Positions 1 to 64,000 of a stretch of DNA of 64,000 nucleotides are shown in pieces. The stretch spans positions 17,180,607-17,244,606 of the forward strand of contig CM026568.1 in NCBI GenBank assembly GCA_015143295.1. The letters are read 5' to 3'. The notes under the pieces are model-generated. The model saw only the letters and a list, made by a program, of their open reading frames with translations, was not told where the DNA came from and ran no database searches. The translations under genes were made by a program, and so were the position numbers. Source of the DNA: Tetracentron sinense (Eukaryota > Streptophyta > Magnoliopsida > Trochodendrales > Trochodendraceae). The first letter of the stretch is position 1; each line of letters opens with the position of its first letter.

Positions 1-186
1 CGTATCCATGAAATCCATTGCCAAACCTAAGGCACCACCTCATTGGTGGGTATTTAAGAGGTGGGGCATCCACCAATGAGGTGGTGCCTTAGGTTTGGTA
101 ATGGATTTCATTGGTGAGTATTTAAGAGGTGGGGCATCCACCAATGAGGTGGTGCCTTAGGTTTGGCAATGGATTTCTTGGGTCCG
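1..186. repeat. Inverted plus tandem 41-bp repeat (foldback remnant)
   Basis: A 41-bp arm at 9-49 is the reverse complement of 70-110 with one mismatch, and the same 41 bp occurs again in direct orientation at 138-178. The direct copies have a 68-bp period that includes a short spacer with TATTTAAGAGG. The structure looks like the end of a foldback transposon that continues left of the window. No target duplication can be tested because the left end is cut. Confidence 0.75.
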
Positions 187-519
187 CCTATCACTACTAA
201 AAAAAAATTGTCCAGCCCATGATTAACTATCACAATGTAGTTACAGTGACCATTATAATATCAATATCAAAGAACTTCAAATTCAGCCAGAGTGTCGTAT
301 TACCGATGGTTACTATACTTTAATGGTTCTCCGCTTTCATTGCTCATGAAATTAAAATTAATTCGCTAAAATAATCTCTGATAGTTGCCACATGGAGCTC
401 AAATGGCAAGGTGTGCCCCTCTCATTAGGGTGGCATGGGATTGAGTAGTAAGGAACAAAATATCCTTTCGCGATGTGGCAAACAGAAAACTACTTACCCA
501 TTAGCTAGCATTAAACAAA

Positions 520-870
520 GGAACCGAATCCTCTATGGTTATAACTGGATTTGGTGAATCTGGTTATGCACCTGAGTTCGCCACATGTCTCTTTTGACTC
601 TCTTTAACTGTGATTAAGATTCACACACTCCTAGGGTTCACCCACTCATCCTTGGTTTTTAGAAAAAAATATTCATTTTTTAAGTATTTAAATATTTCTA
701 ATATTAAAATATATTTTTATGCGAAGCAAGGATGGGTACGTAGGTGAACCTTAGGGATGGGTGAATCTTAACCCATAATTAAGTAAGGGGTGTGAAAAGG
801 GACGTGTGGCGACCTCAAGGGCATAACCAGATTCACCAAATCCGGTTATAACTGTCAAGGATTTGGTTCC
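520..870. mobile_element. Mutator-like foldback MITE with 9-bp TSD
   Basis: The 351-bp element has long imperfect inverted repeats covering nearly its whole length. It starts GGAACCGAATCC; the right end read in reverse is GGAACCAAATCC, and both arms continue through GGTTATAAC and a GGATTTGGTGAATCTGG stretch. It is flanked by a perfect 9-bp direct repeat TTAAACAAA (511-519 and 871-879), the duplication length of Mutator-like elements. It has no coding capacity. Part of each arm (about 590-660 and 720-790) resembles the ~100-bp tandem unit inside the larger Mutator-like element at 15.7-17.4 kb. Confidence 0.8.
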
Positions 871-879
871 TTAAACAAA

Positions 880-1764
880 TTTTGCAAACCAAAAAATAAA
901 TAAAATGGGATTTCTGATCCTCTATTCAACATTAATATGAACCATTATTAATTACAATGATTTGATTTATTAAGCGGCATTTCTTATTAGAAAACCATAT
1001 AACCACCCCCCAAAATGGGATTTCCTTCTTGACTATATATGAACCTTTCCTTCTCCTTTTTATTTTTATTTTTAATTGGGATAGTAATTCATGTTTATAT
1101 CTCTAGATTGCGTGGTTTGGATTGTTCAATTGACATAGTTTTGGACGATGGTCCAGTGGAGACATTACTCACTAACTGAATGGTATTCATGGATAAATTG
1201 GGGGGTCATGCTATAACGTTACATGGATGGTGGCCCTTTTTAAAAACTAATAAATAAACAATCTCCTAATGGTGGAAGGGGATTCGGCAAGACCCTGTGG
1301 TTTTATTAAAATAAAAATAATAATCACACCTTACATATAGGGGGGTATAAAAGCCTTACCATTTTTTTTTAAAAAAAATCTATCATTGAAGATAAAATTC
1401 CTTGTTGAATATGATAATTCAATTATAATGTTTTTTTTAAAAATGATCTGCATATGACAAGACCCTATGATCTTGTCGTGCATGCAGGTTAGTCAGATCA
1501 TTAGCCATATCTAATTTACATTTTGAAAGAAAAAAACAAAGGAACAAAGGAAATGTTGTTTAGATAAAGTGGGGATTAAAAATAATTGAGATAGCTTTGT
1601 TATCCTCAATCTAGTGGGAATCAGGCTGGTCTAATGAGAGGTGACATTTGTGTGCTTGTATAAATAGTAGTCAATAAACTTGATTTTCTTATATGGGCAG
1701 CCCTTAAATGAACCAAACCCCACTCTTCCCTAATGATCAAAATGCATATGACGTTCATCAATGA
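880..1764. other. AT-rich spacer, nothing recognised
   Basis: About 0.9 kb of AT-rich DNA with short homopolymer runs. No reading frame, RNA gene or terminal repeat pair could be supported. Confidence 0.5.
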
Positions 1765-1766
1765 TC

Positions 1767-1799
<33 letters not shown>

Positions 1800-2011
1800 T
1801 TTGTATTAATGTAATACAGTTAGGCCGTAACCCCCGGTTAGCTGGGGTAATATCTGTTCTTAGGTTAGTAGTTAGATGTTTAATATGTTAGCTTGGCAGT
1901 TAGTGGACATTAACAACGGCCACACCCCACATGACTCGATTTGTCCCTCACAGTTGGAGGATACTCTGCCTGCCATCAGACTGAAGTGCAGGTGTGATGA
2001 ACCCACTTCAT
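1765..2011 (-). repeat. (ATTT)n run and SINE-like 3' domain
   Basis: A tetranucleotide run of TTTA units at about 1768-1803 is followed by sequence that, read on the minus strand, resembles the 3' half of the SINE at 27443-27627 (shared elements: TTAGAACAGATA, a GCTAA..CGGGG stretch, CCTAACTGT). The ATTT run would be the 3' tail of a minus-strand copy. Head boundary and target duplication are not clear. Confidence 0.4.
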
Positions 2012-2121
2012 ATAGAAGTAGGGTAATGCTAGGTACATTCTTTTAAATCCACTTTCTTGAAGGGAAAGACGTGTTATTGTCTTTCATTAAGAGAAAGACA
2101 CGTGTTTTGCACCATCACTCT

Positions 2122-2334
2122 TGTTAAACAATCCAATAAAATAAAGAGAAACACAAAAACTAAGAAAAGAGGAGGCTAGGGTTTCATTGATGCTGTCTAA
2201 TACAATCAAATACTAAAAGAGTATTTAACCTAAATACAAAGAGACTATATATAGGCTAAAGAAAGGAAGCTGAAAAAGACAGGGAAATAAAAGGACTATT
2301 CTACCCTTAATAAACAACCCTATATTTCTTAACA
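2122..2334 (-). repeat. 3' LTR of copia element
   Basis: A 213-bp terminal repeat starting TGTTAAACA; the other end reads TTCTTAACA. It contains a TATA-like CTATATATAG on the minus strand. Nearly identical to 6729-6941. Confidence 0.93.
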
Positions 2335-2350
2335 TCCCCCCTCAAACTCA
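2335..2350 (-). other. Polypurine tract of copia element
   Basis: On the minus strand this reads GAGTTTGAGGGGGG directly before the 3' LTR, the expected plus-strand primer of an LTR retrotransposon. Confidence 0.85.
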
Positions 2351-5300
2351 CGATGCGGCAGCTACAAGCATCGAGAGTTTGCCAACTAGAAAACGAAAAC
2401 GGGAAATAGAATACGACTTGGTAAAGAAATCTGCAATCTGCAAAGAAGAAGGAACAAAAGGCAAAGTAATGGTGCCATGCTTGAGATGATGACGAGTAAG
2501 GTGACAATCGATCTCAATGTGCTTGGTTCGTTCATGAAAAACCAAGTTGTGAGCAATCTGAATAGAACTCTAGTTGTCACAATACATAGGAGTGGGATGA
2601 GAAAGAGAAACCCCCATGTCTGCAAGTAACCAACGTAACCAAAGAATCTCGTTGGTAGTAGATGCCATAGCACGATATTCTGCTTCGGTTGAAGATTGAG
2701 AAACAATAGATTGTTTCTTGCTCTTCCAAGAAATAAGAGAATCACCCAAAAAGATACAGAAACCAGTAACAGACTTGCGATCTGTAGGATCACTGCCATG
2801 ATCAGCATCAGTGTATGCACGCAACTCCAAGGAAGAGGTGGATGGAAGTAAAAGACTCTGAAAGACTGTACCCCGAAGATATCGCAAAATACGAAGAACA
2901 GCTGCCCAATGAACTATAGTAGGAGAAGCAACAAACTGACTAACAACATGAACAGCATATGCAATACCTGGACGAGTTATAGTGAGATATACCAAGCTCC
3001 CAACAATAGTACGGTATAAAGTAGGATCTGACAAAGATATACCATCAGACGAAGAATACTTTGCGTTAACCTCAATGGGAGTATCAAGAGTCTTATTATC
3101 AGTAAGTCTAGCCCGCTCAAGAATATCTGCAACATATTTCGACTGAGAAAGAAGATAACCTCTGGGTGAGTATGCTACCTCAATACCCAAGAAATATCGT
3201 AGGGAACCCAAATCCTTCATTTCAAACTGTCTAGCTATCTCTGTCTTCAAAACTGAAATGCCATCAATATCATCACCAGTAATAATCATGTCATCAACAT
3301 ATAAAGAAAGAATGATACGACCTGCATCAGTACACTTAACAAAGAGAGCAGAATCATGACTACTAGGAGCAAATCCAAGGGAAGAGATCACAACAAAAAA
3401 TTTCTCAAACCAAGCACGAGGTGCTTGTTTAAGACCATATAACGCTTTCTTGAGCTTGCAAACATACCCAGAATCATGAGAAACACCAGCAGGGGGCACC
3501 ATATAAACTTCTTTTTGAAGATCTCCATTCAAGAAGGCATTTTTAACATCAAGTTGAGAGATATGCCACTGACGAACCGAAGCTACTGCAATAAGAATAC
3601 GAATAGTAGTCATTTTCGCAACAGGAGCAAATGTCTCCTCATAATCCATACCATACTGTTGAGAGTACCCTTTTGCAACTAATCTAGCTTTGTATCGCTC
3701 AATAGATCCATCAGAATTAGTCTTGATCTTATACACCCAACGACAACCAACAACACTCTTACCAGGAGGTAGAGGAACCAAATCCCAAGTACCTGTCTTA
3801 TGCAAAGCAGAAAGTTCCTCATCCATAGCTTGCTGCCAAAGAGGATCAAGAATTGCCTCTTTATAGGAAGAGGGCTCAGAGAGACAATAAATAGAAGCTA
3901 AAAAGGAAGTAAAAGATGAAGAATAACAAGAATAAGCAAAATCTGGTAACTTTGTGGACTTACGAATGCGTATGGATTGACGTAGAGGTGGATCCACAAT
4001 CTCAGACGGAGCTTGATGGACCATAGGAGAAGAGGGAGCTTCAGGTGTGCCGGAGAGCAAAGTGTCAGTACCTGCAGAATGATCAGTACGAATCCGTCGA
4101 GTATAATGTAAAGGTAACAGGGGAAGAACATGAGAAGGGGTATTTGAAGTACTAGGAACCTGAGATGACAAACTATCAGAATCCTCAGAAAAAGGATCTA
4201 TACGAACAAGATCAGATCTAGTCAAAGCATGAGTGGTGGATGGAATAGAAAAGAAAGGTATATGTTCGAGAAAAACAACATGACGAGACACATAAAGTTT
4301 TTGAGTAATTGGATCAAAACAACGATACCCCTTTTTACCTTCACCATAACCAAGAAAGACACAAATAACAGATCGAGAGGACAACTTGCTGCGTTCTACA
4401 TGAGGACGAAGAACGAAACAAGTACAACCAAAAACTCTAAAGAAAGAATAATCAAGAGCATACCCATACAACTTTTCGAAAGGAGACAGACCTGAAATAT
4501 GAGAAGATGGAATTGTATTAATCAAACTTACAGCAGTAAGAACAGCTTCACCCCAAAACACACTAGGAACTGAGGCAGATAACAAGAGAGAACGAGCTGT
4601 TTCAATAATATGCCTATGTTTTCTTTCAGCAACACCATTTTGTTCAGGAGTATCTGTACACGAAGTTTGGTGAATAGTTCCATCTAAGGCAAGCAGCTCA
4701 CAAAATTTATGAGAAGTGTATTCCCCACCCAAATCACACCTAAAACATTTTATAACAGCAGAATGTTGAGTTTTGACAAGAGCTCGAAAGGCTGTATATA
4801 TCTCAAAGAATTCAGAACGATGTTTCATTAAATAAACCCAACAATAACGAGTATGATCATCAATAAAAGAAACATAATATCGAGACCCTCCTTTTGTGGC
4901 AACAGGAGAAGGTCCCCATACATCAGAATGAATCAAATCAAATGGAGAAGAAGAAACAGAAATACTTCGATTAAAAGGTAAAGCTGAAAATTTTGCCAGT
5001 TTACATCCACTACAATCAGAAATATCATGAGTTTGCAAATTTCCTAAAACCCCTGTAGATGCCAAAAATCTCAAACGAGAGGACGAAACATGACCAAGAC
5101 GAGAATGTCATAAATAAAAACTAGAAGAAGAAGAACTCAAGTGAAAAGAAGACAAATCAACACTAGTAGCAGCAGCAACTGGCACTTTTAACTCATCCAA
5201 AATATATAGTCCCCCCTTCCTACGGCCTGTCCCAATCAGCTTCTGGGACTGCAGATCCTGCACATAACAAGAAGAAGATGAAAAGGTGACTAAATTACCA

Positions 5301-6716
5301 GAATCACATAATTGACCAACAGAAGCAAGATTTAATGTGAGTTTCGGATTATGATAAACATTAGGGAGAGACAAGTGAGGCGTGACAACAGAGCCAACAC
5401 CTGCTAAAGGCATAGGAGTGCCATCAGCAGTCATGACAGGAATAGAAGACGAAGGAGATACAGAAGCAAAAGACAAAGAATCTGGAGACATATGATGTGA
5501 AGCTCCAGAATCCAAGACCCATATAGAAGATGACATACCTGAAGAACTGTGAGGCAACTGACCTACGTAAGAAGAAGTAGACATAGCTTGTGGCTGTGAG
5601 GAGAGAAACTTCTGAAATTGCTCAGCCAGAATACTAGGATCGGTGAAAGGACCTGATGAAACTACTGCTGCAGTATTAGACTGTGGTGGTTTGTAACCCT
5701 GAAGTGGTCTATAAGCATTAGATTGTGACTGGTTGCCAGGCTTCCAAGCTTGAGATTGCTGCTGTGATTGATTCTGTTGTCTCAACTTAGGACATTGAGC
5801 CTTCCAATGGCCTTTCTACTTACAGAAACTGCACTCGTCAAAGGCAACTCTTGTATAAGGCTTATTCTGATTATTAGAGGGTGGCTTAGAAGGTACTACT
5901 AACACAGAAGGATTAGAAGTAGAAAGAATTCCCTTTTCAGAATGAGACTTAAGACGTATTTCTTCTGCCAATAACTCACTAACAACTGAGTCAACAGAAG
6001 GAAGTGGAGAACGATGCAAAATTGAACCTCTAAGTCCTTCAAAATCACTGCGAAGTGCCGTTAAAAACTGTACCAACCGTTGCTGCTCTCTACGATCAAT
6101 ATAGGCACCACATGCCTTTAATTTTGTCGATTCTGTAAGAGCCAATTGATCCCAAAGATCTGTCATAGCAGAATAAAACTCTTGAATACTCATATTCTTC
6201 TGCTGAAGAGCTCGTATGTCATTCTCTAATTGATATTGCTTTGCAAAATTTGATTGAGTGAATAACCTCTGTAGATGATCCAAAACCTCCTTTGCTGTCT
6301 CATACTTCGCCAACTGTGTACCTATGGAATGTTCAACAGAATTGTTAATCCAAGTAATAATTTTCGCATTGTTTGCTTCCCAGGCATCTATCAAAGTTTC
6401 ATAACCCTCATCAGTATTCTTGGGTTTCACAGAAGTTCCACTAACATATCCCCACATCTTTTTACCCTTAAGAAAATTTTTCATTACATAACTCCAATAC
6501 GAATAATTCTTTCCATCCAATCTCACACTCACAGACTGAAGCGAATCGTCTCTTTCACCCGCCATAATAAAGAAACAAAGAAAACCAGAACGCAAAAGAA
6601 AGAAAAACGAAATACCAGATTGCGATGCGAGATACCAGATTGCAGAAACTGTACGAACACCCTCTCGAAATTGTACTGTCACCCTCTCGAAATTAAACTT
6701 CCTCCCATGAAATTTA

Positions 6717-6728
6717 GCTCTGATACCA
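6717..6728 (-). other. Primer-binding site (initiator tRNA-Met)
   Basis: The minus strand reads TGGTATCAGAGC immediately inside the 5' LTR, complementary to the 3' end of plant initiator tRNA-Met, as is usual for copia elements. Confidence 0.92.
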
Positions 6729-6941
6729 TGTTAAACAATCCAATAAAATAAAGAGAAACACAAAAAATAAGAAAAGAGGAGGCTAGGGTTTCATTGATGC
6801 TGTCTAATACAATCAAATACTAAAAGAGTATTTAACCTAAATACAAAGAGACTATATATAGGCTAAAGAAAGGAAGCTGAAAAAGGCAGGGAAATAAAAG
6901 GACTATTCTACCCTTAGTAAACAACCCTATATTTCTTAACA
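6729..6941 (-). repeat. 5' LTR of copia element
   Basis: A 213-bp terminal repeat paired with 2122-2334, about three differences by eye. Followed by the ACTCT target duplication at 6942-6946. Confidence 0.93.
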
Positions 6942-7332
6942 ACTCTATCCATCATAAAGAGAGTGCAGTTTAAAGAAAGAGTGTTAGCTAGCATTTTCCA
7001 TAAAAGTAAAGGCTTTCAATTATCATAATGAATCTTTGGAAACACTTTGGTATTTCTCCTAAATGACCAAAAAATACCCTTCAAAAGGTTATTCTTGTGA
7101 TGGCTTTTGAAATGGATTTGGTCCCATTGCAAATCACATTTTTTATTGTTCATGAAAACATGGCCAGGAATGTAACTGCCGGTGGCAGTTGCGTCATTTT
7201 CCGGCCAACCCGGCCACCATACTTTCCAAGTGGAGAGGCACTGGAACAGGATAATATTAGTGCATAGGATATTTGAGTATGTGCTATTGAGAGCATCGAT
7301 GTGGGCCACATCAATCACTTCCTTTTTCATCC

Positions 7333-7342
7333 CATATATAAT
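7333..7342 (+). promoter_or_regulatory. Putative TATA box of PHO1;H1
   Basis: CATATATAAT lies about 95 bp upstream of the PHO1;H1 ATG and is the best TATA-like sequence in the short stretch left between the MITE/copia insertion and the gene. Transcription start is not visible, so this is inference from motif and spacing. Confidence 0.45.
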
Positions 7343-7431
7343 ATGATCATGGGTTTCAATTGAAACACCTCAAACATCACAAGACTATACACACCATCTA
7401 GGACTTCTGTATAATTCTCTGTAGAGAAAAA

Positions 7432-7659
7432 ATGGTGAAGTTCTCTAAGCAGTTTGAGGGTCAGATTGTTCCTGAGTGGAAAGAGGCCTTTGTTGATTAC
7501 TGGCAACTCAAAAAAGACCTCAAGAAAATACATCTTCTTAAAAATAACAACACACCCACTAACCATCAACAAAGCTCCTTGCCCAACAAACTCTTCTCCT
7601 CTATAAGGAAGTTCTCTTTATTTGGTCATCAACACAGAGAACATGGGATCATTCAAGTA

Positions 7660-7712
<53 letters not shown>

Positions 7713-10700
7713 TATATATATTATAGTTTTTGCTAATGTAATACTTATAGAATTTAATTTTGTGTTTATGTTGTTGATTAGGTTCGTAAGATACTTGCCT
7801 CTTCAGATAGTAAGGGAGACTTGTATGAGACTGAATTGCTAGAACAATTTGCTGATACAGATGCCGACAAAGAATTTTTTGCGCGATTAGACCTTCAACT
7901 TAACAAAGTGAATCAGTTTTACAAGACAAAGGAGGGAGAGTTTATGGAGAGAGGTGAGTCATTGAAGAAACAGATGGAGATTCTCATTGAGCTCAAGACT
8001 GCACTCAAACAACAGCGCGGTAAAGGCACCTCTGCCCAGGACTCAAAGGAGGATGCCTCCATCTCATGCACAATCTCATGTGGTATATAACATACCTTCT
8101 CTATAAAAATTCTGCTGGCTAAAATGAGAAATGAAATGCTAATAAGCATATTAACATGTGATTTATAGTTATATAAAGAGGTTTCTCACCTGTTTTCCAT
8201 TCTTTTCTTTCATTGTTAATCAAATTTTCTCATACCAAGCATGTAAGAAACACATTTTCTTATCATTCCTAAATTAATTCTATATGTATATTTATGTGTT
8301 AGCATGTTTTGATATGAAAGTTGCATTATAGTTTTGGTCCCACTCCTGCTTTCTTGAACACCATGCACATATATCAGGAAGGACTAGTTTTCCTTAACCA
8401 AGCTAGGAAAAGAAAATGAGAAATAGAAAATGGGGTGGTTTTTCTAATAAGGGTCATGAGTTTTTTCCCTTACTTTTTTGGCTAGATATTGATGAGGCTT
8501 TACTAAATTACTTATCTCCCTGTTTTTCTGTTCCTTGGCTATAGAGGAAGAGTCTATTAATGACATAACAGACCAAGAACAGGTGCAAGAAAACTCCATT
8601 GGCGAGTTTGACAGAAATGATGTGCAATTCTCAGACTCCCCAAAATCAGATGAGGTGGGGAAGTCGGTGAAGATGAAAAGAGAGGATTGGAAGATGAGGA
8701 CCCTTTCGGGTCGTGTTTTCAATTGCCAGGGAAAGAACATGAGGCTAAACATCCCTCTAACAACACCATCTCGTACCTTCTCGGCGATTACTTACTTAGT
8801 TTGGGAGGATTTGGTTAACCAATCGAATAAAAGCAGTTCGGAAGGAAATAAACTACATGTCAACAAAACGAAGCTACACCATGCAGAGAAGATGATTCGA
8901 GGAGCTTTCACTGAGCTCTACAAAGGACTGGATTACCTCAAAACTTACAGGTATCATTTCTTAAATTACAGTTTCTTGAACTTTAATTTCATACAAAATT
9001 TAGAAGAACATTAAAGAGAGAAAATGGCTATTTAAGATATTCTCTTAGTTTAAGGGGCCATCAATTTGGACAACGGATGACGCACGGGTTCAACAAGGGA
9101 CAATTTTAGATTTCGATAAAGAGATAGCACACTTTGGATTATCTTAAATTTTTGTGATATGATCTTGCAGGAACTTGAACATGCTTGCTTTCGCAAAAAT
9201 CTTGAAGAAATTTGACAAAGTAGGTGATGGGTAACTTGTTATTCTCTTAGAAACTTTTGTTTGGTTTTTCATTTTGTGAAGAAACTGAGATCTCTCTCTT
9301 CTTTCAGGTCACTGAGAAAGAAGTCCTGCCCATTTATCTCAAAGTGGTTGAGAGCTCCTATTTCAACAGCTCAGACAAGGTAAATTTTCATAACCAAAGA
9401 CTACTTGGTAAAATATCTGGAGCCTAACATACACATCTATGTTATACAACATCCATGCAAGGATATTATGATCTCCAATCCATGACAGGAGGGTGTTAGG
9501 ATGTGGGGCACAAATTGTCCCATCATCTAATTTTTAACGGTATTAGATTTACACGGATCTAACTTAGATATGTCTGTCTTGTACGCATTGGCATACAATT
9601 TTTATCCAAATTATAATAACCATTTGAACCTCCTAATTAGTCTCAGTAATGGCAGGTAGTCAAGTTAGCAGATGAGGTTGAGGAGCTTTTTGTTAAACAC
9701 TTAGCCGCAGATGACCGGAGAAAAGCAATGAAATACCTGAAACCGCATCACCGTAAAGAATCCCATACTGTAACCTTCTTCATTGGTAATTATCTTCATC
9801 CATATGCATCTGATTATCAAAATAAGAATGCCTAGAAAAACATGACCTGTACCTGGTCCACATTTGGGTGAATTATGTCCAAACCCTATGGTACATGGGT
9901 TGAAGCTTTGAAGACCATCAGTCAAATCCCATTGCACCTAAAGGAAGCACTAATTAGCCTCCCATGTACCAGGTTACCTAGGTATAATCCCATGGTCTCA
10001 AAAGAGTGAACAATGGTTCCTAATTAAAATCATTTATTTCTAATCAGGGCTATTCACCGGATGTTTCATCGCGCTCTCTGCCGGATACATCATAATGTCA
10101 CATATCGCTAGGATGTACACTCGGCAGTCGGATACTGTGTACATGGAAACTGTCTATCCTGTGCTTAGGTAAGTACCTTTTCAATATATTTTGTTACTAC
10201 CTCGTTAACACATAGCTCTTGTACATGTGTTCCTTATAATGTTTAAGGCTACTGATGAGGCACTTCTGCAATTTTTGTTTGCAGCATGTTCACCTTATTA
10301 TTTCTGCACTTCTTTCTGTATGGATGCAACATTTTCATGTGGAGAAAAGCTCGAATAAACTATAGCTTCATCTTTGAATTGTCCCCCACCAAAGAGCTTA
10401 AATACAGAGACGTGTTCTTGATCTGTACCATGTCTATGACTGCGGTGATGGGTATCTTGTTTGCTCACTTGTCACTTGTTGTGAAAGGGAATTCGTCTAC
10501 TCATCTTCAAGCAATTCCAGGCCTTTTGTTATTGGTAACTTTTCCATCTGTTTCACCTTAACATTGTTCAATATGTTTCCTTATCTGTAGCCATAACGGT
10601 CCTGCATGACTGTGGTTCCAGTTCAACCTCTTGATGATCATAATCTAAACTCACTAACTCAACAAATCATTTTAGATAAATTATATGTTATGTACATATG

Positions 10701-12590
10701 GGAAAAATAACACTAAATTCCAATTTGCTTCCATGTGTACAGCTCTTCCTGCTATTGCTTGTGTGCCCTTTCAACGTTGTCTACCAGTCAAGCCGTTACC
10801 GTTTTCTCAAGGTGATACGGAACATCATCTTGTCACCTCTTTATAAGGTAGGACCCCTTCAAGAAGTGATATAATGTGCAATGACATTCCATTAAAGCGT
10901 TTTTAAGGAGCTTAAGTGAAGTATATCACCAAATTAGCTTCCCATCTGATATTTTTGTTGTCTGTGCAGGTTGTCATGCTAGACTTCTTCATGGCTGATC
11001 AGCTTTGTAGTCAGGTAGACTTAAAAAATTAATAAGATTCAACTGTGAAATGATGGAAAATCTTGATAGCTAATCAGATGCTTTACTCATCACTTATACT
11101 GATTATTACAATCTTACCTCTGTTATTGAATAGGTGCCGATGCTCAGAAGCCTGGAGTACGTGGCGTGTTATTACGTAACTGGGAGCTATAAAACTCAGG
11201 ACTATGAGTTTTGCATGAGGAATAAGCATTACAGGGATTTAGCTTACGCTGTTTCCTTCCTACCTTATTACTGGAGGGCAATGCAGGTTAAGTACTGAGC
11301 TCTCTGCTTAAAGTAATTAATGGTTATTGGTTAAATTATTCCTAAATTATATAATATTTCATTCATAAGTAAATCGTTTCTTACTGGATTTTTTCTTAAT
11401 TGGGGAGTGCAGTGTGCTAGGAGGTGGTTCGATGAAGGAGAGATGGGCCACCTTGTAAATCTTGGTAAATATGTGTCTGCCATGTTGGCCGCCGGTGCCA
11501 AAGTGGCGTACGAGAAAGAAAGGAGTATCGGATGGCTATGTCTAGTTGTGGTTATGTCAAGTGCTGCAACTGTGTATCAATTGTACTGGGACTTTGTAAA
11601 GGATTGGGGTTTGCTCCAATTTAACTCCAAGAACCCCTGGCTAAGGAACGAATTAATGCTTCGTCGAAAGATCATTTACTTCTTCTCCATGGTATATCTC
11701 TCTCTCCTACCTTCACCTCAAACAACTTTACTGTTACTGAGAATCCCATCACTCTCTCTCTCTCTCTCTCTCATGTGTAATTCACATAGTAGACATGGTG
11801 GTTTGTACAATGGAAAATATGCCAAAACAATCCGCATTGCTGAACCAATGACCCAGCTCTTTGATTGATCTTAGAACAAAATCAGGACTTGAAAAATTAT
11901 CCAAACAGACGACGGTTGGTGCTTTTAAATGACAAATACAGAGATCAAGTAGTCGGAAAAAAGAACAATTCATTGAGCAGAATATTATAATTTGACAGCC
12001 AATACCATTTTTTTTATATGATTTCTCCATGGGACAATCAAGAAACTTTTAATCTTCCTGTAATGCAAACTAGGAAATGCGGATGGTGTTTGCAGATTTA
12101 TACAGTAAATAAATACACATTCAGAAGTTCTTAGTTTAACTCTTTTAATTTGATGAAACAATTTTTGAGTATTCGATATGTCTTGCAGGGATTGAACCTT
12201 ATTCTCAGGCTTGCTTGGTTACAAACTGTTCTCCACTCGAACTTCGGAAGCGTGGATTACAGAGTAACTGGGCTCTTTTTAGCTGCCCTTGAAGTCATTC
12301 GGAGAGGGCACTGGAATTTTTACAGGTTAAACAGATTTACTAGTACCAATTTAGTATCAATAATCCTAATATACTTAGTTACATACAGACATACAAATAC
12401 TTGTGTATCTAATTATATCTATATACATATATATGTATATAATGTGTATAATACATCTCCCTTTCCCATTTGCTCATGAACAATGTTTTAATGGTTCAGG
12501 TTGGAGAATGAGCATCTAAATAATGCTGGCAAGTACAGGGCTATCAAGACAGTGCCACTTCCTTTTCATGAAGTGGATGACCAAGATTAA
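7432..12590 (+). CDS. PHO1-H1: Phosphate transporter PHO1 homolog 1 (SPX-EXS)
   Basis: A complete gene of 14 exons: 7432-7656, 7782-8082, 8545-8950, 9171-9219, 9308-9379, 9656-9785, 10048-10168, 10285-10534, 10743-10847, 10970-11014, 11134-11286, 11413-11691, 12189-12325, 12500-12590. All joints are GT-AG and stay in phase, giving 787 aa, close to Arabidopsis PHO1 proteins (about 780). The start [17 protein letters not shown] is the SPX domain N-terminus; the SPX domain runs to about residue 330 and ends in a lysine-rich helix (AEKMIRGAF..). Hydrophobic segments follow from about residue 386, and the EXS domain covers about 570-760. The protein exports inorganic phosphate, typically into the root xylem; SPX binds inositol pyrophosphates as a phosphate-status signal. 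The ends (KQFEG.., REHG, PLPF..EVD) fit PHO1;H1 better than PHO1 itself. No broken joints; expression may be affected by the copia insertion upstream. Confidence 0.96.
7657..7720. repeat. Compound (CT)n(TA)n(CA)n(TA)n microsatellite
   Basis: Four consecutive dinucleotide tracts at the start of intron 1 of PHO1;H1, directly after the donor site. Likely length-polymorphic. Confidence 0.9.
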
Positions 12591-15234
12591 TGCCCTTTTC
12601 AGCACAGTTGCTTAGAGAATACTATGGGCCACCATGGTTATTTGTTGCCCGTATAACTTCGAAAGGAAGCTTATTGTCATTGTACAAGTTGTAAAAAAGG
12701 TTTCATCTAGTTCGCAAATTTTCATCAAGCCTCACCAAAATGAATCATACTTGTATAAAAAAATTCCTTTCCACAAGTTTTTGGAAAATGAAATATATCA
12801 CCTCTGCGTTAATACCTAGCTAACGCTATTTTTAATGAATTCTTATGTTTTTTCTTGCATTTCCTTTCTGTCTGGGTTTGACGATTATATGTCAAAGGAT
12901 CATAATCCTATGCCAAACTAAATAATGGTCTCAAGAAAACTAGCATCCCTATCCTTAAGAGAATGATATGGGGCAAAAAATGATTTGCCCCTCTGGTTAC
13001 TAGGCCAGGTTACCTGTTCATAAGCAATCTAGCTAATAGCTGGGTTGGGTTCGATGTAAGTATTTGAGAGGTGCAAGCTGGCAAGGCTGCACTCAAGTCA
13101 ATCTGGTCCAAGCTCAAGCTGGCATTTGAGGCTCGAACAAGCCCAGGACAGGCTTTTATCTAAGCTCAACTGTTTAAACAAGTCGAGCTCAAGCTAGATA
13201 TATTTGGTGGTAATGCTGTTTATATTATTATATAAGAATACTTTTTAACTTTCTTATCATAACGTATAATACATTTAACTTACAGTAAATAAGTTTAGGA
13301 GATAATAATAATAAAATAAAGTTGAGAATTTAAAAGCAAAAATCATAATCCTCACATTTTACTCTGGAATGTTCTCAAATCTTGTTTTTGTGTATTGATG
13401 GTGCAGTTTCTTGTACTGTAATTAATTAAATTGCTTTTATTTTAAGCATGTAAAATTGACCAAAATAATCATAAATTTTGAATCAAGTCTGAGCCAGTTC
13501 GAGCTCCACTCGACTTGAATCAAGTTCGGGCTAGGTCAAAATTCAAGTCGAGCTCAAGTTTGAATATTTGATCTCGGATCAAGCTCAGCTCAAATTCAAG
13601 CAAATAACCTAATTGTAAGGGTAATTTTTTAAATCATGTCAGCTACCACTCCAAGTCATTAGCCAGATCTCGCCCTAGATCCAGAATAACAACTCGATGT
13701 AGTTCTATTTTATTCATGCCTGTTGTTACATCATAACAGCATGCCACCTGCCATCTCAGTTAAACAGCTCGATCCCTTCCAAACCTTAGTTCATCAATTC
13801 AATGCCTTACAGTTTGCTCATGACAGCTATCGCCAGTTCAATCTCATCCAAGCAGCAATTCATTTACTTGATGCCGTCCAAACCCCTATTTATCGGATCA
13901 ATCACGTCCTTATATCTCGATCCCGTCCTTATAACAAATTGATCCGTCCACACAACTCGATCCCATCCTCAGATAAATGTAAATAGCTGTCACCTCAAGC
14001 CATAAGGTTGATCATATCCAGATTTCAACTAATCAGCTCAAACAATTTTGTTTATTCACAAACAATAACTCATATACGTCAAACTAAGCATAAGACAACT
14101 CTTGCAGCCATTTAAACCGACCTATGAATTAACTCATATATTTGAACAGGCCATGCAACTTAACATTAATGAGATCTTATATTTCGTTGACACATGACAA
14201 AGACATGCATTTATGACTGTATATTATGTCTCTATCATTATCTTTTTAAATACTTACAAGCTAAGAAAGTGACACATGGAGAGAGCCTTGTGGACCATAT
14301 CAAGAGCTGTCAGCAAATAGAATAACATGCACAACCGTCATTTGCATGCATTAACACTTTGACAATTGCTTGACTAAAAATATACGGATCAAAGGAAACA
14401 AAATGATCATTTTTCTAAACTCTGAAACCTATGGACATATTAACTTTCCTGCATTCCTATTCAATTTGATCGTGACTTAAACTTCAAAGTGTCTTTGATG
14501 AGTCAACCGACCACCCCACAACAAACTATTATTCCTTTTACCATTTATCCAACAACATGTGGAGCTAGCGGCTGGGAGAGAATTTTCTCCAATACTAAGA
14601 AAAAATTACTATAAAACAAACATTTTTCTTAGAGCCACGCAAAATTTATGAATTGACTTATCAACTCACCCTAAACCAACAAACTTACCATGGATTAGTT
14701 TTGGGGATTTCCACGGGATGGTCAGGTTGGCCAAGGCTTCCTCATCCACTTATAATTCAGACGGGTTCGGGCTAGCTTTCCAAGCAGGACATGTCATAAT
14801 ACCCGATTAATTTAATAATAGCTATATTTTTATATTATCAATGATATCAAATTTAAATTTTATTATAATTTTGTATATAACTAAGTGTTTACTTGTTTTG
14901 GAGAGATTATAAATACACAAGCTTGGTTTAAAGCCTGGAGGATTCTTCCCAAGTCAAAAGTAGACTTGACCCAAAACTGGTGCAAGACCCATCTAACACA
15001 ACATGTAGCCATGTTGTGTTACAATCCCAATGAGAAATTTTTACATCCCAATGAGAATTTTTTTTAATATATTTGTAGTCATGTTGTGTTATTTTTTGTA
15101 TTTGTAATTATTATCTTATAATAAGTACTTTCTAAAACAATTACAATCAATATTATTTTAGTTGAAATAATCAATTTTTGCATTTGGGTGAACTAATCAG
15201 AATTACTTTACACATGATCAATTATTATCCGCCT
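12591..15234. other. Spacer with degenerate repeats
   Basis: The first few hundred bases are probably the 3' UTR of PHO1;H1. Around 13.0-13.6 kb the sequence is full of CAAGCTCGAGC-like words in both orientations, like a decayed copy of the hAT-type MITE seen at 21485, but no clean ends were found. The rest is AT-rich. A small plus-strand frame at 13723-13986 has no recognisable product. Confidence 0.4.
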
Positions 15235-15243
15235 AATCACTTA

Positions 15244-15421
15244 TGAGGAGTGCTAGCCCCAAACGCATTACTCCAAATTTTTCCATAGATGCAAGATGGG
15301 CCTAACACTTGGAGATGTTTTATTATTTTAATGGTTTAAAAACCAAAAGTCAAAGATTATTTGACATTTGTATGCCCCAGTTGTCTATTTGGAAAATTTA
15401 TGACTGGGGCTAGCAAAATCC
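15244..15421. mobile_element. Mutator-like MITE (GCTAGCCCC family)
   Basis: A 178-bp non-coding element with inverted ends TGAGGAGTGCTAGCCCC and, reversed from the right, GGATTTTGCTAGCCCC. Flanked by a perfect 9-bp duplication AATCACTTA (15235-15243 and 15422-15430). Confidence 0.85.
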
Positions 15422-16321
15422 AATCACTTAGTGACAGTGTCCAACCAAACAGGATTCCAACTATCAAACGAGCCCCAAGTGTTTTAAATTCTTGAGTTGA
15501 CTCAAGTCTCGGCCCAATTGACTCCATGTTTCAAGTCAATTTGATAAGAAGAAACTCGGATTCTCAAAAACACCAAAGAAAAAACGGCGGGGAAAGGAAC
15601 TCGGTCGGCCGCCCGGTTGACTCACCAGAGTCCCGATTGTTTGTGCAGCCATATAAATAAACTATGGGGTTTTTGAATATCAATTATTGCATTCTTTCCA
15701 CTTTGCAAATACACTGTTATGAATAACAGTTTTACAAATTAACTCATTATTTTCCAACAATTAGACAAATAACCTCAACCCATGGTTATGTTAGTCTTCT
15801 GTCTGTATTTTTTATGCAATTAACTATTATGCCCTTAAGAGACTTCATAACTTTACAAAGTCCCTTTAACTCCTCTTGAACTATGGTTAATAAATTTTAA
15901 TCCTTATGATTAATTTTTTTTAATATTTCCTAAAACTCAAGGTTAGGTTACATGTTTATAAAAAAGACTATTATGACCTTAATATATTTCATAACCTTGG
16001 AAAACCTCTTTAATCGCCTTGAACTATGGTTAACAAGTTTTAAACCTAAAGGTTAATTTGTCTCATTTTAACTCCCTTAAATATGGTGAAGATTCACACC
16101 CTTAGGGATAAAGCATGTAACCTTGGTTTTTTAAAAAATAACATGTCCCCTTTTAACTCTCTTTTAACTGTGGTTAAGATACACTAATCTTTAGGGTTAA
16201 AGCATCTAACCTTGGTTTTTAAAAGAAAAAAATATCGTATCCCCTTTTAACTCCCATTAATTGTGGTTAAGCCCTTAGGGTTAAGCATCTAATCTTGGTT
16301 TTTTAGAAAAAAATAAATAAA

Positions 16322-16425
16322 TTTGGAAGGTAAGCTGGGGTTAGGCAGATCCCTACCAGAGAAACGTAGGCAGGATTCAATCCCAGATCCCTGGTATGAC
16401 ACCAAGGGACTTTAACGGGCCCATT
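16322..16425 (-). repeat. SINE-like insertion in the tandem array
   Basis: Foreign sequence between two halves of an array unit. On the minus strand it holds GGGATTGAATCC, which resembles a tRNA B box, and ends in an ATTT-rich tail toward lower coordinates. Short, and no firm target duplication, so the assignment is tentative. Confidence 0.4.
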
Positions 16426-16464
16426 TGACTCCCTTTACATGTGGTTATGATTCACTAACCCTTA

Positions 16465-16611
16465 CCCTATGTTTGGTTGCCGAAAAAATAAGTAAAAACA
16501 TGGAAAATAAAAGAAAATTAAACAAAACATAGTTAAAAATTGTATTAAAAATCTAAAATTTTCTTTTCTTTTCTATGTTTTCACCTATTTTTAAGGCAAC
16601 CAAATATAGCA
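16465..16611. mobile_element. Tourist-like (PIF/Harbinger) MITE
   Basis: A 147-bp element with inverted ends around TTTGGTTGCC, flanked by TTA on both sides (16462-16464 and 16612-16614). The neighbouring array units carry the uninterrupted target ACCCTTAGGGTT, so the empty site can be read directly beside the insertion. Confidence 0.75.
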
Positions 16612-17408
16612 TTAGGGTTAAAGTATCTAACCTTGGTTTTTAGATTTTTTTTTAAATTAACGTATCTCATTTAACTCCCTTTACACTTGGTTAAGATTCA
16701 CTAACCCTTAGGGTTAAAGCATTTAATCTTGATATTTTTTTAAAAATTTTTTAAAAACTTTAACATGTCCATTTCAACTCCTTTTACTTGTGGTTAAGCT
16801 TCACTAACCCTTAGGGTTAAAGCATTTAATCTTGGTTTTAAAAAAAAAAACTTTAATGCGTCTCTTTTAACTCTCTTTACCTGTGGTTGAGATTTACTAA
16901 TCCTTAGGGTTAAAGTATCTAATCTTGTTCTTGATTTTTTTTAAAATTAACATGTGTCATTCAACTCCCTTTACTTGTGGTTAAGATTCATTAACCCTTA
17001 CAGTTAAAGCATCTAACCTTGGGTTTTAGAAAAAATTAACGTGTTTTAACTATGGTTAAGATTCAATAACCCTTAGAGTTAATCTTCAGTTTATGGAAAA
17101 TATTAAAAAAATTAATCATATGGATTAAAATTTATTAACTATAGTTTAAGAGGAGAATGAGACTATGTAAGGTTAATGAAGTCTTAAGGATATAGTCATT
17201 TGCTTCACAAATACAGACGACGGAAATCTAACAAAACCATGGGTTGAGGTGATTTGTCAAACTGTTGGAAAACAACGAGTTAATTTACAAAACTTTTATA
17301 CATAAGAGTGTATTTGCAAAGTGGAAAGAATGTAACAGCTGATATGCAAAAGCCCCCCATAAACTATTAATGGGCGAGAGAGGGTTTTAGGGCAGGATCC
17401 TGAACCCC

Positions 17409-17416
17409 AAACCCTA
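17409..17416 (+). promoter_or_regulatory. Telo-box in EMG1 promoter/5' leader
   Basis: AAACCCTA, together with TTTTAGGG at 17385-17392 in the opposite sense. Telo-box motifs are common in promoters of plant ribosome-biogenesis genes, which fits the EMG1 product. They lie within 60 bp of the end of the Mutator-like element. Confidence 0.55.
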
Positions 17417-17594
17417 TCGTCTCTATTATCCATCCTCCTCGGCGACGTCTGAGTATCCGGCGACGTCCAAATCTCCGGCGAAGGATTCTCCGATCAGGTG
17501 AGTCCCGGTCTCTCTCTCTCTCGTCTATCTTTGGCTTCTTACCTTTAAAGCACGAAGAAAATTCTGCATTTTATTCAGTACAACCCTAGGAAAG

Positions 17595-20500
17595 ATGGTA
17601 AGGCCTTTCGCAATAAGAGGGCCTAAGCGTAAGAAGAGAGAAGAAGAATACGATAGGGAGGAGGAGGAAGAAGAAGAAGAAGAAGAAGAAGAAGAAGAGA
17701 AGTATACAGCAGAAGACGAGAGAAAAGCAGAAGAGGCCGTACATGAATTACCGGGAATTCCAGTAGTGCCCTCCGATCAGAAGTCCAAGGCTGGAGTCAT
17801 CTTCGTTCTCGAGAGGGCTTCTTTGGAAGTTGCAAAAGTCGGCAAGGTACTGTGTTTAGGTTTTTCTCTGTGGAGTTTTATTAACCTGTTAGGGTTTGGG
17901 GTTTTTAATTGGATTGTCTCATACTATTGAAAACCATAGGATTAAAAACATAAATGTCAACAGTACTTGGAAAAAAAATCTTCACCATGTGGGAAAAATC
18001 GTTGGGAAGAATGATTCAGGAAAAAAAAAAGTGATTTATTTTTATATTTGGAATTTGGACTAGTCTGCTTGATTTGCCTGTGTTTCTGTTTCTTCTATAT
18101 CTGTAGTTCATTTTTTTTTTTTTTTTAAATATTTCTAATAATTTTTTTATTTTTTTAATGTTTACAGACTTACCAGATTTTGAGCTCAGACGATCACTCC
18201 AATTTTCTACGGAAACATAACAAAAACCCTGCTGATTATAGGCCTGATATTGTTCATCAGGTTAGTGAAACTTGGAATTACTGTTCATTCATTGATTGTT
18301 AACAGTCATTCTCAATTTTATTTTATTTGTACTGATTTCTAGGTTTTATTCGTGTGCTTCGACTTTTTTTTCCCAGACAAATTTTAATACTTTAATATTT
18401 GGTCCGGAATTTTTGTACCTCCATAACCCATTTTTATTGAAAGTGTATTTGGGGATCTAATTACCGTGGTGGTTATTCTAATATGTCTTATTGTGTGAAA
18501 TATATGTGTGTTCCGAAACCATGAGCAATTGCGAATGTTGATGTGTTCAGGCTCTCCTAGCAATTTTGGATAGCCCGCTTAATAAAGCTGGGATGTTGCA
18601 AGCTGTGTATGTGAGAACTGAGAAAGGTGTGCTTTTTGAAGTTAAACCACATGTTCGTATGCCAAGGACATATAAGCGGTTTTGTGGTGTCATGTGTAAG
18701 TTGACTGATTCCCGTCCATTTCTCTCTGCGATAGCTAAATCTTTTGTGCAAATTTTATTTTGCATTCCGGATCCTGACTCTGTTTCTATTAACAATCTTT
18801 GCAGTGCAGCTACTGCAGAAATTGAGTATAAGTGCTACTGGAAAGCGTGAAAAACTTTTGCGTGTGATTAAGAACCCCGTAACTCGGCATTTGCCTATCA
18901 ATTCTCGTAAAATAGGTGAGCATTTGATACTATTGAAGTGGTTCCATTTCATTACGTGTTACTAGAAATGAGCAAATTGTTTCATTTCATTACGAGTCAC
19001 TAGAAATGAGCAAATTGTTTGCTTGCATTTCAGGCCTCTCGTATAGTTCGGAAAAGTTGGTTCAGTTACGGGACTATGTTGCTGCTGCTAGCGATGATGT
19101 GAATCTTGTCTTTGTGGTAAGTTCAAATTATTTAAGTTTCCTATATTTGTTTTGGGTTTATCTTTTAGTTAGTGCTTTAGTGTGTTTATTGTAAATACTT
19201 CAGCTGATTGGAACAGCCGAACAGCATCTTATCTGATACTATGTATATGCAGGTTGGTGCAATGTCCCATGGGAAAATTGATAAAGAGTATACAGATGAT
19301 TTTATATCAGGTAAATTCCCTTTGATTTGAACAGGTCTTCTTTCCATTTTCTTGTAGAATTATTGATGAGAAAATAGTTAAATATTCCTTTAAAAAAATT
19401 CAATTAGTTGGTTGTCTTGATTTCAAGAATTTTATAAACTTCTTTCCTGCTATATAAATGTCAACCTATAATAATTTTCTCAGATTAATTAATTACCTTG
19501 TGTAATGTATAAGATGAGAAGGAGTTCACTGTCTGTGCGTATTACAGATGCTTACTTTAAAGGTTACAAATATTTTTAAATATTTTCATTACTATGAATA
19601 TTGTGACTTGCATGCTGAGTACTCCTAATTGAAATTGCTATGACCGTTGGAAAATGACCAACTAAGTTAATTAATAATTCAATTAAAAAGTCTTCAGGCT
19701 ATGATCATAAGGTGGGATCTACATGATAATTTTTTTTCTCCTTGAAATAAATACATAAAGAAGTTATACATATATGATATAACTACTACCTTAGGATATG
19801 GATATGAACATAACCTCATCTTTATTTGGTGTTTTGGACTTTTGGACGAATTACTTTGCTTTGCCATTTCCATCGTGTATAAGTTGGAAAGATCGCTAAG
19901 CTCCTTGATGTATTACTCATGGTGGTGAAGATATAAGTTGTTTAGGTGCTCTTGGTTAAATATTCGTTGTTTGTACTTTGTACCCATATATGATAGATAG
20001 AATAATAATCACATTCTCTTCCTAATTATGTATAAAACATATATCATCATTTTAAGATCTCAATCTGCCTTGGACTTTTCCCATGGCCAGGAAGGTATTG
20101 GGATGATAAAGCCCCAACTTCAAAAGATTGTTAAAGGTAGGTGGATATTGGGTAGTTGCAATGTATAGAATAGGAGCAAGAGAAGGAGACGATTTGGATG
20201 AGGGTTGGGAAAGCTATAGTGCAAGGCGGACAAATGTTGAAGATGTCTATTTCTCCTCAATTGAGGTGAGAGATTGTTTTCCACATGGCGTGAGCTAAGA
20301 GAGTGGGAAAAACCCATAGCACTTCAATGCCATATACATGAATTTTATTAATTGGGATAGCAACGTTGCAGGGCTCTCTAGCTATTCACAGTAGGCAATA
20401 GAACCATAGGGGCAGTCAGAGGGTAAGGTGGCTAGGGTTTCATTTCGATGGGTCAAAGGTGCATGATGTATCGTGCATTAGGGGCAATCTCTCACTCGGT

Positions 20501-23500
20501 AATCTAATGACCAATCGCCATCAACTAGTTATTCCACAAGAAGTCAATGCTCAAAACACCCACGGGTTAGGCCCCAACGATCGTCCGGTTCACGGTCTAT
20601 GTGAACCGTGAGAGGTGTTCTCATCTTCATCCGGTTGTATCTCAAAGTGGGGTGAGCTATAGAGTTGATTGGCCTTCGTTTAGTGGTCAAGTCCATTATG
20701 TCACGGCCCATGATGATTTTCATGTTTCTGGACCCCAATCAGTACCCTTTTTTGGTTAATGGTCTAAAGAAATTTATTCTGATGCAGTCTGGCCCAATGA
20801 TTAAAAATACGATTTCGGGGTGTGTATTGGTTCCAATCGAAACCTATACGTATCGGTTTCGGTAACAGTTTCAAACAATACATATAATTCCTTCTTTTTA
20901 TAAATGAATTAAATTAAATATTTTAAAAATCAAATAAGTTGTAGGAACCAAATATACCAAATATAAAACCATGAGAAACAACTCAAAGAAAAAGTAACAT
21001 ACACAATTACAATCACACAATGAAATAAAATATAAATAACTAATAAATGATAAGTATCGCTCGTTCTGTATCAGTTTAAATATTGTATAGGGGTCTACCG
21101 ATATCTATAGAAAGGCTTGAAATTGGGATTTCTTTAGAAAGGCTTGAAGATGTGAGTGGAGAGGAGGTCGATGTGTTTCTTGGTCTGGAAAAATCTTGAC
21201 AACAACAGAACAAGCTACATTCGGGCAATTTTTGGGAGCCGTGCTAAAGGGGTCTAGTATGGATAATAGGGTATCCAGGTAAGTCACCCCCTCATCGTCG
21301 AAGGATAGTGACTTCTTTAATTCTCTCCCCTTATTCTCAAATCTATTGGCACGAAAGACATTAGATGGAGATGGCTGAGCATTCTTTGTTTCAATCGGTA
21401 TTATCACATATTGGGGGGAAGACAACAACACTCAGGCATCCTTGATCAAGTGTCTAGCTCGGGTGTCTCTGGTAGGATTCATAGTAGGGGTGTCAACGAG
21501 CTGAGCCGAGCTGGGCATTGCTCAGGCTCGGCTCGTTGGATTTTTGATGTTGCTCAGGCTCGGCTCGTCCACAAATCATCGAGCTCGAGCCGGCTCGTTA
21601 AACTCTATTTTAAAAAAAAATTGTATAGGGGGAATGATATTCTAACAATTAAGGGATTAAATGGTGGGGTACAAATAAAAGGGGAAGATAAAATAGTGCT
21701 TTCACTAACGTGATGAACATTTCATGTTCTTAATTTAAAAAACTTATTTCATTTTCTAATGCCTTTTAATGTAAAACTCAATATTGGCAGGGGTATAACT
21801 ATACATGGGTATTCATTGAATTAGTCGAGCCGAGCCGAGCCGAGCCGAGCCGAGCCGATCTACCTCTTACTCGAGCTCAGCTCGTTATCTAAACGAGCTT
21901 ACTCACTTGGCTCTGCTCAGCTCAACTCGATGAACTTTTTAATCCTGCTCAAGCTTGGCTCGTTTCGAGCCGAGTGGAGCTGGCTCAGCTCATTGACAGC
22001 CCTAATTCATAGTCATGCTGCCTTGATCAGGTGTCTAGCTCGGGTGTCTCTAGCAGGATCCATTGTCATGCTAACAATACCGGATTTAGAAAGCTAGAAT
22101 CTTCTAATTCGAGTCTCACTCCTAGGTTTCAGGTGTACCAATTCTTTCTCCCTATCGATCAGCAGCTGTGGTGGATTGCGAAGGACCAAGTTCAGTTTAG
22201 AGTTTTAGGACGACGTTGGTCTTAGGTTGGCATCGTAGGGGGTGTTGAATTATTGGCATCGTCTGTTGAATGTCGATTTCAACAATATCTCATTCCTCTC
22301 CCCGTTCTACCCCTATCCGACTGGGTAGCAAGGATAAGTCGGGTAGAGGTATTTTCAATTGTTTGGATTGTGAGACCAATGCCCAATATATATCGATACA
22401 AGGATATATGATACCACTTACAGTTGGGGAAAACGAGTCTATGTTAGGTCTTGGTCAGGAAGGGTGTGTGAATGGTATCTCTGAATGAGTTCAGACTAGA
22501 GTTTGTAACTCCTGATAGTACGACAGCTGATGTAGTTTGGAGCATGGGGGCAAGCTCTAGGTTTTCTAAGTCGAAGGTTCAAGGGGCAGTGTCCGAATAG
22601 GTTTTGGAAAGGTCGAGGAATTTGAGAAATTCCTAGGTCTGTTGTTCGAGAGGCACACAGAGGAGATTAGAGCTCTTTTACAGTCCTTAGAGAAGTGTAG
22701 TTCCATTCAGAAATCTAGCAGCGTTGTGCTTGAGGTCAGAGGGTTACAGTCTAACGTTAACTACGATACGAAAGGTCGTCTCAAGAAAGGTAGGGGTGGT
22801 CAGCCTTGTTAGTAATGGGGTTGTGTCTAATTTCATGAAACATCCGAGGTATAGGTCAAGCCAAGAAGATTTTGGATCAAACAAATAGTCAAATCCAAAA
22901 GGACGATCAAGAGTCTCACATTAGAGATCTTTGGGGCAAGCGCTGCTCGGATTTATTAATGGCACCCTCGATTGATGCATCCGACTGAATTTTGTTAGTC
23001 TGAAGCAGGAGCCTACTCGCTCTATCTTGTGTCAGATGGTCTTGGACAAGTTAATTTGGGTCTTTTCTAGGGTTTACAAGCCATCAGGCAATGCGGGTTC
23101 ATTCGATTTTTGGTAGGATTTAGATGATAGAAGTCTCAGGCGGGGGCCTCCATGGTGCCTTGGAGGAGATTTTAATTGTGTGCTTCTCCCAGGAAAGGAA
23201 CATTAATTATGTGTGCTTCTCCTAGGAAAGGAAAGGGGATGTAATAATCTAATCAAGTAGTATCTCGTTGGTGGGTTTATCTTTTGACACGACATGGTAA
23301 GCTATTGATTGGGGCCAGATATACATGGTTTAGTTTGCAAGAAAGCCCTGGGCTTAGTAGGTTGGATAGGTTCCTCTTTTGCAATAGATGGGAGCATAAA
23401 TTTTTTGACGTTGTTCAATCCTCCTTTCCTAAGCCTACCTCAGGTCATTACCCGATCATGTTAGCCCTGGGATTTTTTTTAGAGGGCCCACCCCTCTAAG

Positions 23501-26500
23501 GTTTGAGAACATGTGGCTAGAACATAAGGTTTACAGAGTTGGTTGGCGAAGTTTAGAGGTCAACCGATATTTGGGGATCTGTTCGCACTGTGTTCGGTCT
23601 CAAACTTAAAGCCCTCAAAGCAAGACTAAAGGTGTCGAATAGGGAGGTTTTCGGTAAACATTCAAGCTAGGAAAAAGACAATTTTGAAACTGGACTTTAA
23701 AGAGGAACGAGGGTCAATTTCTTTGGCTGATTTAAGTCTTAGGAAAGAAAAGAAAGAATATAAAACAATTTTGAAAATGAAGATTAGTTGGAAACAAAAG
23801 TCCAAGGTGAAATGGCTCGAGGAGGGTGATTAGAATTTAGAACATGCAGTCACGCACTATTTCACAATGTAGCAAACTTAAATTGAAAAAACGAACTTCA
23901 GGTCTGACAGTGAATGAGGTAATAAAAGACAATGATGAGTAAATTAAGGAAAACACGATATCTTACTTCAAAGAGGTGAGCATGGAGAAATAAATTTGAA
24001 GCCAAAATTAGATGGGATTGATTTTGATAGGCTATTTGATTCGCAAAGAGAGAACTTGGAGAAACCTTTTGTCAAGGAGGACATCCTGAATGTTATTCGA
24101 GGCATGGAGGGAGACAAAGCCCCAAATCCATAGGAGCCCGACAGGTTATTTCAAAAGCTCTAGGGGTTTGCAGCGATGGGACCTCTTTTCTCCTTTCCTA
24201 TTCATTTTGGTCATAGATGTTCTAAGAAGGATGATATCTAAAATGGAAAGCTCAGTATTAGAAGAATTTCCAGGTGGGGAACAATGAGTCTCATTTCCAG
24301 TTTGCAGATTATATTTTAGTTTTGTGTGATGCATCTTGTCGTTAATTTGCTTATTTGTGGTGTCTACTTAGATGTTTTGAAGTTACAAATCAACTTGGAC
24401 ACAATGTAGTCAAAGTGTCTAGGCGATATAGGGTTCTCTAGGCTTAAGAGCACATTGTGCAACATCCCTGTATATTTTTTGTCCATCCCGAGTTTGGTGG
24501 CTGCCAAATTAGAGAATTTGCATAGGGACTTTTTGGGGAATGGAAAATCATAAGATAGGAACTATCATCTTGTGTCGTGGCAGCAAGTGTGTTGTCAGAT
24601 GGAGGAAGGAGGCCTCAACCTTAAACCTTTGGTGGAGGTGAGCAAGTGGTTATGACGCTTTGTAAAGGAGATGAAGACTTTGTGGAGGGAAATTAGTTAC
24701 TAGGTATGGTAAGAAGTCTCCTTGGGAGTCTAGGGAGGTAAAGGTAAGTAGGCCCCATGGGGTATGCTTGTGGACATGAATTTTTTGAGTGTCATAGTTC
24801 TCGTCTCGTATATGATGCAGTAGACCAATACACCACAAAAGCCGCGACTGATGGGGTGTGAAAGATCAAATCCCTTACCTCCTAGCCCAGATAATCCAAT
24901 CGAGATCGGTTTCGAAACTCCCCGGGGAATGACATAATGCCCTTGCATCATCCACCCACACTCGTTGGGGAGATTCAACTTAGGGACTGCTCTGATACCA
25001 TTTGATGTAGGAGACCAATACACTACAAAAGCTGCAACTGATGAGGTGCGGCAAATCAAATCCCTTATCTCCTAACCCAGAGAGGGTAGGAGTTGGATAT
25101 ACATTATCACATGTGCCTTCACGCAAAGGAATTAGTGGACCATTTACTTTTCCATTGCTCCTTTGCCACCGACATTTAGGGTTTTTTCTTCACTCGCCTG
25201 GGGTGGATTGGGTCTTCTCCTCTTCCTTTCAGGACTTCTTGTCTAGTTGGTCCTCGGGTTCATTAGAGTCATCCCAAGCGGTTATTTTTTCTATTGTCCT
25301 GCTCAATGTATTCTTCTGTTTTTCTTCTCCCTAGATTTCACTGATTTGTGACCTCATTTGTAGTTTTGCCTTTATTTAAAATGTATTTCTCTTATCGAAC
25401 TAGAGTTATTTAGGTTCATATGGTATTGGTGAAACCATTCTAGTGGTCAGTCATAGCGTGATCAAGAGGATGCGTTGGAAATGTATGAAAGCAGAGGGTA
25501 TATTGGAGCTGGATGGGCACCCCAAATAAAATATTATTGCCAGTACTCGAAAGTAGAGCGAGACTTCCGAAAGGAAAATTCTTGCAGTTAAAAGGTAATT
25601 GCTTCCCACACTGAAGGCCAAATTCAAGTAGTCACACCCGGCCCAGACGAAATTTGAAATCATGCTCTTGCAAGAGTGTTTATGATCGATATTTTAAAAT
25701 GTGAAGGCGTGAGGTGAGGCGTTAGGACCTCAAGATGCGTGAGGCGTAAGCCTCGGGGCGTGAGGCATAAGCCTCACAAGAAAGCTTCATGCTCTTTAAT
25801 TTTACTAAATAAATAATAAGAAAAATTACAAAAGATTCAAAAAGTTAATGAAAGATTATAGTTGATATATATATATAGAGAGAGAGAGAGAGAATTACAT
25901 TTATATATATATTTGTATTCATGTGCATTGTGTGTGTTCGTGTGGGCGCACGCGTACACTTAAAAAATACTACATAAATTAGTTGAAATAAATAATAAAT
26001 TCAAAAAAATGACATTTAAGTCTCAGTTGTCACTAGAAGCCTAATTTTAGTTAATATATGAGTTGTATACCATAGACATAAAGCGAGCTTCAAGACATGA
26101 GACTTGTGCTTCATGTGAGCCTCATGGGGTTTAAAACTTTAAGCCTCATGGTTGAGCCTCAAGGCATTTTCCTTAAGTATCGTCCTGAGGCGAGCCTCGA
26201 GGTGTAAGCCTCACACGCTTTTTAAAACACTGGTTATGATTTATGAAGCTATTAGTTAATGCAGGTATGTATATCGATACACAATAGTGTAAGTCACCAA
26301 TAGCAGAAAAAGGTGTTAATTTACAAGAAAGCTTGAACAGTAAAATGAAAATATTCTAGCATTCTATTGATGCATTGTCATGAAAGCTCCATTATTATTG
26401 AGTCAGATTACACCCAACCTTTTAGCTGAAGATGAAAGAAGGTTCTGATTCTTTCTGTCCTAGAAGAACATAATAAAAATAAAGTCTCATATAGGAGGAA

Positions 26501-28060
26501 TAAATTGAATTTTTTGCATCTATTCTTGGGCCCCAGTCATACACTTGTTTAACTCACTACCACCACCTACTTAGAATTATTTGATAAATATTGATATTCT
26601 ATTCATTATTGATGTTGCTATTTTGCTTTAGTATAATGATATTATGTGAAACTGTTTTTTATTTTTTCAAAATTTGACATTAAATGCATTTAATAATGAG
26701 GGTGCTTTGTGTCTGAGTCGTTTACTCGGACATCATTTACTGCAATATATGGACTCGTATCCCATGAAGGGGCCACACCTGCAAGATTTCTCAGGCAAAA
26801 GGCATAATGTTGGATGATTGGTTTCCTCATCACAGACCATCACAACGTTAGATCTCAAATTTATTGTAACTATTGGATTAGATTTATGACAAAGCCCTTT
26901 CCGATATGAATTAACCACCAATTTGGGAAGAAATTGGAAAGGAAATTTTTTTGTTTGCCCAACAATTTGGGAAGAAATCTTGTTCAGGCTGCAAATGAAT
27001 ATTGCCGGCAAAACAATTGCTGACATTCCCCACTAGAAGTATTTGGGTACAGACATGACAGTGCCAGTCAAAGAATACATGACAATTTTTATTAACACTT
27101 TGGTTACTAACCGGAGGCCCACAAGTTTGGAGATACAAATGCAATGGTCAACTATCCTACAAACAAGTCCTCAGAGACGGCACCTGAACAGAATGGAAGG
27201 TAATGGGTATCAAACCTGCCTCCATCTGGCCCATACAAATTTTCCTGCATTGCTGAATCCTAAAATAGTGGGGGTCATGCAATTTAACACGTCTACTTAC
27301 TATTGGTTGGTAGCATCGGAGAAATCTGCAGAGGAGGTGTGCAATTTATTCCTAGCAGAATAAAAAACCAGCCTACAATTGGGCCTCAAAAAGAGTTTTA
27401 GGATCCTATTGCAGCAGGAAAGAGCCCCAAAGTATGGGTGTTTCTTTTCTTTTTCTTTTTTGGTATGAAACACACAGTTAGGCAGCAACCCCGATTAGCA
27501 AGTCGGTATCTGTTCTAAGTTAAAGGAGGGTGGAGAGTGCAACCCACTCTCACCCTCTCGGGAATGGAACCCGGAACCTCCTTCCTAAGGAAGGGATACA
27601 CCTACCACTGGGATATTCCCAGGGTGTGTATGGGTGTTCACTGATAGTGAATGGAGGATTTCAACCAGGGATTAAATTGATATCCGTCCATCCTGTTTGA
27701 ATATAGTACAGCTCTGACAGGCAATCTATATTTTTTTTAATAATTGCATGACTACCGGAGGAAAAAAAAGAATTAGAAAGAACACTGGTTAAGTTGTCAT
27801 TTACGCATTCCTAGGTTACTTTCCCTTGTTTGTGCACATCATTTTTAGGATTCCTCTGTCTTTCATGGATTATAGTCTTCAACCTGATGATCGTGTTTTG
27901 GTTTTCTTTCAGTTCAGTAAAAAATTCAATAGTTGGGATGCTGAATATAGTGAATGATACTTTTTCTTTTCTTTTTGCAGTTTCTGGTTATCCATTGAGT
28001 GCTGCATGCTGTATCGGGCGGATCTGCAACGCATTAGAGCAGAAATGGAAGATCATATAA
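17595..28060 (+). CDS. EMG1: 18S rRNA (pseudouridine-N1) methyltransferase NEP1
   Basis: Seven coding exons: 17595-17846, 18168-18260, 18551-18695, 18805-18915, 19034-19116, 19253-19310, 27981-28060. All joints are GT-AG and in phase and give 273 aa, in the normal range for NEP1/EMG1. A likely 5' UTR intron lies at 17498-17578. The protein is a SPOUT-class methyltransferase of the nucleolus that N1-methylates a pseudouridine in 18S rRNA and helps 40S assembly. Landmarks: a basic start, 14 glutamates in a row (residues 22-35), [14 protein letters not shown] in mid-protein, [10 protein letters not shown] (229-238) and [10 protein letters not shown] (249-258), the last two forming the cofactor-binding knot. 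The last intron is 8,670 bp and separates these two motifs; it is packed with transposons. The final exon codes only 26 residues. Confidence 0.95.
19311..21484. other. First part of the giant EMG1 intron
   Basis: Intron sequence without a clear gene. At about 20815-21110 there is sequence with TATCGGTTTCGGTAAC and related words, resembling the hAT-type MITE at 37895, but without clean ends. Short frames at 20120-20865 have no recognised product. Confidence 0.4.
21485..22004. mobile_element. hAT-type MITE with (CGAGC)n core
   Basis: A 520-bp non-coding element. Ends are TAGGGGTGTCAACGAGC and, reversed from the right, TAGGGCTGTCAATGAGC. Flanked by a perfect 8-bp duplication ATTCATAG (21477-21484 and 22005-22012), the hAT hallmark. 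Inside, GAGC/GCTC words repeat densely in both orientations, with a run of CGAGC units at about 21826-21858. Confidence 0.9.
22600..25400 (+). pseudogene. L1-type LINE, decayed
   Basis: Scattered but ordered LINE homology on the plus strand. An endonuclease end is seen at 23.15-23.5 kb ([12 protein letters not shown]-like sequence, then [18 protein letters not shown]). Reverse-transcriptase pieces follow at 24.05-24.3 kb ([12 protein letters not shown]) and 24.5-24.7 kb ([10 protein letters not shown]). A zinc-binding tail motif lies at about 25.12-25.2 kb ([15 protein letters not shown]). Many stops and a deletion between endonuclease and polymerase show it is dead. A TRIM-like fossil interrupts it near 24.8-25.1 kb. 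Confidence 0.75.
24813..25109 (-). mobile_element. TRIM-like LTR retrotransposon fossil
   Basis: Two direct repeats of roughly 80-107 bp starting TGATG(C/T)AG (24813 and 25003) flank about 100 bp of non-coding DNA. The inner side of the right copy carries GCTCTGATACCA (24989-25000), an initiator tRNA-Met primer-binding site on the minus strand. The whole is under 0.3 kb and has no coding capacity, which fits a terminal-repeat retrotransposon in miniature. It looks old and partly eroded, and it sits inside the LINE. Confidence 0.6.
25687..26232. mobile_element. hAT-like MITE rich in GTGAGGC words
   Basis: A 546-bp non-coding element with related ends CGATATTTTAAAA and, reversed from the right, CAGTGTTTTAAAA, then GTGAGGC-type words in both arms. 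Flanking 8-mers TTTATGAT (25679-25686) and GTTATGAT (26233-26240) match at seven of eight positions. It holds a (TA)n(GA)n tract near 25867-25892. Confidence 0.65.
26241..27431. other. EMG1 intron, unassigned part
   Basis: About 1.2 kb of intron without a recognised feature. Several short frames on both strands lack homology that can be recognised by eye. Confidence 0.4.
27443..27627 (-). mobile_element. tRNA-derived SINE with 11-bp TSD
   Basis: A 185-bp element. On the minus strand it starts with an A-box-like CCAGTGGTAGG region, then a B-box-like GGGTTCCATTCCC, a unique body, and an A-rich tail toward lower coordinates (the plus strand shows TTTCTTTTCTTTTTC). A perfect 11-bp direct repeat GTATGGGTGTT flanks it (27432-27442 and 27628-27638), as expected of target-primed insertion. 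Confidence 0.85.
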
Positions 28061-28926
28061 ACCCCCGAGTCTTTCACAAGTCAATATCTGATTAATCAGA
28101 ACCTTATTTATTCATGTAGCCTTGTGTCTTTGGGGTTGTAATAGGCAATCTGTCTGCTACCAAGTAGTGATATCAATGAGTGCAATGCATTGACGGACTT
28201 TCAGCATTCTGATCAGTGGATAATTCTTAATTGAGAGGATATTAACATTATCTGATGTTGTAACAATAATTTTATTGTGTGGTTTTACGCCAACGGTTAC
28301 TGCATAAGTGGGAATAGGATTGCTGGGACGATATATGCCATGGTCGACAAGTTGTGTGAGCTTGGAACCATCCAAGTTAGATAATACTAGTCAGGGCCCG
28401 CATGCTCAAGGCACCGTTGTTTTCTATAATTTGGTAATTATAATGAAATAATTTTATTTAAGTGTAGGTTAATCATTCAAAAAATTGTCAATTCCGTAAA
28501 AGGTAATTTAATTGCAAGAAATGCTAGCCCCATACTCAAACTATCAACATGATCCGTTCCTTTTATCTAATACCAATATAGCTAATTAAACCAATAAAAA
28601 TAATTTCTTCCTTTGAGTAATTTTTTTATTTGAAGGTGTAACAATGACGTGTTGCTCTCACAGTGAGAGTTTGGTGTTTTTGAAACGGATGCTCGCTGTC
28701 ATAAGATTGCTTTCATCCATAAAATGATATTTGTTACCCTATGAAATGCCATTTTTGACTTGTTATTGCTTTCATCCATAAAATGATATTTGTTACCCTA
28801 TGAAATGCCACTTTTGACTTGTTATTGAAGCTTTCCTCCCATTCCCATATGGTAGAATTAATATGGACACTAAGTATTGAAGCAACATAAAGCCCACCTT
28901 ACTAGTGTCTCCATCTCTAAATAGAG
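28061..28926. other. EMG1 3' UTR and downstream spacer
   Basis: The first few hundred bases are probably 3' UTR. A 59-bp tandem duplication lies at 28706-28826 (unit starts ATTGCTTTCATCC). AAATGCTAGCCCC near 28521 looks like one end of the GCTAGCCCC MITE family, but no partner end was found. Confidence 0.5.
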
Positions 28927-28987
28927 TTAGGGGTGTCAATGGGTGGAGGTTGGGCTTGCATTTTTTGTGATTTGTGAAGAGGTCTGG

Positions 28988-30300
28988 TGATCGGTGCTAA
29001 TTGTTATACATTTAAGCATCTTAAATTAAACTTGTTAGCTCATTAGAATAATCTTTTAAACTGTTTTATGGTGTTTGATTGTTTCTATTGATTTCAGTTT
29101 CATGCGAGGAAAATAAGATAAAATTAAATATTTAAAGACTTCAATGACTTAGAAGAGTTTCAACCATGTGAAAGACCAAAAGAAAGAAGAAATCTGGAAA
29201 AGTCGGAGCCTTGCGACCGATCGTGATCTATCTGCGATTGATCACAGTTCTGAATTCTACGATCCATGAAGAAACCTGCGGCTGGTCGCAAGTGAAACAG
29301 AGAATTTCTGAAAATTTTACCTGATTACGATCAATCGTAGGTGTTTTGCGATCGACCGCAGATCGGCGTTTGTCCTCGTAAATTGTGTGCAAAAAAGAGG
29401 TGTTTGGGTCTTATTGGGTTTCTAAAAATCCTACTTTGGGATGTAACCTCTTTCTATAAATAGGAAGGTCATTAGCCATAAAAAGAGTTGAAAATTTTGG
29501 ATTTTAAGAAGAGAAGAAGTTCTGGAGATCAAGGAAGCAATAAGGATGAGTTCTTCGTGTTTGTCTATGAAGACGGCGTGCTCCTCCCTCGCGACGAGCT
29601 AACTTTCTATTCTAGGGTTTTGAAGAAACCCCTAACCAAGTAACTGTATTTTTATTTGATATCAATAGTTCTAACACATTAATTGCATAATGAGAGAGTT
29701 GTTTTATCAACCAGATTTATTTGATTTATATTTGATTTCAATGAAATTTCTATCATTGTCTTACATGTTTGGAAATTGAGATTGTAACCGCTTGTGTTAA
29801 TTGTCGGTGATAATTAATATAAGTTTTATGCAATTGTTTTAAATAGTTCAAGAGATTAGATCCTAAGATATTTTATACAAAAGGAAGACGAATGATTTCA
29901 CAACTCTAATGTAATGTATAACATTCGTGTAACCGAAAATAAGATATGCCTAGGATTTGATCACTTATATATTTCTTGATCAGTTGAGAGAGGACAAGTC
30001 GTCACTATCACTGTAATGTTTGCGAATCGAGAAATCTGAGTAAACACAAAGAGAGATCAGTTATAAATCTAGTGGTGGATTCAAACACCCTAGATCTTCT
30101 CTTCGAAAGATTTCAAAAACCTTTAATTGATAAATTAATTAGAAACCATCATTAGTTTAAAATATTTTTTTGTTTAATCCAATTTAAAAATCATTTTTTC
30201 TTACTCATTAATTTAGAATTCATCTCGATAAGAAAGCAACAAAACAAACGCAATCCTCAGAAGTTCGACACCCTTACTAATAACTATTCTACGGAATAAT
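28988..30300 (+). mobile_element. Possible solo LTR of a gypsy-type fossil
   Basis: The stretch starts TGATCGGTGCTAATTG, has a TATA-like CTATAAATAGG near 29453 and a GTTCGACACCCTTACTA stretch near its end. These features recall large plant gypsy LTRs. Neither a paired LTR nor a target duplication was found, so this is a weak call. Confidence 0.3.
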
Positions 30301-30821
30301 TATTACAAGGAATGATTAAATTGCGTAACGACCACTCGGCTTAACCCCAGCCCATTTACAAGAGGTTTTTGTGTCCGCCTAAACTCGGATAGTTGACACC
30401 CCTTAATGGAGTCACATCCAGCCTTCTTAAGCAAGGACAAACCAGCCCCTCGAGCTAGGATGATGAAGGTGAAAGTATGCCCCTTGTTGGGACTTAAAAG
30501 GGGTGTGATATCTGAGAGGGGAACTCCCATGGTTAAGATTTGTCCAGTGATATTTGTATTCTGTTTTTGGTTAAAATTATGGGAAAATAATTATTTTATG
30601 CGTGAACGTTTTCCATGGGTGAAACACTAATTCAATGCAGAGACGCACATATATAGAGTGAGTTAGTCCCTTATTAAATATGGTAATCCTAGTTAAAATT
30701 AAGTCTCATAGTTTGTCGGTATGAACATTCTAGGATTAATGTTAATTCATTTAAAGCTTTAAAATGTCTTTAAGCAAAAAAATTAATTTTTTGGGACCCT
30801 TTTGGTTAGGATTACTGCAAT

Positions 30822-30896
30822 CACAATTGATTACACAATAAGCTTGTTGTGATTAATCCACAATTGATTACACAATAAGCTTGGTTGTGATTAATC
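30822..30896. repeat. 37-bp tandem duplication
   Basis: Two copies of a unit beginning CACAATTGATTACACAATAAG, at 30822 and 30859, each followed by TTGTGATTAATCC. Confidence 0.8.
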
Positions 30897-31257
30897 CTTA
30901 TTACCGCTTAAGCAATTATCTATATATTTGTTAAATTGTATATTCATCATTTAAAAAAATAGTATTTGGATAATTTCTCTATGTGCTTACAATAATTTTC
31001 AAATAAACTGAGTGTTTACAATAATTTCCATATAATCGTAAAGATGCATAATCGGTTGTGCTCTCAGATTAGGGAATCGCCACTTATTTACAAGATCGCT
31101 TATGATAGATAGAATCAAACGTTATTATTCTGTCATGACGTATGCTTTTATCTCTACTATTATGATGAGAGAGAGTAATAAAATGTTGGTTGAAATTCAC
31201 TCTAATTATTATTAACTACCTTATGCGATTATGGATAGAGTAGGGTTGAGAGAAATT

Positions 31258-31410
31258 TTAGGGACTGGACACCAAGGCTTTGTCCCAATGGTAGTCTATC
31301 CCATGCTTGGGGGAGGTACCGGGCTTCATTCCCGAGAGAGTGGGAGTTTGTATATACTCTCCACCCGTCCACTAACTGAACAGATGTACTCTATAACGAG
31401 GCAACGCTTT
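31258..31410 (+). repeat. tRNA-derived SINE copy
   Basis: ACCAAGGCTTTGTCCCAATGG resembles an A-box region; GGGCTTCATTCCCGAGAG matches the B-box region and following words of the SINE at 27443-27627. The downstream body (CTCTCCACC..CTAACTGAACAGAT) is also shared. Ends are not clear. Confidence 0.55.
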
Positions 31411-31710
31411 CAACTCATTTATCCCCAATTTTTTTTTATTGTTAAACGTCATAAATTGTCATTATTTAGTCTAATTTCTTGCACTCATTTGGATTGAACA
31501 TTCAAGTGCACTCTCCTAATAAGTAATTAAATCAATTCCAATAATCCAAACCAAATGAATATTCTAACATGGCAGTGCCAAATATATATTTTTTTTTGTT
31601 AGATTAGAAAACCAAAAAAAAAAAAAAAACTCTATTGTAAATGAGCCAGGCTCGGGCTATTAAAAAATCATAAAATTGCAAGCCCAGCCCATTGACACCT
31701 ATAAACAATA

Positions 31711-31881
31711 GAGGCGTGCTAGCCCTACTCTTAGTCAAACTCTACTCTCAGCCTCCACCAATCACCTATCCATTATCAAATCAGTTATGGTGGTTAAAGC
31801 ACTATCTCTCATCAAGAATGGACACGGGGTTGGTGGAGATTAAGAGTAGAGTTTGACTGAGAGTAGGGCTAGCAATCCTCG
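31711..31881. mobile_element. Mutator-like MITE (GCTAGCCCC family)
   Basis: A 171-bp foldback. The arms read GAGGCGTGCTAGCCCTACTC and, from the right, CGAGGATTGCTAGCCCTAC, and stay paired for about 45 bp. A perfect 9-bp duplication TAAACAATA flanks it (31702-31710 and 31882-31890). It lies about 120 bp upstream of the DNL zinc-finger gene start. Confidence 0.88.
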
Positions 31882-32009
31882 TAAACAATATAATAATATA
31901 TTTGGAATTTGTGAGCAGATGAGAGGATTGAAAATCACCGTTAAATTTCCTTAGAAAAAAAATTAGGTTTTTTGGATTTAAAATCACACACAGAGCTTCA
32001 CTAGGAACA

Positions 32010-35000
32010 ATGGCTGCAAAGGTACTTAGTGCCATTTATTCTCTCTCCTCCTGCTCTCCCACCAAGACAGCCATTGTTCTTACTTCCAGACCTAATTTCT
32101 TCAGACCTACTGTATCACCAAAGAACACGTCGATCAGTCTCTCCAGGTAACCGATCTATCACTACCCCTTCTTTTGATTTTTTGTCTTCTAGGGTTTTGT
32201 TTTCTCTTTCATTTCCATCCTGAATTCCAATATATAATAAGCCATTAATCTAACTCAACTTTCCCCTTTGTTTATGTTGAAGAATTTGTTTATTTGTATC
32301 AATAATCTGTTTTTTGTACACAAATAAAACATGTGAAACTTGTAATTTTGCTTTCAGATTGCAAATTTCTCGTAGAACAGTTACAGTGTCAAAGCCTGCC
32401 TTCCATGTACCTAGAGTTGCCAGATTGGATGATGATAATTCTGAACTATTGGATGATGATAATTCTGTACTACTACCGGAGTCGGAACCCACTTCGGCGT
32501 CTTTGCCTAACATAAATTCTGGTTCTAATGGATCTCAGACGGTATAATATAATTGAACTTTGATTTTTGGTTGATTTGATTTTAATTTTTCTGTTATGAT
32601 TTTATGGCATGTTAACCATCCAATTTGAGCTCTTGATCTCAACTATATGTGAAGTTAGATTTATCAAATTGGAGTTCGTACGCTTTTGTCTACATGGGTA
32701 ACTTTCTTGATGCTGGGACTTTATTAATTAGAAATGTAAACAGGGGCTTTTTATAGTGTCTATTATTCATTCACTCAAGGTTATATAGAAGTCAATTATC
32801 TTGAAAGCACAATGCTATGAATGAGTGGAAACTCTTTATACTCTTTTTAAAAAAAATCTTTATGTTCAATGTTTTAACTCCTTATCATCAATGCCTTATC
32901 CCATAAATTTGGGTCGAAAACATGAATGACGTTCCACAATTTCGTTCTATTAGAAGCCATAACATCGGTCAAATCTTGTTGCATTGAAACCTATAAATGT
33001 TCACATGTTATCAAACATTTCATCACCATTTCCATCCATGCCATTTTTTTGTCTTCTCCTCATCCTTTTAGAGTCTTCAATTTGTACCAATTTCCTCCCC
33101 ATTGTACCAGTTATTAGTCTTCATTGAATGTGTCCAAACCAACTTAGTCAAATCTCCCTTATGTTATCACCTATTGGAGCCACTCCCAGATACTTAACAT
33201 ATACCTCCATGGGTTTCTTTGTGTAGTGATACTGGGATAGTACCAGCCACCAGGGGTTAAGTGACTTGTATGTTTCATGCTATTTGTTGTTTGTCTCTAC
33301 AGTCTTATCATTCATTGATTTCTTTTTTCTGGGTATACTGTCTGTACAGGAAGCAACAATTGACATAAAGCTCCCTAGGAGAAGTTTGCTTGTACAGTTT
33401 ACTTGCAATTCATGTGGGGAAAGAACACAAAGACTCGTAAATCGATTAGCCTATGAACGAGGGACTGTTTTTGTACAGGTACTTGTTGATTGCAACCATG
33501 GAGGAATCTGCTGCTATAAATCTCTTGATGTTTGCAGACCTAAACAGCTCATCATAGCTTGAATTGTTTTATAGAGAACAAGCTCATCATCATTTAGCTA
33601 TGACATTTATTTTTCTCGTTGCTGGTCATATGTATAGAACTAACTTTGGGATTGGACACATGGTTATCAATTTAGGCGTTTCTTTGTATAATGTTAGTAA
33701 CACTGATATGTTTATCTGCATAAGAAGACTTATGGAGATCTTAATATTAGACTTGTATGGATTTGTAGAACTGTGAACTAAGATTTTTTACTTTGTTGGT
33801 AAAAAGTGTAACAAGGGATGCATTGTACATTGGACAATGGTTGTTTGCTTCCATTTTCTCCGTTTTAATATGACTCTTTATTTATTTTTCATGAGGAAGT
33901 ACTTTTGTATAAAACATTTGACTATGCAGTAAACAAACCTTATACACGTATCTTCAGGTTGATGGATGCCAAACTCTTTTTGAGTGCACTTAGGTCTGCA
34001 CTCTGCACAAAAAGTTTTTTCTACGATTATATTTGGAAATGTGTCTTGGACTCTTGGTTCGATATTTATTGCCTAAGGCATTTGGGATCCGGTGATGGAA
34101 GGAGTTGAGAGGAGTGTAGGAGTGTGATGACCAATCTTTTTGTATTCTACACGTTTGTCCACCTACAGGATACACACTTAAGTGCCTAAGCGTCTTGAAA
34201 AAATTCAAAGAGATTTTTATGGAAAGCAATGTAGTCAAAAGTATCCATGCGACACCTAGGCGATAGGAGATTCCCTAGGTGAGGTGATGCCTATGCGCTA
34301 CTTGAACGATGCCTAGGCGACCAAAATTTAGGGGTCGTTTGGATACACTTCCTTTTTCTGTTTTTAAAAATTGGGAACAACTTTTTGTTTTCAAAATTTT
34401 TAAATAGGAAACACGTTTGGCATTACTAATTGTTACTTGTTTTAAAAAAAGAAAAACAAAAAAACACATTTGGTACATTCATAGTAGTGGTAGTGGTTGG
34501 GGGTGGTGGGTGGTGTAGTGTGGTGGTAGTGATGGTGGTGATGGTGTGTGGTGGTGGTGGGTGGTGTAGTATGGTGGTGGTAGTGATGGTGGTGATGGTG
34601 TGTGGTGGTGGTGGGAGGTGTGGTGGTGGTGCCGTCGTGGTGGTGGGGGTGTGGTGGTGTGGTGGTGTGGTGGTGTGATGGTGTGGTGGTGGTGGTGGTG
34701 GTAGTGTTGTGGTGGTGGTGGTGGTGGTAGTATGGTTGTGTTGTGATGGGTGGTGGTAGTGATGGTGGTGGTATTGTGTTGGTGGTGTCGTGTTGGATGG
34801 TGGTGGTGGTGGTATTGTGGTTGTGGTGGTGGTTTTGGGTGGTGATGGTGGTGGGAAGTGGGGGGTCAGAGTTTTCCATTTTTGTTTTTTGTTTTCAAAA
34901 ATAGAGGTAATAGAAAATTTCTGTTACCTTGATTTTCAAAATTTTTGTTACTAATTTTTAAAAATAGAAAGCGGAAACATGTTTACCAAACATGTTTTGT

Positions 35001-38000
35001 GTAAAAATTTTCAAATTTTTGTTTTTAAAAATAGAAACGGAAGTGCAACCAAACGGGGCCTTAATTTTTTGTTTAAATTATATAATTATATAAAACTTAG
35101 TGAGTGCCCGCTTAGTCGATAGGGATCCTATTCCTGGCTAGGCAAGGTGGTAGCCTAGGCAACATTTTGACCACATTAATGGAAAGGTGGAGAAGATAGG
35201 AGAAGATTCCACATAGTTAAGTGGGACCGGGTTTACAGACCAAAGAGTATGATTGTTCAGACTTCAGAACGTTGTGATGCATGATATCCATGAATAAGGC
35301 TCTTCTTCCAAGGAAATGGCTTTAGTGCTTCAGCACCAAAAACAGAGCATTGTGGAGAAGGGTAGTGGGGGTGAAGTTTGGGACGTCTAGATTTGACTTG
35401 GACTTGAATCGGGTATCTTCCTCATACAGGTTTATTGTGTGGAAATGGATTATGAAGGTTCATGAGCAGTTCTAGGAACAAACCAGATTTGTAGTTGGCA
35501 GTGGCAATAGGATTCAGGCTCAAGATGACTGGAGTGGGACCGGCCAGCTATGTTAGGTGTGTCTAATACTATACGGGCTAATCCTCAAGAAAAATGTCTT
35601 GGTTTGTCATACATTCGAGAAAATGAATTACTAGGTAGTGCGGTGCCCAATATTTCATTAAATCTTAGGGACAAAGAGATGGAAGAATTCTTGAGGTTGC
35701 TCAAGAAGCTCAACAAGTTCACATTTCTTTAGATAGAGAGGATCGTGGGTTCTAGACGGGTAATCTGAAGCCTGAAGGGGACTTTCATGGCGTGAGATTG
35801 CTACAATTTCCTCCTTCAGAAAAAAAGGATGCAGATTTGGTTGAAGGATGCTGAAATTTAGGGAGATCTAGAAGTTACAAATTCCCCCGAGGTTCAAGCA
35901 TTTGCTTGGGTGACTCGGGAATTCTGGATAAGATTTTGAGAGTTGATCATCTTAGGAGCAGGGGGTTCCAGTTTTCCAACAAATGTTGTATGTGTCAGAA
36001 GGCTAAGGAAGACATGCATACTCTTCTCCATTATCCCTTTGGCTGGGTATATATAGAGTTTCATCATATCCTTATTCTGGGTATCCACTGTGATTCATAA
36101 GGAAGTCTGTGACGTGTTCATCAACTGGCCAAAATGAGTTTCTAGTCGTAAAGGCAATATTACTTGGAGTATGCTACCCTACTTAATCGCTTGGGGCATA
36201 TGGAAAGAGAGAAACACAATGATATTTGACGAGAATTGCCAAGTTATGTAAATCTATTGGACGGGATCTCTGAAATTGGGCTGCGTCCTTGCGGGAACTT
36301 TAAAGGGAAATGTTTTTAACTTACGATTTTTTTTCTTGTTGGAGTCATAGTTTTTGATGATTTCTGAGTCCTGACCCTTTTTTAAATATTTATTGGGGTA
36401 ATAACCTCATTTCCCATCTGTAAATTCTTCTTATCGTAATACAATTTCTTGTTATTCTTCAAACAAACAATATTGACAACTATTGAGCATTACAGCAACA
36501 CTTGTATTCATTATAACCTTTTTAAAAGGAAAACTAGTAAGTAGTGCATGCGATGCACGGGTAATGATCAAAAGGCATGAATAAAACCTGCTAAAAAACA
36601 TGATAAATAAGGATCTTAAATAATGGAAAGTATAAATTAAATAACAGCCATACTTTTTTCAACATTTAAAATATTAATTATATAAAGTATTGTCTAAACT
36701 AAACTTAAAACAAATGTACAATCCTTGAGTAATTGGCTTGGTTAAGGATTATGTTATTTTTGAGCTTATAGCCCTTCCTACATCACAGTAGCTGTAATAT
36801 TTGAGAACAATGAGTTGTGCAATCGTAATCAGTCCAGTATGAGCCCATAGCCGGGCTCACCCTCAAAGTTTCCAGATGATGAGAAACAAAAGAAGTTTAC
36901 TATTATTTTTCTTAAATCTACCACTCCTATATCATATTATTATTACTTATCTATAAATAAATGCATGTCATGGGCCAATTTCGGCTCAGTTGGAGACATA
37001 TAGATTGTCCGATTAGGGGATATATCAGCCACAGGAGTATCGTATAGCAAGAAAAGTAAGATAAGGATGTAACGAAGTGCTTTGATTTATACCAAGTATT
37101 ATGCGATATAGCTTACATCGTAAACAAAATACCCTTAAATGTAGGATTATTCATAGACAGTTGTTATTTCCTGCAATAGTGCCGATTTTGTGGTATGTGA
37201 ATCATGCTATAGTGTCCTCAAAAGGGGAAAAAAAAAGCTTGAAAGAAAGAAAGAAAAAGCATTTACCAAAAACAAACTGGCAATAAAGCATGGGGAGACC
37301 CAAGGTGGAAGATGGGAATTGGTATTATAACCTAGAATATTACCCATTTTCACCATCAAAACTGCCCCACCTTTATTCTCACCAATTCTCTCCAATCATT
37401 TTGGCCTCTGCTCCTGGTAGCTCTCGCTCCAAATCCCTGTTTAAAAATTAAAACCCTCACAATCCTCGCAGAGTCATCCCTCTCGGACTCCTCCAAGTCC
37501 CACTTGCGTCCAGATCCTCCCCCTTCGTTGTTCTTCACTATCCTTTCTTCTCACATCCTCATCTCCACTGGCTATGTAACTATGTCCTAGAGCCGCATGA
37601 GGGTCGTATGCCTCATTTGCCATAGCTATGTGTTACCGCAGACGACGGAGAAGCTGAAGATAGCATTGAGAAAAGAAGTTGAAGGTAAGAGAGAGAGAGG
37701 AGGAAAAACAGGGGGTTTGTCCTCTAATATAAAGAGTGATATACAATAAAATTAAATTTTTTCAAGTATCATCACCATGCTCTCAAACTGCCTTGTCTTC
37801 CCAAGTATACCCATCATTGAATTATACGTCCTTGAATCATGTGAAAACCCCGCATTTGCCCCGCCCAATAGAAGAATTGTAATGCCGGCCGCATCATGGT
37901 TTAAATAATCGCCGAAACCGTTACGTAACGCCCGTTACGTAAAGGTTTCGGTGGCCTCCGATACCCAATACCGTACTTTTACCCGTTTATCCCGAAACAA

Positions 38001-40962
38001 AACCGTAACACCCGAAACCGTTACGTAACGGGCGTTACTCCCGATACGTAAAGGTTTCAGCCATAGGACTGGCCGAAAATCCCTAAACTCATTCTAAAAC
38101 CTCATTTTTGCTTCCTATTTTCTTCTCTACCTATTCTTAGTATATTTGTTTTACTAAATTTTTTTTGTTTTTTGTTGATTAACAACTTGATTTGGGGTTT
38201 AATTCATAGATTTGAAGGAATCCAATGCAGTTTCTTTATTTAGGGTATGTTTCAACCCTCGACCCATCTAATTTCCTTATTTCTAAATTTTGAGCTTCAT
38301 ATTGGCTTTAAAAGTATCTTTTTACTCATTTATTATTTTATTTTTTTTTCTATTTATTGGATTTTTTTTAAGCAAAAAAGAAAAAAAAAATAAGTGAAGG
38401 TTGAAACCGTTACGTAAAGGTTTCAGCCGTGTCCGTTACGGTGTCCGAAACCGTTTTTTTAAACCTTGGGCCACATGGAATGACGGAACCGCGCCAACAC
38501 ATCTACGACCATATCATGAGAGAGTGTTTCCACACTGATTTAGAACAGCGTTCATGTTCTGATCTGATGTGAACACTTCTTTGATCACCTAGCACACCAG
38601 CTCAAACTCTTTTGGATCCGCAATAAACGTAACACCCTCATCATCTCTCAAAAAAAAAAAATCACCGTCCTCTATTGCATTTCAAAAGAGTAGAAAAATA
38701 GTGGAGTTTGAGTGTTGGCTCCAAAAGCATAAGAATGCTTCCCTCTGTTTAGATGCTACAATCTCAAAATCCCCTGCAAGCCAAATAACAAATAGGTCTT
38801 CCATTGTATAACCGAAACACAAATATAAAAGGATTGATAGGAAGTCGTGGAAGACCTTCCATGGATATAGAGAAGCCGGACAACATTGATGGTGAGATAT
38901 GAAAAACGATTGGAGAATGATTTTAAGTAAAAGATCAAGGGTTGCAATGGTTTGATAAGGTATGTTGGAGTGAGCGGTTGCAACAGTTTGGGCTGATACA
39001 CATGCCACTCGCTCACTCACTCACCCTCTTATGAAGAGAAAAAGAACAAGTGTGCCTTTGCAAGCAAGAGGAGGCGATAGTATTTGAAGGATTGAGAGAG
39101 AAAGAGAGGATACGTTATTATTGGGAAGAGGTGTGTCATATAGATAGATATGAAGAGTTGCAACCTAAAAAATTGAAAAGTTGTGTGGCCTCCCAAAAAA
39201 TTGAAGCAGTTACCGTCCCTTCCCAAAGAAAAGAGTTTGTATGAATAAAAGAAAATTAAGAGGGGTGAATAGAAAACACCTCTCCAAACATAATGGTTCA
39301 TCTCCTAAAATTGCTCTGGGCCCACCACGTGTCCTCCCCCTTCCCTGGCTTAAGTTAGTATAATTTGTAGTACTATTAGGAAAAACAAAAGTAAAGGAAA
39401 TATGACATTTAGTGATAGTCTTCAAAATTTTATGGCACATGAAAATCAAGTTGAAATTGATCAAATCTCTAAGATGAAAATTGGAATCAGGATTCCATTT
39501 GTCTATGAGTTGAGCAGTCATGATTAAATGTTTAATCACGATGATCTTTTAGAAGAGTGATTTAGTTTCACTATGGCTACCAAACAATTATTCTTTTATT
39601 TATGGCCATAGTGAACTTTTCTGCTTTCTTATACAGTAGAGAAATCTTTTATTTAGGATAGTAGGAACTAGGAAGTATTATTACTGATGCAAAGTACTGC
39701 AACCATATCAGATCAGGTCCATCGTTATACAGACTGGAAACTGCTTATTTGAATAACTGAAGACTGAATCTGGCTTAAATGCATCTGTTCATGTTTTTAT
39801 ATATATGCACTCTTATCGGAGCAAGACTTTGGTGGCTCAAACCCAATGTTATATCATACTATGGCCTGCCCTATGCTTGCATCCTGATAGTTTAGTTGGT
39901 GGTCTGCCATCTTCTGTGCACCTCAACACTCGATTCCCATGTTAGGGTTGCTTCACCTCGATTGCTGTATCTGTATTGGCATGTTCTTAAGCAAAAGTTG
40001 TTTGCCTATCCCGGTTATACTCATTCATCTCTATTTGGTGTTCATCACCATTTTTATCATAGTTTGTTTGACATATTCTATTGTCCTTCCCTTTTGTATC
40101 CATAAATATGGCTCATATCTTTGTTTGCCTTCCCACTTTCGCCCTTATGCTTATACATTTCAATTTTTTTTTCTGGGTGGGTGAGCTGGACATAAACTCA
40201 CAGTCTCATGGTTATGACATCAACCACTTGAGCTACAAGCTGGAGCCTATGCTTCTCTATTTGATATTCGCCAGCTATTTTCTTCATAGTTTATCACATA
40301 TTTCTGATGTCAATACCTTCTGTCTGATAAATGTGGGATACTATTCTTCTTTTATTCAGTTGGTGCAGAAGTCCTTGGACTACCAGCAACATCTGGTTGA
40401 TACTAGAGTGAGGCAATTTATTATCTCTTATCAATTTATAGTTAAGGCAGTATTTAGCTACAAAATTTGTTCCACTTCAAAAAATTCCTAATACTAGTCG
40501 TATTTCAATCCCTAATCTTTTAGTTCCTTTGTTTTAAACTGACAAGTAACTGAGGATGGCAATACAGAATGGTTGTTCAACTGAGGTCGAAGAAACTGAC
40601 TTAACTTTGGCTATATATTTGTTGCTCAATACTTGAAATGAGTGTGTAGCTATGTCTAATAACCTCTAGGATCAATTGTTAAAGCCACGCCCATCTACTG
40701 TTCCCTGCTGGATTTTCTCACTCCCTTAAAACCTTGTTGATCAAAGATGTTCTTAGCGTATTTAAAGTTGTCTTGCAAAATTGGTTGTATTATCTATTTT
40801 GAATATTATTGGAAGTTTCATTTCATCATCACTGACTACAGTGCTTCTCATCAGTGTACAGGGTGTCTCCAACATCACAAACTAGTTGACAATCTCGGCC
40901 TTGTGGTTGAGTATGACTTGCGAGAGGATATGGGCTCAGAATCAAGTGATGATCAAGTGTGA
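32010..40962 (+). CDS. DNL-type zinc-finger protein, organellar
   Basis: Four exons: 32010-32146, 32358-32541, 33350-33478, 40855-40962. The joints are GT-AG and in phase and give 185 aa. The first ~50 residues are rich in Ser/Thr/Arg and poor in acidic residues, like a plastid or mitochondrial transit peptide; which organelle is not decided. The mature part carries the zinc-ribbon of the Zim17/HEP/DNLZ family: C126-N-S-C129 in exon 3 and C151-T-G-C154 in exon 4, followed by [11 protein letters not shown] where the family has its DNL signature. Proteins of this family keep organellar Hsp70 soluble and help protein import and folding. The last intron is 7,376 bp and separates the two CxxC halves, so exon 3 alone cannot make a zinc site. 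If that intron were retained, translation would end at 33560 after 27 unrelated residues. C-terminus is acidic. Confidence 0.93.
34331..35060. mobile_element. Harbinger/Tourist-like element with (GGT)n core
   Basis: Ends GGGGTCGTTTGG and, reversed from the right, GGCCCCGTTTGG, flanked by TTA on both sides (34328-34330 and 35061-35063). The subterminal sequence is rich in TTTTTAAAAA words. The centre, about 34475-34865, is a G-rich GGT/GGTGAT array. No transposase is encoded. Confidence 0.82.
34475..34865 (+). repeat. (GGT)n-type G-rich minisatellite
   Basis: About 390 bp of GGTGGTGGT with GTAGTG, GATGGT and GTGTGG variants. The plus strand has many GG runs able to pair into two-layer G-quadruplexes. 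Open frames across it are low-complexity artefacts. Confidence 0.95.
36534..37739 (-). mobile_element. Non-autonomous Helitron
   Basis: On the minus strand the element begins TCACTCTTTATATTAGAGG (right end, 37739) and ends CCCGTGCATCGCATGC..ACTTACTAG (left end, 36534). The TC start, hairpin-like GC-rich 3' region and CTAG end are Helitron marks, and the flanking bases are A and T as the family's target requires. About 1.2 kb, no Rep/helicase frame. It shares the GCGATGCACGGG word with the array at 45-48 kb. Confidence 0.75.
37895..38468. mobile_element. hAT-type MITE with ACGTAACG palindromes
   Basis: A 574-bp element with ends CATGGTTTAAA and, reversed from the right, CAAGGTTTAAA. Flanking 8-mers GGCCGCAT (37887-37894) and GGCCACAT (38469-38476) match at seven of eight. 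Both arms repeat CCGAAACCGTTACGTAACG and its variants several times. Non-coding. Confidence 0.78.
38477..40854. other. Rest of the DNL gene intron
   Basis: About 2.4 kb with no feature that could be supported. Several 60-140 codon frames occur on both strands (for example minus 38682-39301 and plus 39896-40491) but none matches a family that can be recognised, and composition is intron-like. Confidence 0.45.
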
Positions 40963-41698
40963 CATGTAACATTGAAGTTCAGTGTCTTATTTTCTGATTC
41001 TCCTCAAGCTTGCAGTTTTTTCTTCTGAAAATTTCTGTTGTTTTACAAGTGTTTATTCACTCAATGATTCGCTCTTGACTTGCCTGTCGGCTCAGCCCAG
41101 CCCAGCCCAGCCCAGACCAGCTTAGCAAATCCACCCAGTCAAGAATTGAAAAAGAAATGCCAAACTTCCAAGTCAAACGATATGGCCTGCTTCACCAAGA
41201 TTTTAAACTGTAGTTTTTGTTTCATTCAATGTATGCTTGTTAATGTTGATACTTTGACACCTCACAAATTAGGATTGCTCAAATTTAAGTATTCAGTACA
41301 AATCTGAAGCAAATGTAAGAGGTCTATAGTTTTAGGTTACTCTCTTTTAATATTATCAATTTATAGGAATGGAATTAAGAGAATTTCTTGGATATCTGTC
41401 TCACATGATGCATTGCTTCATATCGTGTCTTTTGTACTCATCAAAACTATATGATTACTTCACTGCAGATGCACTATGACAACATCATCAAGGCCGATTC
41501 ATTGAACATACACTTAAAGCTACAACAGTGACATGGAGGTCACAATATCACTTAAGAAAAGAACCCAGCCAGCTAATATTGCTTCCAGAATATTTGATAT
41601 GGTAACGTGGATCATCTTCTGCTTTATTCTTCTCGATAAATATAAACAATTGTATTATCTTTTGTAGTATATTGCAATAAGCTTCTCTACAAGTTTAT
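40963..41698. other. 3' UTR of DNL gene and convergent spacer
   Basis: Between two convergent genes. The first part should be the 3' UTR of the DNL zinc-finger gene. A short CCCAG repeat lies near 41095-41114. Nothing else was recognised. Confidence 0.5.
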
Positions 41699-41792
41699 AG
41701 ACGTATAAAACAAAGCTCATCGTATAAAACTGTAAGAAAACTTATAGAGACGTATAAAACAAAGCTCATCGTATAAAACTGTAAGAAACTTT
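41699..41792. repeat. ~48-bp tandem duplication at the AGP stop codon
   Basis: The unit AGACGTATAAAACAAAGCTC (plus about 28 more bases) occurs twice, at 41699-41747 and 41748-41792. The right copy runs up to the stop codon of the arabinogalactan protein gene (41791-41793), so the duplication forms the start of its 3' UTR. Confidence 0.85.
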
Positions 41793-42865
41793 AGCCCATT
41801 ACTGCCAGTATTACAAGAACAGCCAATCCAGCCCTCACCCACCTTCCAGATATCCCCCCCTGCTGATAGAAGGCAATCCCTCCATTCTGCAATTGAAATA
41901 AAAAGCGGCAGTCATTCAAAACACTGATGCAGTGATATAGCATACCACATGGACAAGTATGTGTAACAAAATGCATTCTATCAATGGAGAATAATGGGTT
42001 GCTGAGCAAACTGGAAAAAGAAGAAATTAACTCGTCAGACGATCTTTACCTGGTCTGGTCCTGGTGCTGGTGCAGTTTCATCCTCCGAATCTGGAGTGAT
42101 AGGTGCTGGCGGACTCAGCACAGTTGGTGGTGGTGCTGGTGCTAGTGCGTGGTGGTGCTTATGCTTGTGTCTGTGCTTGTGCTTCTTCTTCTTGCTCTTT
42201 GTAGGAGCTGGTGCAGGTGATGGAACAGATACTGGTGCTGGCGCTGGTACCGGTGGAACCTTTGGTGGTGATGGAACTGGTGCGGGTACCGGTGGCAATT
42301 TTGCCGGTGCTGGTGCTGGTGCAGGTGGCAACTTTGCTGGTGCTGGTGCTGGTGGCAACTTTGCTGGTGCTGGTGCTGGTGGCAACTTTGCCGGCGCTGG
42401 TGCTGGTGGCAACTTTGCCGGCGCTGGTGCTGGTGGTTTCTTTGTTGGCGCAGGTGCTGGTGGTGCCTTGGCCGGTGGTGGCAGGACCTGTGGTGGTGGT
42501 GTAACAGGTGGAGGAGAAGCTGGTGCTAGTAGCAATGCTGGTGGTTGCGATGGGGTCGATGGAAGTGGACTGTGTGCTGGTGATGAAGTTTTTGGAGGTG
42601 GAGATGGGGTCGAGGGAAGTGGACTGTGTGCTGGTGGTGAAGTTTTTGGAGGTGGAGCGACTGGGCTTGAAGATGGCGGAGATGGTGATGATGTAGGAGT
42701 GGTGGTGGGAGGGGTTGCAGCGGCATTTACAGGGGACTGTGCTGCTACTGTTGGCGCTGCTGCACTCGGCAGATTTGAAGGAGCCGCTGCTGGTGATTGA
42801 GCATGGGTAATGCCAGTTGGAGAGCAAAGGCAGGCTAATATGCAAGCCCACCACCAGGGACCCAT
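41791..42865 (-). CDS. Lysine-rich arabinogalactan protein, GPI-anchored
   Basis: Two exons on the minus strand, 42865-42050 and 41886-41791, with a GT-AG intron, giving 303 aa. Residues 1 to about 22 are a signal peptide (MGPWWWACILACLC..). Then comes a long Pro/Ala/Ser/Thr region with AP, SP and PAPA motifs for arabinogalactan attachment, including four to five repeats of KLPPAPAPA. A basic block KSKKKKHKHRHKHKHHH follows near residue 230. The second exon supplies a hydrophobic tail (RAGLAVLVILAVMG) typical of a GPI-anchor signal. This order matches the classical lysine-rich AGPs (AGP17/18/19 group). The product should be a heavily glycosylated plasma-membrane and wall protein with roles in growth and cell-wall sensing; the exact paralogue is not decided. 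Plus-strand frames across it are composition shadows. Confidence 0.93.
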
Positions 42866-42900
42866 TTTCTTGAGATGGTAATGGAGAGAGAGCAGGGATG

Positions 42901-42906
42901 TTTATA
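42901..42906 (-). promoter_or_regulatory. Putative TATA box of the AGP gene
   Basis: TATAAA on the minus strand 36 bp upstream of the ATG. If used, the 5' UTR would be only a few bases, so this may instead lie within the leader. Low confidence. Confidence 0.35.
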
Positions 42907-44112
42907 TCTCTGGGGGAAGAGAATGAAAGCTTCTGAATAAAAAAATAAAAAATTATTTGGTGAATATGGAAGGTAGAGATGTAGTTTTCATGTGAATGGA
43001 CATCCCTGCTAATGATTTGGAGAATAGGGTTGTGAATTGGCAGATTAGTGTACCCAGTTGTGCTCCATTTACATACTTCTATCCATCTGGTTAGGACTTA
43101 GGGTTAGGGCTGTGAATGAATAAGATCAAGATTCGGATCTGTTTTCAATCCGATTAGATGAGAATTGGGATCCTGATTATTGTTGATCTGTTGGATCGGA
43201 CATGGATATGAGATCTTGAATCCCATTAAAATCTCATTAACTTTTCTACCCAAAAAAAAAAATCCCATTAAAATCTGATTTGATTACTTCATAATAATAA
43301 TAATAATAATAATAATAACTTTATAAATATTATTCACAATTTTTTTTAAAAATAATTAAAAAATTAATATTAATTGAATTGGATTTGGATCGAATTGGAC
43401 AATTGTCCAATTCAGAATCAGTAGGATATTTAATCGGAATGGATTCGAACCAAAAACTGATTTGTTTATGGATTTAGGATTAACCAGGTCTTGTGCAGAT
43501 AGATGAGTATTTGGAAATCAGAATTTTTATATTAGTGATAATCATATTTTATTTTCACTCTTTGGAAATCAGAACTTGAATGTTTGATGGGCATCATGTT
43601 GCAGTAAAGATAGTCGGGGTAATAGGTTTGATTTGGCCCAGGTCGGGCCTCACAAGAAACTGTAGGAATTTGGCTGTAATCAGGCAACCCAAATGGAACC
43701 AGAAATTGTGGAAGCCCAGGACTAAAACCACCAAAAACAAAGTGAAATGTTTTATCAGATAGGATAACCGGGTGAACCCGACCCGTTTCCCCCTCCCCAG
43801 GGTTATGAACTATGCTTTTATTAGGGATGACGATGTAATTGATGGAATAATCGTGCCCATTTCGGGGAGGTGTGAAATGAGAGGAATGTCAGTAACAAAC
43901 CGTACCTACCCCTTACCCTTGGATGGGCCATCATCATGATCCTAACGTATGACCTCAACGTTGGTGCCAATTCTCAATCAATTTTAAGAAGGAAAGCAAA
44001 CTCAATTACATTTTCATTTTCTTTAATTTCTATGAATTTCTGTTTACTCTTATCCTTAGGCCTAAGCTCGAATTTATCATATTTGTTCACATATTTTAAA
44101 AACAAACAGTTA
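42907..44112. other. Spacer upstream of the AGP gene
   Basis: AT-rich DNA with an (ATA)n microsatellite at about 43291-43317. Words like GATTCGGAT and GGATTCGAAC in both orientations between 43.1 and 43.5 kb suggest a decayed hAT-type MITE, but ends could not be set. The AGP promoter lies at the left side. Confidence 0.4.
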
Positions 44113-44266
44113 TGAGAAATGCCAGCCCCAGTCGCAATCTTCCAGGGGAAAACTTAGCAACTATTTTTATTTTTAATCTGTTAAAATATCAAACATCTCC
44201 ACGTGTTGCACCTATTCTTTCATCTGTGAAAAAATCTGGAGTTATTGCGACTGGAGCTAGCACTCC
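44113..44266. mobile_element. Mutator-like MITE (GCTAGCCCC family)
   Basis: Short foldback with ends TGAGAAATGCCAGCCCCAG and, reversed, GGAGTGCTAGCTCCAG; both continue TCGCAA. The flanking 9-mers do not match convincingly, so ends are approximate. Confidence 0.6.
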
Positions 44267-44807
44267 GCAACAATCAACCATTATATATCGCGAAAAGGTA
44301 GCATGTGTTGTCTTTCAGTTTCACTGACATATATGACACTTTGGGCCCGGAAGAAAATAACAATGTGCGAAGATGTCTAATGGTCTGTTTGGAAACTCTG
44401 AATATAATACGCTCTAATATATTTTTAGAATTTGATCGTTTTATAAAAATTTTGAAACTTTTCTTTAATTTAATAGTAGTATTTCTCTATGAGGAGAAAT
44501 ATGAGGGGTGAGGGTATGTTTGGAATTTCCTTAAAAAAAAACTAAAGAAATACAAATCTAGTTTTGAGCAATTTTTATTTACATTTGTGCAAAATATTCT
44601 CTATATACATTAGAGGTCAAATATCTAAAGAAAAAAGAACCCCATGTCTCTTTATTACTTTAGAAGTAAAACATCTACTTCAGAAAAGTTTAGACATTCA
44701 ATTAAACTTTAAGACTTTTTTTTAGGGTATGATATGCTACTGTAATCTCTAGAATTAATACAACCCAACTTAGGTTATAATTTTTACGGTATGATATCCT
44801 ACCCAAA

Positions 44808-44839
<32 letters not shown>

Positions 44840-44845
<6 letters not shown>

Positions 44846-45230
44846 TAGCAAAGATGCACGGGATGTCCTTTGAGAGAGATAAAAGAAGAATATGAGATAC
44901 ATGAGAGAAAAAATATGAAGAAATAATTTGAAGGTTTTTTTGGGATCAAACAAAAAATGAGGAGACTTAATAGGTAGAGATAGAGAAAAAAATATGGGGG
45001 AGGAACACGTCTCTACACACCCTTATCCATGTGAGAAAATAGAGGATCATAATCCCCTAAAATCCCTCAAATGGTTTTTGGGAGACATGTGTGAAAGAAA
45101 TAATTATTGGTTGAGATTAAAGAAGGGTGTCACGTGGCATCCTTAAAACAAAATTCATATAATTCATGGGATTGAATATTGGAGAGCAAAGAGAGGGGGT
45201 TAGGTGTCACTTATTTTTTTATATATATAC
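44840..45230 (-). mobile_element. Divergent Helitron-like unit at array start
   Basis: On the minus strand this piece begins near AATAAGTGACACCTAACC, contains the CTCTCTTTGCTCTCC word of the array units, and ends CCCGTGCATCTTTGCTAA followed by T. It is the most diverged unit and lies directly next to the array. Confidence 0.5.
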
Positions 45231-48200
45231 TAATAGACACCTCATGCGATGCACGGGTATTAATTTAAGAATATCTAAAATTAAATAATAATATTAATTT
45301 AAATATTAAGTAATATATCTTAAGACTATTTAATAAATTTTATTTTGGGTATTAATTTAAGAATATCTAAAATTATATAATATTATTTATTTATTTAAAT
45401 ATTAAGTTATATATTTTAAGAATATTTAATAAATTTTATTTTTATTTGAAAGTCATTATTATTTGTATTAATTAACTGATTTTATAATAATAATTCATTA
45501 TTATTTTAATATTATTGAACAGATAATCAAAAGTCTCTTAGTATTAAACTTAAATTAATAAACTTAAGAGTTTGAGATAAGAGAGAACTCTACAATAGTG
45601 GAGATAGAGAGAGATCTAGGATGAGATAATGGGTCCCAAACCTGAACGGTGGGGATTAAAGAGAAAAATCACATGTCATCTCTAAAATAGAACTTATAAG
45701 ATTAAAGGGATGGGAGTTTGGAGAGCAAAGAGAGAATGTCTTATTTCTTTATAGTACTAGCAGAGACCTCGTGCGATGCACGGGTAATAATTTAAGAATA
45801 TCTAAAATTAAATAATATTTTTATTTATTTAAATATTAAGTAATAATTTTAATAATATATTTTTTTATTTATATAAACATTATAATTTATATTAATTGAC
45901 TGACTTTATAATAATAATTTTATTTTAATAACATTTAATAAGAGATCATAAATTTCTTAGTATTAAACTTAAATTAATACACCCAAAAGTTGGAGATAAG
46001 AGAAACTCTATAATAGTGGAGATAGAGAGGTTTCCAAGATGAGATAGTGGATCCCAAACCTACAAGAGTTGGAGATAAGAGAGGACTCTACAATAGTGAA
46101 GATATAGAGGGCTCTAGGATGAGATAGTGGGTTCCAAACTTGAAGGGTGGAGATTAAAGAGAAAATATAAGTCATATCTCTCAAATAGAAGTTATAAGAT
46201 TGGAGGGATTAGGGTTTGGAAAGGAAAGAGAGGTCTTATTATTATTTTCAGAGAAGTCTTATTTCTTTATATTATAGTACAGATAAGTAGTAGATATATA
46301 TATATACTAGTAGAGACCCGATGCGATGCACGGGTAATGATTTAAGAATACCTAAAATTAAATAATATTATTTATTTATTTAAATATTAAGTAATATATT
46401 TTAAGAATATTTAATAAATTTTATTTTTAATAATATAATTTTATTTTTATTTGATAGACATTATTAATTCTATTAATTAACTGATTTTATAATAATAATT
46501 CATTATTATTTGATAGAAAATCATAAGTCTTTTAATATTAAATTTAAATTAATATACCCAAGAGTTGGAGAAAAGAGAGGACTCTACAATAGTGGAGATA
46601 GAGAGCGCTTTAGGATGAGATAGTGGGACCCAAACCTACTTACAAGAGTTGGAGATAAGAGAGGACTCTACAATAGTGGAGATAGAGAGGGCTCTAGGAT
46701 GAGATAGTGGGACTCAAACCTACTTGCAAGAGTTGGAGATAAGCGAGGACTCTACAATAGTGGAGATAGAGATGACTCTAGGATGAGATATAGGTCCCAA
46801 ACCTAAACAGTGGGGATTAAAGAGAAAAGTCACGTGTCATCTATAAAATCTTATAGGATTCAAGGGATGAGAGTTTGGAGGGCAAAGAGAGAGTTATATC
46901 TTTATAGTATATTAGTAGAGACCCCGTGCGATGCACATGTAATAATTTAAGAATTCCTAATATTAAATAATATTATTTATTTATTTAAATATTAAGTAAT
47001 ATATTTTACGAATATTTAATAAAATTTATTTTTAATAATATAATTTTATTTTTATTTGATTGACATTATTATTTGTATTAATTAACTGATTTTATAATAA
47101 TAATTCATTATTATTTGATAGAAAATCATAAGTCTTTTAGCATTAAACTTAAATTATACACCCAAGAGTTGGAGATAAGAGAGGACTCTACTATGGTAGA
47201 GATGGAGAGGGCTCTAAGATGAGATAGCAGGACCCAAACCTACTTGTAAGAGTTGGAGATAAGAGAGGATTCTACAATAGTGGAGATAGAGAGGACTCTA
47301 GGATGAGATATGGGTCCCAAACCTGAACGGTGGGGATTAAAGAGAAAAGTCACGTGTCATCTATAAAATAAAACTTAATAGGATTGAAGGGATGAGAGTC
47401 AGGAGAGCAAAGAGAGAAAGTCTTTTTTCTTTGTAGTATAAGTAGTAGACTAGTAGAGACCCCGTGCGATGCACGGGTAATAATTTTAAAATATCTAAAA
47501 TTAAATTATATTATTTATTTAATATTAAGTAATATATTTTTAAAATATTTAATAAATTTTATTTTTAATAAAATAATTTTATTTTTATGTGATCGACATT
47601 ATTATTTGTATTAATTAACTGATTTTATAAGAATAATTTATTAATATATTAATAATATTTAATAGAAAATCATGTCTCTTAGTATTAAACTTAAATTAAT
47701 GCACCCAAGAGTTAGAGATAAGAGAGGACTCTACAATAGTGGAGATAGTAGATCCCAAACCTACTTGAAAGAGTTGGAAATAAGAAAAGACTCTACAATA
47801 GTGGAGATCGAGAGGGCTCTAATGAGATAGTGAGACCCAAACCTACTTGTAAGAGTTAGAGATAAGAGAGGACTCTACAATAGTGGAGATAGAGAGGACT
47901 CTAGGATAAGATATGGGTCTCAAACCTGAATGGTGGGGATCAAAGAGAAAAGTCACGTGTCATCTATAAAATAAAACTCAATAAGATTGAAGGGATGAGA
48001 GTTTGGAGAGCAAAGAGAGAAAGTCTTATTTCTTTATAGTATAAGTAGTAGACTAGTAAAGACCCCGTGCGATGCACGGGTAATAATTTTAAAATATCTA
48101 AAATTAAATAATATTATTTATTTAAATACTAAGTAATGTATTTTAAAAATATTTAATAAATTTTATTTTTAATAAAATAATTCTATTTTTGTGTAATAGA

Positions 48201-48575
48201 CATTATTATTTGTATTAATTAACTGATTTGATAATAATAATTTATTATTATATTAATAATATTTAATAGAAAATCATAAGTCTCTTAGTATTAAACTTAA
48301 ATTAATACACCCTAGAGTAGAGATAAGAGAGGACTCTACAATAGTGAAGATAGCGGATCCAAACCTACTTGAAAGAGTTGGAAATAAGAGAGGACTCTAC
48401 AATAGTGGAGATAGAGAGGACTCTAGGATGAGATAGTGGGTCCCAAACTTAAATGGTAGGGATTAAAGAAAAAGAACCATGTGTCATCTCTAAAATATAA
48501 TTTATAGGATTAAAGGGATGAGAGTTTGTAGAGTAAAGAGAGAAAGTCTTATTTCTTTTATAGTATAAGTAGTAT
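45231..48575 (-). mobile_element. Head-to-tail array of six Helitron-like units
   Basis: Six units of about 520-605 bp follow each other in one orientation with no spacer. Left ends lie near 45231, 45757, 46307, 46912, 47450 and 48053. On the minus strand each unit starts near TCTACTACTTATACTATAAAG (best at the units ending 47449 and 48052), and ends with the hairpin CCCGTGC-ATC-GCACGGG and GTCTCTACTAG. The 17-bp palindrome is perfect at 47461-47477 and 48064-48080. TC start, 3' hairpin and CTAG end are Helitron marks. The internal part has a subrepeat around GAGTTGGAGATAAGAGAGG, present one to three times, which explains length steps. No coding capacity. Confidence 0.78.
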
Positions 48576-50376
48576 ATACATATCATTCTACTAATAAAGT
48601 ACAAGGAGTGAGCAAAATTTCACTTGAACGTAATTACCCTTTAACTTAATTTATTTAATATAAAACTTATAATATAACCAACTTTTAATTAAGTCACTAT
48701 TTAATACTATGTGGGACCCATTATAAAAATAGAGTTGGTTTAGGACTACCATGTTAGGGAAGAATACTAAAGGAGAGTTGGTTTAGGACTTTACCATATT
48801 CTAGGGAAGAATTCTATTTCTATAGAAAGAATCGGAAAGGAGAGTTGGTTTAGGACTCTTACCATATTTTAGGGAAGGCAACCATGAATAGTATCTTCCT
48901 ATAATCTTCACACCCTGATTGATCGACCCTTATAAGGACCGTAGAAATTCCGAATTGGCACTTGGGGAGCAACCAAGAAAATAAATTCTCATTATTGCAC
49001 CTATATGTATATGCAATTTTTCTGTTTTGATGTTAAGTAAGATTATCAACTTTTACTAAACTATGGATAGTTGAAAAGTGAAGGGAGGTCAAGTAAGAGT
49101 ATGATGAGTTATTTTTGTTTTGTTATGGAGATTCTTGGAACTTGCAAATGTGTATTTTTAGACCATTCTCTTGAAGTTACATATTGATCAATTGCCGATG
49201 CAGAAGGAGGTCAGGTTTTTGCGAAAACTGACTATTAATATTTGATTCAAACACAAGGTGAAGTGGTGGATTACATAGGCGTCCTACATCGTGATGACTC
49301 TGTTCTCATGTTTGTGTCCTGAGATCAGTAACTTATTCTATCGGATTGTGCCTGTTTCTGAGTGTTGTTCAATATCCTCAAACCTAATTAATCATATATC
49401 TCTCATTCCTCTGTAACAATGGTTGTAACAATGGTAATGAAAAGAGAAAAAACTATGATAAAAAATTTCGAAGAAATCTCTATTTTGCCATTTTCATCGA
49501 AAATAACTCTTTATTAGTAGAGAGTTATACTAATCTAAGGTGGGACCTATGAGACTCACTATTATGTATCAAATTTCAATTTTGCTATTTTTATGGATAA
49601 GACTTTTTATTTATATTTTTAAATATTTTGAAGTCAAAAGCACAAATATTCTAACTATGGAAAATAATTATAATGTCAAAATATTTAATTCTAATATTAT
49701 TGTTTTTTAATTAGTAAAAGATTATTACTCATGATTCCTTGCTTTTCATACATTTATAAGTGGGACCAGTAAATTATCTTTTCTAATATCAAATTTAAAT
49801 TAATATAAGAAATATTAAATTTAATTACTCAATTATATTTATATAAATATAATATTATATTAAAAAATTATTTAATATAAAGAGAGTAATTTGTCGTCTA
49901 ATGAAAATATATTAAAAATTATATTTTAATAATAAAAATACGTACACTTTTACTAATATATATATATATATATATACACGTGTGTTTTTTAGATAGGCAA
50001 GCTTGACAGTTAGTGAGTTAGCAGGTAAGGAGGGTTTTCAACCCACACAACCCCAACAGTGACCAGTTGGTAGCCCATTGGCCTAAGATTGAACAAGTAA
50101 TTGGAAGATAATCCTCTATTAATTATAAACAGGTAAGACACTGATGTCTCACCACCGGTTGTATGATAATTATAATGGGACTCGGCACTTCTTTAGGACA
50201 AAGCAATCAGTTAGATACCCTTTGCAAATTAATAACTATGCTGCCAGGGCTAATCAAATTGCCGGCATTCATGTACAACCACAAATGCAAGACTTCTGCA
50301 AATCCCTGAAATAGAGAGATCATTAGAACATAAGAAATTGACTCAAATTAACTAAGAGAGCGATTATAGTTACCAA
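48576..50376. other. AT-rich spacer
   Basis: Mostly AT-rich DNA, including a GTTGGTTTAGGACT repeat near 48.73-48.86 kb and a (TA)n tract near 49.96 kb. Sequence at 50.00-50.10 kb (GACCAGTTGGTAGCCC..) may be a SINE scrap. No gene supported. Confidence 0.4.
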
Positions 50377-50384
50377 TATAATTT

Positions 50385-50716
50385 AGAGAAATGCTACTGA
50401 GAGTCATAGGACAATCCGAGACCGTTCTCAAGAAGAAGCAATCCTAGGGCGTCAAAAATTTTGGGACGCCCTAGAGTCCCCCTTACCTGTTCTCCGTCAA
50501 GTAAAATAACTTGATTCACGTAATATTACTTGAATCGGTAGACTTGTATGGTTAGTCAAGTAACTTGATTTGAGTAAAATAACTCGAAAAAGCTTTTACG
50601 GGATGAAACAAGTACTTGGGATTTTAGGGCGGCCAATATTTTTTGACGCCCTACGATCATTTCTTGGAAACGGTCTCGGATTTCTTTACGACCGTACAAT
50701 CCCAGTAGCATTTTTC
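50385..50716. mobile_element. Mutator-like MITE (AATGCTA family)
   Basis: A 332-bp foldback with ends GAGAAATGCTACTG and GAAAAATGCTACTG (right, reversed). The arms share CCGAGACCGTT and GACGCCCTA. Flanks TATAATTT are identical for 8 bp (50377-50384 and 50717-50724); a ninth base differs, A against T. It lies just downstream of TADA. Confidence 0.82.
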
Positions 50717-50762
50717 TATAATTTTACAGTTAAAAAGGCACAAATGGCCCTTACCCTGAATG

Positions 50763-53419
<2,657 letters not shown>

Positions 53420-54240
53420 CAGCCTGTAGGTAAGTTTTTTATTTTATTTTTATCAATAACGAAAAAACTTCAGAAAAAAAGAGAATAAAGTACAAGGAGA
53501 AAAGCAAGCAAAATACAGGCAACAAAGCTATACCTACGTATAAACTCGCCCGAAATACACCATCCTTAGCTAGAGTATCTGCCAGTTCATTTGCTGACCT
53601 TTGGGCGAAAGAAAATAATATGTCCATAGTCAAGGCCAGCTTCTAATCGTCTTTAGGAAATGAGAAAACTTCCACCAAATTCCTTTTCTAACTGGTAGCC
53701 CAACTAATGAACTATTCAAGTTATGTTTAAATCCTTGGCGACTTTCATTCCTTGGAAAAGTGCTAAAACTTAGTCTTTATTGCAATCACTCTCCCTAATC
53801 AGACCCCAGTGAGGTTTAATGTTTCCATCTTTATCCTGAAAGATACCACCACCAATTACCAGACTGCCAAGGGAATACCCATCAAATTCAAACTTGATGG
53901 CATTCTCCTTTGGAGGGCTCCAATGAATATGCTCACATTGGACGAGATGCAAGGAGGGAGGTGTCCTCCAATACCTAAGGTTGTAGTCACAACTCACAAG
54001 AAACACCCTAAAAGCCTTAGAAATAAGGACCCACTGAGTCACCGTTGCTTTGATATTGTCAACCACACTAGAGTTACCCAAGAATTCACCATAAAAAATC
54101 CTTCTATTTCTTTCCTCCCAAAAATTTCCCATAACATGGCTAAGAGAATTGATTTCCAAAGAACGTGTTCCAGAACAGCCCCCCAAACTAAGGGGCAATC
54201 AACTCACCACCTTTGGATAGGAACACCCAAGACAGATCCC
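53420..54240 (-). pseudogene. LINE 3' fragment with RNase H
   Basis: Minus-strand frames code WEERNRRIFYGE, then SPPKENAIKFEFDGYSLGS with GGGIFQDKDGN, then RSANELADTLAKDGV: the reverse-transcriptase tail and RNase H of a plant L1-type LINE. Several frame changes show decay. Confidence 0.7.
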
Positions 54241-54370
54241 ACCATTATTGGTAACTTTCTTTTCGTGACAAATGATATTAGAAAAATCATGACGGGAACA
54301 CCCAAGACAGATCCCACCATTATTGGTAACTTCTTTGCATGACAAACGATATTAGAAAAATCATGATCTT
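54220..54370. repeat. 75-bp tandem duplication
   Basis: A unit starting GGAACACCCAAGACAGATCC occurs at 54220 and 54295 with few differences, at the edge of the LINE fragment. Confidence 0.85.
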
Positions 54371-54720
54371 GATCATGGTTGTTAAATCCTTGCAATTTGC
54401 GATTCAAATTCTACGATTTGAATCAAATCTCAAGCAAAACGATTCAAATGTCATGTGAAAATCTTAATTTGGTAAATCTCATTCGATTTGCGATTTGTGA
54501 TTCAAATCATACGATTCTTGCGATTTGAGCACGAAACCCCTGTTACATACCGATATATAAAAAATATTTTTTAAATATTTTTTATACTTTCAATTTTCTG
54601 AAGGTTGTCTTTTAAGAAGAGAGAATAAACGGGAAAACCATATTACGAAATGCCCAAAACTCTATTTGTGTTTTCTGTCTGTTGCTTTGAAATGGGAAAA
54701 AAAATGCATGAGGAAGAAGA
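54371..54720. other. Repeat-like stretch with GCGATTTG words
   Basis: CATGGTTGTTAAATCC at 54366-54381 followed by CGATTTGAATC and GATTCAAAT words in both senses resembles one end of a hAT-type MITE like 37895, without a clear partner end. Confidence 0.35.
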
Positions 54721-55098
54721 AAGCGTTTTTTTTTTATCAGCAACAAACCAAATATATTGAAAAGAGCAATAAAACAGGTACAAACAGAGGAGCTTACATA
54801 GAGTTTATAAGAAAATAAACTCGAAGGCACCAAAACAGAAAAGAAAACCGACCATCTAGACTAGGGCCCACAACCCCCTACTGTCTCAACCTATCAATGC
54901 CTGAAGCTCAACCCCATCTACTTTTAAACCCGCCCATTCCAACACAACCACCCAAATCTTAGCACACAAGCGAGATTGAGAGACTAAAGAGTCCTCAAAG
55001 ACTTTGAGATTTCTCTCCTTCCAAAGCATCCAAGATATGGCTCCCGGCAAGACTGCCTGAGTAGGAAAAATACCGGAAAGGACACGCGTCAGCTGCAA
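54721..55098 (-). pseudogene. Second LINE fragment
   Basis: The minus-strand frame contains PGAISWMLWKERNLKVFED, the tail segment of plant LINE reverse transcriptases. Ends about 45 bp before the LTR of the Tat element, which may have been inserted into it. Confidence 0.6.
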
Positions 55099-55141
55099 CT
55101 GTTCACCTCAGGTTTACTGGTAGAAGGTAGAAGTTGAAGGG

Positions 55142-55957
55142 TGTGATACCCTGACCTGTACTCCGATGATAAAGTAAGTAGATGAAGAAGATGATGAATA
55201 GTAAAGCAAATAGGAGCACTGAAAAATATGTCTATCTTTCGATCCCTGTAACACTGAAATTCTCGGGGTATTTATAGGTTAACCTTGGTATGGCCATAGA
55301 TGACCATAGATGCCCATACCACGTGCCTTGCACTCATTACCAAATATGTCAATAAAATCTACCACCTGTTGCATCACACGTGAAAGTCTACCATTAGTTC
55401 AGTCGGTTGAGTCTGACAGCACACAGAAGTGACCTGCATTAAATGTCGAGGCAGTGCTTTCGGCCCACTTGTCAGAACAATCGATCGCCTCCTGATTATT
55501 CCCTCCTGCGAGTCGGTCGAGTCGGTCTCGTTGTTGACTCGAGCTTGAGTACGTTGTATATGTCTTAAAATATGACCTGGACATCCTTATCTGAATCACG
55601 ATGGGTTCGTTGTTCAATTAACACCGAAAACGTTGTCGAAAATACAACGTCTACGTTGTGCACAAGACAACGGATACGTTGTTCAATTAACACCGAAAAC
55701 GTTGTCGAGAATACAACGTCTACATTGTGCACAAGACAACGGATACGTTGTCGAAACCACAACGAGAACGTTGTTTCGCAAGACCACGGATACGTCTTAA
55801 TTTGTACAACGTGAACGCTATGCATCAGATACTGTGTATCCTTCTATTTTAAGCACGTGACTCAAACACACGTCCACATGTCACCTTCGTGCACAAAACA
55901 ATAAAAGCCAGCTCGTTCCCCAACGTTAAACAGTTTTTACGAATTTTATCCCTTACA
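55142..55957 (-). repeat. 3' LTR of the Tat element
   Basis: 816 bp, with TGTGATACC at the left and, on the minus strand, TGTAAGGGATAAAATTCG at the other end, so it has TG..CA ends. It holds a minus-strand TATA-like CTATAAATACC near 55268-55278 and a 69-bp tandem repeat. Confidence 0.85.
55608..55790. repeat. 69-bp tandem repeat rich in ACGTTGT/ACAACGT
   Basis: Two units starting CGTTGTTCAATTAACACC (55608 and 55677) and a partial third. Each unit carries inverted AACGTTGT and ACAACGT words. Located in the LTR upstream of its TATA-like site as read on the minus strand, so it may be an enhancer-like block. Confidence 0.85.
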
Positions 55958-55972
55958 ATTTGCCCCTTTATG
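55958..55972 (-). other. Polypurine tract of the Tat element
   Basis: The minus strand reads AAAGGGGCAAAT directly before the 3' LTR. Confidence 0.7.
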
Positions 55973-56564
55973 AGGCTTAGAATGTAGTTCGAAGTGTCAT
56001 AAACGGACAAAAGAGCGACAGTCCATACCTCAATCTTCTTCCAGAATCTGGATCGCTGCGTGGTTTACGCTGAGAAGATAGAACGCCCAAGCCAGCTGGT
56101 TTACGCGTGCGAACCGTCACGCCTCATTAATGCAAGACAGGCTGTCATCATTACCGTTTCGGAAATTCAAAACGTTTTATATCTCTGACGGTTACTCTCT
56201 TTGCGTGAAACGTCGATCCTGCCACCACTCCTTCCGGCTTCAACACAGGTGTACGGCTCTGATGGAGGGTATTCTTGTCTTTTCATTTCTCTAAGGTATC
56301 TATAAAAATCCCACTTGACTGCCTCGTTTCACTTATCTCGCCATTGAAGTACTATTACTCTGCCTCACTTGCGTCTCAAGCGAAAGTTCAAGCTCTCTTC
56401 AAACTCTCTCGTTTCTCTTTGCAGTACGCTCTTCTCCTTTTTCTTATTCTCTTTACTGATTCTTCTTCTCTTTCTTTCTCTTCTTCTCTTTCTTTCTCTG
56501 TCGTCAGTCTACCCATTTTTTTCCTTTTCCTTCCCACTATTCTTTGTTCCATTCCCCTCAACCC

Positions 56565-58989
56565 ATGGCTGCCGAGACACCCATAGAATCCCTTAGGGTA
56601 GATGAAGTTAGAGGCCAATCCGAAGATGAGGCTAGCTGTACTGGTAGTGCACCGTATGGTGCCTACATTGAGAAATCTTCCGCCCTACGCCAACAACAAT
56701 TAGCATATCTTAACCATCTCAGGGAACGTTTCGAGTTTCCCTCCCATGTCAATCTTCACTTCAAAAGAGAAGATGCCTATATTGACAAACGATCAGCCTG
56801 CATCGTTGTCTATCTCTCCCAACTCGAAGCTGGTCTTCGATTTCCCCTTCATCCCGTTCTGGATGAAGTCCTTTCCACCCTACACCTTGCCCCAGGGCAA
56901 ATGCACCCCAGCTTCTACAAATATATGTCCATGATGATCAAATTCATCAAGGACGGATACCTTATAGAAGCTAGACACCTCTTTCATTTCTGTCATGTCG
57001 TCAGATGTAGAGGTACTGACGATGGCCCACACAATTATTATTCCTGGAACAAGAAGCCGTTGTACCCAGACCTCGTTTCCGGCATCTTGGATAGAGAAAG
57101 AGGGTGGAAAGCAACTCCTTTCGTTGTTTCTGGGGGCTGGAAAGCTGAGACTTCCACTGTGCCCAATGTTTTCCAAGATAAACCAGGTAACATGATACCG
57201 TTGTCCGTTGTCCGTTGTGTATTTACTTCTTCTGTCTTTCCGTCTCATCGTCCGTTGTCTATTTACTTTCGTCGTCCTGCTTACTTTCGTTGTCTGACAC
57301 TTTAATTTTTTCTTTTGCAGTTGAAGGAAAGAAACTTCCATTCAAAAAACTCGCGCCCGAAGAGGAAGGTCTTCTTACCAACATTAAGCGCGTACGAGGT
57401 GAGGAGTACATCCGGTGGACACCACTACCACTTGATACTTGGAGCGTTTTCAGCATTCACAAAGGCAACAAGGCACCTCTTCCTCCTCACCCGTAATTGA
57501 GCCAAGCTCGGAAGAAGAAGATATGGCCGGCACCAACCCTCCTGCGCTGATCCGAAAGTCAAGGACAACTCGTCCTGCAACTACGCTGCCCCCTCTTCCA
57601 CCTCCTCCAAAAACAGTTCCCTCCACAACGGGAGCGCCTTCCGAGCCGAAACGGAAGACCCTGACCCAGGCCGAGTTCGAGGCCAGAAAGAAAAGAAAAG
57701 AAGAACAGCGCCGAGAGAAGGACACTGCTCGTGCTGCCACTCCTTCTCCTTCTGCTCCTGCCACGCACCAAGGAGCTAAGGCTGCAACGGGGACGCCTGT
57801 AGCCAGCACAATGCCTGCTGCTACTCATACTGTGGCTGCCCCAATTGCTTCGAGCTCCACTCTGGTCACCGTTGCCACAACAGAGACAACCACACCTCTT
57901 CTACCGCTTGGAGCACCACCTTCAGATGATATCAACTGGTCACCCGACTTCACACGCTTCGGGAGACCCACCATCCACGACTCGGTGCAGACCTCGGAGA
58001 AGGTTGCTAGGGCCTTGACGCACTCCATGAGGCTTCCCCAGGACATTGCTGATGCTGGCAAGATGTCCTTGCCCCAGGTCTCTTATGCAGCCTGCCAGTC
58101 CATGGCCTCGGTATGACTTCTGTTCTTTGTTCCCTATTTACTTTATTCAATTCTCGTTGTGACATACTGATATTCTCGATCTTGTGTATTATAGCTGAAC
58201 GTCCTCCTCCACGAGCTATGTGATCGTAGTACCTACCACTACAATCACCTCAAAGACTCCATCAGCTACTGGCAAGGAAGGACTGAGGCGCTGGAGAGAA
58301 CTCTCGCTGAGGATCGACTCAAGATTGAGTTTGATCTGTCTCAAGCCCGAGCTGAAGTGGTGTGGGTGGAGGAGAAGTTCATTGCCGCCTTCAAGGGGCA
58401 AGAGAAGGCTGAAGGCGAAGCTCGAGCAGCCAAGGAGGGAGAGAAGAAAGCCAAACAAGAAGTGGAGAACGCCGTTCTCCGGATCAGCGAGTTGGAGCTC
58501 GTCTCCCAGACTCTGAGCAGGCAGTTAGAGGAAACTGAGGCAGCGAGAGCCACGCTGATGGAGGAGCTCGAGGAAGCCAAAAGAGCTAAAGAGGCCATCG
58601 AGCAAGCAATGACCACGAGACTGCAACAACACTATCAGTCGCAGCTGGACACTCTTCTCGACGAGGACAGGACAGAGACCGAGAAGGAGGTGATCAATAT
58701 GCTTCGCCAACAAGGTCGACTGAAGGAGGACAACGAGGAGGACGTGACTACCTTCTCCGAGCTCCAAAGCAAGGATGTCATCGACCTTGACAACGAGCCC
58801 GAAATTGAAGGAGTTGAGAAGCCACATCCCCTCGAAGGCCCTGCACCTCTTCCATCTGAACCATTCTTTGAGCCAGCTGCTCCTGAAGCTCCTCCTGTTG
58901 CCGAAGATCCTCCCGTTGCTACTGAAGCTGCTGATGCTGCTGACCCTGTCTCTCCTTCCGCTGTCCTTGTTGCTGCTGCCGACCTTTGA
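56565..58989 (+). other. Antisense accessory ORF of the Tat element
   Basis: Coding sequence on the plus strand, opposite to gag-pol, between integrase and the 3' LTR. The N-terminal part (from MAAETPIESLRVDE; then CIVVYLSQLEAGLRFPLHP, HPSFYKYMSMM) resembles the plant domain annotated as putative gypsy-type transposon (PF04195). A Pro/Ala/Thr-rich middle follows, then a highly charged coiled-coil region (VEEKFIAAFKGQEKAEGEA..) and an acidic, Pro-rich end. The coding signal is not one continuous frame. Antisense ORFs in this position are known from the Retand branch of Tat elements; their function is unknown. Treated as part of the fossil. Confidence 0.78.
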
Positions 58990-59687
58990 TTTCTTCTCTT
59001 CTTATTCTCTCTTTTGCTACTTGTAATGCATCATCTTCTTCCCCGAGTTATGGGGTTTTCTGTACTTTACCCAGCAATGGGTTTCTATAAATGAATGATC
59101 ATTTTCTCTTTCCCCTTGAAGGTGCAGAGCTCGCACAACGTATGCATACACGAAAGAATGTAATATAAGTGTATGAACATGTTTTATGGATCATAGAATT
59201 AAGCATGATCATAAATAGCTCATAACGTAGGCACTTGAGTATATGTAAATGAATCCTTTTCGTAATGATTGATACACACATCGAACAAAGCACTCTGAAC
59301 CATATACACAACGGAAGCATTCATACAACGGAAAAGAGAAATATGCCTAGGTACATCGCTATGTAGTTCATTGTGAATGTAATCTGATAAATAAAATTCC
59401 ATAAGATGAACATAAAGTAACTCAGTTTCGAGACACTTGCTCAGAGGATGTCATTAGGATAAGCCACTGGATTTGCTCAGATGACATCCTTAGGATAAGC
59501 TACTAGTGTCTCGTTGTGAGTATGATGTCCAAGCGAAATTTTATTCGATTTTGCAAAACATTCACAATATTACACTGATGTTCCAGACAACGAGTTGATG
59601 TAAAAACTTCAAAGCAGTAATTTAAATGCTCATATAATAACACTGGAAAACTTTTTACTGCAACAACTCATTTATTCACCATAGATT
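58990..59687. other. Non-coding gap between aORF and integrase
   Basis: About 0.7 kb inside the Tat element between the convergent ends of the antisense ORF and gag-pol. It contains a direct repeat CTTAGGATAAGC(C/T)ACT near 59456 and 59490. It may serve as the shared 3' end region of both transcripts. Confidence 0.5.
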
Positions 59688-62600
59688 CTATTGAAAGAAT
59701 TGCCTCAAGTTCATAATGTTACAGGATTTATGGATGAGATTACCTTGCAGATCTTTCAAGTAGCAAACGCCAAGACTCCCCAATCGTTGTACGATATACG
59801 GTCCTTCCCAATTAGGTCCCAATTTGCCACTGTTAACCTCCCTGGTATTCTGAAATACTTTTCGGAGAACGAGATCGCCGACCTGAAGGACTCTTCGCTG
59901 TACCTTTCGGTTGTACGCCTTTCTTAGCTGTTGCTGGTATCTCTTCGTCTGAATGCTGGCATCTTCTCGCTTTTCTTCTAACAAGTCGAGGTAAACGGCC
60001 ATGAGCTCAGCGTTCCTGTCTTTCTCTCCACTCTTCTTCTTGTTATGCCAAGAGCGTATTGTGGGCAAACTAATCTCAGTAAGAATGACAGCTTCCATGT
60101 CATAGGCCAAAGAGAAAGGTGTTTCGTTTGTAGGACTCCTCGGTGTCGTCCTATATCCCCATAATACGTTGTGCAACTCGGTAGTCCACTTCCCCTTCGA
60201 GTCTTCCAATCTTCTTTTCAAGGCGTTCAATATATTTTTATTAGCTGCTTCAGCCAAGCCATTCCCCTGAGGATAATATGGAGACGAAAAAATATGTTTG
60301 ATCTTTAATTCGCTACAAAACTCTGCAATGATACGACCTGTAAATTGTTTCCCGTTGTCAGTGATAATGGATTGAGGTATGCCAAACCTACAGACGATAT
60401 GCTCCCACATGAACTTCTTTACTTCTTGTTCTCTGATACGAGCAAGGGGAACGGCTTCAATCCAACGAGAGAAGTAATCGGTCGCCATAAGGAGAAAAAT
60501 GAGATTTCCTGGTGCCTTAGGGAAAGGTCCCACAATATCTAGGCCCCACCGTGCAAATAGCCAAGGTTGAGAGACAGTGTTAAGTTCTTGAGCTGGAGCA
60601 TGAATTAAACGAGCATATCGTTGACACTGACTACACTTCTTAACATACTTCTGAGCATCAGCTTGCATATAAGGCCAGAAGTATCCTTGGCCCAGGGCTC
60701 GATATGCTATCGTTCTCCCACCTGAATGTATGCCACAAATCCCTTTATGAAGCTCAGCAAGAATCCTCTCCACATCTACAGGATGAACACACTTCAACAA
60801 AGGTCCTCCGAAAGACTTTTTATACAACTCTCCCTGCACCAGGACATAACGAGGTGCCTTGAACTGAATTCGTCTTGATTCTTTTGCAGTGATAGGAAGA
60901 ACTCCATCTCTCAAGTAGGCCGTCAACCATGTCATCCAACTTGGTACTGGATTAACAAAACATACCTCCCGCTGAGCCTGGAGTGCTATCGAAGGATACT
61001 CTTTGTATTCCATGAGAACGGCTTTGGGTTCATCAGACTGCATCATGGAAGCAAGATAAGCCAGAGCATCAGCATGCCTATTCTCATCTCTTCGGGTATG
61101 CTTGATCTCCACAACGGTGAATGCTTCACACTGCGAACGAATGAGTGCAGTATACTGTTTCATTCGATCATCCTTGCATTCATAGTCTCCATTCACCTGA
61201 TTCACTACAAGCTGTGAATCACAAAAAACTCTCAATCTAGAGACCTGCAGCTCGTGCGCACTCTGCAAGCCAAGCAGCAATGCTTCGTACTCAGCTTCGT
61301 TGTTAGAGGCAGTAAACCCAAGACGTGACATCTTCTGTATTTTCACGTTCTCCGGACTAATGAGCACAACACCAAGTCCTGAACCACTTGCATTAGAAGA
61401 TCCATCGACGTACAACAGCCAATCAACCCATCCGGAAGATTTATCTCCATCTACAGCGATATCATCGTTGTCAACCTCATCGGGGAGCTCACGAAGATCA
61501 GCAATCACCTCCTCCTCCTCCACAGGGAAGTCTGATCGGAATTCTGCCATTGCCTGCCATTTCTCTGAACTTCTCGCTCTATACTGAATATCGAACTCAC
61601 TCAGAGCCACAGCCCACTTCGATATTCTTCCCGCCAACTCGGGTCGTCCCAACACGACTTTCAAAGGATAGGTTGTGATGACAACGATAGTATGAGCATG
61701 AAAGTAAGGACGAAGCTTTTCAGCATAAAAGACAAGAGCAAGACACACCTTCTCGACGCCGCCACAACACCTGACCAAAACTGAGCCAATGGCTTGCGCT
61801 GAGACAGAAAGATACAGGTACAAGACTTCACCTGGTTCAGGGACAGAGAGAATAGGGGTCGAGCCTAAATACTCCTTCAAAGCAATGAAAGCTTGAGAAC
61901 ACTCTAGCGTCCATGCGAAAATAGAATCCTTCCGTAGGAGCTCAAAAAGGGGTTTACAACAATCAGATGACTTTGAGATAAAACGATTTAGTGCAGCGAT
62001 ACGCCCTGTTAACTTCTGGATCTCCTTCTTCGACTTGGGTTCCGGCATGTCCAGCAGAGCTCGAATCTGAGCTGGATTAGCTTCAATACCCCGCTGACTC
62101 ACAAGATACCCCAAGAATTTGCCAGAGGTAACCCCGAAAGTACACTTCTCTGGGTTAATCTTCAAATTAAAAGTTCTCAGAATAGAGAAAGGCTCAACAA
62201 GATCCGTCACAAGGGTCTTCCGAAATCGGCTCTTCACAACGATATCATCAATGTAAACTTCAACCGATTTGCCGAGGAGTGGCCCAAACATGAGATTCAT
62301 AAGACGCTGATATGTGGCACCGGCATTCTTCAGACCAAAGGCCATAACACGATAGCAGAACAAGCCACGCTCTGTAATGAAAGTGGTCTTCTCTTGATCT
62401 TCTTCCGCCAAGAGGATTTGATTATAGCCCGAATAACCATCCATAAATGATAACATTTCATGGCCAGCAGTGGCGTTGATGAGCCTGTCAATTCTTGGCA
62501 TAGGGAAAAAATCCTTGGGACATGCTTTATTGACACCAGTGAAATCAATACAAACTCTTACCTTCCCATTCTTCTTAGGTACAGCTACTACATTAGCTAT

Positions 62601-64000
62601 CCAGGCAGGATACTGCACTTCCTGGATGAACCCAACTGGATCAGTTTGTCTATCTCTTCATTCACTGCATCATGATAAGCAGGGGCAAGTCTCCGAGGTT
62701 TCTGCTTCATCGGAGGGACAGCAGGATCAACATTGAGGTGGTGGCAGATAATGCTCGGACTGATGCCTGTCATATCTTTGTGCGACCATGCAAAGACATC
62801 AAGGTTCCTCTTCAAGAATTCTAGCAGCTCGCCCTCTTCGTCCGTTGTCAAGCTCGTCCCGATCTGCAACACCTTTGGCTCTTCTTTCGTTCCCAAATTG
62901 ACTGCTTTTCTTGGGCTCAACGGAAGGTCTGCACAATGTGGCCTCCGAGCTCTCTTCCACAACGGAGTCGACCTGTAATTGCTATTTGGGCACAACGGAA
63001 AGAGGGAAGTCACACTTCTGCGACGCCAATTGATCCCCTCTGATCTCCTGGGGTCCATCCTGTGTTGTGTATTTCAACACCTGATAGTACGATGAGGGAA
63101 CAGCCTTCATCTCGCGGGTCCACCATCGACCCAAAATCGCGTTGTAAGACGATGGAGCATCCAGAACGGAAAATCTGGTTTGTAGGACAACGGGTCCTGC
63201 CACAACGGGTAAGACGTCTCCTAACGGTTTCATCGAACTGTCATCAAACTCAAACAGCGGGGTCTGAGCAAAGATGAGAACGGACGGATCCAACTTCATC
63301 TGAGTGAAAGCATGAAGATACAAAATGTCTGCCCCACTCCCGGAATCCACGAGCACCCTTTTGATGTCGAAATCTTCTATTCTCATGGTAAGAACAAGAG
63401 CGTCATAATGAGGCCGAACTACTGTTGCCAAATCATGATCAGAGAAAGTAAGCACCTACCCCATGCTTCTTGCAGGCATCTTCACCTGACAAACCTCAGC
63501 TTCGTGAGACATCTTCCTCGTCTTTGCTCTGAAATCTTTCTCCACGTCCTCCTCTGGTGCTCGCATTCGGCAGATGACGTTGATGGTGCCTAAAGGGGCT
63601 CCCCCTCGTCCTCCTCCGCTGGTACTTGGATTACTGGCAGGCTCTCCTGTACGAGGTTGAGATAACGGTTCTCTAGTGCGCACCGCATTATCGTTATCAA
63701 AACTGAGATACTCTCCTAAGTATCCTTCCTGGACCAGTCTCTCCAAGTACTCCCTCAAGATGCGACATCGGTTTGTAAGATGACCATGACACTTATGATA
63801 TTGACAATACTCATGTGCCCGTGGTCCCGACGTAACATCTTGTACAGCTCTATCAGGCCATTCGAAGTATGCTTGGCCCTCCATTGATTTCATGATGGTC
63901 GTTGGGCTAACAGTAAAATGGATGGGGTCTGTCCGAGCTGCAAAAGGTCGCCTCTCACTAGGCTGAACACCTCTCTCTCGCTGCACTGGTGGCTGCTCCT
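59688..64000 (-). other. gag-pol region of the Tat element (partial)
   Basis: Part of the gypsy fossil: gag end, protease, reverse transcriptase, two RNase H domains and integrase, in that order on the minus strand. Domain motifs: DSGSGADIL (protease), FMDGYSGYNQI and YIDDIVV (polymerase), VDGSSNASGSG (second RNase H), FWPYMQADAQKYVKKCSQCQ (integrase finger). The gag start and 5' LTR lie outside the window. Confidence 0.9.

Follow-up and report, generated by a model that had tools for sequence, protein, structure and literature searches.

A tandem array of short Helitrons in Tetracentron sinense, probably built by serial insertion at resident 5' tips

An array of tandem units in the genome of Tetracentron sinense is probably a stack of short non-autonomous Helitrons, inserted one after another at or inside the 5' tips of resident copies. 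The origin of tandem Helitron arrays is debated, with rolling-circle concatemers on one side and repeated insertion on the other; clipped tips left outside a newcomer can settle the origin of an array locus by locus and also give the order of insertion. The window analysed here is a 64,000-nt stretch of contig CM026568.1, and all positions refer to its first nucleotide. Junctions are written with a slash at the boundary and target dinucleotides with a caret.

Results

The array lies on the minus strand at about 44845-48576. Its units, U1 to U7, are numbered 5' to 3' along that strand, from ~48576 down to 44845. As a sequence-only reading of the window had claimed, six alignable units (U1-U6, 0.52-0.60 kb each) and one divergent unit (U7) follow each other head to tail. 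U1 (48053-48576), the outermost 5' unit, has the tip TA-TACTACTTATAC, in which the TC has degenerated, and the 3' end ...TTTACTAG. U2 (47450-48052) runs from TC to CTAG and contains three subrepeats; U3 (46912-47449) runs from TC to CTAA. U4 (46307-46911) starts with an incomplete tip, TATACTATAAAG, and ends in CTAG. Between U4 and U5 lie a (TA)6 tract (46295-46306), which may be a leftover of the host target, and the sequence TCTACTACTTA (46284-46294). U5 (45757-46283) extends from the type-2 tip TCTGTACTATAATATAAAG to CTAG, and the body of U6 (45230-45756), which carries an internal duplication of 96 bp, from TACTATAAAG to TTAG. U7 (44845-45229) is related to the other units over its first ~120 nt only (best E 9e-11), has a different interior and ends in CTAA/T. 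Comparison of the subrepeats confirmed that their number varies from unit to unit.

The 3' ends of U1-U6 consist of the hairpin CCCGTGCATCGCACGGG, or a near match to it, followed by 7 nt and CTAG, CTAA or TTAG. The perfect hairpin that had been described for the unit junctions is present in U1 (48064-48080) and U2 (47461-47477), each with a 7-bp stem on the minus strand; the stems of U3-U6 have 1-2 mismatches, and the hairpin of U7 lacks its second arm. At up to 3 mismatches the hairpin word has nine matches in the window, as against none in 100 shuffles. Six of these belong to U1-U6, two are U1 and U2 matched on the opposite strand, and one, at 36545, falls in a separate minus-strand 3' end outside the array (36534-36565; ATTACCCGTGCATCGCAT...TTACTAG, then T).

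The perfect hairpin occurs 921 times (476 + 445) in the one 1.16-Gb genome assembly analysed, in dispersed positions, and its reversed control not once. A U2 query gave at least 116 matches at many places, with 40 of 1809 first-look candidates scored. Two kinds of 5' boundary, A/TCTACTACTTATACTATAAAG (type 1) and A/TCTATACTATAATATAAAG (type 2), mark the starts of many interspersed copies, which end in CTAG/T; other copies are degraded. External 5' ends of the first form were found at L015, L021, L031 and L048, with one mismatch at L003, and of the second form at L012, L046, L059 and L061; degraded external 5' ends, that of U1 included, occur as well. The external ends have the 5' TC after a host A that is typical of Helitron1-type elements, and the 3' end (CCCGTGCATCGCACGGG, 7 nt, CTAG/T) conforms to CTRR next to a T, and a GC-rich hairpin lies ~10-12 nt before the terminus. 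Insertion at A^T leaves no target-site duplication: the tip of U6 rejoins with no base lost or gained, and both tip halves are visible at seven further places, one of which is a copy of another. These data support the view that the array units are related non-autonomous Helitrons of the canonical (Helitron1) type. A Pfam scan of 10 window ORFs (26 of at least 110 aa were listed) gave no RepHel match.

The dispersed hairpins, together with the many interspersed copies that run from A/TC to CTAG/T, show that this is a Helitron family and not a satellite. They bear out the earlier identification of the repeated word as a Helitron 3' hairpin and the expectation that single copies with A/T flanks would have their ends at the TC and CTAG that had been predicted. 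A head-to-tail order would equally be expected of a satellite with a hairpin inside its period, but that explanation is extremely improbable: the copies are dispersed, and units are not homogenised within loci (14 of 16 multi-unit loci have no same-locus sister units, see below). Moreover, where the array begins on its 5' side, the match to the other units goes no further than the tip. Past this point lies an AT-rich flank with weak similarity only, which was reached by 5/300 shuffles for U5 and 14/300 for U3, the two lowest values.

The junction between U5 and U6 carries the footprint of an insertion. TCTACTACTTA and TACTATAAAG, which lie just before and just after U5, add up to an intact type-1 tip. 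The arrangement in the window is TCTACTACTTA / U5 / TACTATAAAGAAATAAGAC, and the joined halves contain TCTACTACTTATACTATAAAGAAATAAG, an intact tip with exactly 41 matches in the genome. U5 thus inserted into U6 at tip position 11/12, an A^T, and the clipped tip stayed outside, upstream of the newcomer. The footprint TCTACTACTTA/TCTNTACTATAATATAAAG, left by a type-2 newcomer, is present at nine genome places including the window. At eight of the nine (the window, L042, L060, L062, L064, L065, L066 and L067) the other half of the tip, with 0-3 errors, directly follows the 3' end of the newcomer; at L063 no downstream tip half was found within ~1.1 kb. L064 and L066 represent a single event; their nested pairs are copies, and they share the upstream flank. 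A split tip of the same kind, with a single mismatch, occurs at L050, and L042 carries two layers, TCTA/TCTACTACTTA/TCTATAC..., with both CTAG/TACTATAAAG and CTAG/TACTATAATATAAAG downstream.

To place these footprints among the junctions of the family, 20 regions were fetched and their 5' and 3' parts annotated with HMMs, which gave 43 loci with 32 head-to-tail junctions. By manual tally, 12 of the 32 lie exactly at the TACTATA site and four at the TC boundary. Seven of the 12 are type-1 junctions; the upstream clipped tip is clear in three of them (window, L042, L050), partial in L043 and ambiguous in L044, and L047 and L051 have upstream units that lack a tip of their own. At L048 and L049 the expected tip is absent.

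We then counted how often resident tips are interrupted. Genome-wide, 26 type-1 tips are interrupted vs 80 length-matched intact ones (26/106), and 80 type-2 tips vs 262 intact (80/342); these figures are lower bounds from exact matches, most sites were counted by pattern, and copies of composites may be among them. Roughly one in four tips with an exact match is broken at one dinucleotide; in type-1 tips, the A^T that follows further inward is hit five times (by a shorter pattern). For newcomers in the opposite orientation with either tip type, a pattern that accepts only these two types, and is narrower than the same-orientation pattern, found none at the type-1 site. When any newcomer ending in CTAG was allowed, the opposite-orientation junction TCTACTACTTA/CTAG was found at three places vs two in the reversed control, indicating that such junctions are at chance level. 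Head-to-head 5' pairs do exist (L046, L051 and L053), and the orientation rule therefore holds for the exact site rather than for neighbouring units in general. Eight type-2 sites were sampled and seven were usable. A Helitron-like end precedes CTAG in all seven; the upstream tip is present at four, three of which, judged by eye, have TCTA directly before the incoming TC.

The recurrence of the CTAG/TACTATAAAG junction at many loci could also reflect a mobile composite Helitron, with the junction inherited from one ancestral dimer, and the nested pair shared by L064 and L066 shows that a composite can be found at more than one locus. However, we consider this origin unlikely. If pairs had descended together, inner and outer distances should agree, but they are not congruent among seven nested pairs (Mantel r -0.41, p 0.95; six of the nine exact footprint places plus L050, with L064/L066 left out for their short outer parts). 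Nor does congruence appear when L060, the inner unit of which differs from the others in its interior (0.42-0.44), is removed (Mantel r -0.18, p 0.56). At type-2 sites, six distances to L068 range from 0.24 to 0.58, the start of the incoming unit having been set arbitrarily, because none was located, in three of the six.

The other junctions of the array are heterogeneous. The sequence-only reading had each 3' CTAG followed directly by the TC of the next unit; this holds for two of the six junctions, U1/U2 and U2/U3, which have the form CTAG/TCTACTACTT and both flank U2. The remaining four differ: CTAA/TATACTATAAAG at U3/U4, where no clipped tip was identified; CTAG/(TA)6/TCTACTACTTA/TC... at U4/U5 (in full CTAG / TATATATATATA / TCTACTACTTA / TCTGTACTATAATATAAAG); CTAG/TACTATAAAG at U5/U6, the only one of the six with the full split-tip signature; and a degraded TTAG/TATATATATA at U6/U7. 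In a junction-spanning search of the 1.16-Gb genome, the exact hairpin-CTAG-TCTACTA junction (pattern GTGCATCGCACGGG-N5..9-CTAGTCTACTA) was found three times, two of them in this array.

To trace the origin of the units, we built a tree of 63 sufficiently complete units from loci that were chosen as the best U2 matches plus the first hairpin matches and are a non-random sample. Sixteen loci hold at least two complete units, some of them not in tandem. In 14 of the 16 no same-locus units are sisters; the exceptions are U1+U2 in the window and L055. The two units of L056 fall in one clade (100) with one L045 unit between them. In this concatenated tree L043p2 comes out as the sister of U3 (99), and U4 joins them at the next node (99); the sister of U5 is L042m1 (97). 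L043p2 and L042m1 are both located on another contig, C3. U1+U2 are close, as are U3/U4, and support is weak at many of the remaining nodes. Taken by part, U3 has L043p2 as its nearest neighbour in the 3' part (0.044) and U2 in the 5' part (0.075; L043p2 0.083), whereas in their 3' parts U1 and U2 are closest to one another (0.051). The scattered sisters fit independent insertions with some local exchange, and fit neither a one-event concatemer nor pure local duplication. The junction types of U3-U4-U5-U6 match those of L043 in order, which raised the possibility that the block had moved as a multimer; the tree clearly supports this only for U3 with L043p2, and movement as a multimer was therefore rejected.

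A rolling-circle concatemer, which arises when replication overruns the 3' terminator or proceeds around a circle and which inserts once as a multimer, would consist of units of one origin and one age joined by CTAG/TC. The two exact CTAG/TC junctions are of the kind carried by Helraiser circles (PMC4778049, available text), and tandem arrays have been proposed as a sign of rolling-circle transposition, as far as the accessible part of PMC5876387 goes. Yet four of the six junctions deviate from CTAG/TC, the exact junction is as rare genome-wide as noted above, and U3 and U5 have their sisters at other loci. The numbers of private substitutions in the six units are also unequal (13, 8, 11, 15, 31 and 19; chi-square p 0.001). 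A concatemer is therefore very unlikely. The earlier reading had proposed either terminator read-through or repeated insertion for an array that was built stepwise or had been evolving for some time; the split U6 tip, the eight of nine footprints and the tree favour stepwise repeated insertion, whereas unequal age and the lack of a single clade speak against read-through. As to the ordered divergence along the array that had been suggested as a check, the age gradient is suggestive without being significant (Spearman 0.6, one-sided p 0.12), and the similarity of neighbouring units shows no overall trend (p 0.31).

U2 has the properties of a recombinant of its neighbours, with a U3-like 5' part (d(U2,U3) 0.055 vs d(U1,U2) 0.106), a U1-like 3' part (d(U1,U2) 0.057 vs d(U2,U3) 0.104) and one subrepeat spacer of each type. 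With the breakpoint fixed at the subrepeats, the U2 mosaic has the lowest p value among 60 triplets (Fisher p 0.002); in a free-breakpoint scan of 60 triplets, U6 with U3/U5 ranks first (0.0075) and U2 with U1/U3 second (0.0095), both uncorrected. Single-tree simulations reach the U2 signal in 14/300 cases in any triplet and in 1/300 in the U1/U2/U3 triplet. The 3' part rejects a U2+U3+U4 clade (AU 0.024), and the 5' part does not reject a U1+U2 grouping (AU 0.25). The simplest reading, supported though not proven by these comparisons, is that U2 probably arose by unequal crossing-over between U1 and U3 with misaligned subrepeats, which would account for its three subrepeats and for the duplicated CTAG/TC junction.

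Could unequal crossing-over have generated the whole array from one Helitron by local tandem duplication? The U1/U3 mosaic in U2 and the closeness of U1+U2 and of U3/U4 in the tree are in line with such a process. As an account of the entire array it is quite unlikely, however, since it covers U2 and perhaps U3/U4 only; U5 and most units elsewhere group across loci. In addition, a U6 tip split by U5 is not expected from duplication, which excludes local duplication as the sole cause and leaves it as a contributor.

Discussion

Serial insertion at or inside resident tips can be described as follows. A favoured target is a single A^T just before TACTATA, namely TCTACTACTTA^TACTATAAAG in a type-1 tip and TCTA^TACTATAATATAAAG in a type-2 tip. 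The newcomer takes the orientation of the resident, so that its own CTAG adjoins the clipped body of the resident and the clipped tip is left upstream. In the window, the split tip shows that U5 went into the tip of U6; U4 may have inserted into the TA tract just upstream of the U6 tip, and an ancestor of U1 at or beside the 5' end of U3. U2 would have been gained later, probably by the U1/U3 crossing-over described above.

The splitting of tips, its site, its orientation at the exact site and the scattered origins of the units are shown by the data; an attraction of the transposase to the left ends of residents is an inference. A one-orientation, dinucleotide-exact hot spot in about a quarter of exact tips suggests that left-end recognition steers targeting. 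A Helitron transposase recognises the left end of its own element and normally cuts A^TC there; it may be recruited to resident left ends as well and cut the nearest same-strand A^T. In the more specific, tentative form to which we give somewhat less than an even chance, left ends act as a strand-specific target: they would recruit the transposase, which would place the new copy, oriented like the resident, at the closest A^T ahead of TACTATA. If so, tip-first nesting would offer a general way of building tandem Helitron arrays, with the insertion order of every stack recorded as an upstream strip of clipped tips.

Tandem and nested Helitrons are already known. The available text of PMC2267711 (2008) reports a CTAG/TC join of two different Helitrons, for which one of two proposed orders is insertion at an A/T made of a host A and the resident 5' T. 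The join resembles those seen here, but it is one pair, joined at the boundary; the site described here is recurrent and falls within the tip, at a depth of 4 or 11 nt; the clipped part stays outside, and roughly one in four exactly matching tips is interrupted in this way. For the FoHelis of Fusarium, self-insertion and possible insertion into 5' ends have been proposed (PMC5148889), and nested Helitrons are known from maize (PMC3288121). In the accessible parts of these two papers, nested and composite Helitrons with multiple 5' termini have one element located within another's 5' end or 2 bp away from it, as in our stacks; the present elements differ in being canonical A^T Helitrons with one dinucleotide and one orientation, counted genome-wide.

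Plant centromeres also contain tandem Helitron arrays (Xiong et al. 2016, via the review PMC12628747), which the available portion of the review attributes to rolling-circle amplification. Those arrays are described there as truncated copies, often with many 5' ends and a single 3' end, whereas U1-U6 each keep a 3' end. Helraiser/Helibat elements share the TC/CTAG ends, a hairpin 11 nt before the 3' end and the A^T target (PMC4778049); Helraiser encodes its own transposase, and targeting of resident tips was not found in the part of that paper available. A preference for AT dinucleotides has been noted in wheat, according to the accessible text of PMC13286980. The literature searched, partial texts from mostly outside subscription journals, yielded neither a match to the hairpin sequence itself nor an in-tip dinucleotide that is constant in both position and orientation. 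Such a site may be the new element here, its novelty being unproven.

The window also contains SPX-domain exons and plant-style retrotransposons.

Two of the other loci carrying copies of the array's Helitron family, L064 and L066, are copies of a single nested pair, in which a newcomer Helitron lies inside the 5' tip of a resident one. The inner parts differ by 3.3%, and the upstream flank is common to both nested pairs. The nested stack has been duplicated, whether as a composite or through segmental duplication. On contig C7, a stretch of ~63 kb (44893842-44957261) contains four matches to the intact type-1 tip, all on one strand, a cluster that perhaps reflects local duplication.

Some 3' ends, of the CACGT...ACGTG...CCCACTAG type, look like those of a Helitron family other than the array's. 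They directly adjoin array-family tips at L043 (near 2964) and L031 (near 1386), so insertion into tips may also occur across Helitron families; 3' ends of this type are also contained in L003 and L037. At three further loci, 5' ends on opposite strands stand head-to-head with a few bases between them (L046, 3978/3983; L051, 4413/4420; L053, 3526/3545).

Within the array, unit U6 carries an internal 96-bp tandem duplication beside its hairpin (window 45255-45442). Elsewhere in the window, exons at 7432-9014 (+) match the SPX domain in Pfam and resemble a PHO1-like gene. Pfam also recognises, on the minus strand at 2570-6682 and at 59688-62618, ORFs of Copia-type retrotransposons (RVT_2, gag) together with a large, Ty3/gypsy-like ORF in which reverse transcriptase, RNase H and integrase domains occur.
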